Shown: positions 1-64,000 of the stretch, piece by piece
How the letters are laid out: the number at the start of each line of letters is the position of its first letter
Numbering within the stretch: the first letter of the stretch is position 1
Assembly (NCBI GenBank): GCA_913060475.1
Contig: CAJXSD010000002.1
Span: 62,001-126,000, forward strand
Reading direction: 5' to 3'
DNA from: an uncultured Paracoccaceae bacterium
Lineage (GTDB): Bacteria; Pseudomonadota; Alphaproteobacteria; Rhodobacterales; Rhodobacteraceae
Length of the DNA: 64,000 bases
Notes under the pieces: model-generated
Told to the model about the DNA's origin: nothing
The model's input: the letters and a program-made list of their open reading frames with translations, nothing else
Databases searched by the model: none
Program-made: the position numbers and the translations under genes

Positions 1-142
1 TGTCAATATCGAACCGCGGATAGGTGTTGTACAGGTCCACAATCGTTACCCCATCAACAGCGCGCGCGGCCGTAATCATGGCCGTATTGGCCTGCGACCT
101 TTCCTGCGCAGGATGCGCATAGTAAATTAGAACGTTGGCCAT
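1..142 (-). CDS. KefF/KefG-type NAD(P)H oxidoreductase, N-terminal part (runs off window)
   Basis: Only the first 47 codons lie in the window. The protein starts MANVLIYYAHPAQERSQAN and continues through VTIVDLYNTYPRFDID. This matches the N-terminus of the flavodoxin-2 fold family: a beta strand followed by the Y-A-H-P flavin-phosphate loop, then the L-Y-x-x-Y-P-x-F-x-I-D segment typical of KefF/KefG and related quinone reductases. These soluble FMN or FAD enzymes reduce quinones, and some act as ancillary activators of glutathione-gated K+ efflux systems. The efflux partner, if any, would be outside the window. The family call is firm; the KefF role itself is inference. Confidence 0.8.
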   Translation of the reverse strand, partial: MANVLIYYAHPAQERSQANTAMITAARAVDGVTIVDLYNTYPRFDID

Positions 143-224
143 ATTTTCCCCACCTAAGCATATCACAACCATACCAAAGTGGTAATTTATGCAAGCCATG
201 TCAACCACGAAAGGGTATCCAAAC

Positions 225-252
225 AAAAAAGGCCGCCCTGTGGCGACCTTTC
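225..252 (-). terminator. Intrinsic terminator of the small transcript
   Basis: Minus-strand reading gives AAAGGTCGCC, a short ACAG loop, GGCGGCC and then six T. The seven-base stem contains one G-U pair and is followed directly by the T run. It ends the small transcript before the next minus-strand gene. Confidence 0.75.
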
Positions 253-317
253 GAGAATTCCGGAGGTGGGCCGGTTAGGAACCACCAATTCTGGATTGTC
301 AAAGATTAAGGGCTGCC

Positions 318-374
318 TTAATCAATCACCCTCCGAACTGTTCCGACACCTCTCTCCAATACCTCTCTAGACAC
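318..374 (-). CDS. 18-aa mini-ORF with full-length Shine-Dalgarno
   Basis: The GTG-initiated ORF encodes VSREVLERGVGTVRRVID (N-terminal residue read as Met) and ends in TAA. The GGAGG core lies 7 nt before the GTG, and the whole AAAGGAGGTG matches the complement of the 16S 3' end, which is exceptionally strong. The peptide is short, charged and has no membrane segment. It may be a regulatory or translated-leader ORF rather than a functional protein. Confidence rests on the ribosome site and the flanking promoter and terminator; function is unknown. Confidence 0.5.
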   Translation of the reverse strand: MSREVLERGVGTVRRVID

Positions 375-407
375 TGGACCACCTCCTTTCGCTATGTTTC
401 GATACTA

Positions 408-438
408 GGTATGGTGGCACAGTTTCCAGAAATGTCAA
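408..438 (-). promoter_or_regulatory. Probable sigma-70 promoter of the small transcript
   Basis: On the minus strand a consensus -35 TTGACA at 433-438 begins 6 bases beyond the transporter stop codon. A -10-like ACCATA or CATACC follows at a 17-19 nt spacer, and a further TAGTAT lies at 402-407. This would start transcription near position 400, upstream of the Shine-Dalgarno site. Confidence 0.5.
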
Positions 439-444
439 AATGTT

Positions 445-1086
445 TTATGCAACAGAATTGTGAAATCTGTTGGCCAACACACGGAACGGGATCAATGCGA
501 TCAGGGCCAGCGCCAATTTCACACCCCAATCGGCCAATGCCAATGACACCCACAGCGGCGCATCGCCCCCAACGGTCAACAATGGCATCGTGTCCCAGGC
601 CCAGGATATTTCCATGTTTGCGTTTTCGGAAAAAAACGGCACGAATTGCGCGAATGCGATGGTGAAAAACAATGCCGTGTCCAACGCGGATCCCACGATT
701 GTGGATGTCAGCGGCGCACGCCACCACGCACCGGCGCGCATTTTGTCGAACACAAACACATCGACCAATTGTGCGGTCAGGAATGCGATGCCCGATCCGA
801 CAGCGATGCGGAATGCAACGGCGGCATATTCGTAACCATCCCCCTGCAACATGATTTGGCTGCCGATCAGCGAACAGATCACGCCCACGATGAAACCCAC
901 AAACACAACGCGACGTGCAGCCGCCGGCCCGTAAACGCGGTTCATCAGGTCAGTGACCAGAAACGCCAATGGATAGGTAAAGGCCCCCCATGTCAGCAGG
1001 CCATCAAGGATCAGAAACTGAACCAGAACATTCGAGGCCACAACAATGGCGGCCATGGCGATCACGCCAGGTAGTAATTTTGTCAT
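445..1086 (-). CDS. yhhQ: Queuosine precursor transporter (YhhQ/QPTR family)
   Basis: This 213-aa integral membrane protein has about six hydrophobic segments and carries the family signature region YPLAFLVTDLMNRVYG around residues 38-53. Members import queuosine precursors (preQ0/preQ1) across the inner membrane for tRNA wobble modification. The ATG at 1086 gives MTKLLPGVIAM; an upstream TTG at 1107 is in frame but would add only a charged stretch. The gene follows mepA on the same strand, separated by about 100 bases rich in hairpins. No other queuosine gene is nearby. Assignment to the family is confident; preQ0 versus preQ1 specificity cannot be read. Confidence 0.85.
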   Translation of the reverse strand: MTKLLPGVIAMAAIVVASNVLVQFLILDGLLTWGAFTYPLAFLVTDLMNRVYGPAAARRVVFVGFIVGVICSLIGSQIMLQGDGYEYAAVAFRIAVGSGIAFLTAQLVDVFVFDKMRAGAWWRAPLTSTIVGSALDTALFFTIAFAQFVPFFSENANMEISWAWDTMPLLTVGGDAPLWVSLALADWGVKLALALIALIPFRVLANRFHNSVA

Positions 1087-1186
1087 AATGTTATTCCGTT
1101 TTCTCAAGGTGCTCGGAGACTTGGCCCCCGCCCATCGGGGACGGGCGGCGTTTAGGGCATTCTTGCATCCAGTGCAAGCGGAATGA
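1087..1186 (-). promoter_or_regulatory. Hairpin-rich leader between mepA and the QPTR transporter gene
   Basis: Two mutually exclusive GC hairpins overlap here: CCCCG(1126-1130)/CGGGG(1136-1140) and CGCCC(1129-1133)/GGGCG(1143-1147). Nearer mepA lie two perfect back-to-back inverted repeats, CTTGCA/TGCAAG (1162-1167, 1173-1178) and CGGAAT/ATTCCG (1179-1184, 1189-1194). The second overlaps the mepA stop codon. Alternative stems ahead of a queuosine-precursor transporter would fit a preQ1-type switch, but I cannot match a known class. Confidence 0.35.
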
Positions 1187-2080
1187 TTATTCCGACATCA
1201 AAACACCCGCGCATTGATTTGGCAAACGGGCCAAGGTCAGGGGCGGTTTGGGTTTGGGTTTCGGCGCATTCGGGTCGCGTTTGGGTGGATTTAGGATATC
1301 TTGGACCCATTTTTCCGCGCCTTTGCACCCGTCACCGGCGGGGGGTGGGGGTTGGTTGACACATCCTGCCGCGCCATCGGGACATTTCATGCGAACGTGG
1401 AAATGGTAATGGTGCCCCCACCATGGGCGCACCTTGCGCAGCCAATCGCGGTCGCCTGTTTCATCGGCGCACATCTGCACCTTGGCCCCCGGGAACACGA
1501 AAATCCGTGCGACACGGGGGTCGGATGCGGCCGCCTTGATAATTTCGTGATGCTGGCGGGTCCATTTGTCGTTGGTATAGGCCCCATTGGCGCGCCGCAT
1601 GGATATGGACGATATGTTTTCGCGCGCCTCACGCGATAGGGTCAAATCATTGGGCGGCAGCATCCAGATATCGGCATCCAACCCCATTTGGTGGCTGGCG
1701 TGGCCTGACAACATCGGCCCCCCCCGCGGTTGGGAAATATCACCGATATATAACCCATCCCACCCCGGTTGCGCCGCGGCCTTGGCCGACAGGGTTTTCA
1801 GGAAATCGATCATTTCGGGATGGCCCCAGTTGCGATTGCGCGACAACCGCATGGCCTGCCATGTGGGGCCGGTTTCGGGCAATTCCACCGCACCCGCGAC
1901 ACAGCCCTTGGCATAGCTGCCAAAGGGTTCAGGGCGCTGTTTGCTGGGCAATTCTGCCGCGCCGAACAGATATTTCGCCTCTTTCGAACTTAGCCGTGCG
2001 GGGACGTCAACGGTGTTTGCCGCCGGTGTACAGGATGCCAGCGCCGCCAGCGCGGCGCCGATGATTAACCATTTTCCCAT
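1187..2080 (-). CDS. mepA: Penicillin-insensitive murein endopeptidase MepA (M74)
   Basis: This 297-aa LAS-type zinc peptidase cuts D,D (and L,D) cross-links in peptidoglycan. Zinc ligands are readable: H130 and D137 in GHASHQMGLDADIW, and the HxH at residues 226-228 in WWGHHYHFHVR. The N-terminus MGKWLIIGAALAALASC has a lipobox (LASC, Cys17), so this copy is probably a lipoprotein anchored in the outer periplasm rather than a free protein. The C-terminus is a proline/lysine-rich tail (PKPKPKPP). The ATG at 2080 overlaps the end of the upstream transporter gene by 16 bases, which indicates co-translation. Frame-open sequence upstream of this ATG is shadow coding. Confidence 0.9.
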   Translation of the reverse strand: MGKWLIIGAALAALASCTPAANTVDVPARLSSKEAKYLFGAAELPSKQRPEPFGSYAKGCVAGAVELPETGPTWQAMRLSRNRNWGHPEMIDFLKTLSAKAAAQPGWDGLYIGDISQPRGGPMLSGHASHQMGLDADIWMLPPNDLTLSREARENISSISMRRANGAYTNDKWTRQHHEIIKAAASDPRVARIFVFPGAKVQMCADETGDRDWLRKVRPWWGHHYHFHVRMKCPDGAAGCVNQPPPPAGDGCKGAEKWVQDILNPPKRDPNAPKPKPKPPLTLARLPNQCAGVLMSE

Positions 2081-3429
2081 GTCTCCGCATCTCCTTTGGG
2101 TTGGACCCATAGTAACAGGATAAATCCGATGATGAACAGCCCGATCAGCGGGGAAACGCCCAAACGTGCGCTGCCCGTGATTGTCGTGGCAATCCCGATC
2201 AAGGCAGGGGCCAAAAACGCCGTGGCCCGCCCTGACAGGCCATACAAACCAAATTCCAGCGTTTCGCGCCCCTTGGCCGTGTGGCGCACCATCAGGGTAC
2301 GGCTGGTGGATTGCAGCATGCCCCCAAACCCGCCGATCAACACACCACAGACAAAGAATATGGTATCCGGCAGAGTTGATCCATCCGGCAGGGTGACGCC
2401 AAAAATGCTGTCTTTGGTCATGCTGACAATCACGATGCACACCGCGATCAGCAGAACAATCGTCACCATCAACACAGGTTTTGGCCCCAGGCGGCGGTCC
2501 ATTTTGCCACCCAGATAACTGAACACCATGGCCCCAATCGCTGCCACAATGCCAAAGACGCCGATTTTGACGATATCCCAATCCAGAACCAAGGTCGCAT
2601 AGATCCCGCCAAAGGTATAAAGCCCATTCATCGCATCACGGTAAAACATCGATGCGGCCAGAAAAAATGCCTGACTGTGGCGGTGTTTCAACCCCGCAAT
2701 GGATGATTTCAGGCGCGACATGGCAACCGCAAAACTGGGCCGTGATTTGGGCCGATCTGTTTCGTTCATCCATGCAAAATAGGGAATGGCAAAAACCAGA
2801 CACCACAGCGCAACAAAGGGGCCGGTAAACCGCGTGCCCTCTTTCATACTTGGGTCAAATCCGAACAGCGGGTCGATGCCCAAAATGGTTTTTCCGTCCC
2901 CTTGGGCCACAAACAGGGGCAGCACGATCAACAGGCTGATCACCCCCCCCAGATACCCAAAGGCAAAGCCAGAGCCAGACACAGACCCCACATCATCGCC
3001 CTGTGCGATTTCGGGCAATTGCGCGTTGGCAAAGATATAGGCCAGTTCCGACCCCATAAACCCGAAACAAAAGGCCATCAGCATAAAGATCAGATTGCCA
3101 CCATTAGGGTCAGAAAACCACGTTGCAAACCCGCCTGCAATCAGCATGGCGGTAAATCCCATCAGCCATGGCATGCGCCGCCCAGCGCTGTCAGCGATTG
3201 CGCCCAAAATGGGGGCCGAAAACCCGATGATCAGGCCAACAATGGTCAGCGCATTCGACCACAGGGTTTGCGCGCGCGCGTCTGCCGCATCCTCGGACAA
3301 ACCAAGCGATGCATAATATTCCACCGCCGTTGCCGCAAAAAATGGACCAAAAATAAACGTCAGCATCAATGTGTTATAGGGCTGACAGGCCCAGTCATAG
3401 AAATACCAACCCCAGATTTTTTTGCGCAT
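2065..3429 (-). CDS. MFS transporter, UMF1 (Atg22-like) family
   Basis: This 454-aa, roughly 12-segment membrane protein starts MRKKIWGWYFYDWACQPYN. The W-x-x-Y-D-W-A-x-x-x-Y/F motif is characteristic of the UMF1/vacuole-effluxer-like branch of the major facilitator superfamily, and DSAGRRMPWL is the MFS loop 2-3 signature. Substrates of bacterial members are mostly unknown; amino acid efflux is proposed by analogy to yeast Atg22. A GAGGAG ribosome site lies 8 nt upstream of the ATG. The stop overlaps the mepA start, so the two form an operon, possibly exporting or recycling wall-derived products (inference). Confidence 0.85.
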   Translation of the reverse strand: MRKKIWGWYFYDWACQPYNTLMLTFIFGPFFAATAVEYYASLGLSEDAADARAQTLWSNALTIVGLIIGFSAPILGAIADSAGRRMPWLMGFTAMLIAGGFATWFSDPNGGNLIFMLMAFCFGFMGSELAYIFANAQLPEIAQGDDVGSVSGSGFAFGYLGGVISLLIVLPLFVAQGDGKTILGIDPLFGFDPSMKEGTRFTGPFVALWCLVFAIPYFAWMNETDRPKSRPSFAVAMSRLKSSIAGLKHRHSQAFFLAASMFYRDAMNGLYTFGGIYATLVLDWDIVKIGVFGIVAAIGAMVFSYLGGKMDRRLGPKPVLMVTIVLLIAVCIVIVSMTKDSIFGVTLPDGSTLPDTIFFVCGVLIGGFGGMLQSTSRTLMVRHTAKGRETLEFGLYGLSGRATAFLAPALIGIATTITGSARLGVSPLIGLFIIGFILLLWVQPKGDAETWENG

Positions 3430-3487
3430 ATTTTTGGCTCCTCATTCCCTTATGGGTAGTAAGCCTGCAAATCTGGTGGTTGGCAAG

Positions 3488-4024
3488 TTATTCCTGCATT
3501 GGCGGCCAGGGGCGTTTGTTTTCGGCCGTAATCCAATCGGCAATCCATTCGGGAATGGGGGGTGGGTCGCCCTGCCAATTCAGGGCATCCGCCACCCGTT
3601 GCGGCGATACAATGCCATTTTTATCGACAAAGGCAGAGCGATACACAATATGATTGGCACATTCCCCATCGCGCCGCCACATGGATTGTTCCAGATACAC
3701 AAACCGATCATCCCAGCATAACGCGCGGCTGCGCATGGTCACCCGATCAAAGGCCCGCACGCGACGACGGTACCGCACGCAGGCCCCCGCCATGGTCATA
3801 CCCCATTTATTGTCGCGCAACACGCGCACCAATCCACTGCGATTGGCCAAGGGGATGCGCCCCAGATCAAACAGGGTCAGGGTGCGCCCGTTGTTCAATT
3901 CCATCCAAGGGTCCAAATCCCATGGCCAACACATATGATGCGATACATGGATATCCCCAAACGTCAGGGGCGCTGCATTGCGGTGAACGATCATCTCTTT
4001 GATCATTCGGATAAATGGATACAT
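3488..4024 (-). CDS. Hotdog-fold acyl-CoA thioesterase
   Basis: The 178-aa protein has the 4HBT/THEM6-like pattern: GDIHVSHHMCWPWDLDPWMELNNGR contains the DxDxxxHxNN-like region (here D-L-D-x-W-M-E-L-N-N), followed by TLFDLGR and GACVRYRRRVRAFDRV. Family members hydrolyse acyl-CoA or acyl-ACP thioesters in the cytoplasm. It starts 14 bases after the pncB stop on the same strand and is probably co-transcribed with pncA-pncB, although there is no obvious biochemical link to NAD salvage. Internal methionines near the start make the exact N-terminus uncertain by a few residues. Substrate is unknown. Confidence 0.75.
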   Translation of the reverse strand: MYPFIRMIKEMIVHRNAAPLTFGDIHVSHHMCWPWDLDPWMELNNGRTLTLFDLGRIPLANRSGLVRVLRDNKWGMTMAGACVRYRRRVRAFDRVTMRSRALCWDDRFVYLEQSMWRRDGECANHIVYRSAFVDKNGIVSPQRVADALNWQGDPPPIPEWIADWITAENKRPWPPMQE

Positions 4025-4038
4025 TTGAATGTCCTAAT

Positions 4039-5331
4039 CTAAACTTGTACGTCGAACGCAGTTTGTGCGCCCACGCCGAACACGCGTTTATAGCGTTCAA
4101 TTTCATGGGCCGGCCCCATCGCTTTGTTCGGGTTGTCCGACAATTTGACGGTGGGGTGCCCATCGGCCTCGACCGCCTTGCATACCAATGAAAATGCGTC
4201 CAGCCACCCGTCAGAAACCAAACCGCGGAAATCATTTGTCAGATTGGTGCCCCAACCAAAGGACACTTTGACACGGCCCACAAATTGTTTGTACAGCGTT
4301 TCAATTTCGGCCGTATCCAAACCATCGGAAAAGATAATCAATTTTTGGCGCGGATCTTCGCCGCGGGCGCGCCACCATTCAATCGCCGCCTCGGCCCCCG
4401 TTGCGGGATCGCCGCTGTCGATACGGATGCCGGTCCAACCGGCCAACCAATCGGGCGCATTGCGCAAAAACCCGGGCGATCCATAGGTGTCGGGCAGAAT
4501 GATACGCAGGTTGCCGTCGTGTTCTTCGTGCCAGTCGGCCAAAACCTGATATGGCGCTTTGGCCAATTCTGCGTCCGTGTTCGCCAGCGCGGAATAGACC
4601 ATGGGCAATTCGTGGGCATTTGTTCCGATCGCCTCGATGTCGCGTTTCATCGCGATCAGGCAGTTGGATGTTCCGACAAATTTATCCCCCAACCCTTCGA
4701 CCATGGCCTGAACGCACCAATCCTGCCATAGGTAGGAATGCCGCCGCCGTGTGCCGAAATCGGCGATTTTCAGGCGATCCAAATCGCGCAAGCGTTCAAT
4801 TTTTTCCCACAGCTTGGTCATCGCGCGGGCATATAGCACTTGCAATTCAAACCGCCCCATGTGTTTGGTGACCGCCCGCCCGCGTAATTCCATCAACACG
4901 GACAGCGCGGGAATTTCCCATAACATCACCTCGGGCCAGGACCCCTGGAACGTTAATTCATATTGGCCGTCGCGTTTTTCCAGATGGTAATCGGGCAGGC
5001 GCAGGTTTTCGAACCATTCCATAAAATCGGGGCGAAACATTTGGCGTTTGCCATAGAATGTGTTGCCACGCAGCCATGTGCTTTCGCCGCGGGTCAGGGA
5101 CAGGCTGCGGATGTGGTCCAGCTGTTCACGCAATTCGCCTTCGTCAATCAATTCAGCCAAACGCACATCATCAGACCGGTTGATCAGGCTGAATGTGACC
5201 TGCGTATCGGGTTTGTTGCGAAACACCGACTGGCACATCAGCAATTTGTAAAAATCTGTATCGATCAAGGATCGCACAACCGGATCAATTTTCCATTTGT
5301 GGTTCCAGACCCGTGTCGCAATATCAACCAT
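4039..5331 (-). CDS. pncB: Nicotinate phosphoribosyltransferase
   Basis: The 430-aa enzyme makes nicotinate mononucleotide from nicotinate and PRPP with ATP, the second step of the Preiss-Handler NAD salvage route. Recognisable blocks are the N-terminal SLIDTDFYKLLM, VTFSLINR, the GTRRRHS segment with the phosphorylatable histidine, IRIDSGDP, and FGWGTNLTND of the PRPP/phosphate site. Length agrees with bacterial PncB. The chosen ATG (MVDIATRVW) overlaps the pncA stop by 8 bases, which argues for translational coupling. An upstream in-frame start would lie entirely within pncA and is rejected. Confidence 0.95.
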   Translation of the reverse strand: MVDIATRVWNHKWKIDPVVRSLIDTDFYKLLMCQSVFRNKPDTQVTFSLINRSDDVRLAELIDEGELREQLDHIRSLSLTRGESTWLRGNTFYGKRQMFRPDFMEWFENLRLPDYHLEKRDGQYELTFQGSWPEVMLWEIPALSVLMELRGRAVTKHMGRFELQVLYARAMTKLWEKIERLRDLDRLKIADFGTRRRHSYLWQDWCVQAMVEGLGDKFVGTSNCLIAMKRDIEAIGTNAHELPMVYSALANTDAELAKAPYQVLADWHEEHDGNLRIILPDTYGSPGFLRNAPDWLAGWTGIRIDSGDPATGAEAAIEWWRARGEDPRQKLIIFSDGLDTAEIETLYKQFVGRVKVSFGWGTNLTNDFRGLVSDGWLDAFSLVCKAVEADGHPTVKLSDNPNKAMGPAHEIERYKRVFGVGAQTAFDVQV

Positions 5332-5932
5332 TGACCAATTCCACACCCAACCGCGCCATATCATCCAAGGCGGCCTGTAACGATCCATTCAAATCAATCG
5401 CACGGCAGGCCGATAAATCCACCCGCACGCGATATCCCAGCGCGGCCGCATCCTGGGCCGAATAATTCACGCAATAATCGGTGGCCAAGCCCACCACTGT
5501 CACCTGATCCACACCTTGGGTCTGCAAATATCCATGCAATCCTGTGGGTGTGGTGCGGTCATTTTCGAAAAACGCCGAATAACTGTCGATTGCGGGGTTC
5601 ATCCCCTTGCGCACAATCAATGCGGCGGGATCGGTTTTCAGATTGGGGTGAAATTGGCCGCCCGCACTGCCCTGCACACAATGATCGGGCCACAACACCT
5701 GATCACCATAGGGCATCTGGACCACATCAAAGGGCGCGCGACCATCATGGGCCGAGGCAAAGGACGAGTGCCCCGCAGGATGCCAATCCTGGGTCGCAAC
5801 AACCAGATCAAACCGATCCATCATCGCATTGATAACGGGCACCACCTGATCCCCATCCGCAACAGCCAACGCACCGCCGGGACAAAAATCGTTTTGAACA
5901 TCAATCACAAGCAGGGCGTGTGTCATGGGCAA
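5324..5932 (-). CDS. pncA: Nicotinamidase
   Basis: The 202-aa cysteine hydrolase deamidates nicotinamide to nicotinate, feeding PncB directly downstream. The triad is visible as D11 (VIDVQNDFCPGG), K109 (VRKGMNP) and C154 (GLATDYCV). The metal site is D49-x-H51-x-x-x-H55 (DWHPAGH). The cis-peptide neighbourhood before the nucleophile is typical. Start is MPM or the third-residue Met; the difference is two residues. It is first in the minus-strand pncA-pncB-thioesterase operon and divergent from the hybrid kinase, with about 125 bases of shared upstream sequence. Confidence 0.95.
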   Translation of the reverse strand: MPMTHALLVIDVQNDFCPGGALAVADGDQVVPVINAMMDRFDLVVATQDWHPAGHSSFASAHDGRAPFDVVQMPYGDQVLWPDHCVQGSAGGQFHPNLKTDPAALIVRKGMNPAIDSYSAFFENDRTTPTGLHGYLQTQGVDQVTVVGLATDYCVNYSAQDAAALGYRVRVDLSACRAIDLNGSLQAALDDMARLGVELVNG

Positions 5933-6057
5933 CAGTCCTTTCTCGGAACCTTGTCACAAAACTTTGGCAGAAATGCAAGGCGGATACAAACCTATCCGTA
6001 ATTCTACTTGACCCGCAGGACCAGTGCAGAAAGGATTAGACCAAGTAAGGGCAGTTG

Positions 6058-8202
6058 ATGAAATACGAAACGGAAACCAGACATCTGGACATGCAACGCA
6101 GACTACGGGTTAGTCTGTTGGCGGTTTATGTCGTCATCGTTGCCGCGGGCGTCTGGGCGTTGATTTTGCTGATTTTGGGCGAAATGGCCGGATTTATCAT
6201 TTGCGCCGTGGTGACGACCACCTATGCGCTGACACTGGCGCTGTTTAAATGGAATTTCAACAAATTGGCGCGATCCACATGGCTGGCCAATGGCACCATT
6301 ACGCTGTTTCTGGGGTCCATGTTTTCCCAGCCAGGCACCCATGTTGAGGTTCTGTTTTTACCGCTGATCTGCCTGCCATTTCTGGCATTTTCGTGGAAAA
6401 CAGAAAAATATTACCTGATCGCGTTTTTGATTGTGCCTGCTGTGGCGTGGTTGTCGATTGTTTTATTTGGCCTAGCCAGCACATCCGAGGCGATATTCGG
6501 CCTGCCCTCAATCCAATCGGCCATTTCGCCTGACAAAATCAGATACGGCCTGCAGGCGACGGTTGCGTTTTTGCTGATTGCGGAACTGGCATTTTTTGCC
6601 AGCGTCACCAACCAAGCCGAGGCTGACCTGTTATCTGCCCGCCGCACAGCCGAGGCGGCCGCAACGGCCAAGGGCGAATTTTTGGCGAATATGTCCCACG
6701 AAATTCGCACGCCAATGAATGGTGTGATCGGCATGATCGAGGTGCTGGAAACCATGCAACCCACCGCTGATCAATCCCGTATCTTGGGAACCGTGCGGAA
6801 TTCGGCGTTTTCCTTGTTGCGGATTATCGACGATATTTTAGATGCCTCAAAACTTGAGGCGGGCAAATTGGAAATGTCGCCCGCCATTACCGATTTGCGC
6901 AACACCATCGAAGGCGTGGCCGTGACTTTGCAAAACATGGCCGATCAATTTTCTGTCCGCATTCGGTTGTACGTCGATCCTGATGTGCCCGATCACATCA
7001 TGATCGACAGCGGACGCCTGCGGCAGATCATGTTAAACCTGCTGTCAAACGCGATCAAATATTCATCCTATGATCTGACCGAACGCATGGGCGAGGTTTA
7101 TTTCTTTGTCGATTATGCGCCACAGGGCACGTTGCAAATTACATTCCAGGACAACGGCATTGGCATGTCCCAAGAGGTCCAAAACAGGTTATTTCAACCA
7201 TTTATGCAGGCTGATAACAAATCAACCCGCCGCGTGACGGGCACCGGTTTGGGTCTGGTCATTACCCGCATGCTGATTGAAAAAATGAACGGCACCATCC
7301 GCGTTGACAGCCAACCCAATCTTGGCACCACCGTGAAAGTTGACGTTCCCGTACGCATCATCCAGACAGAATCGCATAAAAAACCCATATCGTTGCAGGG
7401 GATCAGCATCAGCTGGATCACCCACAAGGACGGTTTTTTGCCGAAACGCATCAACGAATATTTCGAAAAAAACGGTGTGGATTTGCGCATTATTCAGGCG
7501 GACAAGGTGTTAACCGCGGATGAAATTGGAACAGATGACAATCGTATCTTTGCGTTTTTCTCGCCGGATTACGAATTGACCAATGATTGGCAGGACCAAA
7601 TTCGCGCCACGCTGGATGCCCCGCGGTTTATCATGATGACCGACGTGCGTTCGGACCGATTGGGGTTGATCGAACGAAACGTCATGCGGATTCAGATGTT
7701 TCCTTTGTTGCCCAGCGAATTGCATCGCGCGCTTGCCGTGCTGTCGGGCCGGCAAACAGAGGAACACAGGCCGACCTCGGATATTCAGATCAATGACCTG
7801 ACCCCAGAGATCAAGGATAAGCGGCAAGCCAAACGCATTTTGATTGTCGAAGATAATGAAATAAACCGGGTTGTTTTGTTAAAGCAGCTGGAAATTCTGG
7901 GCTATGGATCGATCGTTGCCAACAATGGGCAAGACGGGTTCAAGAAATGGCAGAACGGTTCATATGATGCGATTTTGTCAGACTGTCATATGCCCATTAT
8001 GGACGGTTTCGAAATGTCCCAGGCCATTCGCCGGGCGGAATTGGAACAGGGGCTGGACCGCACACCGATCATTGCCATCACCGCAAACGCATTAAAGGGC
8101 GATGCAGATAAATGTTACGCATCCGGCATGGATGATTACATCGCCAAACCCGTCGAAATCCGGACGTTAGAACAAAAACTGATCCTGTTTCTACAGATAT
8201 AA
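6058..8202 (+). CDS. Hybrid sensor histidine kinase with C-terminal receiver
   Basis: The 714-aa protein has five or six membrane segments in residues 17-185, a HisKA dimerisation helix with H214 in [15 protein letters not shown], an HATPase domain (N box [12 protein letters not shown] near 325, G1 DNGIGMS, G2 GTGLGLVI), a degenerate receiver-like stretch near 445-565, and a full C-terminal receiver with D642 ([11 protein letters not shown]) and K697 (AKPVEI). It probably autophosphorylates and relays to its own receiver; no Hpt domain is present, so a separate phosphotransfer partner is needed. The ATG at 6058 is preferred over the TTG one codon earlier. No cognate regulator adjoins it. The signal is unknown. 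Confidence 0.9.
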
Positions 8203-8213
8203 CCTTTGGCAGA

Positions 8214-9161
8214 TCAGTTGTTCAGCGTCTTGTCCAGAAAACTGGTCCTTGGCACGATGCCGGTATCGGCGCGACTGCGGTTGCGCAAAACGGGGGTGTT
8301 TTGCGACACCTTTTTGCGGCTTTCGCGGAACACAACATAGCTACCGCTGACAATAATCACGAAACTGCCGATCAGGGTCATCGCATCGGGCCATTCCTGG
8401 AAAATGAAAAACCCGTAAATAATCGCCCAGATCATCTGGGAATAATGCATCGGGGCGACCACGGCCGCTTCGCCAGATTTATAGGCCAAAATAATGCACA
8501 GCTGCGCAATCGACGCCATAATTGCCATCAGGGCCAGCGCGCCCAGATCCAGCAATTCCAGCGGCACATAGGATGATGGCATCAGCAGACCCATTAACAA
8601 CAGGTTGGCAAACATCGGATAAAGCAACAGCACAATATTGCGTTCGTCCTGCCCGATTTTGCGCACGATCAACGACCCCAGTCCGCCGAACATCGCCGCC
8701 GTTAACGCCGCAATATGGCCCAGGGTGAATTCGGTCGATCCGGGGCGCAAAACGATCATCACACCGATCAGCCCGACAATCACCGCGCCGCCGCGATGGA
8801 TGCCCACCTTTTCGCCCAGAATGGGGATCGACAGCACCGTGATCACCAGCGGCATACAGAATAGAAATGCATAGACCTGCGCCATCGGCAGAACCGAAAA
8901 GGCATAGAATGCCGAAATACCGGTGATCACCGTGGCCACCACGCGCAGCGTTGACCACCACGGATGTTTCGGGATCAAATCCTGACTGCTGCGTTCGCGC
9001 AGATGCATGGTCAGCACCATCGGGAAACTGAACAGAACCGAAAAAAACAGGATTTGAAACGTGGAATAGGTGCCCCCCAGATATTTGACGATCACGTCAT
9101 GCGCCGAAAACAGGGCAAAGCCCAGCAAAGCAAACAGCGCACCTTTGGCATTGGGGGACAT
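8214..9161 (-). CDS. EamA/DMT-family transporter (RhaT/YdcZ-like exporter)
   Basis: This 315-aa protein has ten hydrophobic helices in two EamA repeats. The first repeat begins MSPNAKGALFALLGFALFS, the second near GHIAALTAAMFGGLGSLIVRK. It ends in a polar tail of about 35 residues rich in Arg/Lys. DMT proteins export metabolites or take up nucleotide-sugar-like compounds at the inner membrane; the substrate here cannot be told. It converges with the hybrid kinase gene, with only 11 bases between the stops. It is monocistronic, with leuB lying beyond a 97-base gap on the same strand. Confidence 0.85.
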   Translation of the reverse strand: MSPNAKGALFALLGFALFSAHDVIVKYLGGTYSTFQILFFSVLFSFPMVLTMHLRERSSQDLIPKHPWWSTLRVVATVITGISAFYAFSVLPMAQVYAFLFCMPLVITVLSIPILGEKVGIHRGGAVIVGLIGVMIVLRPGSTEFTLGHIAALTAAMFGGLGSLIVRKIGQDERNIVLLLYPMFANLLLMGLLMPSSYVPLELLDLGALALMAIMASIAQLCIILAYKSGEAAVVAPMHYSQMIWAIIYGFFIFQEWPDAMTLIGSFVIIVSGSYVVFRESRKKVSQNTPVLRNRSRADTGIVPRTSFLDKTLNN

Positions 9162-9258
9162 GGGCCACCTGAACGATTGTTTCCGCTAACACGTTAGGTC
9201 AATCACAGGTGATCAGGGGTTGGCAAGGGGAAATATGATCCCCCTTGCCAAAATGATA

Positions 9259-10365
9259 TTACAGGCTGGCGTCCAGAGCCGCGATGATGGCATCGCCCAT
9301 TTGCGATGTGGACACAGGCGCCACACCCTCTTGGCCCAGCAAATCAGCGGTGCGCAGACCATCGGCCAGCACCGTTTCAACCGCCTTTTCCAAACGGTCC
9401 GCCTCGGTCCCTTGGTCAAAGCTGTAGCGCAGGGCCATTGCGAACGACAGGATGCAGGCAATCGGGTTTGCTTTGCCCTGACCCGCGATGTCAGGTGCTG
9501 ATCCGTGAACGGGTTCATACAATGCCTTGGGACGGCCATTTTCCATAGGCGCGCCCAATGATGCAGATGGCAACATGCCCAGTGACCCTGTCAGCATCGC
9601 CGCCAAATCGGACAGCAAATCGCCAAACAGGTTGTCAGTGACAATCACGTCGAATTGTTTGGGCCAGCGGGTCAATTGCATCGCGCCTGCGTCCGCATAC
9701 ATGTGGGTCAGTTCCACGTCGGAATATTCGGCCTTGTGGACCTCTTCGACAACGCGGCGCCACAATACGCCGGATTCCATGACGTTTGCTTTCTCCATCG
9801 AACAGACGCGGTTGTTGCGGCGACGCGCCATTTCGAACGCATTGCGGGCAACGCGGGCGATTTCGCTTTCGGTGTAACGCTGTGTGTTGATGCCGACGCG
9901 TTCGTTGCCCTCTTCGAAAATACCGCGGGGTTCACCGAAATAGACGCCCGATGTCAATTCGCGCACAATCATCACATCCAGACCGGCAACCACATCCTTT
10001 TTCAGGGATGAAAAATCGGCCAGCGCGTCAAAACACTGCGCGGGGCGCAAGTTTGCAAACAGGTCCATTTCCTTGCGCAAACGCAACAGTCCGCGTTCGG
10101 GTTTCAGGTTGAAATCCAGATCATCATACTGTGGGCCACCAACGGCGCCCAACAAAACGGCATCAACCTCTTGCGCTTTGGCCATTGTGTCGTCGTGCAG
10201 GGGCGTGCCGTGTGCGTCATAGGCGCAACCGCCCACGAGGTCTTCGGATACGTCGAATGCCATGTCACGCTTGGCACCGTACCAATCAATGACTTTGCGC
10301 ACTTCTGCCATGACTTCTGGGCCGATCCCGTCACCGGGCAAAATTAATAAAGAAGGGTTGCTCAT
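9259..10365 (-). CDS. leuB: 3-isopropylmalate dehydrogenase
   Basis: The 368-aa NAD-dependent beta-decarboxylating dehydrogenase oxidises 3-isopropylmalate in leucine synthesis. Visible signatures are [11 protein letters not shown] at the N-terminus, the substrate-binding arginines in [22 protein letters not shown], and the conserved [25 protein letters not shown] block with the metal-binding aspartates. [18 protein letters not shown] is the NAD-site signature. leuC and leuD lie about 5.5 kb away on the same strand, so the leucine genes are split by the LysR/epimerase/BCCT segment. Length and motifs are canonical. Confidence 0.97.
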
Positions 10366-10442
10366 CTCTTGCTGTCCTTGGGTTTGAATTCTTGGTCAAC
10401 GGCCTAAACATTTGTGGGCAAATGGTCAAGAAAGCAACGCAG

Positions 10443-11270
10443 CTATGCCGCCTGAAGATTAGAATTTGCCGCACCCTGCGTTTGTTTTTTTGCAATTTCT
10501 GTCGCCAGGCGTGCCATGGCAATACCCCGCATCACCATCGTGGTCGGAATGGCCCCCCATAAAATGATGATCCACATCAGCACCACCAAATCCGCATACA
10601 ATGCGGGGCCGAGGATCGCACCGACCCCTTTGAAAAACACCAAACCCGCAAACAAAAATGAACCACCAAGCCCGATATTCACCTGCGCACGGCGTTTCAT
10701 CCGTTTGGCCAAATTATCGCCACGCGAAGGATCCATCAGAGGCAGATTGACCCAAATGTTGAACTGCCCCCGCGATATAGGCCAGTTCGTGGTTTTAATA
10801 TACGCAAAGAATGCCAAAATGCTGACAACACACAGGGTTATCGTCAGGGCGCCCGCAGCACGCATCGACTGCAACACGGATTCGGACAGATCATAGGGGA
10901 CGCTCATCATCAGCATATCAACCGGGGATCCGGTGAAATCCAAAACCTGGCCCAAATACACAGAAACCCGCGTCACCGCACCCGATCCATCACCGAAAAT
11001 CATGTCTTGAAAAATCAGGGCCACGCCACAAACGGACAAAATCCCATGTAAAAACCGGATGCGGTTAAACGGTGGCGCGTCGCGGAATTCCAGAATACTG
11101 GGATAGGTATTATTGTATTCCGAAAACACAATAAACGCCAACAACATCGCAGATATCAAAACAAAATATGTCGCGTCCGAAGGCACATGGACCAATACCA
11201 GCGATGGCACCATCAAGACCAACCCAGCACAGACCCCCCGAAAAAGCGCCCCGAAAAAGCGTCGTACCAT
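10443..11270 (-). CDS. Conserved-type multi-pass membrane protein, unknown function
   Basis: The 275-aa product has about six hydrophobic segments: near residues 5-25, 33-50, 75-95, 135-160, 200-220 and 225-250. A cytoplasmic-looking loop rich in basic residues (DNLAKRMKRRAQVNIG) lies near 185-200. The C-terminus is soluble and Ala/Gln/Asn-rich. I recognise no catalytic motif or family name. The ATG at 11270 (MVRRFFGALFRG, positive-inside start) is preferred to the in-frame TTG two codons earlier. It is upstream of leuB on the same strand with a 77-base gap. The upstream region 11330-11390 carries short inverted repeats (ATACAA/TTGTAT, GTATAG/CTATAC). Confidence 0.7.
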   Translation of the reverse strand: MVRRFFGALFRGVCAGLVLMVPSLVLVHVPSDATYFVLISAMLLAFIVFSEYNNTYPSILEFRDAPPFNRIRFLHGILSVCGVALIFQDMIFGDGSGAVTRVSVYLGQVLDFTGSPVDMLMMSVPYDLSESVLQSMRAAGALTITLCVVSILAFFAYIKTTNWPISRGQFNIWVNLPLMDPSRGDNLAKRMKRRAQVNIGLGGSFLFAGLVFFKGVGAILGPALYADLVVLMWIIILWGAIPTTMVMRGIAMARLATEIAKKQTQGAANSNLQAA

Positions 11271-11400
11271 ACCCAAACCTTTACATCACGCATGCCCAAG
11301 TATTGCCGGATGCTTGACCACTGTTGCCCACAAGTGTGGCAAAATACAACACTTTTGTATAGGTTTCTATACCGTTTTGTATTAATTTTTGAATTCGTGT

Positions 11401-12306
11401 TCAGCCAACATCACCCAAATGCCGGGGCCGACCGATGGCCGCCCGCAAGGCGCGCCAAACGGTCTGAACCCGTGTCGCAGCCAAAACGCGGGGATGGCTG
11501 GCCAAATACAGGGGCAATCGGGGTATTTCGACGCCCTCTAACACGCGTTGGATCTGGGGAAATTTCTGGGCGATACGCCATGGCATGAACCCGATCCCGC
11601 ATCCTGCCAGCACCAATTGCCAATACGCCGCCTGATCATCGCACCGCAGGGCAAAATCATGCGGATCCAGATCCCATTCCATGGCCCGAAACCCCAAAAT
11701 GATTGCCGTATTTTTATCGTATCCTATGATGTCATGCTGACGTAAATCGTGGGGCGTTTCGGGCACGCCACGTTTGGCCAGATAGGATGCTGATGCAACA
11801 ATGGCGATGTCGAATTCAGCCAGCTTGGTGGTGATAATTTCCAACTGCTGCGTTTCAAAGGTCCGCAGCGCTATATCCGCATCATGAAAGAGCAGGTTGT
11901 CAGGGCGATCACTGGCCACCAATTCGATTTCGATTTGCGGATAATCTGTCCGGATCTGCGCCAAAATTTCGGGCAATAAAAAATGTGCCATCACCATGGG
12001 GGCCGTAATGCGGACCGTTCCCGATACCGCATCGCCGCCTTGTGTGCGTAACATATCGATGCCCGCCGCGGCCTGACGCATGGTTTGGGCCTGAATGTGC
12101 ACCTGTTGTCCCAGGGGGGTCAGGGTCAATCCCCGCGCATGGCGCTGAAATAATGGGGCATCAAACCGCCGCTCCAGACGCGTGATTGCACGCCCAACAG
12201 TCGGCTGCGATATGTGCAAATGACGGGCAGCTGCGGACAAAGACCCCAATTCAGCGACGGCGGCGAAAATCCGAAATTCGGACCAATCAAACTCAATGTC
12301 ATTCAT
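11401..12306 (-). CDS. LysR-family transcriptional regulator
   Basis: The 301-aa protein has the N-terminal winged HTH (FRIFAAVAELGSLSAAARHLHISQPTVGRAITRLE, residues 11-45) and a periplasmic-binding-like effector domain from about residue 90. It starts 94 bases from, and divergent to, the epimerase-like gene, the standard arrangement for LysR control of a neighbour plus its own promoter. The gap and start codon contain repeated ATTCAT/ATGAAT elements, including a perfect inverted repeat TTATGAATA/TATTCATAA. The effector is unknown. Confidence 0.9.
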   Translation of the reverse strand: MNDIEFDWSEFRIFAAVAELGSLSAAARHLHISQPTVGRAITRLERRFDAPLFQRHARGLTLTPLGQQVHIQAQTMRQAAAGIDMLRTQGGDAVSGTVRITAPMVMAHFLLPEILAQIRTDYPQIEIELVASDRPDNLLFHDADIALRTFETQQLEIITTKLAEFDIAIVASASYLAKRGVPETPHDLRQHDIIGYDKNTAIILGFRAMEWDLDPHDFALRCDDQAAYWQLVLAGCGIGFMPWRIAQKFPQIQRVLEGVEIPRLPLYLASHPRVLAATRVQTVWRALRAAIGRPRHLGDVG

Positions 12307-12351
12307 TTATGAATACCTAACATACAAATATAGCCAATTTTCTATTCATAA
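12301..12351. promoter_or_regulatory. Candidate LysR operator: ATTCAT/ATGAAT repeats
   Basis: A perfect 9-bp inverted repeat TTATGAATA (12307-12315) and TATTCATAA (12343-12351) has a 27-base spacer. A nested palindrome ATTCAT-TT-ATGAAT (12301-12314) covers the lysR start codon. LysR proteins bind multiple half-sites across such divergent promoters, so these are the likely sites for the adjacent regulator. Confidence 0.55.
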
Positions 12352-12400
12352 TAGTTTTGCAAACTCTTGTCCGATCTGACAAGCGATAAGGAACTTTCTG

Positions 12401-13258
12401 ATGTCTATTAACATTTTGATACTCGGCGGCTCAGGCCGGTTCGGTCGCCATGTAACGCAAAGTCTGCGCGACCTTGGCCACTGTCCACATCTCTTTGACC
12501 GGAGCTGTGATGATTTGGCGCAATGGGCCAATTGGGCGGATGTCATCGTAAATGGTTGGAATCCCCAATACCCCGATTGGTTTCGCGATATTATGCCGAT
12601 GACACGTCACCTGATCGCCGCCATTCAAGACACCCCAAAACGCGTGATTCTGGCGGGAAACGTTTATAATTTCGGCCCGGATGCGCCACCCCCCTGGGGT
12701 CCGCAGACACCGCATTTGGCGCGCAACCCGATGGGGCGTCTGCGGATTGAAATGGAACGTGCCTATCGGGATGCGGGGATTGCGACGATCATCCTAAGAT
12801 CAGGCGATTTCCTGGATACCGAGGCTTCGGGAAACTGGTTTGACAGGGTCATGGCACCAACGCTGCAGCGGGGCATTTTGACGTATCCGGTTGATACGGA
12901 TGCGGCGCACAGCTGGGCCTATCTGCCTGATGTGGGGCGCATCCTGGCAGAATTGGTCGTGCGACATCAACACTTACCGCAGTTTGTGGACATTCCCTTT
13001 GCCGGTTACACATTGACGCCGCAGGATTGGCAACGGGCCCTATCTGCACATCTGGGGCGCGATATTCGGATCAAACCATTGAATTGGCTGCCATTGTATG
13101 CGGCCTATCCTGTTTGGCCCATGGCGCGGCGTTTGATCGAAATGCGATATCTGTGGGCACTGCCGCATCATTTGGATGCAACCCCCTTGACCCAAATTCT
13201 GCCCGATTTTCATCCCACGCCTTTGGCGCAGGCGCTGGAGAACATTCTAAAATATTGA
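12401..13258 (+). CDS. NAD(P)-binding epimerase/reductase (atypical SDR)
   Basis: The 285-aa protein opens with a Rossmann strand and glycine motif ILGGSGRFGRHV (residues 6-17), then DRSCDDLAQWANWADVIVNG, GNVYNFG and LRSGDFLD. It resembles extended or atypical SDR proteins of the NAD-dependent epimerase/dehydratase group. The usual YxxxK pair is not evident, so catalysis by the standard mechanism is doubtful. A C-terminal part (TPQDWQRALSAHLGRDIRI) matches the substrate-side subdomain of such proteins. It is divergent from, and probably controlled by, the LysR gene. Confidence 0.7.
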   Translation: MSINILILGGSGRFGRHVTQSLRDLGHCPHLFDRSCDDLAQWANWADVIVNGWNPQYPDWFRDIMPMTRHLIAAIQDTPKRVILAGNVYNFGPDAPPPWGPQTPHLARNPMGRLRIEMERAYRDAGIATIILRSGDFLDTEASGNWFDRVMAPTLQRGILTYPVDTDAAHSWAYLPDVGRILAELVVRHQHLPQFVDIPFAGYTLTPQDWQRALSAHLGRDIRIKPLNWLPLYAAYPVWPMARRLIEMRYLWALPHHLDATPLTQILPDFHPTPLAQALENILKY

Positions 13259-13360
13259 CCAAAGTGTAAAATTTAGTGACGAAATGTCTCATATATAACC
13301 ATAGGTGTCTTATTTTCGAACCCATCGTATAGGTGCAGTGGATACCCTTGTCTAAGTTAA

Positions 13361-13382
13361 GGGGGCCGTACAGCCCGCCCCC
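13361..13382 (+). promoter_or_regulatory. GC-rich hairpin in BCCT leader
   Basis: GGGGGC (13361-13366) pairs with GCCCCC (13377-13382) around a 10-base loop, about 12 bases before the AGGGAGAG ribosome site of the BCCT gene. There is no U run, so it is not a plain terminator. It may stabilise or gate the mRNA. Confidence 0.35.
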
Positions 13383-13404
13383 GATAACAAAAAGGGAGAG
13401 AAAA

Positions 13405-15219
13405 ATGTCAATTAAACCGCCATTTACGGACCTTGAAATCAACAAGGCGCCGTCTGGCTTTTATGAGGGATATAGCATCCCGATTGCTTTAATTTCAAAA
13501 ATTTCCATGACGGCACTGGTGCTGTGGGCATTGGTGTGGCCACTGAATGCAAACAGTTACCTTGGCAGCTGGAAATGGGGATTATTAGAGGATTTCAACA
13601 CGTTCTATGTCATTTCCGTTGGGTTTTTCGCCTTTTTCCTGTTTGTGGTGGCGCTGCTGCCATCGACGGGCAGCAAGGTGATGGGCCAACCCGGTGAAAA
13701 ACCTGAGTTTTCGAATTTCTCATGGTTTTCCATGATGTTTGGCGCGGGTCTGGGCGTGGGGTTGATGGTGTATGCCACGGCTGAACCGCTGGGCCTGTGG
13801 GGGTCGAACCCTGTTGTTGTTGCGGGGGATGTCCCTGCAAACTCGGCAGAATCGTTGCAATCTGGTTATCGCTACACGTTCCTGCACTATGGGTTTCATG
13901 CCTGGGCGATCTATGTGGTAACAGGCCTGTGCTTGGCCTATTACGCCTATACGCGTGACATGCCGCTGACCATCCGGTCTGCACTGACCCCATTGATTGG
14001 GCGCGCTGCAAATGGGTTTGTTGGCCATGTGATTGACGTTTTGGGCGTTGTGGCCACCATTTTGGGCGTATCTGTGACCATTGGCACAGGTGTAAAACAA
14101 TTCGTTGATGGTCTGTATTCGATCACAGGTGCCGAATGGTTAATGAATGGCGCCGAGGTGCCAGAGGCCAGCACCGTCGGTTTGATCACCGCGCTGTGTG
14201 TGATCATGGTTCTGTCAATCCTATCCGCCGTTTCGGGTGTGGGCCGTGGGGTGAAATACCTGTCAAACTTGAACCTGGTTTTGTCGCTGATTCTGTTGCT
14301 GACATTTGTCATTTTCGGATCATTCCTGTTTGCGATGACCACCTATGCCACCGCCTTGGTTGACTATATCTTGCATTTTGTCAGCCTGTCGTTCAGCGCA
14401 TTTGGCCCCCAATCCCAAGAGACCTTTGTCGCCGCATTGCCAGAGGCCGCCAAGGCATTGGATGCAGATGCGATCGCGGCCCTGTATTCAGGGGCAACCA
14501 ACGCATGGGGCAGCTATGCAGGGTTCGCCGATGGCCTGACCGGTGCCGCCGCCGATCTGCCATCTGACGTCAAAGCGCAAGTGTACGAAATCGGCACAGC
14601 AGGGCGTCAATTCGGATGGCAAGCGGGTTGGACCACATTCTATTGGGCATGGTGGATCGCGTTTTCACCATTCGTAGGATTGTTCCTAGCACGCATTTCA
14701 AAAGGGCGCAGCATCCGCGAATTTATCCTGGGCGCGGTGATTGCCCCATCCTTGGTCTGTTTTGCATGGATGACCATTCTAGGCGCAACTGCGATTGATT
14801 TGGAATTGTCTGGTGTGGCGCAAGGCACCATTTTGGGCGCAAGCGCAACAGCTAAATTGTTTGCAACCTTGGATGTCATCTTGTCCGGTCCATTCCTGTC
14901 ATTGATCACGGTGATGTGCGTGGTTTTGATCCTGACATTCCTGGTCACCTCGGCAGACTCGGGCATTTTGGTGATGAACACCATCATGTCAGGCGGGGAA
15001 CAGGAAACAGGCATCAAACACCGGATCATCTGGGGGATTATCCTGACCTTGGTCATCGGGACCCTGTTGATTGCCGGCGGCGGCGGGATTGATGCGCTGT
15101 CAAATGCCATGATTATCGGCGCATTGCCGTTCACGATTGTGATGGTTCTGATGTGCATCGCCCTGGCCAAGGCGCTGTATCGCGACAGCAAACGCGAAAA
15201 AATTGCAGCCGCGGAATAA
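13405..15219 (+). CDS. BCCT-family betaine/choline/carnitine transporter
   Basis: The 604-aa, 12-helix inner-membrane protein shows the BCCT signature WTTFYWAWWIAFSPFVGLF, with the substrate-box tryptophans, then ARISKGRSIREFI. The glycine-rich GAGLGVGLMVYATAEPLG corresponds to the helix-3 segment. It takes up quaternary ammonium compounds or DMSP-like osmolytes, common substrates in marine bacteria. A roughly 60-residue insertion (YSGATNAWGSYAGFADG region) sits in a periplasmic loop. The start is the ATG at 13405 with AGGGAGAG 7-8 nt upstream; the in-frame ATG at 13333 lacks a ribosome site. It is monocistronic with its own terminator. Confidence 0.9.
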   Translation: MSIKPPFTDLEINKAPSGFYEGYSIPIALISKISMTALVLWALVWPLNANSYLGSWKWGLLEDFNTFYVISVGFFAFFLFVVALLPSTGSKVMGQPGEKPEFSNFSWFSMMFGAGLGVGLMVYATAEPLGLWGSNPVVVAGDVPANSAESLQSGYRYTFLHYGFHAWAIYVVTGLCLAYYAYTRDMPLTIRSALTPLIGRAANGFVGHVIDVLGVVATILGVSVTIGTGVKQFVDGLYSITGAEWLMNGAEVPEASTVGLITALCVIMVLSILSAVSGVGRGVKYLSNLNLVLSLILLLTFVIFGSFLFAMTTYATALVDYILHFVSLSFSAFGPQSQETFVAALPEAAKALDADAIAALYSGATNAWGSYAGFADGLTGAAADLPSDVKAQVYEIGTAGRQFGWQAGWTTFYWAWWIAFSPFVGLFLARISKGRSIREFILGAVIAPSLVCFAWMTILGATAIDLELSGVAQGTILGASATAKLFATLDVILSGPFLSLITVMCVVLILTFLVTSADSGILVMNTIMSGGEQETGIKHRIIWGIILTLVIGTLLIAGGGGIDALSNAMIIGALPFTIVMVLMCIALAKALYRDSKREKIAAAE

Positions 15220-15246
15220 TCGGCGCACCTGCATCACCAAACGAAA

Positions 15247-15277
15247 ATGGGCAGCCCTGCGGCTGCCCATTTTTTTC
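15247..15277 (+). terminator. Terminator after BCCT gene, shared with leuD
   Basis: A perfect 10-bp stem ATGGGCAGCC/GGCTGCCCAT with a CTGC loop is followed by seven T on the plus strand. A run of A on the other side makes it usable from the minus strand too, so it likely separates the converging BCCT and leuCD units. Confidence 0.9.
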
Positions 15278-15292
15278 ATAACGTGGATCCAA

Positions 15293-15898
15293 TTAGGCCC
15301 AAGGGAATGATTGTTTCGCACGCTCTTCGTACGCATCAATGGCAGTTGCCTTTTCCATGGTCAGGCCAATGTCGTCCAGACCGTTCAACAAACAATGTTT
15401 TTTGAACGCATCAACATCGAATTTGATCACCTCGCCATCGGATGTGGTGATGGTCTGGTCTTCCAAATCCACCTCCATACGGGCGTTCGCGCCTTTTTCA
15501 GCGTCTTTCATCAACAGATCGACCTGCTCTTGGGGCAGGACGATGGGCAGGATGCCGTTTTTGAAACAGTTGTTGAAAAAGATATCGGCAAAGGATGTGG
15601 AAATCACACATTTGATGCCGAAATCCGCAATCGCCCAAGGCGCGTGTTCGCGTGACGATCCACAGCCAAAGTTATCGCCCGCAACCAAAATCTGTGCATC
15701 GCGATACTGCGGTTTGTTCAACACGAAATCAGGAATTTCATTGCCCTGACGGTCATAGCGCATTTCGTCAAACAGGTTGACACCCAGACCCGACCGTTTG
15801 ATCGTTTTCAAAAATACCTTGGGGATAATCATATCTGTATCGATATTAACCAAAGGCATCGGCGCGGCGATACCGCTTAGTTTTTGGAATTTTTCCAT
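15293..15898 (-). CDS. leuD: 3-isopropylmalate dehydratase small subunit
   Basis: The 201-aa swivel subunit pairs with LeuC to isomerise 2- to 3-isopropylmalate. Signatures are [16 protein letters not shown] and [15 protein letters not shown], the substrate-specificity loop. The ATG shares its A with the leuC stop codon (TAATG), so the two subunits are translationally coupled. A longer in-frame start reading into leuC is rejected. It is the last gene of the minus-strand leuCD unit. Confidence 0.97.
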
Positions 15899-17307
15899 TA
15901 CATCATCTCCCGTACGTCGGTCAGTTTGCCGGTGATTGCAGCTGCGGCGGCCATGGCGGGCGATACTAGGTGTGTGCGACCTTTGTACCCTTGGCGACCT
16001 TCGAAATTGCGGTTCGATGTGGACGCGCAACGTTCACCTTCGGACAACTGATCAGGGTTCATCGCCAAGCACATGGAACATCCGGCCATACGCCATTCGA
16101 ACCCTGCCTCTTTGAAAATATCGGCCAGACCCTCTTCTTCGGCTTGGGCGCGGACCAGACCGGACCCCGGCACGACCATGGCGCGCATGCCGTCTTTGAT
16201 TTTCTTGCCTTTCAGGATCGCGGCGGCGGCGCGCAAATCTTCGATACGGCCGTTGGTGCAGGATCCGATAAACACGGTATCAATTTCGATATCGGTCAAT
16301 TTTTGACCCGCCGTCAAACCCATATAGTCCAAAGCACGTTTTGCGGCCTCGACCTTGCCACCTTGGAAATCCTCGGGCGCGGGAACGGTTGCGGTGATGG
16401 GCAGTACATCCTCGGGCGATGTGCCCCATGTCACAACGGGGGCGATGTCTTCGCCGGCGATTGTGATGACCTTGTCAAAATGCGCACCTTCGTCGGTGAA
16501 CAGGGTTTTCCAATAGGCAACGGCAGCATCCCATGCGGCGCCTTTGGGGGCGTGTGGGCGACCTTTGCAGTATTCGAACGTTTTTTCATCTGGCGCGATC
16601 AGGCCAGCGCGTGCGCCGCCTTCGATGGCCATGTTACAGACGGTCATGCGACCCTCCATCGACAAATCGCGGATTGCCTGACCGCAATATTCGATGACAT
16701 AGCCTGTACCGCCTGCGGTCCCTGTGGCACCGATGACGGACAATGTGATGTCCTTGGCGGTCACACCTGGGCGCAATTTGCCGGTGATTTCAACCTTCAT
16801 GTTTTTGGATTTTTTCTGGATCAAGGTTTGGGTCGCCAAAACATGTTCGACCTCGGACGTGCCGATCCCGTGGGCCAAGGCACCGAATGCGCCGTGTGTC
16901 GCGGTGTGGCTGTCACCACAGACAACGGTCATACCGGGCAATGTCCAACCCTGTTCGGGGCCAACAATGTGCACGATGCCCTGACGCACGTCAGACACGG
17001 GGTAATAATGAACGCCGAAATCACGTGCGTTTTTGTCCAGCGCTTCGACCTGAATACGGCTTTCTTCGTTTTCGATCACGCCGGATGCGCGATCCAGTGT
17101 GGTCGGCACGTTGTGATCCGGCACAGCGATGGTTTTTTCAGGGGCGCGCACTTGGCGGCCCGCCATGCGCAATCCTTCGAACGCTTGGGGGCTGGTCACT
17201 TCGTGGACCAAGTGACGGTCGATATACAACAGGCTGGTGCCATCGGCGTCCTCAGACACAACATGGGCGTCCCAGATTTTATCATAAAGGGTCTTGGGGG
17301 CGGTCAT
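15898..17307 (-). CDS. leuC: 3-isopropylmalate dehydratase large subunit
   Basis: The 469-aa aconitase-type 4Fe-4S subunit catalyses the second step of leucine synthesis. Cluster ligands are seen in [11 protein letters not shown] (near 345) and [13 protein letters not shown] (C-x-x-C, near 405-408). [24 protein letters not shown] is the conserved substrate region. GGGAGAGG lies upstream of the ATG. A 216-base gap with a small ORF separates it from the HTH/DUF2975 pair upstream. Confidence 0.97.
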
Positions 17308-17364
17308 TTTTAATCCTCTCCCGCTAGAGTTTTGAAAATTTGGTGAATCCGAATGGGGCCAGCG

Positions 17365-17454
17365 TCACAGGCTGGCAAGCACAGTGTGCATCGCACCAAA
17401 AAACCGCCAAGGCAGCCGTGTGCGATCATCAATGGTAAAGACTCGGGCTTTCAT
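17365..17454 (-). CDS. Candidate 29-aa peptide upstream of leuC
   Basis: In the leuC upstream region, the ATG at 17454 begins MKARVFTIDDRTRLPW, followed by RFFGAMHTVLASL and TGA. The stop lies inside a perfect hairpin GCCAGC-CTGTGAC-GCTGGC, and the ORF ends 57 bases before leuC. It contains three Leu codons, too few for a classic leucine attenuator. Composition looks protein-like rather than random. It could be a leader peptide or a small conserved protein; this is not certain without comparison to relatives. Confidence 0.4.
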   Translation of the reverse strand: MKARVFTIDDRTRLPWRFFGAMHTVLASL

Positions 17455-17523
17455 GCCTATCCACATACGACGAAACGGCCCGCGCTTCAAGTATTGTTGC
17501 AATGGGCCGTGTCTGTGGGTGCG

Positions 17524-17727
17524 TTAGTCTGTGTATTCCAGCAAATCCGCCGGCTGACAGTCCAGTTCACGGCAAATGGCAGACAGGGTGTCAAAGCGGA
17601 TGCCCTTGACCTTGCCGCTTTTCAACAGGCTCAGGTTTTGTTCGGTGATGCCAATCCGGTCGGCCAATTCGCGCGATTTCATTTTGCGCAGGGCCAACAT
17701 GACATCCAGTCGTACAATAATGGCCAT
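17524..17727 (-). CDS. Small Cro/CI-type HTH regulator
   Basis: The 67-aa protein consists of one HTH_3/YozG-type domain: MAIIVRLDVMLALRKMKSRE, then the recognition region ITEQNLSLLKSGKVKGI, ending in CQPADLLEY. It begins at the stop of the DUF2975 gene (TAATG overlap), so the two are translationally coupled. HTH genes of exactly this size commonly pair with DUF2975 membrane proteins, which suggests a membrane-linked regulator. Target genes are unknown. Confidence 0.85.
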   Translation of the reverse strand: MAIIVRLDVMLALRKMKSRELADRIGITEQNLSLLKSGKVKGIRFDTLSAICRELDCQPADLLEYTD

Positions 17728-18290
17728 TAGACAAATTCCTGATTTTCGATCTGAATTTTGCGGGCCTCATGAAACACCCAACCGATAATGGCAAAGCCAA
17801 ACCCCGCCAAGAACAGCGAAATATCCTCAGCATCGTAAAAATAGCGTGGTCCCAGCATCCCATCAATATTTCGATAACTTAGGATCATCCGCACCAAAAT
17901 GGGCAAAAGGGTGTCGCCGATCATGGCCACCATCACCGCAACACCCAAATTGCGCAGGTATCGCGTTGTGACCAGGGTAAAGTAGTCGCCTTGCCGGATA
18001 CGGGACAAGAGTTGAATTGCAAAATAAAATGCGATCAAAGACGGTATAATCACCGCCATCCAGGCCGCGCCATATAGGACGCGTTGAAACACAGACACCG
18101 TTATTCGTGGATCCACCACATAGGCCGAATGCAAAGTCCCGTCGATATCGACCACAGTGGTCACCTCATAAATCTTGGCACCCACAACATAGGGCGTCAC
18201 AGTCATGGCCAAATTTTTCAACCAATAGGCCGCGAAAAACACCACACATGCCAGCAATACGGTCGATGCCACCTTTATCCTTGCGTTCAT
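17727..18290 (-). CDS. DUF2975 membrane protein
   Basis: The 187-aa protein has four predicted membrane segments, near residues 8-25, 75-95, 112-135 and 158-175. A periplasmic loop (YEVTTVVDIDGTLHSAYVVDPR) follows the first. RIRQGDYFTLVTTRYLRNLG is typical of DUF2975. It is the upstream partner of the small HTH gene. Function is unknown; a role in sensing for the coupled HTH protein is inferred from the constant pairing. Confidence 0.8.
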   Translation of the reverse strand: MNARIKVASTVLLACVVFFAAYWLKNLAMTVTPYVVGAKIYEVTTVVDIDGTLHSAYVVDPRITVSVFQRVLYGAAWMAVIIPSLIAFYFAIQLLSRIRQGDYFTLVTTRYLRNLGVAVMVAMIGDTLLPILVRMILSYRNIDGMLGPRYFYDAEDISLFLAGFGFAIIGWVFHEARKIQIENQEFV

Positions 18291-18449
18291 TACACATCCC
18301 TTTCGATAATTATTTATTGTTTTACATTAAATATTATTCGGATAACAATGATTCCCTATGTGTGTCAAGGAATATTTCCGCCGCCTATTTCCTGAATTGA
18401 TCCAATCAGGAGTTCGCAGTAAAGTTGTGATCAGGTCAGGGGAAATCAC

Positions 18450-19760
18450 ATGGCAGATACAACACAAACCGCCGCTGATGGCGCGCAGAACGCGGGCGAT
18501 ATTGCGCTGGGCCTGTATGATCAGGCGTTGGATTTCGCGACCGGTTTATTGCGCCCTTGGAATGCCTATCAGGTTGGCATTATCGTGGCGATTGCGCTGG
18601 TGGCTTGGGTTTTGGCGCGGGTGATAGGGCCCAAGATTGACACCATTATCGCAGGGCGTGCGCGTATTTTGGCCCCTCTGCGCAGCCGTTTAACGCTGAT
18701 CGTTTTTGTGGCGCTGGCATGGGCGACCTATCTGGTGATGCAGGAAATGACATGGCCCAGTCGGTCCTATATGATCGGGATCGTGGCCAAACTGTCACTG
18801 GGGTGGGTCACCATCGCGATCCTGACCCGCATGATTGGCAACGGGTTTTTGCGATCCACCATCCGCTATCTGGGCTGGATCTGGATCACGCTGTCGGTGC
18901 TGACCTTGACCGACGACACCATCGCCCTCTTGGACAGTGCTGCACTGACGATTGGCGACACGCGAATTTCGCTGTGGTTGCTGGCGCAAGCGGCCTTTAG
19001 CATCACCTGCCTGTTTGTGGCCGCCAAATTCATCGCAACGACCAGCACAGCGAAAATCAAATCGAACAGCGATATTTCCCCGTCCATGCAGGTGTTGGTC
19101 ATCAAATTCCTACAGGTCATCCTATACGGCGCTGCGTTTTTCCTGGGCCTAAAATCGGTTGGTTTCGATTTAACAGGTCTGGCCGTGCTGTCGGGGGCCA
19201 TCGGTGTCGGCCTTGGCTTTGGCCTGCAGAAAGTGGTGTCAAATCTGGTGTCCGGCATCATCATTTTGCTGGATAAATCCATCAAACCGGGGGACGTGAT
19301 CAGCCTGGGCGATACCTTTGGCTGGATCGAATCACTGGGCGCGCGCTATGTCTCGGTGGTGACCCGCGATGGCCGCGAATACCTGATCCCGAACGAAGAT
19401 CTGATCACAGGCCAGGTGGTCAACTGGTCCCATTCCAACGACTTTGTCCGCCTTGATTTGCATTTTGGCACGGCCTACGGCGACGACCCCCATCAGGTCC
19501 GCGCCATTGCAATCGCGGCCGCCCTAACGGTACCGCGCGTTTTGGCCGACCGGAAACCTGTGTGCCACATCGTAAATTTCGGCAACAGTTCGGTGGATTA
19601 TGTCCTGCGGTTCTGGATCAAGGATCCCACATCCGGCCTGACCAACATCCGCGGTGATGTCTATCTGGCCCTATGGGACGCATTCCAATCCCACAACATC
19701 ACCATCCCATTCCCCCAAAGCGAAGTGCGCATCCTAAACACCACCCCCACATTGGACTAG
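18450..19760 (+). CDS. MscS-family mechanosensitive channel
   Basis: The 436-aa protein has five or so N-terminal membrane segments, then the pore-lining helix and beta domain: AIGVGLGFGLQKVVSNLVSG (near 265-285), IILLDKSIKPGDVISLGDTFGWIESLGARY and the VTRDGREYLIPNEDLITG segment. The glycine/alanine pattern of the pore helix is intact. Members open under membrane tension to release solutes on osmotic downshock. It is longer at the N-terminus than E. coli MscS (286 aa). It lies alone on the plus strand and converges with the Arc-type gene 3 bases away. Confidence 0.9.
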   Translation: MADTTQTAADGAQNAGDIALGLYDQALDFATGLLRPWNAYQVGIIVAIALVAWVLARVIGPKIDTIIAGRARILAPLRSRLTLIVFVALAWATYLVMQEMTWPSRSYMIGIVAKLSLGWVTIAILTRMIGNGFLRSTIRYLGWIWITLSVLTLTDDTIALLDSAALTIGDTRISLWLLAQAAFSITCLFVAAKFIATTSTAKIKSNSDISPSMQVLVIKFLQVILYGAAFFLGLKSVGFDLTGLAVLSGAIGVGLGFGLQKVVSNLVSGIIILLDKSIKPGDVISLGDTFGWIESLGARYVSVVTRDGREYLIPNEDLITGQVVNWSHSNDFVRLDLHFGTAYGDDPHQVRAIAIAAALTVPRVLADRKPVCHIVNFGNSSVDYVLRFWIKDPTSGLTNIRGDVYLALWDAFQSHNITIPFPQSEVRILNTTPTLD

Positions 19761-19763
19761 GCC

Positions 19764-19958
19764 CTAGTCGTCATCCGGATCATCAACTGGGGTTGGCGCA
19801 ATCGATCTGGGCCTGATCCGGCCCGCGCGAAACAATGCATCGCGCAAAATATATTCGATCTGCCCATTCACGCTGCGCAGATCATCCTTGGCCCATTCAT
19901 TCAGCGCGTCCAATATTTCAGGCTGGACGCGCAGGGGATATGATTTTTTGTGGGCCAC
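19764..19958 (-). CDS. Arc-type ribbon-helix-helix DNA-binding protein
   Basis: The 64-aa protein reads MAHKKSYPLRVQPEILDALN, then EWAKDDLRSVNGQIEYILRDAL, then a Pro/Asp-rich tail. The basic strand (YPLRV) followed by two helices (PEILDALNEWA, SVNGQIEYILRDAL) is a ribbon-helix-helix fold. It lies 2 bases after the SPFH gene stop, so the two are co-transcribed. A perfect palindrome before the SPFH gene is a plausible autoregulatory site. It is a regulator by fold; targets are inferred. Confidence 0.75.
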   Translation of the reverse strand: MAHKKSYPLRVQPEILDALNEWAKDDLRSVNGQIEYILRDALFRAGRIRPRSIAPTPVDDPDDD

Positions 19959-19960
19959 GG

Positions 19961-20722
19961 TTAATAAACGGATCCTGTGTTAATGACGGGTGTCGGCTCT
20001 GCCCCTGAACTTAGCACAACCATCAGGTTTGACACCATCGCCGCCTTGCGTTCGGGATCCAAATCGAAACCATCTGTTTCCGCCAACGCGGTTAGGGCAG
20101 ATGTCACAATATCAAAAGATCCTTTCACAATCAATTCACGCGCATCCAATACCGCCGCCGCTTGCTGGCGTTTCAGCATTGCGCTGGCAATTTCAACGGC
20201 ATAGGCCAAATGATTTATGCGCGCTTCGATAATTTCAACACCTACCTCGGCAACACGATCCGAAATCTCAGTGGCCAATTCTTGGGAAACCTCGTCACCA
20301 TTGGCACGCAGGCTATGCGAATCTTTGGATTCATTGTGCGAAAAATCATAGGGATAGCGTGATGCTAATGTACGAATTGCGCTTTCACTTTGCGTATGCA
20401 CAAAGGCCTTGAAATCATCCACCGAAAACGTCGCCTTGGCGGGGTCCGCCACACGCCAAACAACAATCGCGCTGATTTCAATGGGGTTGCCCGAGGCATC
20501 GTTGACCTTACTGGTTTGGCTTTCAAAATTCCGCAACCGCTTGGACACCTTGAAACGCGGGTAATACCATGGCGGCGCCCAGCGCAGCCCTTCTTTGTCA
20601 TCCGTATATTTATACGCACCCAGCATGGTGATAACCCGCGATTGCTGGGGCTGGTTGATGTATAACCCTGCAAGAATAAACAAAATGACGATCAAACCTG
20701 CGATTAATTGAAAAAAAATCAT
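19961..20722 (-). CDS. SPFH/band-7 domain membrane protein
   Basis: The 253-aa protein has an N-terminal membrane anchor (MIFFQLIAGLIVILFILAG, residues 1-19), then a band-7 domain from VITMLGAYKYTDDKEGLRW through IEARINHLAYAVEIASAMLKRQQAAAVLDAR. SPFH proteins build membrane microdomain scaffolds or protease-regulating oligomers. The ATG at 20722 is chosen because TGGAGGA sits 6-7 nt upstream; an upstream ATG would run through the palindrome. It forms a two-gene unit with the Arc-type regulator. Confidence 0.85.
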   Translation of the reverse strand: MIFFQLIAGLIVILFILAGLYINQPQQSRVITMLGAYKYTDDKEGLRWAPPWYYPRFKVSKRLRNFESQTSKVNDASGNPIEISAIVVWRVADPAKATFSVDDFKAFVHTQSESAIRTLASRYPYDFSHNESKDSHSLRANGDEVSQELATEISDRVAEVGVEIIEARINHLAYAVEIASAMLKRQQAAAVLDARELIVKGSFDIVTSALTALAETDGFDLDPERKAAMVSNLMVVLSSGAEPTPVINTGSVY

Positions 20723-20734
20723 AAAAATTCCTCC

Positions 20735-20759
20735 ATGTGATATCATTTTAATATCACAT
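20735..20759. promoter_or_regulatory. Perfect 9-bp inverted repeat before SPFH gene
   Basis: ATGTGATAT (20735-20743), a 7-base spacer and ATATCACAT (20751-20759) form a perfect dyad immediately upstream of the ribosome site of the SPFH/Arc operon. Arc-type repressors often bind such repeats, so autoregulation is likely (inference). Confidence 0.6.
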
Positions 20760-20835
20760 TCTATCAATTAGATCAACAACTGGTTTTGATCCCACACATC
20801 CCCAACCTTTTGTATCCGAATTGACATCCCAAGGA

Positions 20836-20864
20836 TTGAGACCTAAGTGCTTTTCTGCTATACT
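20836..20864 (+). promoter_or_regulatory. Promoter of the rsfS operon
   Basis: TTGAGA (20836-20841), a 17-base spacer and TATACT (20859-20864) with an upstream TG form a near-consensus extended promoter. Predicted transcription starts around 20871, exactly at the first ATG of rsfS. Confidence 0.65.
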
Positions 20865-20870
20865 CAAGCC

Positions 20871-21323
20871 ATGCCCAGCGCTGGGGCCGTCAGCGCGCAA
20901 GTCAAGGAGGACAGAGTCCTGACACCTAGTCAAATATCAGCCACAGCTGTTGACGAACCTTCGCCGACACCCTCAGGCGAAACCAGCAAAATCACCAGCG
21001 ACGACCTGCTGGCCGCAATCCTGAAATCCCTTGATGACGACAAAGCCGAAGATATCGTGCAAATCGACCTGCGCGGTAAATCATCTATTGGCGATTACAT
21101 GGTCATCGCCTCAGGCCGTTCCTCACGCCAGGTTTCCGCCATCGCCGAAAAACTGGCCGACCGTCTGAAACAGGATCATGGCAGACTGTGCAAAACCGAA
21201 GGCAAAGAAACAGGCGATTGGGTCTTGGTCGATACGGGCGATATCATTGTCCATATCTTCCGCCCCGAGGTTCGCGAATTCTATCAATTGGAAAAAATGT
21301 GGCTGCCTCAGGGCCAAGCCTGA
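20871..21323 (+). CDS. rsfS: Ribosomal silencing factor RsfS
   Basis: The 150-aa protein carries the RsfS/Iojap domain from about residue 45: LKSLDDDKAEDIVQIDLRGKSSIGDYM, then GRSSRQVSAIAEKL and VIVHIFRPEVREFYQLE. It binds uL14 and blocks subunit joining when nutrients are low. The N-terminal 45 residues are a low-complexity extension. The ATG at 20871 sits on the predicted transcription start, implying leaderless initiation. Alternatively an AAGGAGG at about 20903 could direct initiation at the in-frame CTG at 20918. It is first of a plus-strand series with rlmH 9 bases downstream. Confidence 0.9.
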   Translation: MPSAGAVSAQVKEDRVLTPSQISATAVDEPSPTPSGETSKITSDDLLAAILKSLDDDKAEDIVQIDLRGKSSIGDYMVIASGRSSRQVSAIAEKLADRLKQDHGRLCKTEGKETGDWVLVDTGDIIVHIFRPEVREFYQLEKMWLPQGQA

Positions 21324-21332
21324 TCCGATAGA

Positions 21333-21803
21333 ATGCGTATTACAATCTGTGCCGTGGGCCGCCTCAGACGCGGTCCAGAACTTGATTTACTGTCAGACTA
21401 CCTAGATCGGTTCAACAAATCGGGCCGCGCACTGGGCCTTGGCCCCGCCACCGTATCCGAGGTCGAAGACAAAAAAAACCTCGGCATGACAGCCGAGGCA
21501 GACCTGCTAAAACGCGCCATCCCCAAGGGCGCGCGCATCTGTACACTCGATGAACGCGGGCAACTGATGTCCTCACCCGATTTTGCCAACCAACTGGGCC
21601 GGTGGCGCGATACGGGTACCGCGGATCTGGCAATCATCATCGGGGGCGCCGACGGCATCGACCCCGACCTGCGCGCCCAAGCAGATTTTTCCATCTCATT
21701 TGGCAAAATGGTCTGGCCCCATATGCTGGCGCGTGTCATGCTCAGCGAACAAATCTATCGCGCTGCCACAATTCTCTCTGGCAGCCCCTATCACAGAACC
21801 TAA
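21333..21803 (+). CDS. rlmH: 23S rRNA (pseudouridine1915-N3)-methyltransferase
   Basis: The 156-aa SPOUT methyltransferase modifies pseudouridine 1915 of 23S rRNA in the assembled 70S ribosome. The trefoil-knot region is visible: LAIIIGGADGIDPDLRAQAD, then SFGKMVWPHMLARVMLSEQIYRA, followed by the conserved C-terminal GSPYHR, which places the SAM and substrate site. It follows rsfS closely, the usual alphaproteobacterial pairing. Confidence 0.95.
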   Translation: MRITICAVGRLRRGPELDLLSDYLDRFNKSGRALGLGPATVSEVEDKKNLGMTAEADLLKRAIPKGARICTLDERGQLMSSPDFANQLGRWRDTGTADLAIIIGGADGIDPDLRAQADFSISFGKMVWPHMLARVMLSEQIYRAATILSGSPYHRT

Positions 21804-21815
21804 AACGGATCCGAT

Positions 21816-21893
21816 ATGACCAAATTCATTTTTCTCGCCCTAACCCTTGCAACCCTGTCCGCCTGTGGCGTTCCCCTCGTCCCAGGAATTTAA
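21816..21893 (+). CDS. 25-aa lipoprotein
   Basis: The ATG at 21816 encodes MTKFIFLALTLATLSAC, followed by GVPLVPGI and TAA. Residues 14-17 (LSAC) form a lipobox, giving a mature lipopeptide of only nine residues beginning with Cys. It sits 12 bases after rlmH and is probably co-transcribed. Size and composition resemble entericidin-like mini-lipoproteins, but no family is assigned. It is short enough to be missed by usual gene length cut-offs. Confidence 0.65.
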   Translation: MTKFIFLALTLATLSACGVPLVPGI

Positions 21894-21906
21894 CACCACA
21901 CCAGGT

Positions 21907-21931
21907 CTTTCATTTTTGCCCAAATACTCAC
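21907..21931 (-). repeat. Degenerate copy of the 34-nt dispersed element
   Basis: The sequence CTTTCATTTTTGCCCAAATACT matches the T-rich half of the element found at 54112, 55080 and 60131, but the GC hairpin half is missing. It lies in the rlmH/lipoprotein to gpmI gap, which otherwise shows nothing clear. Confidence 0.5.
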
Positions 21932-22013
21932 ATCACAACGCCGCACCCTGCGCAACGCTTGTGATTGGGCAAAATCCGCCCTAAATAAAACCATCCAAAC
22001 CAAAGGCCCCATA

Positions 22014-23537
22014 ATGACACCGAAACCTGTTGTACTGTGTATCCTAGATGGCTGGGGAAAACGCGATGAAACAGGCGCAAACGCACCCGCCTTGGCCCAT
22101 ACCCCAAACTTTGATCGCCTGATGGCAGACTGCCCCAATGCGACGCTGATCACCCATGGGCGCGACGTTGGCCTGCCCACGGGCCAAATGGGCAACTCCG
22201 AGGTGGGGCACACCAACATCGGCGCGGGCCGTGTCGTTGCGATGGATTTGGGTCAAATCGATCTTGCCATCGAAGATGGCAGTTTTTTCACCAACACCGC
22301 CCTGACTGATTTCATAGCACAGCTCCAAAAAACAGGCGGCACCGCCCATGTGATGGGTGTCGTGTCAGACGGCGGCGTGCATGGGCATATTGAACATGTC
22401 TTGGCCGCGCTGCAGGCACTGTCAGACGCGGGCGTTCCTACCGTTTTACACGCCGTGACCGATGGCCGCGATGTCGCGCCCAAATCCGCCGATCGTTTTA
22501 TGGCCGACCTTATCAACCGCCTACCACAAGGCGTTGAAATTGGCACTGTCACGGGTCGCTATTACGCCATGGATCGCGACAACCGGTGGGACCGTGTATC
22601 CACCGCCTATCACGCGATGATCAACGCCGCATCCCCGATCACGGCCCCCGATGCCGCAACGGCCATAACGCAATCCTATGCGGCGGACAAACTGGATGAA
22701 TTCATCCCCGCAACGGTCATCGACGGGTATACCGGCGCGTCCAACGGCGACGGGTTTTTCTGTCTAAATTTCCGTGCCGACCGCGCGCGGGAAATATTGC
22801 GGGCGATTGGGGAACAGGGCTTTGCCGATTTTGACACAGGCGCGCGCCCCGAATGGGCGGCACTGTTGGGGATGGTGGAATATTCTGTCGATCACAACAC
22901 CTATATGACCACCTGTTATCCCAAACAAAAAATCGTCAATACATTGGGCGAATGGGTCGCGAAACAGGGCAAAACCCAATTCCGCTTGGCCGAAACCGAA
23001 AAATATCCGCATGTCACCTTTTTCCTGAATGGCGGCAAAGAGGCCCCCGAACAGGGCGAAGACCGCGCCATGCCCAAATCGCCTGCTGTTGCAACCTATG
23101 ACCTGCAACCCGAAATGTCCGCACCCGAGGTAACCGAAAAATTTGTGGCCGCGATCCAGCAGGGATATGACCTGATTGTCACGAATTATGCCAACCCCGA
23201 TATGGTCGGGCACACAGGTGATTTGGATGCAGCCATGCGCGCCTGCCAGGCGGTGGATCAGGGGCTGGGACAGGTGATCGCCGCATTGCAGGATGCGGGC
23301 GGCGCAATGATCGTCACGGCAGACCACGGAAATTGCGAAACCATGACCGACCCCGAAACAGGCGGGCCCCATACGGCGCATACCACCAATTTGGTCCCCG
23401 TCATCCTGTTTGGCGGACCCGATGGGGCAACCCTGCGCGATGGCGGGCGGTTGGCCGATTTGGCCCCCACTCTGTTGGAATTGATGGGGTTGGACCAGCC
23501 CATAGAAATGACAGGGCGCAGTTTGTTGGTCAGATGA
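22014..23537 (+). CDS. gpmI: 2,3-bisphosphoglycerate-independent phosphoglycerate mutase
   Basis: The 507-aa Mn-dependent enzyme interconverts 3- and 2-phosphoglycerate. The alkaline-phosphatase-type N-terminus ILDGWGKRDETGANAPALA, the catalytic serine in GQMGNSEVGHTNIGAGR (near 62), AVTDGRDVAP and the C-terminal metal block TADHGNCETM are all present. Length is standard. Its TGA overlaps the envC ATG (ATGA). Confidence 0.97.
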   Translation: MTPKPVVLCILDGWGKRDETGANAPALAHTPNFDRLMADCPNATLITHGRDVGLPTGQMGNSEVGHTNIGAGRVVAMDLGQIDLAIEDGSFFTNTALTDFIAQLQKTGGTAHVMGVVSDGGVHGHIEHVLAALQALSDAGVPTVLHAVTDGRDVAPKSADRFMADLINRLPQGVEIGTVTGRYYAMDRDNRWDRVSTAYHAMINAASPITAPDAATAITQSYAADKLDEFIPATVIDGYTGASNGDGFFCLNFRADRAREILRAIGEQGFADFDTGARPEWAALLGMVEYSVDHNTYMTTCYPKQKIVNTLGEWVAKQGKTQFRLAETEKYPHVTFFLNGGKEAPEQGEDRAMPKSPAVATYDLQPEMSAPEVTEKFVAAIQQGYDLIVTNYANPDMVGHTGDLDAAMRACQAVDQGLGQVIAALQDAGGAMIVTADHGNCETMTDPETGGPHTAHTTNLVPVILFGGPDGATLRDGGRLADLAPTLLELMGLDQPIEMTGRSLLVR

Positions 23538-24709
23538 TAGGGGCCGCGCGCGATATCTGGACCCGTTTGCTGCGCATGAGGGCGGCGGTGTTGGCCCTTG
23601 GCCTGACCCTGTGCGCCACACCTGCCACGACGCAAACCTTGGCCGAACTGGCCGCACAGGCGCAACAGGCCGCACAAAATGTGGCGACCGCCCAAATCGC
23701 GCTGGAACAATCCAAAACTGCCAAAGATCGTGTGCGTGCCCTGACCGACACCATCGGCAGTTTCGAACAGGGTCTGGCCGTGTTACGCGACAGTCTGCGC
23801 AATGTCACAACCCAAAAAACCAGCCTGCAAACACGTCTGGACACCCAAGAGGACACATATGCCCGTCTGCTGGGTGTGTTGCTGACCATCGACAAAACAC
23901 CCGTACAAACCCAGATTCTGCACCCCGACGGGCCACTGACCACGGCGCGGTCCTCCATGTTGGTGGCAGATGTGATCCCCGCCCTGCGGTCACGGGTCGA
24001 CACCCTGCGCGCCGAAATGGAAACGCTGGTTTACCTGAATGATTTGCAGGCGCAGATTTTTCAGGACCTAACCGATGGCCTGTCACAGCTGCAGATTGCA
24101 CGCAGCGAATTGACCCGCGCGATAACGGATCGCACGGATTTGCCCCAACGCTTTACCGCGGACCCCAAGCAAACCGAAATTCTGCTGGCGGCATCGGACA
24201 CCTTGGCCATTTTTGCACAGGGGTTGGATATGATTGCCGTCGACATGGCGCAAACCAGCCTGCCGTCAATCCTGGACCGCAAAGGCACGTTGGCCCTGCC
24301 CGCGCCCGGTCGTATCATCCGGTATTTCAATGAACCCGATGCTGCAGGCATTGCGCGCCCCGGTATCATTTTGGCAACCCAGGCCCAGGCGATTGTCACA
24401 TCCCCCACCGCCGCAACCATCCGATATCGTGGCCCATTGCTGGATTACGGGTTGGTCACCATATTGGAACCCCAAACAGGCGTGTTATTTGTGATTGCCG
24501 GACTGGATCAGGTCTATGGCGACATTGGCCAAGTTGTGCCAGCGGGCAGTCCAATTGGAATGATGGGTGGAAATTCACAGACAATTGACGCTATTCTGGA
24601 TCAAAGCGGGGAAAATACTGGTACCATCCGCTCAGAAACCCTGTACATTGAAGTGCGCCAAGACCAAAAACCGCAGAACCCGACCGAGTGGTTCCGCATA
24701 GGAGAGTAA
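23534..24709 (+). CDS. envC: Murein hydrolase activator EnvC-like (degenerate LytM)
   Basis: The 391-aa exported protein has a cleavable signal (RMRAAVLALGLTLCATPATTQ), a long coiled-coil region (residues about 35-250, many Gln/Ala/Asp/Leu) and a C-terminal LytM/M23-like domain starting at LPAPGRIIRYFNEPD. The usual zinc ligands are missing: the H-x-x-x-D position reads F-N-E-P-D and the HxH reads YIEVR. This is expected for EnvC-type activators of division amidases, which are catalytically dead. The start is taken at the ATGA overlap with gpmI; Met at 23576 is an alternative. Confidence 0.85.
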   Translation: MIGAARDIWTRLLRMRAAVLALGLTLCATPATTQTLAELAAQAQQAAQNVATAQIALEQSKTAKDRVRALTDTIGSFEQGLAVLRDSLRNVTTQKTSLQTRLDTQEDTYARLLGVLLTIDKTPVQTQILHPDGPLTTARSSMLVADVIPALRSRVDTLRAEMETLVYLNDLQAQIFQDLTDGLSQLQIARSELTRAITDRTDLPQRFTADPKQTEILLAASDTLAIFAQGLDMIAVDMAQTSLPSILDRKGTLALPAPGRIIRYFNEPDAAGIARPGIILATQAQAIVTSPTAATIRYRGPLLDYGLVTILEPQTGVLFVIAGLDQVYGDIGQVVPAGSPIGMMGGNSQTIDAILDQSGENTGTIRSETLYIEVRQDQKPQNPTEWFRIGE

Positions 24710-24712
24710 GAG

Positions 24713-26044
24713 ATGATCAAGAAAATCATTCTAGCAACAGGCTTTGGATGTCTGGTTGGGTTGGGAACCGCCACACAAATGGCCGGCCCCCTGTTAGCAC
24801 AGGAAAAGGCAAACCAAGACAATGTCTATCAACAGCTTGATTTATTTGGAAATATCTTTGATCGCATCCGTGCGGAATACGTCGAAGAGGTGGACGCCAG
24901 CGACCTGATCGAAGCGGCCATCAACGGCATGCTGACATCACTGGACCCGCATTCCAGCTATCTGTCGCCCGAAGATGCCGCCGATATGCGCACGCAAACA
25001 CGCGGCGAATTTGGCGGTTTGGGCATTGAGGTGACGCAGGAAGAGGGCTTTGTCAAAGTGGTGTCGCCCATTGACGACACCCCCGCCGACGCCGCCGGAA
25101 TCGAGGCAGGCGATTTCATCACCCATGTCGACGGCGAAAGCATGCTGGGCCTGACCTTGGACGAGGCCGTGGATCGCATGCGCGGGCCAGTCGGATCAGA
25201 AATCATCATCACAATCGTGCGCGAAGGGGAACCAGAACCCTTTGACGTGTCGATCATCCGTGACACCATCAAATTAACCGCCGCCCGCGCCAGAACCGAA
25301 GGCGAAACAGTCGTGCTGCGCGTGACCACATTCAATGACAATACCTATGACAATATGGCCGATGGCTTGGCCGAACAGATTGATGCGGCAGGTGGTATCG
25401 ACAATATCAATGGTGTCGTTCTGGACCTGCGCAACAATCCCGGCGGTTTGCTGAATCAGGCGATTGCCGTGTCTGACGCATTCCTGGACAAGGGCGAAAT
25501 CGTATCCACCCGTGGACGTGATCCAAACGATGGGGAACGGTTCAACGCAAATCCCGGTGATTTGATCGATGGCAAACCGATTGTTGTTCTGATCAACGGC
25601 GGATCTGCGTCCGCATCCGAAATCGTCGCCGGCGCATTGCAGGATCATCGCCGCGCGATTGTTGTCGGCACCAAAAGTTTCGGCAAAGGGTCGGTTCAAA
25701 CCGTGATGCCATTGCGCGGCAGCGGCGCGATGCGCCTGACCACTGCGCGGTATTACACCCCATCGGGTCGGTCGATCCAAAATCTGGGCGTGTCCCCTGA
25801 CATCATCGTCAAACAGCCCCGCCGGTCCACCGACCCCGAGGATCAGGACGAATTCCGCACACGATCCGAAGCGGATCTGCGCGGATCGCTGTCAAATGAC
25901 AGCCTAAGCGAAGAGGAAATTCGCCAAATCGAAGAGGACCGCGCCAAAGCCGAAGAAAGCGCAAAGCTGCGCGATGAAGATTATCAATTGGCCTATGCCA
26001 TTGATATTCTGAAAGGTTTATCCGCAATCGAGATGGCGAAATAA
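24713..26044 (+). CDS. ctpA: C-terminal processing peptidase (S41, CtpA family)
   Basis: The 443-aa periplasmic serine peptidase has an N-terminal signal or anchor, a PDZ domain (GGLGIEVTQEEGFVKVVSPI to the ITHVDGESMLGLTLDEAVDRMRG region, residues about 85-175), and a catalytic core with GGSASASEIVAGAL (Ser near 301) and KSFGKGSVQ (Lys about 25 residues later). LRNNPGGLL is the conserved core strand. It trims C-termini of periplasmic proteins and often acts with EnvC-type coiled-coil partners or cell-wall hydrolases. It follows envC by 3 bases and ends flush with rppH. Confidence 0.95.
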   Translation: MIKKIILATGFGCLVGLGTATQMAGPLLAQEKANQDNVYQQLDLFGNIFDRIRAEYVEEVDASDLIEAAINGMLTSLDPHSSYLSPEDAADMRTQTRGEFGGLGIEVTQEEGFVKVVSPIDDTPADAAGIEAGDFITHVDGESMLGLTLDEAVDRMRGPVGSEIIITIVREGEPEPFDVSIIRDTIKLTAARARTEGETVVLRVTTFNDNTYDNMADGLAEQIDAAGGIDNINGVVLDLRNNPGGLLNQAIAVSDAFLDKGEIVSTRGRDPNDGERFNANPGDLIDGKPIVVLINGGSASASEIVAGALQDHRRAIVVGTKSFGKGSVQTVMPLRGSGAMRLTTARYYTPSGRSIQNLGVSPDIIVKQPRRSTDPEDQDEFRTRSEADLRGSLSNDSLSEEEIRQIEEDRAKAEESAKLRDEDYQLAYAIDILKGLSAIEMAK

Positions 26045-26530
26045 ATGACCCAAATCGATATCGACGCGCTGCCCTATCGCGAAAATGTGGGCATTATGTT
26101 GGTTAATGCAGCGGGCCATGTTTTTGTGGCCCAACGCTTGGACAACAACGCAGATGCATGGCAAATGCCCCAAGGCGGTATTGACGCGGGCGAAACCCCG
26201 CGTGATGCCGCCCTGCGCGAATTGACCGAGGAAACCGGCGTTACCCCCGATTTGGTGGATATTCATTCGCAAACGGCGGATTGGGTGGCCTATGATCTGC
26301 CGCTGGATATGATCCCCCAGATTTGGGGCGGAAAATATCGCGGGCAGAAACAGAAATGGTTTCGCCTGACGTTCCGCGGAACGGATGCCGATATCAACAT
26401 CGACACCGAACACCCCGAATTTTCGCAATGGCAATGGCTGCCCGCGTCGGAATTGGCCGACCGGATTGTACCGTTCAAACGCGATGTCTATGCGCAGGTG
26501 GTGGCCGAACTGGCCGGCGATTTGGTGTGA
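26045..26530 (+). CDS. rppH: RNA pyrophosphohydrolase
   Basis: The 161-aa Nudix enzyme removes pyrophosphate from 5' ends of RNA, starting RNase E-dependent decay, and may act on dinucleoside polyphosphates. The Nudix box runs from [11 protein letters not shown] through REL-x-EE-x-GV (residues about 39-61) with the three catalytic glutamates. WAYDLP-type and GQKQKWF motifs match the RppH branch. The ATG abuts the ctpA TAA with no gap. Confidence 0.93.
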
Positions 26531-26536
26531 TCTGAT

Positions 26537-27955
26537 ATGGATTGGGATGACTATCGCCGCTGGGCCAAGGATATTGCCGATTGGGGCGCACAGTATCACA
26601 AAACCATCCGCGATCTGCCCGTACGGGCCCAAACAAAACCCGGTGACATCGCCGCACAACTGGCCGATCATGCCCCCGAACAAGGCCAAGACATGCGCGA
26701 CATCTGGAATGATTTCCAATCTATCGTGCTGCCCGGCATGACCCATTGGCAACATCCGCGGTTCTTTGCCTATTTTCCGGCCAATGCCACGCCGCCCAGT
26801 ATGTTGGCCGAACAGGTGGCATCAATCATGGCCGCGCAATGTATGCTGTGGCAAACATCGCCCGCCGCCACGGAAATGGAAACCAAAACGCTGGATTGGC
26901 TGCGTCAGGCGGTGGGTCTGGACGCGGGCTTTGCCGGTGTGATCCAAGACAGCGCATCAGGGGCCACATTGGCCGCCGTGCTGACCATGCGCGAACGAGC
27001 GCTGAATTGGTCAGGCAACAGCGCAGGGTTATCCGCGCAGCCCCGCCTGCGGATTTATTGCAGCGGCGAGGTGCATTCATCCATCGACCGCGCAGTTTGG
27101 ATTTCGGGCATCGGCGGCGATAATATCGTGCGCATTCCCGTGACGGGCCCACTGCGATCCATGGATCCCGCGGCCCTGCGCCGCGCCATTTCGGACGATA
27201 TCGCGGCCGGATTTACGCCCGCAGGCATTATCGCCTGTGTCGGGGCCACAGGAATGGGCGCCTGCGATGATATCAACGCGGTGATGGATGTGGCCGATGA
27301 ATTCGCGTTGTTTACCCACATAGATGCCGCTTGGGCCGGATCGGCCATGATCTGTCCGCAATATCGCCATTTGTGGCAGGGCGTTGATCGGGCGGACAGC
27401 GTTGTGTTCAACCCGCACAAATGGCTGGGCGTTCAATTTGATTGCTGCGCGCATTTTCTGAAATCACCCGCAGATTTGGCCAAGACACTGGCCATTCAGC
27501 CCGAATATCTGAAAACACATGGGGCGGGCGGATTTATCAATTATTCCGAATGGTCGGTTCCCTTGGGGCGGCGGTTTCGCGCGCTGAAACTGTGGTTTAT
27601 GTTGCGCAACTATGGCTTGGCCGAATTGCGCCGCCGCATTGGCAACCATGTGGCATGGGCCGAACATATGGCAAATCGCCTGTCACAGACACCGAATTTC
27701 GAAATCGTTACCAATCCGATCCTGTCGCTGTTTACGTTCCGCTTTGCCCCGCAGGGTGCGCGCGATTTGAATGACCTGAACCAACGGCTGGTCGATGCGA
27801 TCAACGATGATGGGCGGACCTATGTGACCCAGACCCTGATCGACGGGGCCAAGGTTATCCGGTTTTCCATCGGACAATTTGACACGACGCTGGCGGATCT
27901 GGATATGGCCTATGACGTCATCTGCGACATCGCCCAGACATTGGACCGAACATGA
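26537..27955 (+). CDS. PLP-dependent aromatic-L-amino-acid decarboxylase-like protein
   Basis: The 472-aa group II decarboxylase has the N-terminal THWQHPRFFAYFPANAT swap region, a PLP-binding segment with HIDAAWAGSA (Asp near 255), and the PLP lysine in VFNPHKWLG (near 295). It matches the tryptophan/DOPA/tyrosine decarboxylase clan; the active-site loop is retained. The substrate cannot be fixed from sequence. It lies 6 bases after rppH and overlaps the following methyltransferase by 4 bases, so it is in the operon, with an unclear link to RNA processing. Confidence 0.85.
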   Translation: MDWDDYRRWAKDIADWGAQYHKTIRDLPVRAQTKPGDIAAQLADHAPEQGQDMRDIWNDFQSIVLPGMTHWQHPRFFAYFPANATPPSMLAEQVASIMAAQCMLWQTSPAATEMETKTLDWLRQAVGLDAGFAGVIQDSASGATLAAVLTMRERALNWSGNSAGLSAQPRLRIYCSGEVHSSIDRAVWISGIGGDNIVRIPVTGPLRSMDPAALRRAISDDIAAGFTPAGIIACVGATGMGACDDINAVMDVADEFALFTHIDAAWAGSAMICPQYRHLWQGVDRADSVVFNPHKWLGVQFDCCAHFLKSPADLAKTLAIQPEYLKTHGAGGFINYSEWSVPLGRRFRALKLWFMLRNYGLAELRRRIGNHVAWAEHMANRLSQTPNFEIVTNPILSLFTFRFAPQGARDLNDLNQRLVDAINDDGRTYVTQTLIDGAKVIRFSIGQFDTTLADLDMAYDVICDIAQTLDRT

Positions 27956-29067
27956 GCTTTGATATATTTCTAGTCTGCGCGCCCAGCCACGAACCCCTGG
28001 TTTTGGCCGAGGCATTAGAGGCGGGGTTCGCATCCGCCCGTATCGTTGACGGTGGCGTTGAATTTACCGGCGACTGGCCCGATGTGTGGCGCGCGAATTT
28101 GATGTTGCGTGGGGTCACACGGGTGTTGGCGCGCATTGGATCGTTTCGCGCCATGCATTTGGCGCAACTGGACAAACGCGCCCGCAAAATCGACTGGGCC
28201 AGCATCCTGCGCCCCGACACCCCCGTTCGCGTCGAAGCGACCTGTCGCAAATCCAAGATTTATCATGCCGGCGCCGCACAACAGCGCATCGAAACCGCCA
28301 TTCGTGACACCATCGGGGCCCCCATCACCAAGGACGCCGATATTGTCATCAAGACCCGCATTTTTGACGATTTAGTGTCTGTTTCCATCGATACATCCGG
28401 TGAATCCCTGCACAAACGCGGCCACAAAGAGGCGGTGAACAAAGCGCCCATGCGTGAAACATTGGCGGCCGTGTTTCTGCGGCAAATGGGCTATGACGGC
28501 ACCCAGCCTGTTTATGACCCCATGTGTGGGTCTGGCACCTTTGTGATCGAGGCGGCAGAATGGGCCCGCGGGCTGGCCCCCGGACGCAGCCGCAGCTTTG
28601 GGTTTGAAAAACTGGCCAGCTTTGATGCGGCGGCGTGGGATGCGATGAAATCAGCCCAACAGCCCCGCGATGTGACAGCACGTTTTTACGGATCAGACCG
28701 CGACCAAGGGGCGATTGCCATGTCCCAAGCCAATGCAAAACGCGCAGGTGTCGATGATATTTGCACGTTCCACCGCGCCGCCATTTCGGACGCCACAGCC
28801 CCCGAATCAGTCTCTAGTATAGGGGAAAACGGGATTATCATTCTGAATCCGCCCTATGGCGGACGGATCGGGGATCGCAAGATGTTATTTTCGCTTTACG
28901 GCGCGATGGGCCAAACATTAACCCAGAATTTCCGCGGTTGGCGCGTGGGGATCATCACCAATGATGCAGGTTTGGCCAAGGCGACGGGATTGACATTCAA
29001 ACCCATGGCCCCGCCGATATCGCATGGCGGGATCAAGGTGTGTTTGTACCAAACAGGGCCGCTTTAA
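27952..29067 (+). CDS. THUMP-domain class I rRNA methyltransferase (RlmL-N/RlmK-like)
   Basis: The 371-aa protein has an N-terminal THUMP region ([20 protein letters not shown] to [16 protein letters not shown]) and a Rossmann methyltransferase domain with [18 protein letters not shown] (motif I, near 185), GSDRDQGAI (motif II) and the catalytic [10 protein letters not shown] (motif IV, near 300). N-P-P-Y marks N-methylation of a base, as in the G2445/RlmL-N enzymes. It ends 4 bases into the converging glpK gene. Confidence 0.9.
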
Positions 29068-30545
29068 TACATCATCGTGGCCGCAACGGCGCGTTTCCAA
29101 TCACCATATTTGCGGTCGCGTGTTGCCCCGTCCATCGCGGGGGCGAATGTTTTGTCCAAAACCCAATTCGCGGCAAAGCCCGCCTGATCGGGATAAAACC
29201 CCGTTTCTTGGCCTGCCAACCACGCGGCGCCCATCGCGGTGGTTTCCAACACGCGGGGACGATCCACAGGGGCGTCGATAATGTCAGACAGAAATTGCAT
29301 CGCCCAGTCGGACGCCGTCATGCCGCCATCGACGCGCAATGTGGTGTTGCCCGATGCGCCCCAATCGTCCTGCATCGCAGACAACAGATCGCGCGTCTGA
29401 TAGCCCACGCTTTCCAATGCGGCGCGGGCAAATTCGGCGGGCCCTGAATTGCGCGTCAGGCCATAAACGGCGCCGCGACAATCAGCATTCCAATAGGGCG
29501 CACCCAATCCGGTAAAGGCAGGCACAATTATGACGTTCTGACCATCATCCGCCTGATCCGCCAAATCGGCCGTTTCCCCCGCGTTAGAGATGATTTTCAT
29601 CCCGTCACGCAGCCATTGCACCACGGCACCCGCGATGAATATCGACCCCTCAAGCGCATAGGTCGTTTTGCCGTTCAGCTGATAGGCAATGGTGGTCAAC
29701 ATGCGATTTTTTGAGGCCACCATCTGATCGCCCGTGTTCAACAGCGCAAAACACCCCGTCCCATAGGTGGATTTCATCATGCCCGCATCAAAACAGGCCT
29801 GCCCGATAGTGGCCGCCTGCTGATCGCCTGCAACACCGCGAATGGCGATGGATCCACCCAGAACGGTGGTCGTGCCAAAATCAGCAGCACAATCCAGCAC
29901 ATCGGGCAACATCGATTGCGGAATGTCCAGCAGGGCGCAGATCTCATCGCTCCAGACGCCATTACGGATATCATACAACAGCGTGCGCGCCGCGTTGGTG
30001 GCATCGGTCACATGGCGCGCGCCATCCGTCAGGTTCCAGATCAACCAGGTATCAACCGTACCAAAGGCCAACTGCCCCGCCCGCGCCGCATCGCGCGCAC
30101 CCGGGACGGTGTCCAGAATGTATTTCACCTTGGTCCCACTGAAATAGGGGTCCAACAGCAACCCGGTTTGTTCGGTTACCATCGGTTCATGCCCCGCCGC
30201 CTTTAGCGTTTGGCACATGTCGGTTGTGCGACGATCCTGCCAAACAATCGCGTTGTGCACCGGTTTGCCGGTCGCACGATCCCAAACCAATGTCGTTTCG
30301 CGTTGGTTGGTAATACCGATCGACACAATATCATCGGCGGTGACGCCCGCCCCTGCCATCACATCGCGGCAGGTATCCAATGTGGTTTGCCACAGATCCA
30401 TCGGGTCATGTTCGACCCAGCCCGACTGCGGGAAATGTTGGGTAAATTCCTGTTGCGACACGGCGTGAATGGCCATGTTTGCATCAAATAATATCGCGCG
30501 GGTCGATGTTGTGCCCTGATCAATCGCCAATACGAATTTTGTCAT
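29064..30545 (-). CDS. glpK: Glycerol kinase
   Basis: The 493-aa FGGY kinase phosphorylates glycerol to sn-glycerol-3-phosphate. Signatures are [17 protein letters not shown] (ATP loop, residues 4-20), [24 protein letters not shown] and [10 protein letters not shown], with catalytic Asp in the [16 protein letters not shown] block. The ATG at 30545 ([10 protein letters not shown]) is preferred to the Met three codons earlier. No glpF, glpD or glpR is adjacent, so glycerol use is encoded elsewhere in part. Divergent from the methyltransferase gene. Confidence 0.96.
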
Positions 30546-30750
30546 AATGTTCACCTGTTTTCGTTTGACCCACTATGCAAACAGAAACTGCAGAATAAAA
30601 GTGAAAATCGCACATATTCGCCCATTTTTTCCGATCTTAGTGGGGCTGATGTCCGTTTTTTCCAAACCGGGGCAGAATATGAATTGTCCGGTTGCAGCCG
30701 CGGCCAAGTTTCGTCAATCTGCCCCCATGACCAACACCTGTGAAAGACGC

Positions 30751-31386
30751 ATGATGCACGCCACCAGCCTAGCCCAACACTGGAACACCGCCTATGATGC
30801 GCGCGACCGCAGCGACCTGACATGGACGCAAACCGATCAGGCCCTGGGGGAACAGCTGGGCCATATGGGTTCCTTGGTCACGCCCGACAGCGCCTGCATT
30901 GATATCGGTGCGGGAAAATCACAACTGGCCGCAGGGTGGGTGAGCCTGGGCGCGGGGCATGTTGCGGTTCTGGATGTGTCCGATGCGGCGTTGGACTATC
31001 AACGGTCGGTTTTGCCACAGACCTGCGAATTCATCGGGGCCAGCGTACTGGATTGGACCGCCACGCGCCGCTATACCCTGTGGCATGATCGGGCCGTGTT
31101 CCATTTTTTGACCGACCCACAGGATCAATCCGCCTATGTTGCACAAATGCTGCACGCATTGGAACCGGGGGGTGTGGCGGTACTGTCAACCTTTGACGCA
31201 GATGGCCCAGCGCGCTGTTCCAATCTGCCCGTTCAACGGTATTCATCGGCACAATTGGCCGATGTGGTCCATCGGTTGTCAAATGGGGCGCTGGTGGCAC
31301 AGCGGGGGTATCAAACACAACACATCACCCCCAAATCCAACAGGCAAGCGTTTCAAACCACCCTGTTCCACAAGATCGCAAGATAG
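30751..31386 (+). CDS. Class I SAM-dependent methyltransferase
   Basis: This protein of about 211 aa has a Rossmann motif I CIDIGAGKSQLAAGWVSLGAG (near residues 49-69), acidic residue after VAVLDVSDA, and post-I WHDRAVFHFLTDPQDQ. The pattern is close to a group of small thiopurine/tellurite-like methyltransferases, but the substrate is not recognised. The start is uncertain: ATGs lie at 30727, 30751 and 30754; 30751 follows GAAAG. It is divergent from glpK and just upstream of the modA-like gene. Confidence 0.75.
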   Translation: MMHATSLAQHWNTAYDARDRSDLTWTQTDQALGEQLGHMGSLVTPDSACIDIGAGKSQLAAGWVSLGAGHVAVLDVSDAALDYQRSVLPQTCEFIGASVLDWTATRRYTLWHDRAVFHFLTDPQDQSAYVAQMLHALEPGGVAVLSTFDADGPARCSNLPVQRYSSAQLADVVHRLSNGALVAQRGYQTQHITPKSNRQAFQTTLFHKIAR

Positions 31387-31398
31387 GGCCACGGAATG

Positions 31399-32142
31399 AT
31401 GACACGGTTGATTTTTGCTTTGGTGGTGTTGATCTGCGGCCCCGTCCGCGCAGATCAGGTCACGGTATTTGCCGCTGCCAGTTTGCGCAATGTACTGGAT
31501 GAAATCATCGCAGGCTATGATACGGATGATGATGTGACTGTGTCCTATGCAGGGTCGTCCACGCTGGCGCGTCAAATCCAGATGGGTGCGCCAGCCGATA
31601 TCTTTATTTCTGCCAATCTGGATTGGGTCCGTGTTTTGGAAAAACAGGGTCTAATACAGGCAGAATTGATAAAAATGCTGGCGTCGAACCGATTGGTTCT
31701 GATCAAAAACGCAACAAACACTCTGCCCGAATTTTCCAGCTGGACCGACTGGGCCGAAACATTGGGCGATGCGCAGGTGGCCAGTGCCATGGTCAATGCC
31801 GTTCCCGCCGGCCTATATGCCAAGGCCGCGCTGGAAAATTTGGGGGTCTGGGACACCGTGGCGCCCAACCTTGTGCAATCGGATAATGTCCGCGCGGCGC
31901 TGGCCTTGGTCGCCTTGGGGGCGGTTGATTATGGGATCACCTATAAAACCGACGCCCTGTCCGAGGACCAAGTTTCAGTCCATGCGGAATTCCCCACAAC
32001 CAGCCATGGCCCAATTGCCTATCCCGCGGCGCAGCTGACCCATACCCCGGCGGTTAAGACATTTTTTGCCTATCTGCAATCGGACCCTGCGCAGGATATT
32101 TTTCAGCGGTTTGGGTTTCTACCCCCCGATCCGGGGCAATAA
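31399..32142 (+). CDS. modA: Molybdate-type ABC transporter substrate-binding protein, orphan
   Basis: The 247-aa periplasmic protein has a signal peptide (MTRLIFALVVLICGPVRA) and the ModA-type fold: VFAAASLRNVLDEI, SYAGSSTLARQIQMGAPADIFISAN, FPTTSHGPIAYPAAQL. The serine residues that hold the oxyanion (A-A-S, G-S-S) are present. It would bind molybdate or tungstate, but no modB or modC follows, so it either relies on a distant permease or serves another role. The ATG at 31399 gives the standard leader; the adjacent earlier ATG adds one residue. Confidence 0.85.
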   Translation: MTRLIFALVVLICGPVRADQVTVFAAASLRNVLDEIIAGYDTDDDVTVSYAGSSTLARQIQMGAPADIFISANLDWVRVLEKQGLIQAELIKMLASNRLVLIKNATNTLPEFSSWTDWAETLGDAQVASAMVNAVPAGLYAKAALENLGVWDTVAPNLVQSDNVRAALALVALGAVDYGITYKTDALSEDQVSVHAEFPTTSHGPIAYPAAQLTHTPAVKTFFAYLQSDPAQDIFQRFGFLPPDPGQ

Positions 32143-32221
32143 TACGCTTGCCATTTTTGGCAGATGTATCATCTAATCCGGCAATCATTAAACGTGCACA
32201 ACGAACGCAGGGGGGCAACGC

Positions 32222-33742
32222 ATGGCGTTAGGTAAGGGGCGATGGTTCGTGGTCTGGCTGTTTGCAGCCCAGGTCCTGATTTCTGCCAACAGTATGATCG
32301 TCGAAATCGTCGCGGGGCGCGTTTTGGCCCCCTATGTGGGCATGTCCCTTTATACTTGGACGGCAATTATTGCCGTGGTTTTGGCGGGGTTTTCGGCGGG
32401 TCATTGGTTGGGGGGCTGGGTGGCCCATAAACCCGGCGGCGTGGCCCTGCGCATCACCGCCGGTTGGACAATGGCCGCAGCGATATCCTCAGGTGCAATT
32501 GTGTTTATCGTCCGTTACAGCGCGGCCATCGCCTTGCCCCTGTTCGAAACGCAGGTGCCTGCGATTTTGGCGCTGACAACGCTGGCGTTTTTCATCCCAT
32601 CGTTTTGCGCGGGCATCCCGGCGCCGGTACTGACCCAGATTGCGATTGATCTGGACCCTGCCCGATCGGCGTCACGTCTGGGCACGATGTTTGCCGCGGG
32701 GGCGATTGGGGCGATTGTGGGCACATTGGCCAGTGGGTTTTTGTTTATTTCATGGCTTGGAACATCGCTGACGGTGTTGGTGGTCACCCTGGCCTATGTG
32801 GTGTTGGCGATCGGATTTTGGGTAATGTCCGGCAGGGCGCTGGGGCTGTTTTGGGTGCTGATCCTGGTCGGGCTTGGCGCCATTGGGTTGGCGGGCGCCG
32901 CGCAATCCATGCACCCCATTTGCGACCGGGAAACCGATTATTTCTGCATTCGGACGATTGACCTATCCGATGACCCCGATGCGCCGGTCCGCGCCATGGT
33001 GCTGGATCATCTGGTGCATGGGGCGGGGGCGCAGAATGACCCTGATGTGATGTATACCGATCACGCCGCTGTTTTGGAAACATTGGCCCGTATCACGCGG
33101 CCCAGCGACGCCTTTGCCGCCTATTTCATCGGGGGCGGCACCTATAGCATCCCGCGTAAATGGCAGGCGAATTTCCCGAACGCACGGCTGACGATATCGG
33201 AAATTGACCCTGCCGTGACCGAAACGGCCGCCGAAAATTTCTGGTACGATCCTGCCGGCGCGACCATCATTCACCAAGACGCGCGCAGCCATTTGAACCA
33301 GACAACAGACCAATTCGATATCATCATCGGCGATGCCTTTACCGATATTGCGGTGCCCGAACATCTGATCACGCGCGAATTCTTTGAAACGGTCCGCGAC
33401 CGGCTGACACCGCAGGGGCGGTATTTTATGAATGTGATCGACTATACTGATCGGCTGGCTGTACTGGGATCTATGGTGCGGACATTGCAAGATGTCTTTC
33501 CCCACGTCGAAATCTGGGTCGAAGCGCGTCAGCCCGCACCATCGGAACGAATGGTTTTTATTCTGGTCGCCGCAAATGACCCGACCCCCGTGGATCAGAT
33601 CACTGTTCGATCCCCCCTGCCGATTGAATACGCGGCCATGGCAAACGATTTCACAACCGCACTGGCGCAGCGGCCAACATCCTATGTGTTTCGCGATGAT
33701 TTCACCCCCATCGCACGGATGTTGGGTCAACGATTTAATTGA
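32222..33742 (+). CDS. Spermidine synthase-like protein fused to membrane domain
   Basis: The 506-aa product has about seven N-terminal membrane segments (residues 10-225) and a cytoplasmic spermidine-synthase fold. The latter shows YFIGGGTYSIPRKW (glycine loop near 300), ISEIDPAVTETA, HQDARSHLN and IIGDAFTDIAVPEHL, the D-A-F gate region. Such proteins are called fused MFS/spermidine synthases; the amine substrate is uncertain. The gate D-x-x-D of true SpeE reads D-A-F-T-D here. It stands alone between modA and the flavocytochrome locus. Confidence 0.8.
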   Translation: MALGKGRWFVVWLFAAQVLISANSMIVEIVAGRVLAPYVGMSLYTWTAIIAVVLAGFSAGHWLGGWVAHKPGGVALRITAGWTMAAAISSGAIVFIVRYSAAIALPLFETQVPAILALTTLAFFIPSFCAGIPAPVLTQIAIDLDPARSASRLGTMFAAGAIGAIVGTLASGFLFISWLGTSLTVLVVTLAYVVLAIGFWVMSGRALGLFWVLILVGLGAIGLAGAAQSMHPICDRETDYFCIRTIDLSDDPDAPVRAMVLDHLVHGAGAQNDPDVMYTDHAAVLETLARITRPSDAFAAYFIGGGTYSIPRKWQANFPNARLTISEIDPAVTETAAENFWYDPAGATIIHQDARSHLNQTTDQFDIIIGDAFTDIAVPEHLITREFFETVRDRLTPQGRYFMNVIDYTDRLAVLGSMVRTLQDVFPHVEIWVEARQPAPSERMVFILVAANDPTPVDQITVRSPLPIEYAAMANDFTTALAQRPTSYVFRDDFTPIARMLGQRFN

Positions 33743-33972
33743 TTCGGGTCTGTTTGATCCGTCGGACACCCGCCCTTTGGTTAAATTTTTTGGTCCGATG
33801 CATGTCAAAATTTTGCTGAGTTAGGAAAATTTCTACAGAAATCTCAGATATTTATACCGCGGATTTGAACCCAGAGGGACGCACAAAAACATATTCCTAA
33901 ATTCATATTTTTAATTTTATGCTTGGTTGAAAACACGTTTTGCCGCTACCCTTTCCCTAACGGGAGAATACA
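33743..33972. other. Intergenic region before the flavocytochrome locus
   Basis: This 230-base stretch is AT-richer than its neighbours. It has a hairpin CTGAG...CTCAG enclosing ATTTC-TACA-GAAAT (about 33816-33848). No ORF or RNA gene is seen. It presumably holds the promoter for the cytochrome genes; no consensus -35/-10 pair was clear. Confidence 0.4.
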
Positions 33973-34677
33973 GTGACATACAAAACGATTTTGGCGGCCA
34001 TCTTTGTCATGGCCTTTCCAGTGGTATCTCAGGCCGATGCAATCGGGGATGACGCCCGCGGGCAACAGATTTTCAAAAAATGCGCTGCCTGCCACCAAGT
34101 GGGCGCAAACGCAAAACATCGGGTTGGGCCAATTTTGAATGGCGTCTTTGGGCGGCAGGCCGGCACAGCCGAGGGATACACCAGATATTCCCAAGGCATG
34201 ACACGCGCAGGCATCGATGGACTGGTGTGGGATTTGGAACATCTGGATGCCTATCTGGAAAATCCGAAATCCTTGGTCAGCCGCACGACGATGAATTTCG
34301 CAGGACTTAAGGATGCCCAAGATCGCGCCGACCTGATCGCCTATTTGCGTGTGTTTTCTGACAACCCCGCCAACATCCCCGAGGCAGAACCGACCGGCGT
34401 ACCGCCAGAGGTCACATTGTCGCCCGAGATTTTGGCCATTGTGGGGGATCCCGAATATGGCGAATACCTCAGCTCAGAATGTTTGACCTGCCATCAAAGC
34501 GATGGATCAAACCAAGGCATCCCCGCCATAACAGGGTGGCCGACAGAAGATTTCGTCATCGCCATGCACGCCTATAAGGTGAAGGTGCGCCCGCATCCCG
34601 TCATGCAAATGATGGCCGGCCGCCTATCTGACGAAGAAATCGCAGCGCTGGCTGCGTACTTCAAGGATCTTGAATGA
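33973..34677 (+). CDS. Diheme cytochrome c (FccA/SoxE-like), copy 1
   Basis: The 234-aa periplasmic protein begins at GTG (signal TYKTILAAIFVMAFPVVSQA, cleavage near residue 22). It has two c-type heme sites: CAACH (residues about 37-41) with distal Met in TTMNF, and CLTCH (near 173) with MQMM. Domain order is a cytochrome c550-like half then a shorter c-type half. With the neighbour flavoprotein it resembles the cytochrome subunit of flavocytochrome c sulfide dehydrogenase or SoxE. The following gene encodes a paralogue with the same layout. GGGAG lies just before the GTG. Confidence 0.8.
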   Translation: MTYKTILAAIFVMAFPVVSQADAIGDDARGQQIFKKCAACHQVGANAKHRVGPILNGVFGRQAGTAEGYTRYSQGMTRAGIDGLVWDLEHLDAYLENPKSLVSRTTMNFAGLKDAQDRADLIAYLRVFSDNPANIPEAEPTGVPPEVTLSPEILAIVGDPEYGEYLSSECLTCHQSDGSNQGIPAITGWPTEDFVIAMHAYKVKVRPHPVMQMMAGRLSDEEIAALAAYFKDLE

Positions 34678-34868
34678 TCCCCACGCCCCATACCATGACA
34701 TACCCCCATATCGCAGCGGGGGCGCATGCTTGTTTTTTGGGTGAATTTTTGGTAATTATGCCCCCATCAGGTGGTGTTTCCTGCATTTTCAGGAACGGTT
34801 CGACACTGTATGGGTTTATATTTCACAGGCCCGCAACGCAGCTGGACGGATATTCCACCGATAATTTG
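34678..34868 (+). other. Gap between the two cytochrome genes with attenuator-like hairpin
   Basis: A CCCCC/GGGGG hairpin (34703-34707, 34718-34722) is followed ten bases later by six T (34732-34737). It could reduce read-through from the first to the second cytochrome gene. Nothing else is seen in these 191 bases. Confidence 0.35.
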
Positions 34869-35609
34869 ATGGAGTATTTGAACGTGTATTTATTTTATAT
34901 AACAGGGCTATGCGCCCTGACCTTGGCCGCGGGGGCCGCCCAGTCACAAACCGCAGATTTAACAACAACCGACCCCACCCAGATTGCCACCGAATGCGGT
35001 GGTGATGCAGGGCGCGGGGTGGCGTTGTTTGAACAAAACTGCGCAAAATGTCATGACATCGCGCCCAGCGCACAGTCGAAATCCGGGCCGAATTTGCATG
35101 GTGTCGTGGGACGGAGCATGGGCGGTGTGCCCGACTATCCCTACTCAGACGCGCTGCGGGCGGGTGCCGCGGCGGGCACCCTTTGGGATCAACAAAACCT
35201 GCATAAATATTTGATGGACCCTGATGGATATCTGGCGGGAACCACCATGGAATTTGACGGGTTTGCCAACCCGCAGGACATGTTTGACATCCTGACCTAT
35301 ATCCGCACCGCCAGCCTGCCGCCCGCCCCAGAACGCGGCAGCGTCACGGTGCCGCCCGAACTGGCCGCAGAACAGGGCGATGTCGCCTATGGTGAATATC
35401 TGTCGGGTGAATGCATGGCCTGTCACAATACAAATCCGCAGGCGGATGGCCTGCCCCCCATTCACGGCTGGGACACCACCGATTTTATGGTTGCCCTGCT
35501 GGAATACAAATTACGGGCCCGCGACAATGCCCCCATGCAAATGGTGGCGCAGGCCCTTGGCAACACAGAGATTGCGGCGCTGGCCGCATATTTTGGTGCG
35601 CTGGATTAA
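34869..35609 (+). CDS. Diheme cytochrome c (FccA/SoxE-like), copy 2
   Basis: The 246-aa protein has a hydrophobic leader (YLFYITGLCALTLAAGAAQSQ) and two heme motifs, CAKCH (near residue 56) and CMACH (near 182), with GTTMEF and APMQMV as likely distal Met ligands. It shares with copy 1 the block GEYLSxECxxCH and the C-terminal E-I-A-A-L-A-A-Y-F. ATG at 34869 lacks a ribosome site; the in-frame GTG at 34884 has GGAG 9 nt upstream and may be the true start. It probably delivers electrons from the FAD subunit next door. Confidence 0.8.
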   Translation: MEYLNVYLFYITGLCALTLAAGAAQSQTADLTTTDPTQIATECGGDAGRGVALFEQNCAKCHDIAPSAQSKSGPNLHGVVGRSMGGVPDYPYSDALRAGAAAGTLWDQQNLHKYLMDPDGYLAGTTMEFDGFANPQDMFDILTYIRTASLPPAPERGSVTVPPELAAEQGDVAYGEYLSGECMACHNTNPQADGLPPIHGWDTTDFMVALLEYKLRARDNAPMQMVAQALGNTEIAALAAYFGALD

Positions 35610-35636
35610 CCAGCCACCCCAAAACGGGAGGATAAA

Positions 35637-36896
35637 ATGAAATTAAACAGACGGTTATTTCTGGGCGCAACGGCGGCAACGCTGGCGGCACCCTATGTAA
35701 ACGCGGCCGGCCACGGACGACCCAAGGTCGTGGTGATCGGGGGTGGCGCCGGCGGCGCAACAGCCGCACGTTACATCGCCAAGGACAGCAAGGGCGAAAT
35801 TGATGTGACCTTGGTCGAACCATCGCGGTCGTACTATACATGCTTTTTCTCGAACCTGTATATCGGCGGGTTCCGCGACCTGTCCAGCATTGCGCACAGC
35901 TATGGCACATTGGCGTCCCAATATGGCATCAACGTGGTGCATGATTGGGCCGTTGGCATTGATCGCGACGCTAAATCGGTGACTTTGGCCGGGGGCGCGG
36001 TGTTGCCCTATGATCGGCTGATCCTGTCGCCTGGTATTGATTTCGTGGATGGATCTGTCCCCGGTTGGGACACATCGGCGCAAAATGCAATGCCCCACGC
36101 GTACAAGGCAGGGTCGCAAACCGAATTGCTGAAAGCCCAGATCGAGGCCATGCCACAGGGTGGCGTTTTTGCAATGGTTGCCCCACCCAATCCATACCGC
36201 TGCCCCCCTGGCCCGTATGAACGCGTGTCGATGGTGGCGCATAAATTGAAAAACGAAAACCCAACGGCCAAAATTCTGATCGTTGACCCCAAAGAGAAGT
36301 TTTCGAAACAGGCCCTGTTCGAAGAGGGCTGGCAAAAACACTATGGCGGGATGATCGAACGGATCGGGCCCGATTTCGGCGGCAATAACGTCAGTGTTGA
36401 TGCGGGTGCCATGACCGTCACCATCGATGGTTCCGTGGAAAAGGTTGACGTCTGTAACGTCATCCCCGCGATGAAGGCAGGGCGCATTTGCGATATGGCC
36501 GGCATCACCGAAGGCAACTGGGCCCCCGTTTCGGGCCACACCATGCAGTCGCGTTTGGACGAAAACATCCACGTTTTGGGCGATGCCACCAACCAGGGTG
36601 ACATGCCAAAATCAGGGTTTTCCGCCAACAGTCAGGCCAAGGTTGCCGCCATGGCCGTGCGTGGCGCCCTGACAGGGTCCAAGGTGTTCCCAGCCAAGTT
36701 TTCAAACACATGTTGGTCCCTGATTGACACCAACGACGGGATCAAAGTTGGCGCAAGCTATCAGGCCACGGACGAAAAAATCGCCAAGGTGGATGGGTTC
36801 GTATCCCAAACCGGCGAAGATGCCGACCTGCGCAAGGCAACCTATGAGGAATCCGTGGGCTGGTACGCAGGCATCACATCCGACATGTTCGGCTAG
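35637..36896 (+). CDS. fccB: Flavocytochrome c sulfide dehydrogenase, flavoprotein subunit (FccB/SoxF)
   Basis: The 419-aa FAD protein begins with a Tat signal (NRRLFLGATAATLAAPYVNA). The Rossmann loop VVVIGGGAGGATAARYIA binds FAD. YYTCFFSNLYIGG carries the cysteine that in FccB holds the 8-alpha-S-cysteinyl FAD. Two redox cysteines follow, in NPYRCPPGPYERVS (near 187) and FSNTCWSLID (near 361), the expected disulfide pair. LDENIHVLGDA is the second nucleotide region. It oxidises sulfide to sulfur/polysulfide in the periplasm, passing electrons to the diheme cytochrome. GGGAGG precedes the ATG. No sox genes adjoin. Confidence 0.9.
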   Translation: MKLNRRLFLGATAATLAAPYVNAAGHGRPKVVVIGGGAGGATAARYIAKDSKGEIDVTLVEPSRSYYTCFFSNLYIGGFRDLSSIAHSYGTLASQYGINVVHDWAVGIDRDAKSVTLAGGAVLPYDRLILSPGIDFVDGSVPGWDTSAQNAMPHAYKAGSQTELLKAQIEAMPQGGVFAMVAPPNPYRCPPGPYERVSMVAHKLKNENPTAKILIVDPKEKFSKQALFEEGWQKHYGGMIERIGPDFGGNNVSVDAGAMTVTIDGSVEKVDVCNVIPAMKAGRICDMAGITEGNWAPVSGHTMQSRLDENIHVLGDATNQGDMPKSGFSANSQAKVAAMAVRGALTGSKVFPAKFSNTCWSLIDTNDGIKVGASYQATDEKIAKVDGFVSQTGEDADLRKATYEESVGWYAGITSDMFG

Positions 36897-36913
36897 GCCA
36901 TATCACAAAAAAC

Positions 36914-36942
36914 AAAGGCGGGGTCTGTGCCCCGCCTTATTC
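36914..36942. terminator. Bidirectional terminator between fccB and carB
   Basis: AAGGCGGGG (36915-36923) and CCCCGCCTT (36930-36938) form a perfect 9-bp stem between converging genes. A run of A on one side and TTAT on the other suit both directions. Confidence 0.8.
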
Positions 36943-36963
36943 GTGTCTATCACTGGGATATGC

Positions 36964-39900
36964 CTAGTGCTGCAATGCGTGGACGGTCAAGGCATCCTCG
37001 GACTGTGCCTCGATCGCCAGGGCCGCGGCATGGGCTGCGGCAGCGGTGGTGAAATACGGGATTTTATCAAACAACGCCACCGACCGGATTTCACGGCTGT
37101 CGTTGATTGATTGCGTGCCCTCGGTCGTGTTGATCACTAGATCGATTTCGCCGTTTTTCAAACGATCCACGATATTTGGGCGACCTTCGTACACTTTGTT
37201 CACCTTGGTGCAGGCGATACCGTGCTGGTCCAACCATGCCACGGTGCCGGATGTTGCCACCAATTCGAACCCTTGGGCCACCAGAATTTTGGCCGCCTCG
37301 ACCATTTGGTCAACCTTGTCACTGTCCTTGATCGAGAAAAACACATTGCCCGATTTTGGCAACTGCATACCCGCGCCCATCTGCGCCTTTAGGAACGCGC
37401 GGGCAAAATTGCGGTCCCAACCCATCACTTCGCCGGTTGATCGCATTTCTGGCCCCAAAATGGTGTCTACACCGGGGAAACGGGCGAATGGCATCACCGC
37501 CTCTTTCACGCTGAACCACGGCATATTTGGATCGGCCAGCGTCATTGGATCGGCCATTGGCAGGGATTCGCCATAGCTGACATCGCGGTATGGTTCGCGC
37601 AGCGGGAAATTATCCAGCGGTTCGCCCGCCATCAAACGGGCCGCAATCGATGCAATGGCGCTGTCGGTGGCTTTGGCCACGAATGGCACGGTGCGGGATG
37701 CGCGTGGGTTTACCTCGATCAAATAAATTTCACCATCTTTGACGGCGAATTGTACGTTCATCAGGCCCACAACATTCAGACCCAGCGCCAGCGCGTTTGT
37801 TTGGCGTTTCAATTCATCAATGATGTCGGCCGACAGGGAATAGGGCGGCAGGGAACAGGCACTGTCACCGGAATGAACGCCGGCCTCTTCGATGTGTTGC
37901 ATGATGCCTGCGACATGGACGTTTTTGCCATCTGACAGGGCATCAACATCGCATTCCACCGCACCGGCCAGATAGCTGTCCAGCAAGACAGGGCTATCCC
38001 CCGAAACAACCACCGCCTCGCGGATATAGCGGCGCAGCTGATCCATATCGCGGACGATTTCCATCGCACGACCGCCCAAAACATAGGACGGACGGATGAC
38101 CAATGGGAACCCGATGTCCTCTGCAATTTCCAACGCTTCGGCGTCGGAATGGGCGATCCCGTTTTTCGGTTGTTTCAATCCCAACTGATTGACCAAGGCC
38201 TGGAACCGTTCGCGATCCTCGGCCAAATCAATCGCATCGGGGGTGGTGCCCAGAATTGGAATGCCTTCGGATTCCAGCGCATTGGCCAGTTTCAACGGGG
38301 TCTGGCCGCCAAATTGCACGATGACACCGTGCAATGTGCCATTGTCCTGTTCGACGCGCAGGATTTCCATCACATGTTCAAATGTCAGCGGTTCGAAATA
38401 CAAACGGTCTGACGTGTCATAATCGGTTGAAACCGTTTCAGGGTTACAGTTGACCATGATGGTTTCATAACCCGCCTCGGTCAGTGAAAAACACGCATGA
38501 CAACAGCAATAGTCAAATTCAATCCCCTGCCCGATCCGGTTTGGACCGCCGCCCAGAATGACGACCTTTTTGCGATCTGAGGGGCGCGCTTCGCATTCGA
38601 CGTCGCCCATCATCGGGGTTTCATAGGTCGAATACATATAGGGGGTTTGCGCCTCGAACTCGGCCGCGCAGGTGTCAATGCGTTTGAACACGGCGTTTAC
38701 ACCCAAATTGCGGCGCGCGCGGCGCACGTCGTTTTCCGAAAACCCCGTCAGCTTTGCCAAACGCGCATCGGTAAAGCCCATCATTTTCAGATGACGCATG
38801 CCACCTGCATCATTGGGCAAGCCATTGGCGCGAATGGTTTCTTCGGCATCGACGATTTCGCGGATACGGTCCAGGAACCACGGATCAAAGGCCGTGACAT
38901 TTTGGATTTCGTCATTGGTCAACCCATGACGCATGGCCTGTGCGATGGTGCGCATCCGGTCGGGCGTTTGCTGGCTGATCGCGGCGATCACGGCGGATTT
39001 TTCGGGTGCGCCCTCGATCTCGACTTCGTCAAAGCCGGTCAGACCCGATTCCATCGATGCCAATGCCTTTTGCAGGGATTCGTGGATCGTCCGGCCAATC
39101 GCCATCGCCTCGCCCACGGATTTCATGGCTGTGGTCAACAACGGCTGCGAGCCGGGGAATTTTTCGAATGCGAATTTCGGGATTTTGGTGACGACATAGT
39201 CAATTGTCGGTTCAAAGGACGCAGGCGTTACCTTGGTGATATCGTTGTCCAATTCGTCCAGCGTATAGCCCACGGCCAATTTCGCCGCGATTTTCGCAAT
39301 CGGGAACCCCGTCGCCTTGGACGCCAAGGCAGAGGACCGCGACACGCGCGGGTTCATTTCGATCACAACCATACGGCCATCGGCAGGGTTAATCGCCCAT
39401 TGCACGTTGGATCCACCGGTTTCCACACCGATTTCGCGTAAAACCGCGATCGATCCGTTACGCATGATTTGATATTCTTTGTCCGTCAGGGTCAGCGCAG
39501 GCGCCACAGTGATGGAATCACCTGTATGCACGCCCATGGGGTCCACGTTTTCGATGGAACAAATGATAATGGCGTTATCGGCTTTGTCGCGGACAACCTC
39601 CATCTCGTATTCTTTCCACCCCAGCAGGGATTCATCGACCAAGATTTGGTTCACGGGCGATGCGTCCATCCCTGTGCGGCAATAATATTCGTAATCTTCG
39701 CGGTTATAGGCAACGCCGCCGCCTGTCCCGCCCAGGGTAAAGGCGGGGCGGATAATCGCAGGCAGGCCAATTTCATCCAGCGCCTCAACGGCCAAACGGA
39801 CACCTTCGTTCAGGTCTGCTTGGCCGTTTTCTTTCTTGGGGGCGGTGATGATGGTCGCCTTGGGGTTTTCCAGACCGATGCGGTCCATCGCTTCGCGGAA

Positions 39901-40293
39901 CAATTTGCGATCCTCGGCCATTTCGATGGCGTCCCGTTTCGCACCAATCATTTCAACGCCGAATTTGTCCAATACGCCCATTTCCTCAAGCGCAAGCGCG
40001 GTGTTCAGACCCGTTTGCCCGCCCATGGTGGGCAACAATGCGTCGGGGCGCTCTTTTTCGATGATTTTGGCGACCACCTCGGGTGTGATGGGTTCGATAT
40101 AGGTTGCATCCGCCAGCCCCGGGTCGGTCATGATCGTTGCGGGGTTGGAATTGACCAAAATCACGCGATATCCCTCTTCGCGCAGCGCCTTACAGGCTTG
40201 GGCACCGGAATAATCGAATTCACAGGCTTGACCGATCACGATTGGACCTGCGCCGATAATCATGATGGAAGAAATGTCGGTTCTTTTGGGCAT
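36964..40293 (-). CDS. carB: Carbamoyl-phosphate synthase large subunit
   Basis: The 1109-aa enzyme makes carbamoyl phosphate for pyrimidine and arginine synthesis. It has the duplicated ATP-grasp layout: [20 protein letters not shown] in the first half, [17 protein letters not shown] in the second, [13 protein letters not shown] and [15 protein letters not shown] loops, paired ENPxPxxSRSS-type sites, and a C-terminal MGS-like allosteric domain ([14 protein letters not shown] to [13 protein letters not shown]). It is longer than E. coli CarB (1073). Start at [11 protein letters not shown]; an upstream in-frame ATG is not supported. carA is not in the window. Confidence 0.97.
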
Positions 40294-40478
40294 GGGACGA
40301 CCTTTTTGTTTGCGGCGGCAAAATGGGCCCGGTACAAGCGGGCGCAAATTGTCCTGCGTTATAGTCAACATCCGCCTAGGATCAAGCCCCATCGGAAAAA
40401 TAACGCAAATAGCCGCTATTTGGCTGTCGATTTCTGGAAATTCGCCCTATATCGCAGTCAACAACCATAAGGCCGCCC
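40294..40478. other. Divergent promoter region carB / pabB
   Basis: These 185 bases separate the two start codons. A perfect CAAATAG-CCG-CTATTTG dyad lies near 40410-40426. A possible carB promoter runs leftward. No ORF or RNA seen. Confidence 0.4.
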
Positions 40479-41609
40479 ATGCAGATTCGGTTTGACACCG
40501 CACCAGTTGCGCAAAAACATTGGTTTTCGGACCCCGCCTATACCATCCGCGCACAAACCGCGGATCAGGTGGATAATGCCCTGCGCCAAATCGATGACGC
40601 CCGCGCCCAAGGGTATTGGATCGCAGGCTATGCCGATTACGAATTGGGCTATGCGCTGGAACCGCGGTTGGCCAAACGCATGCCCTTAAATCCCGCGGGG
40701 CAGGATTTGTTGCATTTCGGTGTCTATGCTGGCCCGAACGATCGTGCCGATCCTGCCGCCACGGCCTGTTCCATCAGCGATTGGACCCCCAGCTGGACCG
40801 AAACGGAATATATCCGCGCCTATGACCGTGTGATCGACTGGATCAAGGCGGGTGATGTGTATCAGATCAACCTGACATTCCCCATGATGGCGCAGGTCAC
40901 GGGCGATGCGTGGTCGCTGTATCATGCACTGTCATCGCGCCAGGGGGTCAAACATGGGGCCTTTGTCGATTTGGGCGCGGATCAGGGCGCGTTTTTATCC
41001 CGATCGCCCGAATTGTTTTTCCGCACCACCGCCGCAGGCCAGATTGAAACCCGCCCGATGAAGGGCACACAGCCCCGCCACACCGACCCCGATCGCGACC
41101 AACAGGCCCGTACATTTTTGGAAACCGACGAAAAAAACCGTGCCGAAAATCTGATGATCGTGGATTTGCTGCGCAATGATATTTCGCGCATCTGTCGGGC
41201 TGGGTCCGTGCATGTTCCCAAACTGTTTCATGTGGAAACCTATGCGACGGTGCATCAAATGATATCGCTGGTGGCGGGCGAATTGGCGGGGCCTGTCCAG
41301 TTTTCGCAAATCATGCGGGCGCTGTTTCCCTGTGGGTCGATCACCGGCGCCCCCAAATTGCGCGCCATGGAAATCATCAACGACCTTGAACCCGCCCCGC
41401 GCGGCATTTATTGTGGCACAATCGGGTGGATGGCCCCCGACGGGCGATCTGAATTTAACGTGGCCATTCGGACATTAGACGTAAAAAACGGACAGGCGCG
41501 CTTAAATGTGGGCGGCGGTGTCGTTTATGATAGTCTAGGTCCATCAGAATACGAGGAAGCCCTTTGGAAAGCGCGTTTTGCGAAATTGTCCCCCCCGATT
41601 GCCGCCTGA
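40479..41609 (+). CDS. pabB: Aminodeoxychorismate synthase component I
   Basis: The 376-aa chorismate-utilising enzyme aminates chorismate in folate synthesis. Core signatures are IKAGDVYQINLTFP, TRPMKGTQPRH, ENLMIVDLLRNDISR and the C-terminal GSITGAPKLRAMEIINDLE, plus NVAIRTL and GGGVVYDS. It lacks an N-terminal glutaminase, so PabA is encoded elsewhere. AAGG precedes the ATG. Its 3' end overlaps pabC by 46 bases. Confidence 0.92.
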   Translation: MQIRFDTAPVAQKHWFSDPAYTIRAQTADQVDNALRQIDDARAQGYWIAGYADYELGYALEPRLAKRMPLNPAGQDLLHFGVYAGPNDRADPAATACSISDWTPSWTETEYIRAYDRVIDWIKAGDVYQINLTFPMMAQVTGDAWSLYHALSSRQGVKHGAFVDLGADQGAFLSRSPELFFRTTAAGQIETRPMKGTQPRHTDPDRDQQARTFLETDEKNRAENLMIVDLLRNDISRICRAGSVHVPKLFHVETYATVHQMISLVAGELAGPVQFSQIMRALFPCGSITGAPKLRAMEIINDLEPAPRGIYCGTIGWMAPDGRSEFNVAIRTLDVKNGQARLNVGGGVVYDSLGPSEYEEALWKARFAKLSPPIAA

Positions 41610-42211
41610 TTGAAACATTTCGATATACCCCCGGGTTTGGTGCGGTTGATTTGGGATTGCACCTAAATCGCATGTGCGACAGCGCGCGCAAACTGGGGTT
41701 TGTCTTTGATCGGGATCTGGCCGAACATATCTGTGATGGCCTCAGCGGGAATAAACCGTTGCGCTGTCGCCTGACGTTGGGGATCAAGGGCGATCTTCAA
41801 CTATCCCACGTTCCACTGGACCCGACACCCGCCGTTTGGCAGGTTGATATCAGCGACACGCGCCTGAATACGGGCGACGCGTGGCTGGCCCATAAAACGA
41901 CACAGCGCGATATTTACGACACCGCACGCGCCAACCTGCCGCGCGGTATCGACGAAGTGCTGTTTCTGAATGAACGCAACGAATTATGCGAAGGCACGAT
42001 CACCAATGTGTTCGTCGAAACACAAGACGGCCTATGGATCACCCCCCCCATCAGCGCGGGGTGTTTACCCGGAATTTTGCGGCAGAAACTGATCAAATCC
42101 GGCGACGTCACGGTCAAAACCGTAACGCTGGGCGATCTGATGGCCGCCCGGTCCGTCATGGTGGGCAATTCCCTGCGTGGAAAAATTCGCGCAGAATTGA
42201 ACCGCGCTTAG
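41564..42211 (+). CDS. pabC: Class IV aminotransferase, aminodeoxychorismate lyase-like
   Basis: The 215-aa PLP protein has the class IV fold; HKTTQRDIYD supplies the likely PLP lysine (near 111), and ELCEGTITNVFVE the phosphate loop. Beside pabB it most likely releases pyruvate to give p-aminobenzoate. It starts at TTG (ESAFCEIVPPDCRLIETFRY) with GAGGAA 7 nt upstream and no ATG available before the conserved core, inside the last 46 bases of pabB. It is shorter than E. coli PabC (269 aa). Lyase versus D-amino-acid aminotransferase is not proven. Confidence 0.8.
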   Translation: MESAFCEIVPPDCRLIETFRYTPGFGAVDLGLHLNRMCDSARKLGFVFDRDLAEHICDGLSGNKPLRCRLTLGIKGDLQLSHVPLDPTPAVWQVDISDTRLNTGDAWLAHKTTQRDIYDTARANLPRGIDEVLFLNERNELCEGTITNVFVETQDGLWITPPISAGCLPGILRQKLIKSGDVTVKTVTLGDLMAARSVMVGNSLRGKIRAELNRA

Positions 42212-42234
42212 GGGTTTTTGCGCGAAAAACCCCT
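42210..42234 (+). terminator. Terminator-like hairpin at pabC stop
   Basis: AGGGGTTTTT-GCGCG-AAAAACCCCT is a perfect 10-bp dyad overlapping the pabC stop codon. There is no downstream T run, so efficiency is uncertain. Confidence 0.5.
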
Positions 42235-42263
42235 ATCAAACGGGGCAAAACGGGCCATTGCCC

Positions 42264-42292
42264 TTGACATCACGCGCGCAACCTTGTGTATC
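42264..42292 (+). promoter_or_regulatory. aspS promoter
   Basis: TTGACA (42264-42269), a 17-base spacer and TGTATC (42287-42292) lie about 42 bases before the aspS start. Confidence 0.6.
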
Positions 42293-42333
42293 GCGCTAGA
42301 CACGAAATTCATCAAACCCAAAGGGGCCACAAA

Positions 42334-44115
42334 ATGCACGCCTATCGCAGCCATACCTGTGCCGATCTGAATAAATCCAACGTGGGTGAAACCGTCCGGT
42401 TGTCGGGCTGGGTCCATCGCGTCCGCGATCATGGTGGTGTATTGTTTATCGACCTGCGCGACCATTACGGCATGACACAGGTGTTGTGCGACCCTGACAG
42501 CCCCGTGTTCCACGATGTGGAAAAGGTACGCAGCGAATGGTGTATTCGCATCGATGGTGTGGTCAAGGCCCGCGATGAAAGCCTGATCAACGCCAAAATC
42601 CCAACCGGCGAAATCGAAGTGTTCGTGCGCGACATCGAGGTGCTGGGCGCAGCCAACGAATTGCCCCTGATGGTGTTCGGCGACCAAGAATACCCCGAAG
42701 AAACCCGCCTGCGCTATCGGTATCTGGACCTGCGCCGCGAAGCGATGCAGCGCAACATGACCCTGCGGTCGGACGTTGTGGCATCGATGCGCCGCCGTAT
42801 GTGGGACAAAGGTTTCCGCGAATATCAAACGCCGATCATCACCGCATCATCGCCCGAAGGCGCGCGTGATTTTCTGGTGCCATCGCGGTTGCACCCCGGT
42901 AAATTTTACGCCCTGCCCCAGGCGCCCCAGCAATTCAAACAGCTGATCATGGTGTCAGGATACGACAAATATTTCCAAATCGCCCCCTGTTTCCGCGACG
43001 AAGATCCGCGTGCAGACCGATCCCCGACCGATTTCTATCAGTTGGATTTGGAAATGTCCTTTGTCACGCAGCAAGACGTATTTGATACAATTTCGCCCGT
43101 CTTAGCCGGTGTGTTTGAGGAATTCGGCGGCGGCAAAGCGGTTGACGCGCCAAATGAATGGCCACAAATTTCATATCGCGATGCGGCCTTGTGGTACGGC
43201 ACCGATAAACCCGACCTGCGCAACCCGATCAAAATGCAGGTTGTGTCCGATCATTTCCGTGGATCAGGCTTTGCCATTTTTGCGAAACTGTTGGAACAGG
43301 ATGGCACCGAAATTCGTGCGATCCCTGCGCCCACAGGGGGCAGCCGCAAATTCTGTGACCGCATGAACGCATTCGCCCAGAAAGAGGGCCTGCCAGGGAT
43401 GGGCTATATCTTCTGGCGCGATGGCGACAACGGGATGGAGGCCGCGGGCCCCTTGGCGAAAAACATCGGCCCGGAACGGACCGAGGCAATCCGCCAGCAA
43501 CTGGGTCTGGGCGTTGGCGATGCGGCGTTTTTCTTGGGCGGCAAACCCAAATCATTCGAAAAGGTGGCCGGCCGTGCGCGCGATGTGATCGGCGCTGAAT
43601 TGGGGCTGACCGATACGAACCGCTTTGCCTTTGCCTGGATCGTGGATTTCCCGATCTATGAACAGGACGAAGAATCCGGCAAGATTGATTTCGAACATAA
43701 CCCGTTTTCAATGCCCCAAGGCGGGATGGATGCCCTGAACGGCGACCCGCTGCAGGTCAAAGGGTTCCAATATGATTTGGCCTGTAACGGTTATGAATTG
43801 GTGTCGGGTGCGATCCGAAATCACCGCCCTGAAATCATGTTCAAGGCCTTTGAAATCGCAGGCTATGGTCCGGACGAGGTGCGCAAGCGGTTCGGCGGCA
43901 TGGTCAACGCATTCCAATACGGTGCGCCCCCCCACGGTGGTTGCGCCGCCGGGATCGACCGCATCGTGATGTTGCTGGCCGACACCGCCAACATCCGCGA
44001 AGTCATCATGTTCCCAATGAACCAACGTGCAGAAGATTTGATGATGAACGCGCCATCCGATCCCATGCCGGAACAGTTGATGGAATTGAACCTGCGCGTC
44101 ATTCCCCAAGACTAA
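42334..44115 (+). CDS. aspS: Aspartyl-tRNA synthetase
   Basis: The 593-aa class II synthetase charges tRNA-Asp. An OB-fold anticodon domain opens the protein ([15 protein letters not shown], residues 19-33), then [10 protein letters not shown], motif 2 [19 protein letters not shown] (near 220), a GAD insertion, and motif 3 [15 protein letters not shown] (near 540). Bacterial-type length. Many alphaproteobacterial copies also charge tRNA-Asn for GatCAB, which cannot be decided here. The [16 protein letters not shown] is chosen; the upstream in-frame ATG overlaps the promoter. Confidence 0.97.
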
Positions 44116-44124
44116 ACAAACCTG

Positions 44125-44161
44125 ATTTGACCGTTGGCCCCCGCCAGCGGTCAAATTTTTA
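44125..44161 (+). terminator. aspS terminator
   Basis: ATTTGACCG (44125-44133) pairs with CGGTCAAAT (44148-44156), with an inner TGGC/GCCA extension, followed by four more T. Confidence 0.9.
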
Positions 44162-44197
44162 ACAGTTTTGTAAATTACATTTCCATAGAATAGTTTA

Positions 44198-44219
44198 ATC
44201 TAAAATTACAGTTTTAGAT
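44198..44219. promoter_or_regulatory. Perfect 8-bp dyad before the tandem LuxR-HTH genes
   Basis: ATCTAAAA (44198-44205), loop TTACAG and TTTTAGAT (44212-44219) sit in an unusually AT-rich gap and abut the TTGGAGGGG ribosome site. It may be an operator for the downstream HTH proteins or a SD-gating hairpin. Confidence 0.5.
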
Positions 44220-44233
44220 ATTGGAGGGGTCTG

Positions 44234-44983
44234 ATGCGGCTACCCCCACGGCTTACCACCCGCGAACTAGACTGCTTGCCACTGTTGGTTTCGGGAAAAA
44301 CACGACATGAAATGGCTGACTTGCTCGGTGTCTCGGCCGAGACAATCAAGAAACATGTCCGCAGTTTGTTGTCAAAATATGATGCGGCCAACTTGCGGGA
44401 TGCCCTGCCCACGATGCGACTGGATTGGGATTATTACCATAGCGGTCAGTTCAGTTTTGACGTGTTTTGCAAATCGGCCGAATTTGCCGTCACGGTGGAT
44501 TGCCCAAATGCCACAATGCAGGTCACGGTCACGCAGAAATTTGTTGTCATCGGATCACAGGTATCGCGATTAAAATTTTCTGTCATCTCTGATAATTTTC
44601 CCATGACAGACGTCAAAATAGACGGCCGCGTGCCCACACAATTGCCAGGTCAGGTCGGGCGCATGGTGTTTGAATCACCCATTGTCCCCCCTGCCGCGCC
44701 AGGCAGTCAATTTACCAGATCCAGTGTTGTGACGTATAAAATGCCACATTCGCGATCCAATGGATATTATGCGGGTCTATGCTCTTATCCCACTGAATTC
44801 CTGACGATGAATGTCACATTCAAACCGGCGCCGCGGCCCGATCAAATGGATGCGGCTGTTTACCTGTTCGGCCTAAAGGTCCAAGACGAACCCGTAGAGG
44901 TTAAACAAACCGTCCAAGGTCTGCAGATGACCAGTTTCGATCCCGGTTTTCAAAAAAGCTATGTGATCAATTGGGAATGGTAA
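44234..44983 (+). CDS. LuxR-type HTH protein with unrecognised C-terminal domain, copy 1
   Basis: The 249-aa protein has its LuxR/GerE HTH at the N-terminus (LTTRELDCLPLLVSGKTRHE to GVSAETIKKHVRSLLSKYDA, residues 7-52), the reverse of the usual order. The rest (75-249) looks beta-rich: FDVFCKSAEFAVTVDC, LKFSVISDNFPMTDVKIDG, YYAGLCSYPTEFLTMNVTF, and the ending SYVINWEW. No family is recognised for this part. The next gene has the same layout and overlaps by 7 bases. A strong TTGGAGGGG ribosome site follows a palindrome. Role is unknown: DNA-binding regulator with a ligand or partner domain is inferred. Confidence 0.75.
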   Translation: MRLPPRLTTRELDCLPLLVSGKTRHEMADLLGVSAETIKKHVRSLLSKYDAANLRDALPTMRLDWDYYHSGQFSFDVFCKSAEFAVTVDCPNATMQVTVTQKFVVIGSQVSRLKFSVISDNFPMTDVKIDGRVPTQLPGQVGRMVFESPIVPPAAPGSQFTRSSVVTYKMPHSRSNGYYAGLCSYPTEFLTMNVTFKPAPRPDQMDAAVYLFGLKVQDEPVEVKQTVQGLQMTSFDPGFQKSYVINWEW

Positions 44984-45765
44984 TCGACCCTATGGATCAC
45001 AACGCATTGGACCTTGGGCAGATTTTCCCAAACTTAACACCGCGTGAATTGGCAATTATCCCCTATCTGGTAGAGGGTGGTACAGCCGAGGAAATCGGCC
45101 AGCATTTTGGGGTTTCTGCCGAAACCATTAAAAAGCATCGCCACAATATTAGCGCCAAGTTTGGGGCATCATCTGTGCGTGATGTCCATGCCAACATGGC
45201 CGATTTTGTGACCTATTATTGTGGACCATCACCGCTGTTTCGTGTTTGTTGCGAAAAAACGCGCCATCACGTCCAAGTGTTTGCGCAAAAACAGCAATTG
45301 ATCGCCACGATCCAACAGACCTTTCGCACAATTGTTGGACCGGTTGAGGAACTGAAATTTATCGCCCCCGACGATGACAAGCCGGTCCGCGATATAAAAA
45401 TTGCCGAAGGTGTAATCGAGTATGAGACCAAATTTTTAGGCCAGGATACCTATGTCACGCGGTTACCGCAGACGGCCCAAACCGGCGATCTGATACATCG
45501 CAGCATCACGGTCACGCGCAGCGTGGACCTGCGTGCGTCGGGGCCATTTTACTATACTGCGTTGCCACGGTATCCAACAGGGCACCTTGATTTCAGCGTG
45601 GACCTGATGGATATGGATCACCCCCCGAAATTTCACCATAGGGTTGGCCTGGGTTTCGTAGAGATCACCGATCCGAATTTGCGTGTCGAATTCACTAATT
45701 CCCGATACCGCCTGCGTACATTCCACCCCCAGATACATCAAAGCATGACCATATTCTGGGAATGA
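44977..45765 (+). CDS. LuxR-type HTH protein with unrecognised C-terminal domain, copy 2
   Basis: The 262-aa paralogue of the previous gene has its HTH at residues 20-68 (LTPRELAIIPYLVEGGTAEE, then GVSAETIKKHRHNISAKFGA). Residues GVSAETIKKH are identical in the two. The C-terminal part aligns by FRVCCEKTRHHVQVFA, LKFIAPDDDKPVRDIKI, YYTALPRYPTGHLDFSVDL and the final SMTIFWE. The ATG at 44977 lies within the copy-1 stop region (ATGGTAA); Met at 44992 or the TTG at 44971 are alternatives. The pair likely forms a heteromeric or sequential regulator. Confidence 0.75.
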   Translation: MVIDPMDHNALDLGQIFPNLTPRELAIIPYLVEGGTAEEIGQHFGVSAETIKKHRHNISAKFGASSVRDVHANMADFVTYYCGPSPLFRVCCEKTRHHVQVFAQKQQLIATIQQTFRTIVGPVEELKFIAPDDDKPVRDIKIAEGVIEYETKFLGQDTYVTRLPQTAQTGDLIHRSITVTRSVDLRASGPFYYTALPRYPTGHLDFSVDLMDMDHPPKFHHRVGLGFVEITDPNLRVEFTNSRYRLRTFHPQIHQSMTIFWE

Positions 45766-45779
45766 CCCACCATGGGTCA
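45763..45779. terminator. Hairpin between converging genes
   Basis: TGACCCA-CCA-TGGGTCA is a perfect dyad covering the stop codon of the second HTH gene, 5 bases before the response regulator stop. It has no T run. Confidence 0.45.
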
Positions 45780-45783
45780 CGGG

Positions 45784-46464
45784 TTAAATCGGTGATATTT
45801 CGGATAACCGCTGGTTCACAATGTTTTGCATGCGCACAAAATCGGATTGATGCGCTGCGTTGATCAGATCCACATCATCGACGGCACGCGCCACCCCCAG
45901 CAAAAATTGGCGCAGATAATGGCGCATTGCGGAATTGGGGTTTTGCGAAAACAGATTTTTGGCGTGATGCAAATCATCGCGATAAACAACCATATCGGGT
46001 TCAATTTTGCCGGTATCAATCAACCGCGGCCCACGGTGCGGGGCATTGCCTGGCAAAATATTCAGTATCATTTGCTGAAACACCCCCACACTGTGATAGG
46101 GCTTGGCCAGAAACTGATCTGCGCCGGCTTGAATGGTGTCGGGTTCCATCGCATCATCTGCGCTGGTGCCGATCAGGGCCTGCACCCTGGGGCGTGCCGT
46201 GTTCAATTCGCGGATCAAATCCAAACCCGATCCATCGGGCAGCCCCACATCGACAATCACGATCGACGGCCGATAAAGCCGCATATGTCGTCGCGCGGAT
46301 GTAATGCAATCGGCGCGGCGCAATCGTGCCCCGCTGCGCAGGGACATGATGCGTACCGCTTCGCTGGAAAAACGGCTGTCTTCGACCAACAAAATGGTCA
46401 ACCCTAACAATGGTTTATCTGCGGTGGCGCGGGCGGCAAGGGGCAGTATAGCTGTGTTTGGCAT
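45784..46464 (-). CDS. Response regulator with non-DNA-binding-type C-terminal region
   Basis: The 226-aa protein has a receiver domain (residues about 20-145) with acidic pair ILLVEDSRF, phospho-acceptor Asp in IVIVDVGLPDGSG, the switch region in ALIGTSADD and K in FLAKPY. The last 80 residues (KIEPDMVVYRDDLHHAKNLF, then HYLRQFLLGVARAVDDVDL) are helical and match no output domain I know. The second ATG (46464) is chosen: AGGAGG lies 6 nt before it. It converges on the tandem HTH genes; no kinase adjoins. Confidence 0.8.
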   Translation of the reverse strand: MPNTAILPLAARATADKPLLGLTILLVEDSRFSSEAVRIMSLRSGARLRRADCITSARRHMRLYRPSIVIVDVGLPDGSGLDLIRELNTARPRVQALIGTSADDAMEPDTIQAGADQFLAKPYHSVGVFQQMILNILPGNAPHRGPRLIDTGKIEPDMVVYRDDLHHAKNLFSQNPNSAMRHYLRQFLLGVARAVDDVDLINAAHQSDFVRMQNIVNQRLSEISPI

Positions 46465-46606
46465 TGTCATCCTCCTACTGCGGATGGGGGAACTGTGCCG
46501 AAACTTTCCTAACATTGCGTTAACGGGGGTGGGTGCGCCCCTTTGTCCATAGACGAAAGGCCGCAAACGCGGCATAACAGGGACAACCAAGTGAAAGGAC
46601 ACCACC

Positions 46607-47011
46607 ATGATCGGACGATTGAACCACGTTGCCATCGCTGTTCCCGACCTAGAGGCAGCCGCCAACCAATACCGCACCGCCTTGGGCGCAAATGTCGGCG
46701 CGCCGCAGGATGAACCCGATCACGGGGTGACGGTGATTTTCATCGAATTGCCCAACACCAAAATTGAATTGCTGTACCCGTTGGGTGAAAACAGCCCCAT
46801 TCAGGGGTTTTTGGACAAAAACCCATCCGGCGGCATTCACCATGTCTGTTACGAAGTGGACGATATCATCGCCGCACGCGATCACCTGAAATCCACAGGC
46901 GCGCGGGTCTTGGGGACAGGGGATCCCAAAATTGGCGCGCATGGCAAACCTGTTTTGTTTTTGCACCCCAAGGACTTTAACGGGACCCTGATCGAACTAG
47001 AACAAGTGTAA
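46607..47011 (+). CDS. mce: Methylmalonyl-CoA epimerase
   Basis: The 134-aa VOC-fold enzyme interconverts (R)- and (S)-methylmalonyl-CoA in propionate breakdown. Signatures are LNHVAIAVPDLEAAAN at the N-terminus, IELPNTKIELLYPLG and GGIHHVCYEVDDI, with the metal residues H, E and H, and a C-terminal KDFNGTLIELEQV. GAAAGGA precedes the ATG. DUF1467 follows 19 bases downstream. The mutase is not in the window. Confidence 0.95.
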   Translation: MIGRLNHVAIAVPDLEAAANQYRTALGANVGAPQDEPDHGVTVIFIELPNTKIELLYPLGENSPIQGFLDKNPSGGIHHVCYEVDDIIAARDHLKSTGARVLGTGDPKIGAHGKPVLFLHPKDFNGTLIELEQV

Positions 47012-47030
47012 CAACCCAAGGATTACGCCG

Positions 47031-47315
47031 ATGTCGATTACCTCTGCTCTTGTTCTGTTTGCTGTGATTTGGTTCATGACCTTTCTGATCGTGATCCCCA
47101 TTCGGTTGCAAACCCAGGGCGATCTGGGCGAAGTTGTTCCCGGCACCCAGGCCGGTGCGCCCGAACATCATTACCTTAAGAAAAAGGCATGGATCACCAC
47201 CGGCATCACGGTGGTGTTGTGGGCGATCATTTCCGCAATCATCCTGTCAGGCTGGATCACAGTGCGTGATTTGGATTTTCACAACCGTATGGCCCCCCTA
47301 GAGGCCAGCGAATGA
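47031..47315 (+). CDS. DUF1467 membrane protein
   Basis: The 94-aa protein has two membrane segments: SALVLFAVIWFMTFLIVIPI (residues 4-23) and ITTGITVVLWAIISAIILSG. The intervening loop LQTQGDLGEVVPGTQAGAPE, followed by HHYLKKKA, is the DUF1467 core. It commonly follows mce in this order of bacteria. Function is unknown. Its end overlaps the converging EI24 gene by 37 bases. Confidence 0.85.
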   Translation: MSITSALVLFAVIWFMTFLIVIPIRLQTQGDLGEVVPGTQAGAPEHHYLKKKAWITTGITVVLWAIISAIILSGWITVRDLDFHNRMAPLEASE

Positions 47316-47998
47316 AATAAATGCGTAAAGGTTGCCGCGCCCAATACCGGAACGATCAGGTTCACCAACGGAATACTAAGCGGGGCAACCATTAAAATAC
47401 CGGCCAGCCAAATTGTCACCCGATTGGCCCGCCACAAATCGCGTGCGCCATCACGCCCCACACGGCGCGCGGCGGCCATTTGAAAATATTCACGGCCCAA
47501 CAGATATCCGTTCAGCCCCCAAAAAATAAACACCGAAATGGGGGTAAAAAACAGATACAGCACCCATGCAACCAGGTTCGCCGCGATCAAAACCCCCAAA
47601 AATGCCAGTGTATCGCGCAGGGCATCAACCAGGGGCAGGCCAGCCGCATCAGGTAAATGCGCATAATGGCGGCGTTCGACCGCGCGGGCCACACGATCCA
47701 AAAACAGCGATGATATTGCCGATGCAACGGGCACCATCATAAACACGGACAGTCCCAACATCAGAACAAAACTGCCCCAGCCCAACACCGATGCAGGCGG
47801 GTCAATCGCGCCGATAAACGGCAGTGACAGATTGGCGATGGATCCCAACCACGCCAGTCCATAGACCAAACCCATCGACATGGCCCACAACACCGCCAAG
47901 GCCAAGCCGACACCCATGGCCACAACACCCCAAAACGCGCGATCGCCCATTTGGCCCAGCGCACGGAAGAACGCGGAAAAAATCAATCCAATTGCCAT
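47279..47998 (-). CDS. EI24/CysZ-like membrane protein
   Basis: The 239-aa protein has four or more long hydrophobic segments and the EI24 motif: YGLAWLGSIANLSLPFIG, then FLDRVARAVERRHYAHLPDA, FWGLNGYLLGREYFQMAAAR and a DLWRANR basic loop. CysZ is the best-known bacterial member and transports sulfate, but this subgroup is not established as a sulfate carrier. Overlap of 16 bases with the nitroreductase upstream implies one operon. Confidence 0.8.
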   Translation of the reverse strand: MAIGLIFSAFFRALGQMGDRAFWGVVAMGVGLALAVLWAMSMGLVYGLAWLGSIANLSLPFIGAIDPPASVLGWGSFVLMLGLSVFMMVPVASAISSLFLDRVARAVERRHYAHLPDAAGLPLVDALRDTLAFLGVLIAANLVAWVLYLFFTPISVFIFWGLNGYLLGREYFQMAAARRVGRDGARDLWRANRVTIWLAGILMVAPLSIPLVNLIVPVLGAATFTHLFHSLASRGAIRL

Positions 47999-48561
47999 GT
48001 CGTGATGCTTGCAATATCGGGGCGGGGACGTTCGGGCGGGGTTGCGGTTTCGGTACCCAGATAAATAATGCCGGCCACCCGTTCATGGGGTGCCAAATCA
48101 AACGCCTGTTCGACAAAACTGCGGTCATGATTGGGCCAACCCGACAACCAATTGGCCCCCCATCCCGATGCCAGCGCGGCATTCAGTAACGACAAACAAA
48201 CAGCACCGGCGCTGTAGGTTTGTTCAATGGCGGGGATTTTTTCGGATGGTTTTTGAACCTCGACCACGACAACGCCCAGATGGCCGTCTTGGAATTGGTT
48301 TTTGCCCTTTTGTGTTTTGTCGGGGTCCAACCCCATGTCCGTTGCGCGTTGATCGACCAGCTGCGCCAATTCGGTCAGGCGGCGCTTGCCCAGCACAATA
48401 AACCGCCAAGGTTCCAATTTGCCATGGTCCGGTGTCCGCGCCGCCATGGTCAGCAGGGTCTGCAATTCCGCCTGATTGGGGACAGGCGTGGTCAGGGTTT
48501 TCGCAGGCCGCGAACGACGCGTTTGCAAAAATGCGATGGCTTGGGCGTTTGGGGTGGGCAT
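47983..48561 (-). CDS. Nitroreductase-family flavoprotein (YdjA-like)
   Basis: The 192-aa FMN protein has the N-terminal FLQTRRSRPAKTL flavin-phosphate residues, AARTPDHGKLEPWRF, and the C-terminal LAPHERVAGIIYLGT. It is in the nitroreductase fold, resembling small YdjA-type members. It reduces nitro or quinone compounds with NAD(P)H; the substrate is unknown. Start at MPTPNAQAI is based on the conserved core and a GGAAACCCC region upstream; the longer frame is unsupported. Confidence 0.85.
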   Translation of the reverse strand: MPTPNAQAIAFLQTRRSRPAKTLTTPVPNQAELQTLLTMAARTPDHGKLEPWRFIVLGKRRLTELAQLVDQRATDMGLDPDKTQKGKNQFQDGHLGVVVVEVQKPSEKIPAIEQTYSAGAVCLSLLNAALASGWGANWLSGWPNHDRSFVEQAFDLAPHERVAGIIYLGTETATPPERPRPDIASITTWQLD

Positions 48562-48659
48562 GGGGTTTCCTGTGACTTGTTTTTCCTTATGTCGGCAATC
48601 CATGGTCAAAATGCAACCACCCGCTTGCCCTTGGACCCTGAAACTGGCACCTATATCGC

Positions 48660-48917
48660 ATGAAAAAGGGCCAGTTTTCCGAATTCGCGCAAAAAGGCGC
48701 CACCCTGCAAGTGCGCGTGACACCCAACGCATCGCGCGACAAGATTGACCTGCGCGATGGTGTTTTCCATATCGCGGTCACCGCGACACCCGAAAACGGC
48801 AAAGCGACCGCAGCGGTGCAAAAATTACTGGCCAAGGCGCTGGGCGTTGCGAAAACGGACCTAACCCTGACCCATGGGGCAACATCGCGGGACAAAACGT
48901 GGGTTTTGCGCGGGTAA
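48660..48917 (+). CDS. DUF167 (YggU-family) protein
   Basis: This 85-aa single-domain protein has the YggU core: LQVRVTPNASRDKI (residues 16-29), VTATPENGKATAAVQKLLAK and LTHGATSRDKTW. The fold is known but function is not. It is divergent from the nitroreductase gene and converges with the iminopeptidase gene 10 bases downstream. Confidence 0.88.
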   Translation: MKKGQFSEFAQKGATLQVRVTPNASRDKIDLRDGVFHIAVTATPENGKATAAVQKLLAKALGVAKTDLTLTHGATSRDKTWVLRG

Positions 48918-48927
48918 TCGCCGGCCC

Positions 48928-49902
48928 CTAATCTGTCGCAACAATCGATTGGGTGATGTTTAACAGTTCCTGCGTGATCCCGGGTTCTGACATGGCGTGT
49001 CCCGCAAACGGAACAATCCGCAAATCACAGCCCGGCCAGCGTTTAGCAATGGCATGGGCGGTCTTAGGCGGGCAAATCATGTCTTGGCGGCCTTGCACGA
49101 TAAACCCGGGGATATGGGAAATTTTGGGCATATCGCGGAAAATCTGCCCGTCACAGTCCAAAAACCCCGCATTGAAAAAATAGTGGTTTTCGATCCGCGC
49201 AAAGGTGCGCGCAAAATCAACGGGGCAATATCCCGAATGACCATTTGCCTGAAACGATGCCAGCGCATTTTCCCAATCAGACCAAATTTTCCCAAAATGC
49301 ATTTCCTGCCGCATATCCCCGCTGAACAAACGCCGGTGATAGGCGGCGATTAAATCATCGCGTTCCTCGGGCGGGATAGCGGTTTCAAATTTCGCCCACA
49401 GCTCGGGCCAAAAATGCCCAGCGCCGCCGCGATAAAACCAATCCAGTTCGGATTGTGTCATGGCAAATACACCACGCAGGACCAAATGCGTCACACGATC
49501 AGGATGGGCCTGCGCATAGAGCAACGACAGCGTGGCACCCCAGCTGCCGCCAAAAACGGCCCAATCCTTAATGCCCAAATGCGCACGGATCATTTCAATG
49601 TCGGCCACCAAATACGCGGTCGTGTTGTTTTCCACGCTGGACGTGGGCCGCGACCGACCACAGCCGCGTTGATCAAACAAAATGATGTGATACCGGGTGG
49701 GATCAAAAAACCGCCGCATCGATGGGCTGCACCCCGCCCCCGGACCGCCATGCAGAACCACAACCGGACGTCCATGGCGATTGCCGCATTGTTCGACATA
49801 GATCTGGTGTCCGTCGCCTGTGTCCAACATTTCGCTGTGAAATGGGTCAATGGGCGGAAATAACGCAGGTGCGATCGTTTTTTGGCCTAAAAATTTGTCC
49901 AT
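48928..49902 (-). CDS. pip: Proline iminopeptidase
   Basis: The 324-aa alpha/beta hydrolase releases N-terminal proline. HGGPGAGC forms the oxyanion region (near 52), [18 protein letters not shown] has the nucleophile Ser (near 113), with Asp in the QGRQDMICP region and His in [21 protein letters not shown] is the family signature. [12 protein letters not shown] is chosen as start; earlier frame-open sequence overlaps the divergent ubiG promoter. Confidence 0.93.
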
Positions 49903-49951
49903 AACTGTCCTATATGTATCACATCCTAAAAAAGACCAGAAAGCGCGCGAA

Positions 49952-50704
49952 ATGCAAGCCTCAGAAACAACAGTTGACCCGTCAGAAGTCGCAAAATTCG
50001 AAGCGATGGCAGCAGAATGGTGGGATCCCAATGGGAAATTCAAACCATTGCACATGCTAAACCCCTGTCGGTTGGATTATATCACAACCCAGATAGCGGC
50101 GGAATATAATCGCGATTTGGGGGGCGAACGGCCCTTTGACGGGTTGCGCATTCTGGATATCGGCTGTGGCGGGGGGTTGTTGTGTGAACCCATGGCCCGA
50201 CTGGGCGCAACCGTCATCGGTGTCGATGCCGCCGAACGCAACATTCCCGTGGCGCAAGCCCACGCCGCGCAATCGGGGCTGACGATCGATTACCGGTTTG
50301 GCACGGCAGAGGCCTTGGCCGAGGCCGGCGAACAATTTGACGTGGTCTTGAACATGGAGGTGGTCGAACACGTCGCCGACCCCCAAGCCTATACAACAGC
50401 CTGTCAGCAATTGTTAAAACCGGGTGGCTTGATGATCTGTTCCACCATCAACCGCAACGCCAAAAGTTTCGCAATGGCAATCGTCGGGGCCGAATATGTC
50501 ATGCGTTGGCTGCCCAAGGGCACGCATGAATGGTCAAAATTCATCACGCCCGACGAATTATATGGCCTGATCGAAAACGCGGGCCTAACCCCCGTCGATC
50601 GCAAAGGGTTCGTTTTTAATCCGATCACATGGCAATGGAAACTGTCCGACCGCGATTTATCGGTCAATTATGTCACGGCCAGCGTGAAACCCCAGCAGAC
50701 CTAG
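49952..50704 (+). CDS. ubiG: Ubiquinone biosynthesis O-methyltransferase
   Basis: The 250-aa SAM enzyme performs both O-methylations in ubiquinone synthesis. Signatures are [23 protein letters not shown] (residues 11-33), [19 protein letters not shown] (motif I, near 68), [13 protein letters not shown] and [14 protein letters not shown]. The chosen ATG gives [12 protein letters not shown]. It is divergent from pip with 49 bases between starts. Its end overlaps the converging petR by 4 bases. Confidence 0.96.
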
Positions 50705-51387
50705 TCGGGGGCCAACATATACCCCGACCCGCGGACGGTTTGCAGGTACCGCGGTTCTTTCGGGTTGGGTTCGATTTTGCGGCGCAGTCGGGTTATTTGC
50801 ACATCAATGGCGCGGTCTTGGGCCTGCGCCTCATCCCGACCCAGATCGGTGACCAATTGCACGCGGCTGACCGGTTCGCCAGCTGCCGCGGCAAATATTT
50901 TCATCAGCTGATTTTCCGTGGCCGTCAGGCGAATTTGCGTATCGCCCTGCCATAATTCACCGCGTTCCATATCATAATGCGCCGCACCCAAACGTAACAC
51001 TTTGGGCGCGTCGGGTGGGTCCGCCACATCCGGCACCCGCCGCAATATCGCATTGATCCGCAACAATAATTCTTTGGGTTCAAAGGGTTTGGCCAAATAA
51101 TCATCGGCCCCCGATTCCAACCCCGCAATCCGATCATCGGTATCGCCCCGCGCCGTCAATAACATCACCGGCGTGGACCGCGTGGACCGGATCCAACGGG
51201 TCAGCGACATGCCATCTTCGCCCGGCATCATGACATCCAAAACGATCAGGTCAAATTCCAGCCCCGCCAATAATTTCCGCGCATGGGCCGCATCGCGGGC
51301 GGCAGACACCAAAAACCCGTTGCGGATCAGATATTGTTTCAACAACGCGCGAATGCGTTCGTCATCATCGACAATCAATAAATGCAT
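50701..51387 (-). CDS. petR: OmpR-family response regulator, PetR homologue
   Basis: The 228-aa regulator has a receiver (DDDERIR, D in [13 protein letters not shown] near 52, K in [10 protein letters not shown] near 103) and a winged-helix effector ([46 protein letters not shown]). It sits downstream of a MarR gene as PetP-PetR do in Rhodobacter capsulatus, where the pair is needed for cytochrome bc1 function. No kinase is adjacent. The name follows context and length. Confidence 0.8.
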
Positions 51388-51396
51388 AAACGCCCC

Positions 51397-51894
51397 CTAA
51401 TCGTGCCGCATCGCCAGATAGGCGCGCCGCATATCGGGATCCATCATAGCCTCTAACACCGTACGAAATCCGGCAACGGCATCGGGACCCACCTGTTTAT
51501 AGGCCTGCCGCATACGACTGCGCTGTGCGTCTGATAGTTTCTGTTCCAACGCCTGCCCCGTTTCCGTCAAATACAAATTGCGTTCGCGTTTATCGCGCTT
51601 GCCGACCTTGACGACCACCAAACCATCCTCGATCAAGGTACGCAAAACACGATTGAGTGACTGTTTTGTAACGCCAAGGATATTTAGCAGGTTATTGACC
51701 GTGGTTCCGGGCACACAGTTGATAAAATGAATGGCACGATGGTGGGCACGCCCATAGCCGTGTTCATCCAAAATACGATCCGGATCAGCGGTAAACCCAC
51801 GATAGGCGAAAAACATGGCCTCGATCCCATGGCGCAGCTGTTCGTCGGTCAAATATAACAGGGCCTCGCCCATCGGTCGTTGAATGTTTTGCAT
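51397..51894 (-). CDS. petP: MarR-family regulator, PetP homologue
   Basis: The 165-aa winged-helix protein has LNILGVTKQSLNRVLRTLIED (recognition helix, near 90-110) and the wing KVGKRDKRERNLYLTETG. It precedes petR by 9 bases and is divergent from ilvE. The 150-base gap holds nested dyads that fit a MarR operator. Identity as PetP is from synteny and size rather than motif. Confidence 0.8.
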   Translation of the reverse strand: MQNIQRPMGEALLYLTDEQLRHGIEAMFFAYRGFTADPDRILDEHGYGRAHHRAIHFINCVPGTTVNNLLNILGVTKQSLNRVLRTLIEDGLVVVKVGKRDKRERNLYLTETGQALEQKLSDAQRSRMRQAYKQVGPDAVAGFRTVLEAMMDPDMRRAYLAMRHD

Positions 51895-51905
51895 CTTGGC
51901 GCTCC

Positions 51906-51952
51906 TGTACCTTGGTTCATTTTATGTCAGCCTTGTTGACATTCCAAGTACA
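51906..51952. promoter_or_regulatory. Nested palindrome upstream of petP
   Basis: ATGTCA (51924-51929) and TGACAT (51937-51942) form an inner dyad around a 7-base spacer. An outer TGTAC/GTACA and TTGG/CCAA dyad encloses it (51906-51915, 51944-51952). A MarR protein such as the adjacent PetP is the likely binder. Confidence 0.5.
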
Positions 51953-52044
51953 AACTGGTAGCGATTCTCAGTTTTGGCGCAATATTATGTCCGAAGCGGA
52001 CCAAATTCGCGCAACTTATGACAATTTAATACAAGGGGACTGCA

Positions 52045-52914
52045 ATGGCTGGCAGCTACGAAGACCGCGACGGAAAAATTTGGCTAGATGGCAAATTGGT
52101 GGAATGGCGTGACGCTCAGGTGCATATTCTGACACACGCAATGCATTATGCCAGCTCTGTATTCGAAGGCGAACGCGCCTATAACGGCAAAATTTTCAAA
52201 AGCCGTGAACATTCAGAACGGTTGATCACATCTGGCAAACTGATCGATTTTGACCTGCCCTATAGCGTCGATGAAATCGAGGCCGCCAAACAGGCCGCGC
52301 TTGAAGCAAATGGCCTGACAGACGCCTATGTGCGTGCAGTTGCATGGCGCGGCGCAGGCGACGACATGGGTGTCGCATCCCTGCGCAACCCGGTCCGTAT
52401 GGCTGTGGCCGTTTGGTCATGGGGCAACTACTATGGTGATGCCAAAATGAAGGGCGCGAAACTGGACATCGCCAAATGGCGCCGCCCCGATCCCGCCACC
52501 GCACCATCCCAGGCCAAGGCAGCCGGCCTATACATGATCGCAACAATGTCCAAACACGCGGCCGAGGCCAAAGGATGCTCGGACGCGATGATGTTCGATT
52601 ATCGCGGTTACGTCGCCGAGGCGACCGGCGCCAACATTTTCTTTGTCAAAGATGGCGAAGTGCACACGCCCACGCCGGACGCCTTCCTAAACGGCATCAC
52701 ACGTCAAACCGTGATCCAGATGCTGCGCGACAAAGGGATCAACGTCATCGAACGCCACATCATGCCCGACGAACTAGAGGGCTTCGAACAATGCTGGCTG
52801 ACCGGCACCGCAGCCGAGGTCACGCCAGTCGGCCAGATCGGCGACTATAACTTTGAGGTTGGCGCCCTGACCCGCGACATTTCCGAAAGCTATGAAAAAC
52901 TGGTCCGCGCATAA
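52045..52914 (+). CDS. ilvE: Branched-chain-amino-acid aminotransferase
   Basis: The 289-aa class IV PLP enzyme makes Val, Ile and Leu from their keto acids. Signatures are HAMHYASSVFEGERAY (near 34-49), YMIATMSKHAAEAKGC, FDYRGYVAEATGANIFFV and LTGTAAEVTPVGQI. The PLP lysine lies in the conserved K-x-x-A-E region. AAGGGGAC precedes the ATG. It is divergent from petP. Confidence 0.95.
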   Translation: MAGSYEDRDGKIWLDGKLVEWRDAQVHILTHAMHYASSVFEGERAYNGKIFKSREHSERLITSGKLIDFDLPYSVDEIEAAKQAALEANGLTDAYVRAVAWRGAGDDMGVASLRNPVRMAVAVWSWGNYYGDAKMKGAKLDIAKWRRPDPATAPSQAKAAGLYMIATMSKHAAEAKGCSDAMMFDYRGYVAEATGANIFFVKDGEVHTPTPDAFLNGITRQTVIQMLRDKGINVIERHIMPDELEGFEQCWLTGTAAEVTPVGQIGDYNFEVGALTRDISESYEKLVRA

Positions 52915-52931
52915 GCGTCAGTGACAAACCA

Positions 52932-53633
52932 TCATGTTGGGGCGGACGGGCGCATAACGCTCTCCGCCCTTACTTTTTGCAAAAACACACCCAGACTGCG
53001 GTCGGGTTTTTCTTCATACCGATGCTCGGTCACGCACAGATCGCACATCAAATCCAAACGAAACGTACGAAAATCCTTTCGCAGGTCGCACCAACCCGAC
53101 AACATCCAGCCATCGGTGATATTTTGCAATGACAGCGGCTCAATCCGCCGCAATGTCACATCGCCAGACTTGGCCCGATAGGTGAATGTCACAACCAACC
53201 GGTCCCGAATGGCCCGCCGCAAATGTGGCACAATGTCGGGCGTTGCGGGCACAGGGAATAAATTGAAAAACGGCGCATCCGCCAAAACACGTTTTTCCGG
53301 TTCAGGCAGACAGGCCTGGATTTTCGATCGCACCTCTCTCGCGGCCAAAGCAAGATCGCGATCGCCCACGCGTTCAACAAACGCCAGCCCAACCGCCAAT
53401 GCGTCCAGCTGATCATAGGTAAACGCCATGCTCGGCAAATCGAACCCGGGGCGCAGGATATATCCAATACCCGCTTCTCCATCAATCGGGACACCCGATC
53501 CTTGCAAATGCGCAATATCACGATAAATCGTGCTCAAGCTCACTTCAAACGTACAGGCCAAATCAATCGCACGTGTCACAGAACGTGTGCGCAATTCATT
53601 CACAATCCGAAACAAACGCTCTGCGCGGCGCAT
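52932..53633 (-). CDS. YafY-type WYL-domain transcriptional regulator
   Basis: The 233-aa protein has an N-terminal HTH (RAERLFRIVNELRTRSVTRA, ending FEVSLSTIYRDIAHLQGSGVP) and a WYL domain (RAIRDRLVVTFTYRAKSGDVT, IEPLSLQNITDGWMLSGWCD, FRTFRLDLM). WYL proteins sense nucleic acids or small ligands. Start MRRAERLF at 53633 has AAGGGA 9 nt before; ATGs at 53642 and 53657 are alternatives. It is transcribed away from, but beside, the RidA pseudogene, with two dyads between them. Confidence 0.85.
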   Translation of the reverse strand: MRRAERLFRIVNELRTRSVTRAIDLACTFEVSLSTIYRDIAHLQGSGVPIDGEAGIGYILRPGFDLPSMAFTYDQLDALAVGLAFVERVGDRDLALAAREVRSKIQACLPEPEKRVLADAPFFNLFPVPATPDIVPHLRRAIRDRLVVTFTYRAKSGDVTLRRIEPLSLQNITDGWMLSGWCDLRKDFRTFRLDLMCDLCVTEHRYEEKPDRSLGVFLQKVRAESVMRPSAPT

Positions 53634-53664
53634 AAAATTCATTCCCTTAAATTGCACCCAAGCT

Positions 53665-53719
53665 TAGACATCTTTTTCATGATGTCTAGTCTCGGGCATT
53701 CGAATGCACCGAATGCCCG
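53665..53719. repeat. Two adjacent perfect dyads upstream of WYL regulator
   Basis: TAGACATC (53665-53672) and TAGACATC complement GATGTCTA (53681-53688) form one dyad, a probable operator for the WYL regulator. Next to it CGGGCATTCG (53693-53702) and CGAATGCCCG (53710-53719) form a 10-bp hairpin, 7 bases after the RidA pseudogene stop, acting perhaps as its terminator. Confidence 0.5.
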
Positions 53720-53726
53720 AATATGA

Positions 53727-54040
53727 TTATTGTGCGGCGTCCGCTTCAATCTCAATCATCATATTTCGTTCAGCAAATCGCGTAACGCCGTAAACAGTCA
53801 TGGTTGGTTTCGCGCCACATCGGTTAAAGTCATATCAGCAACCTTTAACACCGACACAAGGTTGTCCATCGCGTATTGGAATTGCGCACGAATATCACCT
53901 TGATGGACTGGCTGACCGTCCGCATCCATGGCGCCCTGCCCCGAAACGTTTAATAGCCGCATTGCCCCTTCAATAATTTCACCCTGATGAAACCCAAATT
54001 TTTGCGACCAAGACGATGGGTTAATTGCGGTTCGTTTCAT
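53727..54040 (-). pseudogene. RidA-family protein, internal deletion with frameshift
   Basis: The N-terminal half (MKRTAINPSSWSQKFGFHQG to LKVADMTLTDVARNQP) matches RidA/YjgF enamine deaminases. After this the frame stops at TGA, but another frame resumes immediately with the C-terminal end MTVYGVTRFAERNMM, then IEIEADAAQ and TAA. About 25 central residues are missing and the frame is shifted, so the gene is decayed. Intact relatives are about 130 aa. It could also be read as an 80-aa truncated product. It sits next to the WYL regulator, which may have controlled it. Confidence 0.8.
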
Positions 54041-54070
54041 ATCAAATGCTCCACTAATAATTTGATATGA
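54037..54070. promoter_or_regulatory. Perfect 11-bp dyad over the RidA start codon
   Basis: TCATATCAAAT (54037-54047) and ATTTGATATGA (54060-54070) form a perfect inverted repeat with a 12-base spacer, overlapping the start codon. The position suggests a repressor operator. Confidence 0.55.
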
Positions 54071-54111
54071 CCTAATACCATTCCCCTCCTGTCACCATCA
54101 TGACAACAGCG

Positions 54112-54145
54112 TTTTCAGTTTTGCAAAAATACTCCCGCCGGAGGC
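54112..54145 (-). repeat. Dispersed terminator-like element, copy A
   Basis: On the minus strand this reads GCCTCCGGCGGGAG, then TATTTTTGC and a conserved AAAACTGAAAA tail, 7 bases after the ribokinase stop. It is almost identical to copies at 55080 and 60131. Confidence 0.7.
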
Positions 54146-54152
54146 ATCAGAC

Positions 54153-55028
54153 CTATCCAGCAATCCCGCCAAATCGATCCTGAATATCCTTCAAATCAGG
54201 AATAACATCGGCCGTCCCATGGCGCGTCACCATAATGGCCGCTGCGCGCGTCGCCAAACCGATCGCCTGCTCCATCGGCATTCCACGATCCAAACCAGCC
54301 AAGACATAGCCCGTAAACGTATCCCCCGCACCCGTGGTGTCCACAGCGTCAACAGCAATCGCATCAAACTCAACGGCCCCTTTGGCCCCGATCCAACGAC
54401 ATCCCCGCGATCCCAGCGTGATAACAACATCCGCCACACCCAGATCCCCAACATCACGGCCCAGCGCCGCCTCTAATTGCTGTGCCTCAATTTCATTCAA
54501 AATCAACATGTCCAAATGGGGCAAAACAGCTTGCACCGCCTGCGCTGAAAACGGGGCCGCCGCATAACACACACGCAACCCCAATTCACGCGCCATCCGC
54601 ACACCATCCACTTGGCCCACGGTTTCATTCTGGGTTACAAAAATATCACCCACCATGGCGCCACTTAACGCGGCCCCGATCTGATCCGGCGTAATTTCGC
54701 CATTGCCTCCGGAAAAAATCACAATCGCATTCTCACCATGATCATCCACTGTGATAATCGCATGCCCTGTATGCAAACCGCGGAGAATATGGCGCGTATC
54801 CACACCATACTCCGTCAACCGCTGCACGGCCCAGTCACCATCCGCCCCGACACAGCCGATATGCACAACACGCGCCGCGCCGCGGGCCGCCGCCACAGAC
54901 ATATTGGCGCCCTTGCCCCCCAATCCAACATCCAACGATCGGGCCGCAATCGTTTCGCCAGGCTGCACCAAGGACGCGACACGATAGACATAATCGGCAT
55001 TAATGGACCCTAAATTATAAATCGCCAT
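54153..55028 (-). CDS. rbsK: PfkB-family ribokinase
   Basis: The 291-aa sugar kinase has MAIYNLGSINADYVYRVA at the N-terminus, GGKGANMSVAAARGAA (sugar lid/substrate), GCVGADGDW and the C-terminal DTTGAGDTFTGYVLAGLDRG with catalytic Asp (near 235). The architecture suits ribokinase; adenosine or fructose specificity cannot be excluded. It is monocistronic, with terminator-like elements on either side. Start at MAIYN; the upstream ATG 15 codons earlier is rejected as it lacks family similarity. Confidence 0.85.
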   Translation of the reverse strand: MAIYNLGSINADYVYRVASLVQPGETIAARSLDVGLGGKGANMSVAAARGAARVVHIGCVGADGDWAVQRLTEYGVDTRHILRGLHTGHAIITVDDHGENAIVIFSGGNGEITPDQIGAALSGAMVGDIFVTQNETVGQVDGVRMARELGLRVCYAAAPFSAQAVQAVLPHLDMLILNEIEAQQLEAALGRDVGDLGVADVVITLGSRGCRWIGAKGAVEFDAIAVDAVDTTGAGDTFTGYVLAGLDRGMPMEQAIGLATRAAAIMVTRHGTADVIPDLKDIQDRFGGIAG

Positions 55029-55079
55029 GGCGCGCCTCTTCCTCTCATCAAAACCCTGGCAGGATTTGAACAAAACATG

Positions 55080-55113
55080 TTTTCAGTTTTGCCCAAATAC
55101 TCCCGCCGGAGGC
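55080..55113 (-). repeat. Dispersed terminator-like element, copy B
   Basis: The same 34-base element as copy A, except GCCCAAATA replaces GCAAAAATA. It is 7 bases after the maeB stop, so again directly downstream of a minus-strand gene. Confidence 0.7.
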
Positions 55114-55120
55114 CCCCTCC

Positions 55121-57376
55121 CTATCCAACCTTACACGCCGCCAGAACAGCCATATTCAAAATGTCTGTCGCCGTTGAACCCGATGAACAAATCTGGATCG
55201 AATGATCCACGCCTGACAAAATCGGGCCGATCACTGTGGCCCCTGCCATTTCCTGCATCAATTTCACCGAAATACTGGCCGAATGGCGCGCGGGTACAAC
55301 CAAAATATTGGCAGGCCCTGTCAGACGCGAAAACGGATAGCTGGCTTGCGCCTTGGCGTTTAACGCCACATCAACCGTCATTTCACCATCATATTCGAAA
55401 TCAACACCTCGGGTATCCAAAACCCGGGGCGCAATGTGCATTTTTTCCGCACGCTCAGACACAGGATAGCCAAAGGTGGAAAAACTGACAAAGGCCACGC
55501 GCGGCTCCATCCCCAAATGCCGCGCAACACCGGCACAGCGTTCCGCAATATCGGCCAAATCATTTTCATCAGGCCATTCATGCACCAATGTATCCGAAAT
55601 CAACACGATCCGCCCCTTGTGCAGCAATGCGGTCACACCGACGGCGCCATGCTGGGCATCCGCGTCAAACACGTGGTTGATCAATTCCAGCACATGGGCC
55701 GATTTACGGGTGGCCCCCGTGACCAAACCATCGCCATGGCCATGGGCCAACATCAGTGATGAAAACACATGTCGATCCCGCGCTGCCAAACGGTGGATAT
55801 CGGCGCGGTCATACCCTTTGCGCTGCAGACGGCTGTACAAATATTCCTTATAGGTCGCCAAATGCTTGGTATTGGCGGCGTTCACCACCTCTAACTCGCG
55901 CACAGCGTCGCCCAATCCTTCGGCCTCTAGCTTGGCTTTCACGTCTGCTTCGCGGCCGACAACCAATGCTTTGCCCATGCCAGAGCGTTGATATTCAACG
56001 GCGGCCCGTAATACGCGGGGATCATCGCCTTCGGCAAAGATCATGCGGGCTTGGGCGGCACGCGCACGGGCGTTCAACCCCCGCAGGATCGACGCGGTCG
56101 GATCCATCCGGGATTGCAGGGTTTGCTGATACCCATCCATATCAATAATGGGACGCCGGGCAGCCCCCGTATCCATCCCCGCCTGCGCAACGGCTGGTGG
56201 GATACGGTGGATCAAACGTGGATCAAACGGTGTCGGAATGATATAATCGCGACCAAAGGTCAGTTTACGCCCATAGGCAATGGCAACCTCGTCCGGCACA
56301 TCTTCGCGGGCCAATTCGGCCAGCGCACGCGCGCAGGCGATTTTCATTTCGTCATTGATCGCGCGGGCGTTAATATCCAACGCGCCACGGAACAAATAGG
56401 GGAACCCCAACACGTTATTCACCTGATTTGGATAATCACTGCGCCCTGTGGCCACGATGGCATCGGGGCGCACTTCGTGGGCCTCTTCTGGGGTGATTTC
56501 GGGATCGGGGTTGGCCATGGCAAAAATCACAGGGTTATCAGCCATCGACATAACCATATCTTGGGTCACGGCCCCTTTGACCGACACGCCCAAAAATACA
56601 TCCGCACCTTTCATCGCCTCTTCCAGGGTGCGCAATTCTGTGGAAATGGCATGGGCCGATTTCCACTGATTCATACCCTCGGTCCGGCCCTGATAAATGA
56701 CACCTTTGGTATCACACACGATACAGTTTTGATGCCGCGCGCCCATGGCTTTCAGCAATTCGATACAGGCAATGCCAGCCGCACCTGCACCGTTCAATAC
56801 GATTTTGACGTCTTCGATTTTCTTGTCGGACAGTTCCAGCGCATTCAACAAACCGGCCGCACAAATCACCGCTGTTCCATGCTGGTCATCGTGGAAAACG
56901 GGGATGTCCATTTCCTCTTTCAAACGCTGTTCGATGATGAAACATTCCGGCGCTTTGATATCTTCTAGGTTGATCCCCCCAAACGTGGGCCCCATCAATT
57001 TTACAGCACGGCAAAATTCGTCGGGATCCTCGGTATCCAATTCGATATCGATGGAATTCACATCGGCAAACCGTTTGAACAGAACCGATTTCCCCTCCAT
57101 CACCGGTTTACTGCCCAGCGCGCCTAGGTTACCCAAACCCAACACGGCTGTCCCGTTGGAAATCACCGCAACCAAATTGCCTTTGTTGGTGTAATCATAG
57201 GCCAATTCAGGGTTTTGCGCGATTTCTTCGCAGGGCACCGCCACACCAGGGGAATAGGCCAGAGACAAATCTTTCTGTGTGGTCATGGGGACCGTTGCGG
57301 CCACCTCCCATTTGCCGGGGGTGGGTTGCAGGTGAAAGGCCAGGGCCTCTTCTCGGGTGATTTTTGCTTTAGCCAT
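55121..57376 (-). CDS. maeB: NADP-dependent malic enzyme with phosphotransacetylase-like domain
   Basis: The 751-aa MaeB-type protein decarboxylates malate to pyruvate, making NADPH. The N-terminal malic part shows SLAYSPGVAVPCEEIAQNPE, the GNLVAVISNGTAVLGLGN site, FHDDQHGTAVICAAGLLNAL and NGAGAAGIACIELLKAMGA for NADP. The C-terminal half (from about 430) is PTA-like (GDDPRVLRAAVEYQ, GLVTGATRKSAHVLELI) and likely regulatory, acetyl-CoA sensing. Length is standard for this fusion. Start MAKAKITREEALAF. Confidence 0.95.
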   Translation of the reverse strand: MAKAKITREEALAFHLQPTPGKWEVAATVPMTTQKDLSLAYSPGVAVPCEEIAQNPELAYDYTNKGNLVAVISNGTAVLGLGNLGALGSKPVMEGKSVLFKRFADVNSIDIELDTEDPDEFCRAVKLMGPTFGGINLEDIKAPECFIIEQRLKEEMDIPVFHDDQHGTAVICAAGLLNALELSDKKIEDVKIVLNGAGAAGIACIELLKAMGARHQNCIVCDTKGVIYQGRTEGMNQWKSAHAISTELRTLEEAMKGADVFLGVSVKGAVTQDMVMSMADNPVIFAMANPDPEITPEEAHEVRPDAIVATGRSDYPNQVNNVLGFPYLFRGALDINARAINDEMKIACARALAELAREDVPDEVAIAYGRKLTFGRDYIIPTPFDPRLIHRIPPAVAQAGMDTGAARRPIIDMDGYQQTLQSRMDPTASILRGLNARARAAQARMIFAEGDDPRVLRAAVEYQRSGMGKALVVGREADVKAKLEAEGLGDAVRELEVVNAANTKHLATYKEYLYSRLQRKGYDRADIHRLAARDRHVFSSLMLAHGHGDGLVTGATRKSAHVLELINHVFDADAQHGAVGVTALLHKGRIVLISDTLVHEWPDENDLADIAERCAGVARHLGMEPRVAFVSFSTFGYPVSERAEKMHIAPRVLDTRGVDFEYDGEMTVDVALNAKAQASYPFSRLTGPANILVVPARHSASISVKLMQEMAGATVIGPILSGVDHSIQICSSGSTATDILNMAVLAACKVG

Positions 57377-57503
57377 TTCAGCATCCTTTATTGCGCAAAT
57401 CACACTTACCGCGCAATTTTATTAGGTGCAAGCAGATCGTTTTCCTCTTTCATACCGCGCGGCGGACGATTAAGTTAACGCAAAAGTGTAGGGAGAGTGT
57501 TCC

Positions 57504-60125
57504 GTGACCCCAATGATGGCCCAATATCTGGAAATCAAGGCGCAATATCCAAATGCCTTGTTGTTTTACCGCATGGGCGATTTTTACGAATTGTTTTTCG
57601 ACGACGCCGTGGCCGCCGCAGATGCGTTGGACATTGCACTGACAAAACGGGGCAAACATGATGGCGACGATATCCCCATGTGTGGTGTGCCCCATCATGC
57701 CGCGGAAAATTACCTGCTGACCCTGATCCGCAAAGGGTTCCGTGTTGCCGTCTGCGAACAATTGGAAACCCCCGCCGAGGCGAAAAAGCGCGGATCAAAA
57801 TCCGTGGTCAAACGCGATGTCGTGCGTCTGGTCACCCCCGGCACATTGACCGAGGACAGCCTGCTAGAGGCGCGCCGCCACAATTATCTGGCCGCCTTTT
57901 CGATTGTGCGCGATCAGGGGGCGCTGGCCTGGGTTGATATTTCGACAGGGTCGTTTTCGGTCATGCCCCTGCCGCCCGTGCGTTTGGGCCCCGAATTGGC
58001 CCGATTGGCCCCGGCCGAGGTTGCCGTGCCCGACCATCTAGACCACGACTACCGCCCCATTATCACCGAAATCGGCGCGGCCCCAACGCCCCTGTCACGC
58101 GCCAGCTTTGACAGCGCCGCCGCACAGGATCGCATCACATCCCTGTTCGGGATTGATACGCTGGACGCCTTTGGCACCTTTGATCGTGCCGAAATTTCGG
58201 CAATGGGCGCAATCATCGACTATCTGGATATCACACAAAAGGGCAAATTGCCCCTGCTGCAACGCCCGATCAAAGAATCCACCAACCGCGTCATGCAGAT
58301 TGATGCCGCCACACGGCGCAATCTGGAACTGACACGATCGCTGACGACCGGTGGACGCAGCGGATCGCTGCTGGGCGTGATGGATTGCACGGTCACCGCC
58401 GCCGGTGCGCGCCTGTTGGAACGGCGCCTGTCGTCACCATCGCTGGACGAGTCTGTCATCCACAACCGGTTGGACGCCGTTGAACATATGGCCCAATCGC
58501 CGCAGCTGAAAAACGACCTGCGCGACACCCTGACCAAGGTCCCCGATCTGGACCGCGCCCTGTCCCGCATCGCGATGGATCGCGCAGGCCCCCGCGACAT
58601 CGCCGCAATTCGCGCGGGCCTGACACAGGCAGAACTGATTTGCGATATCGCGGGCCTGTCGGATGCACCCATCGTCGTGGCGCAATCGGTGGCCGCCCTG
58701 CAGGGCCACCAAGATTTGATCGACCTGCTTGATCGCGCCATCGTGTCCGAACCCCCACTGCTGACCCGCGATGGGGGGTTTATTGCGCCCGAATATCATG
58801 CCGAATTGGACGAATACCGTACACTACGCGATCAAGGACGCGGGGTGATCGCCCAGATGCAACAGGATTATATCCAACAAACGGGCATCACATCGCTGAA
58901 AATCAAACACAACAACGTGCTGGGATATTTCATCGAAACCACCGCGATACATGCGGAAAAAATGATGGCCCCGCCGCTGTCGGACACCTTTATCCACCGC
59001 CAAACCACCGCGAACCAAGTCCGCTTTACAACCGTGGCTCTGTCCGAAATCGAAACCAAAATCCTGAACGCCGGCAACTATGCGCTTGAACTGGAAAAAC
59101 AGCTGTTCCAAACCCTGACCCGGACCGTGCTGGATCACTCGGATGCCATTATATCCGTCTCAAACGCCTTGGCTGAACTGGATCTGGCATGTGCCTTGGC
59201 CGATCTGGCCACGCGTTTGGATTGGGTGCGCCCCAATGTGGACGACAGCCGCGCCTTTGCGATCCAAGGCGGCCGCCACCCTGTGGTCGAATCTGCCCTG
59301 ATCCGCGATGGGCACAGCTTTGTGGCCAATGATTGCGGATTGGACGATGGGTCAATCTGGCTGCTGACGGGTCCAAACATGGCGGGTAAATCAACATTTC
59401 TACGCCAAAATGCGCTGATCGCACTGATGGCGCAAATGGGGTCCTTTGTGCCCGCACAATCGGCCCGCATCGGGCTGGTCAACCAACTGTTCAGCCGGGT
59501 CGGCGCATCAGACGATCTGGCCCGAGGCAGATCCACGTTTATGGTTGAAATGGTCGAAACCGCCGCCATCCTGAACCAGGCCGGCGATCGCGCTTTGGTC
59601 ATCCTGGACGAAATCGGCCGCGGTACGGCAACCTATGACGGCCTGTCCATCGCATGGGCAACACTTGAACACCTGCACGACGTAAACGGCGCACGCGCCC
59701 TCTTTGCAACGCACTATCACGAATTGACCGCACTGGCACAAAAATTGGACCGCGTCGACAACGCAACCGTCGCGGTCAAGGAATGGGATGGCGATGTCAT
59801 CTTCCTACATCAGGTCAAACAGGGCGCCGCCGATCGCTCCTATGGGGTTCAGGTCGCAAAACTCGCAGGCCTGCCCGCATCTGTCGTCGAACGCGCCCGC
59901 GTGGTCCTAGACGCCTTGGAACAGGGCGAACGCACAGGCAAAACCGCCCCGAAAACCATCATCGACGACCTGCCGCTGTTTTCAGCTGTGCGCGACACAC
60001 CACCACAGCCCGCCAAACCCACCCCGGCGCTGCAGGCCCTGTCCGACATAAACCCCGACGACCTGACACCAAAACAGGCGCTCGACGAACTCTACCGCCT
60101 GCGCGCCCTAATGGATCAAAAATAA
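57504..60125 (+). CDS. mutS: DNA mismatch repair protein MutS
   Basis: The 873-aa ATPase recognises mismatches and recruits MutL. The mismatch-binding F-x-E lies in [13 protein letters not shown] (near 29-36). The ATPase shows Walker [15 protein letters not shown] (near 625), Walker [17 protein letters not shown] and [14 protein letters not shown] start with GGGAGAG upstream gives [12 protein letters not shown]. It is divergent from maeB and converges with grpE. Confidence 0.97.
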
Positions 60126-60130
60126 CAGAT

Positions 60131-60172
60131 CTTTCAGTTTTGCAAAAATACTCCCGCCGGAGGCTCCGGCGG
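60131..60172 (-). terminator. grpE terminator carrying dispersed element copy C
   Basis: Here the 34-base element is extended into a perfect 10-bp stem CCCGCCGGAG/CTCCGGCGGG, followed on the minus strand by AGTATTTTT and the conserved tail. It lies 18 bases after the grpE stop and works leftward, separating grpE and mutS. Confidence 0.8.
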
Positions 60173-60189
60173 GCGCAATCGACCCAGGG

Positions 60190-60765
60190 CTAGCCCGCCA
60201 TGGACGACACACCAACCTGCGCTGGACGCAACAGACGGTCGTGTAACATAAACCCTTCGGCAGATACCTGAATAATATCGCCGGCTTTCGTGCCCGGTAC
60301 GGGCGCTTCGAACATCGCTTCATGCTGTTGTGGATCGAACCGGTCACCAACCGCGGGCGAAATCAACGTGATCCCGTGCTTGGCAAACACATTGACCAAT
60401 TCGCGCTGGGTCAATTCGATACCCTCGATGAACGCCGCATTGGTGTCGCGCTGTTCATCAGAAATCGCCTCTAACGCACGCTTTAGATTGTCATAGACCG
60501 GCAACAAATCGCGGGCCAATTTTGACCCACCGTAATTTTCCGCCTCGCGACGATCTTTGTCCGCGCGTTTACGGGCGTTTTCGGCATCGGCTAAGGCCCG
60601 CATAAATCGGTCTTTGTATTCGTCACGCTCTGCCTTGACCGCGTCCAATTCATCAGCTGCGGCAACTTCGGCATCGATGTCGATCAATTCGTCAGCGGCC
60701 TCTGCCTCTTCTGCGGCAGCGGTTTCGATATCGTCCAAAAATTCGTTTTCGTTCGGCTCTGCCAT
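60190..60765 (-). CDS. grpE: Nucleotide exchange factor GrpE
   Basis: The 191-aa DnaK cochaperone has an acidic N-terminal stretch (residues 1-40), a long coiled coil (VKAERDEYKDRFMRALADAENARKR) and the C-terminal GITLISPAVGDRFDPQQHEA beta wing with GDIIQVSAEGFMLHDRLLRPAQV signature. It follows hrcA by 10 bases in the same operon. Confidence 0.96.
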   Translation of the reverse strand: MAEPNENEFLDDIETAAAEEAEAADELIDIDAEVAAADELDAVKAERDEYKDRFMRALADAENARKRADKDRREAENYGGSKLARDLLPVYDNLKRALEAISDEQRDTNAAFIEGIELTQRELVNVFAKHGITLISPAVGDRFDPQQHEAMFEAPVPGTKAGDIIQVSAEGFMLHDRLLRPAQVGVSSMAG

Positions 60766-60775
60766 GTTTTGTCCT

Positions 60776-61837
60776 TTAACGTCTGTCAGCGATCAGTTTC
60801 CCAACCAGCTGCGCTGTATAATCAACAATCGGAACAATCCGCCCATAGTTTAGGCGCGTGGGGCCAATGACGCCGACCGCTCCGATGATCTGTCTTTCAG
60901 CATTCATATAAGGAGAAACCACCAAAGATGAACCCGAAAGCGAAAAAAGTTTATTCTCAGACCCAATAAAAATTCGCACGCCGTCGCCCGATTGGGTTAG
61001 CTCTAAGAAGTCTGCTATATCGCGCTTTCGTTCCAAATCGTCAAACAGGTTTTTGATGCGGTCCAATTCGGTTTCCGCGGTGTCGTCCCCGATCAAATTG
61101 GACCGCCCGCGAACAATCAATCGTTCGTTGCGTTCGCCCGAATTTTCCCAAACCACCATCCCAGTTTCGACCAGTTCCTGGGCCAAACTGTCCAGTTCTT
61201 GGCGACGTTTTTTAATTTCTTGCTCGACCAGTTTTCGGGCCTCGATCAATGTATGACCGGCCATGATGGCATTCAGGAAATTGGCCGCTTCGCGCATGGA
61301 ACTGGGTGTTTGGCCGATCGGTGGGGTGAACAAACGGTTTTCCACATGCCCATCGGCAAAAACCAACACGACCAGCGCACGATCAGGCGACAGGGATACA
61401 AATTCGATATGTTTTACGGGCGCTTCGTGTTTTGGGGCCAAGACCAGAGATGCGCCTTGGGTCACGCCCGACAAGGCGGTGCTGATACGGTCCAGCATAT
61501 CCCCCACATCGGATGAATTGCCGGTGGATTGGTCCAGTTTCACCCGGTCATCCTGGGTCAGGTCGGACACCTCTAACAGGCCATCAACAAACATACGCAG
61601 GCCGGTTTGGGTTGGAATGCGCCCCGCGCTGGTATGTGGGCTGCCCAGCAGGCCCAGATATTCCAGATCTGCCATGACATTTCGGATGGTGGCGGCGCTG
61701 ACCTTTTCGCTGAAATCGCGGGTCAGAGTGCGCGACCCAACCGGTTCGCCATTTTGCAAATACCCCTCGACCACGCGGCGGAATACCTCGCGGGATCGGT
61801 CGTTTAATTCGTTCAACAATGCGCTTTTGTCTGACAT
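60776..61837 (-). CDS. hrcA: Heat-inducible transcription repressor HrcA
   Basis: The 353-aa repressor of class I heat-shock genes has an N-terminal winged helix ([33 protein letters not shown]), [20 protein letters not shown] and the GAF-like core with NVVGP-type [20 protein letters not shown]. It binds CIRCE elements; none was found in the window. GAGG lies 7 nt before the ATG. It is divergent from rph. Confidence 0.97.
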
Positions 61838-61950
61838 CTGTTGCCTCTTTGTCTGTCATCATTAAAACGGACCTGTCAGAAAGGTCAATCGGGGTTGCGT
61901 TACTGGGGCGGTCGCATGTATCCATCACATCAACAGCGAAAGGAATTCAT

Positions 61951-62664
61951 ATGCGCCCCTCAGGAAGAAAACTAGACGAAATGCGGACCGTGTCCATTGA
62001 CATCAATGTGACCAAACACGCCGAAGGATCCTGTATGATCCGCGTGGGCGACACCCATGTTTTATGCACCGCCACGATCGAGGACCGCGTGCCCCCCTTT
62101 ATCAAGGGGTCAGGCCTGGGCTGGGTCACCGCGGAATACGGCATGTTGCCCCGATCCACCAGTTCGCGCATGCGCCGCGAAGCCGCATCCGGCAAACAGG
62201 GTGGCCGCACGGTCGAAATTCAACGCCTGATCGGGCGGGCATTGCGCGCAGGCGTGGATCGCGTGGCACTGGGCGAACGGCAAATCACCGTGGATTGCGA
62301 CGTGATTCAGGCCGATGGTGGCACACGCTGCGCGTCGATCACCGGCGGTTGGGTGGCGCTGCGTTTGGCGGTGAACAAACTGATCAAGGCCGGTGACGTC
62401 ACCACCGATCCGCTGATTTCGCCCGTGGCGGCCGTCAGCTGCGGCATTTACGCGGGCCAGCCCGTGTTGGATCTGGATTACCCCGAAGACAGCGAAGCAG
62501 GCGTTGACGGCAATTTCATCATGTTGGGCAACGGTCAAATGATAGAAACCCAGATGAGCGCCGAGGGCGCCACATATTCCCGCGCGCAGATGAACCAACT
62601 TTTGGATTTGGCCGATAAAGGCATCGCAGAATTGGTCGCCCTGCAAGAGGCCGCCGTAAAATGA
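61951..62664 (+). CDS. rph: Ribonuclease PH
   Basis: The 237-aa phosphorolytic exonuclease trims tRNA 3' ends. Signatures are [49 protein letters not shown] and [23 protein letters not shown] with the catalytic Asp. Divergent from hrcA. Start ATG at 61951 has GAAAGGA upstream. It overlaps rdgB by 4 bases (ATGA). Confidence 0.97.
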
Positions 62665-63275
62665 CGCGGCGGTTTACGGGCGATACCCTGGTTGTGGCGA
62701 CCCACAATCAGGGCAAGCTAGAGGAAATTGCAGACCTGCTGGCGCCCTTTGGCGTGCAGGTCAAAGGGGCCAAGGAATTGAACCTGCCCGAACCCGATGA
62801 AACCGAAACCACATTTGTCGGCAACGCGCGGATCAAGGCCCATGCCGCAGCACAGGCCACCGGCCTGCCCGCCCTGTCAGACGACAGCGGGATCACGATT
62901 GATGCCCTAAATGGCGCGCCCGGGGTTTATACCGCGGATTGGGCCGAAACACCCAATGGACGTGATTTTGTCATGGCCATGACCCGTGCCCATGATGAAT
63001 TACAGGCCATGGGTGCGCCCCACCCGCGTTTGGCGCAATTCCGATGCACACTGGTTCTGGCATGGCCCGATGGGCATGATGACGTGTTCGAAGGCGTAAT
63101 GCCGGGTCAATTGGTTTGGCCTATGCGGGGCGATCAGGGGCACGGGTACGATCCCATTTTCCAACCCAATGGATTTGACATCACATTCGGGGAGATGGAC
63201 CGTTGGGAAAAAAACAAAATCAGCCACCGCGCGGATGCGTTCAAAAAATTCGTGGCAGGGTGTTTTGACGGCTGA
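62661..63275 (+). CDS. rdgB: XTP/dITP diphosphatase
   Basis: The 204-aa house-cleaning pyrophosphatase hydrolyses non-canonical purine nucleotides (dITP, XTP). [19 protein letters not shown] (residues 8-26), [13 protein letters not shown] (catalytic Asp) and [17 protein letters not shown] are canonical, as is [10 protein letters not shown]. It overlaps rph at its start and hemW at its end. Confidence 0.96.
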
Positions 63276-64000
63276 TTGGCAAAATGGGGGCTTTGGCCTG
63301 TATATCCATTGGCCGTTTTGCGCGGCCAAATGCCCCTATTGCGATTTTAACAGCCATGTTTCGAAAACTATTGTTCAAAAACAATGGCTTATGGCCTATA
63401 TTTCAGAATTGACACGCGCGGCCAAGGAAACACAAGGCCGCGTGTTAAATTCGATATTTTTTGGCGGGGGCACGCCCAGCCTGATGGACCCTGAATTGGT
63501 CCACGGTATTTTGGACCGTGTTCGCACTTTATGGCCGCAATCCAATGACTTAGAATGCACACTTGAGGCAAACCCCGGATCAGTCGAAGCCGGCCGGTTC
63601 AGAGACTATGCAAGGGCCGGCGTAAACCGCATATCCATGGGCGTGCAGGCGATGAATGACACCGATCTGCGCCGTTTGGGACGGATCCACACCGTGTCCG
63701 AGGCGCACGGCGCATTCGACATCGCACGATCGGTCTTTGATCGGGTCAGTTTCGATTTGATCTATGCCCGCCAAGATCAAAGTTTAGAGGACTGGCGGGA
63801 CGAGTTAAAACAGGCTCTAACATGGGCGATTGATCATTTGTCCCTGTATCAATTGACGGTGGAACAGGGCACAGCATTCGGCGACAGATATAACCGCGGG
63901 ACATTGCGCGGGCTGCCCACCGATGACCTGGCCGCGGATATGTATGACCTGACCCAAGAGCTGTGCGATGATGCTGGCATGCCCGCCTATGAAATATCAA
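63265..64000 (+). CDS. hemW: Heme chaperone HemW (radical SAM), 5' part; runs off window
   Basis: The reading frame starts at TTG 63265 ([17 protein letters not shown]), 11 bases inside rdgB, because no ATG precedes the conserved N-terminus. The radical SAM cluster C-x-x-x-C-x-x-C is CAAKCPYC (near residues 21-28), then FFGGGTPSLMDPE and NRISMGVQAMND, DLIYARQDQSLEDW, LSLYQLTVEQGTAF. The family is a heme-trafficking relative of coproporphyrinogen III dehydrogenase HemN. 245 residues are in the window; the end lies beyond 64000. Confidence 0.93.
   Translation, partial: MTADWQNGGFGLYIHWPFCAAKCPYCDFNSHVSKTIVQKQWLMAYISELTRAAKETQGRVLNSIFFGGGTPSLMDPELVHGILDRVRTLWPQSNDLECTLEANPGSVEAGRFRDYARAGVNRISMGVQAMNDTDLRRLGRIHTVSEAHGAFDIARSVFDRVSFDLIYARQDQSLEDWRDELKQALTWAIDHLSLYQLTVEQGTAFGDRYNRGTLRGLPTDDLAADMYDLTQELCDDAGMPAYEIS

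Follow-up and report, generated by a model that had tools for sequence, protein, structure and literature searches.

What could a very small transcription unit gain from a Shine–Dalgarno (SD) sequence that complements nearly the whole 3′ tail of 16S rRNA, when the same RNA also carries an anti-SD sequence of its own? This question is raised by the minus strand at 402–221 of the window, i.e. the whole 64,000-nt stretch of DNA that was analysed. An earlier note had described here a short self-contained transcript with a full SD, an 18-codon open reading frame (ORF), a downstream anti-SD arm, and a visible promoter and terminator, and all of its element coordinates on the minus strand check out against the sequence. 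The features are as follows.

433–438, minus strand: −35 element TTGACA, read from the sequence, with TTGAC kept in relatives
221–402, minus strand: approximate small RNA transcript with an inferred start site, from promoter to terminator, the block being conserved in relatives
375–389, minus strand: extended SD AAAGGAGGTGGTCCA, complement of the 16S 3′ tail UGGAUCACCUCCUUU over 15 nt
318–374, minus strand: 18-codon ORF MSREVLERGVGTVRRVID with a GTG start and the stop TAA at 320–318; start, length and stop are conserved
370–378, minus strand: 5′ arm of the start-codon hairpin, TCCAGTGTC, in the longest conserved helix of alignment A1
355–363, minus strand: 3′ arm of the same helix, GGTATTGGA, within ORF codons 4–7
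262–270, minus strand: post-ORF lock arm CCCACCTCC, partner of the SD (386–380 with 262–268)
221–252, minus strand: intrinsic terminator, a conserved hairpin with changes on both sides
445–1083, minus strand: VUT-family transporter (Vut_1, Pfam PF02592), upstream neighbour outside the element
2–157, minus strand: gene start of a flavodoxin-like NAD(P)H oxidoreductase (weak Pfam match), downstream neighbour outside the element

The full SD (AAAGGAGGTGG at 389–379) precedes the GTG ORF (374–318) as the note had said, and the downstream arm at 270–262 holds the exact 8-nt complement CCACCTCC (269–262). The terminator is likewise confirmed as a GC hairpin with a T-run at 252–221. The promoter was borne out in part: TTGACA is present at 438–433, but a generic sigma-70 scan matched no full promoter, so that the −10 is uncertain. 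Of 55 Rhodobacterales relatives, 38 have TTGAC at a distance of 47–52 nt before AAAGG, where 2.5 would be expected from shuffles. The predicted fold of 401–219 has a free energy of −70.6 kcal/mol (z = −3.9), and none of 200 shuffles was equally stable. As read from its sequence, the minus strand at 402–221 is a conserved, self-contained small transcription unit.

The note had also regarded the match to the 16S tail as closer than a normal gene needs, which proved an understatement. The 16S 3′ tail was taken as UGGAUCACCUCCUUU, the 16S end being absent from the MAG assembly, and the complementarity extends over 15 nt (AAAGGAGGTGGTCCA, with one G–U), giving a calculated SD:16S duplex of −24.9 kcal/mol. 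Even in a generous scan that allowed every candidate start, the 16S-complementary runs of the window's 64 long ORFs were no longer than 9 in 63 of them and 13 in one. Across the whole genome, only the small RNA and one other site lie within one mismatch of the 16S-tail 15-mer. That other site (AAAAGAGGTGATCCAATGTCACA; L182, G000:C9:107519–107533) is immediately 5′ of an ORF resembling a membrane protein, and would be an extended SD on a seemingly ordinary gene. In 56 sequences that were selected without using the 20-mer pattern described below, SD positions 1–10 pair with 16S in every sequence (56/56) and positions 11–15 in 91–100%. The full match is not universal, because Rhizobium-like genomes have the SD core GGAAGG; these copies (L214, L215, L228, L234, L239–L241, L243–L251, L255) carry AAGGAAGGTGATCC, in which the core is altered to GGAAGG and the extension GGTGATCC is retained. 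Extended SD–anti-SD pairing has been described as a general mode of initiation in Staphylococcus aureus (PMC13009471). The element likewise complements the 16S tail beyond the SD core, but it is a single small RNA whose near-complete match is family-wide.

Predicted folds agree with the note's suggestion of a translational lock, as 47 of 50 Rhodobacterales sequences have the post-ORF arm paired to the SD. In 43 aligned Rhodobacterales sequences, GGAGGTG and the post-ORF arm CCCAYCTCC pair in 98.0% of cells. A second conserved hairpin, which the note had missed, buries the start codon by pairing TCCA-UGU with AUA-UUGGA inside the ORF (97.3% of cells over the 7 pairs counted in the same 43 sequences). 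Together, the two helices pair in 97.7% of 602 cells, compared to 45–61% when the partners are slid. An all-column-pair scan of A1 ranked the start-codon hairpin (TCCAGTGTC/GRTATTGGA) first, with 9 pairs, and also recovered the SD helix with 6 stacked pairs. With everything after the start codon shuffled as control, the unpaired probability in Rhodobacterales is 0.04 for the SD (0.31 in shuffles) and 0.12 for the start codon (0.37 in shuffles). A third helix, between A1 columns 52–60 and 139–146, was set aside, as in several rows column 60 does not match the partner proposed for it.

The lock had been expected to show conservation of both arms with compensating changes. Both arms are conserved, so that the note's refuting case, in which neither is, fails, but the compensation is one-sided: the changes in the SD helix preserve pairing and fall on one side only (G–C to G–U, U–A to U–G). 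As 16S dictates the sequence of the SD side, compensation on both sides is not possible in this helix, and shuffle control (a) tells nothing about it since one side never varies. The lock arms UUGGA (359–355) and CACCUCC (268–262) jointly spell the 16S tail UUGGAUCACCUCC; therefore, lock and ribosome would compete for the same letters.

The element is widely distributed. A BLASTN search recovered it from 28 of 61 genomes, all belonging to the same family. Within that family, a strict 37-nt pattern occurred in 128 of 198 genomes, which nearly all represent different genera, while the reversed control pattern matched none of them. The exact 20-mer AAAGGAGGTGRTCCNRTGTC is present in 47 of 86 alphaproteobacteria but missing from all 213 other Pseudomonadota genomes. 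When 85,000 species were scanned, nearly all of the matches listed (at least 118) were alphaproteobacterial, and nearly all of the alphaproteobacterial matches listed and read had the same anatomy; a related pattern was found in 112 of 151 Rhizobiaceae genomes. Three matches (L155, L170, L180) were dropped as probably accidental, while a MAG labelled Gemmatimonadota (L095) was kept in the mixed group.

This kind of RNA is already known, as CC2171. Rfam at gathering thresholds gave no match in the window, and CC2171 (RF01867) surfaced only in an E-value search, with 28.9 bits (E 1.7e-4) against a gathering threshold of 75. Its model aligns end to end (positions 1–159) with the window element and relatives, the latter scoring 32–45 bits. 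Of 289 genomes of the class, 61 match RF01867 at E ≤ 0.001 and 9 exceed the threshold; only Caulobacter matches among 14 control genomes. Two or three RF01867 matches each were found in several genomes of the class (G048, G075, G196, G280, G307, G314), and paralogues may therefore exist. RF01867 is reportedly the Caulobacter sRNA described by Landt and colleagues in 2008. Rfam lists it as an sRNA gene, and an ORF does not appear in the description shown. A literature search for CC2171/RF01867 returned only a Mesorhizobium prediction list, in which one member is entered as RF01867, and the Rfam 15 paper. In the openly readable papers searched, which did not include Landt 2008, no description was found of the short ORF, the complement of the full 16S tail, the spread across the class or the lock of Rhodobacterales.

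The two RNAs have in common the 5′ block CAACAA..GAAAGGAGGUGAUCCAGUGUCU, a similar length and a terminal terminator of the GGCCGCC type. The CC2171 block GAAAGGAGGUGAUCCAGUGUC is present near the RNA start, with a single G in place of A in the window, and the CC2171-type 3′ GC-rich terminator hairpin is present as well. In contrast, the CC2171 helix between CAUUGUC (codons 3–5) and GACAAUG before the terminator is absent from the window and the Rhodobacterales alignment, and is replaced there by the predicted SD/start lock. A bridging sequence (L028) combines Rhodobacterales neighbours with an ORF beginning MSHG as in Sphingomonadales. Convergence on a block dictated by 16S is conceivable, but the two also share the upstream CAACAA, TCN at codon 2, their size and their terminator; we read the similarity as distant homology to CC2171, without Rfam membership.

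In Rhizobiales, Caulobacterales, Sphingomonadales and others, codons 3–5 are predicted to pair with the segment just before the terminator, in forms such as CATTGTC/GACAATG, CATGGT/ACCATG and AGTGAT/ATCAC. This helix shows both-side changes in 5 of its 7 pairs (33 cells, compared to 13.0 ± 2.7 in shuffles), and its covariation of 0.415 (0.213 shuffled) was reached by none of 500 shuffles and fell to 0.00–0.07 when the partners were slid. The SD and start codon in most other orders are as open as in shuffles or more so, exceeding them in Rhizobiales and Mesorhizobium-type copies. As the lock is missing from most other orders, it cannot be the core function across the alphaproteobacterial RNA family. 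On this comparison the lock is a Rhodobacterales variant, and the near-complete 16S match, short ORF and terminator are the predicted common core. Separately, the Bradyrhizobium-type copies (L092, L119, L130, L136, L140, L163, L173) have a 14-codon ORF ending in KRCHLAGIAR or KRCHLAEAAR, within which an anti-SD-like CACCTCG pairs with the SD.

We also considered whether the element is the leader or attenuator of a downstream gene. For this comparison we relied on neighbours confirmed by tblastn or Pfam, as stop-to-stop frame clustering mixes coding and non-coding frames. The VUT transporter is upstream in 52 of 56 Rhodobacterales loci, and 41 of the 56 have arfB downstream in the same orientation, which would make arfB the regulated gene in this order. 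However, the terminator stands before arfB, which in the window genome is about 2.7 kb further on, the flavodoxin-like gene (157–2, minus strand) sitting there instead; Paracoccus and others have no arfB at this place, and other orders have no shared neighbour. Neither VUT transporter nor arfB is found in Rhizobiales-type or Sphingomonadales-type loci, with an arfB match in only one mesorhizobial-type locus, and the neighbours sampled elsewhere are a TlyA/FtsJ-like methyltransferase, cyclopropane synthase and dnaX. A conserved regulated gene directly downstream was not found across the loci examined. The arfB leader is rejected on synteny as a very unlikely explanation; the small RNA is, as far as gene order can tell, its own unit, independent of its neighbours. 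In this it differs from the leader uORF of Sinorhizobium meliloti duf1127-1, whose ribosome binding site (RBS) is masked by its own codons and for which the input is translation rather than the peptide (PMC12218461): the element is also a short ORF with predicted RBS masking by its own codons, but the duf1127-1 uORF attenuates a downstream gene, while the element has no conserved downstream gene and has an intrinsic terminator. Genes have come to lie between the small RNA and arfB at window 1–226 and G000:C2:59162–59542, unlike in both same-genus relatives.

The ORF is kept in its length. Exactly 18 codons are found in 53 of 56 Rhodobacterales copies, with TAA (12), TAG (22) and TGA (19) as stops, and in 25 of 27 Sphingomonadales ORFs. 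TGG is never found at the stop position of the Rhodobacterales ORFs, compared to about 8 expected from column frequencies, an expectation that treats the two positions as independent and ignores relatedness. TCN (Ser) at codon 2 is kept across orders, and peptides from different orders have almost nothing in common beyond MS. The pN/pS is 0.79 in Rhodobacterales, with 0.75 and 0.80 in shifted frames, a noisy estimate from 17 codons whose bases are also constrained by RNA pairing, and 1.30 in Sphingomonadales. The pattern VSR..LE.GVGT is recognisable in Rhodobacterales and partly overlaps the lock arm. The stop is held at codon 19 by all three stop codons, and selection on the peptide is probably weak or absent; we infer that translation over a set length is kept, and the amino acids hardly. 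Rhizobium-like peptides are of the type MSNEIS..LV.GMG..RQPS, with 23–24 residues, many of them acidic. Two Rhizobiaceae genomes (L242 and L252; G773, G871) have an 18-codon ORF, MSKAILEIEVRKIGGNGI, that looks like the Rhodobacterales type and unlike the ORF usual in their family, a possible transfer or second paralogue.

Our preferred reading, to which we give a probability of about one half, is an independent translated small RNA, alphaproteobacteria-wide and related to CC2171, in which the act of translating would be selected and the lock would be opened only by a strongly pairing ribosome. Selection would keep the act of translating or ribosome binding more than the peptide. In Rhodobacterales, the fold would bury the SD and start through GGAGGTG/CCCAYCTCC after the ORF and TCCAGTGTC/GRTATTGGA within it. 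Opening the SD, start and 15 nt is calculated to cost 13.7 kcal/mol in the window and 16.9 ± 2.5 kcal/mol in Rhodobacterales, and the calculated gain from 16S pairing is about −25 kcal/mol for the 15-nt match and −12.4 kcal/mol for a 9-nt SD; these figures leave aside proteins, kinetics and the ribosome's own structure. An ordinary 9-nt SD would be insufficient to pay the opening cost, while the 15-nt match would suffice. As the extra complementarity is what such a lock needs, a ribosome-gated, translated RNA is proposed, which would be on only when it is engaged, or caught during its own synthesis, by a 30S subunit whose tail is intact and available. Downstream, the RNA could regulate in trans under ribosome gating, or the lock could simply hold down the output of a small peptide. 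From these comparisons we infer transcription, translation and gating of the small RNA.

It is possible, though we lean against it, that the unit is an ordinary small mRNA for a functional peptide of 14–31 residues, whose very strong SD and structured RBS merely tune yield. Its start, Ser at codon 2, ORF and stop are kept, VSR..LE.GVGT can be recognised in Rhodobacterales, and KRCHLAGIAR is common to Bradyrhizobium copies. The unannotated 23-aa peptide SEP1 of S. meliloti is conserved in Rhizobiaceae and has the highest translation efficiency among novel sORFs (PMC10117765), and relatives studied here encode 23-aa peptides of low pI that agree with SEP1 in size and acidity, the two traits compared. 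However, peptides of different orders are alike in almost nothing beyond MS, pN/pS is 0.79–1.30, and the most conserved Rhodobacterales residues (LE) coincide with the RNA arm TTGGA. A ribosome profiling study in Caulobacter collectively describes its ncRNAs as untranslated, which would argue against translation there if CC2171 were among them. Taking the preferred reading further, the RNA might be a class-wide ribosome sensor whose fold and short translation report the availability of 30S subunits with an intact anti-SD, the peptide being irrelevant; the RNA holds the complement of the whole 16S 3′ tail, and the Rhodobacterales RNA also its own copy of the tail, and we regard this extension as doubtful.

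CcsR-type CCUCC-motif sRNAs have a CCUCC arm able to pair with SD sequences, and the CCUCC-containing arm of the element could pair likewise. The arm CCCAYCTCC might thus regulate other mRNAs in trans once a ribosome opens the lock; in Rhodobacterales its sequence is conserved and repeats that of the 16S tail, and with the SD forced open its unpaired probability rises from 0.07 to 0.29 on average. We consider this unlikely. The earlier note's idea of a free arm mimicking the 16S tail is not upheld by the ground-state value of 0.07, with the arm in a stem rather than a loop, and no single conserved alternative partner for the freed arm was found in the Rhodobacterales sequences. What speaks against free anti-SD mimicry is that the arm stays paired and, when displaced, mostly finds other partners; it is also a single copy and not family-wide. 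RNAs of the SmelA075 and SmelA099 families each present several copies of CCUCCUCCC in their hairpin loops (PMC3927594), unlike the one arm of the element, which lies in a stem paired with its own SD; CCUCC(UCCC) exposed in a hairpin loop is not found in the element. The RNA might instead be a decoy whose near-perfect SD soaks up 30S subunits or anti-SD small RNAs, which would be consistent with the 15-nt match (calculated −25 kcal/mol) and with an SD and start more open than shuffles in Rhizobiales and Mesorhizobium-type copies. We hold it to be quite improbable, as the SD is closed in Rhodobacterales, a decoy has no need of a conserved start and stop codon, and titration would need very high abundance.

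A small RNA present across much of one of the largest bacterial classes has thus been filed, if noticed, as a Caulobacter sRNA without an assigned function. By the comparative evidence it has a conserved short frame and a near-complete match to the 16S tail, its translation seems to count for more than its peptide, and one order appears to have made the RBS into a lock using the same letters as 16S rRNA. This raises a question that is testable in laboratory strains: could the condition of the anti-SD in the ribosome itself decide whether an RNA is on or off?
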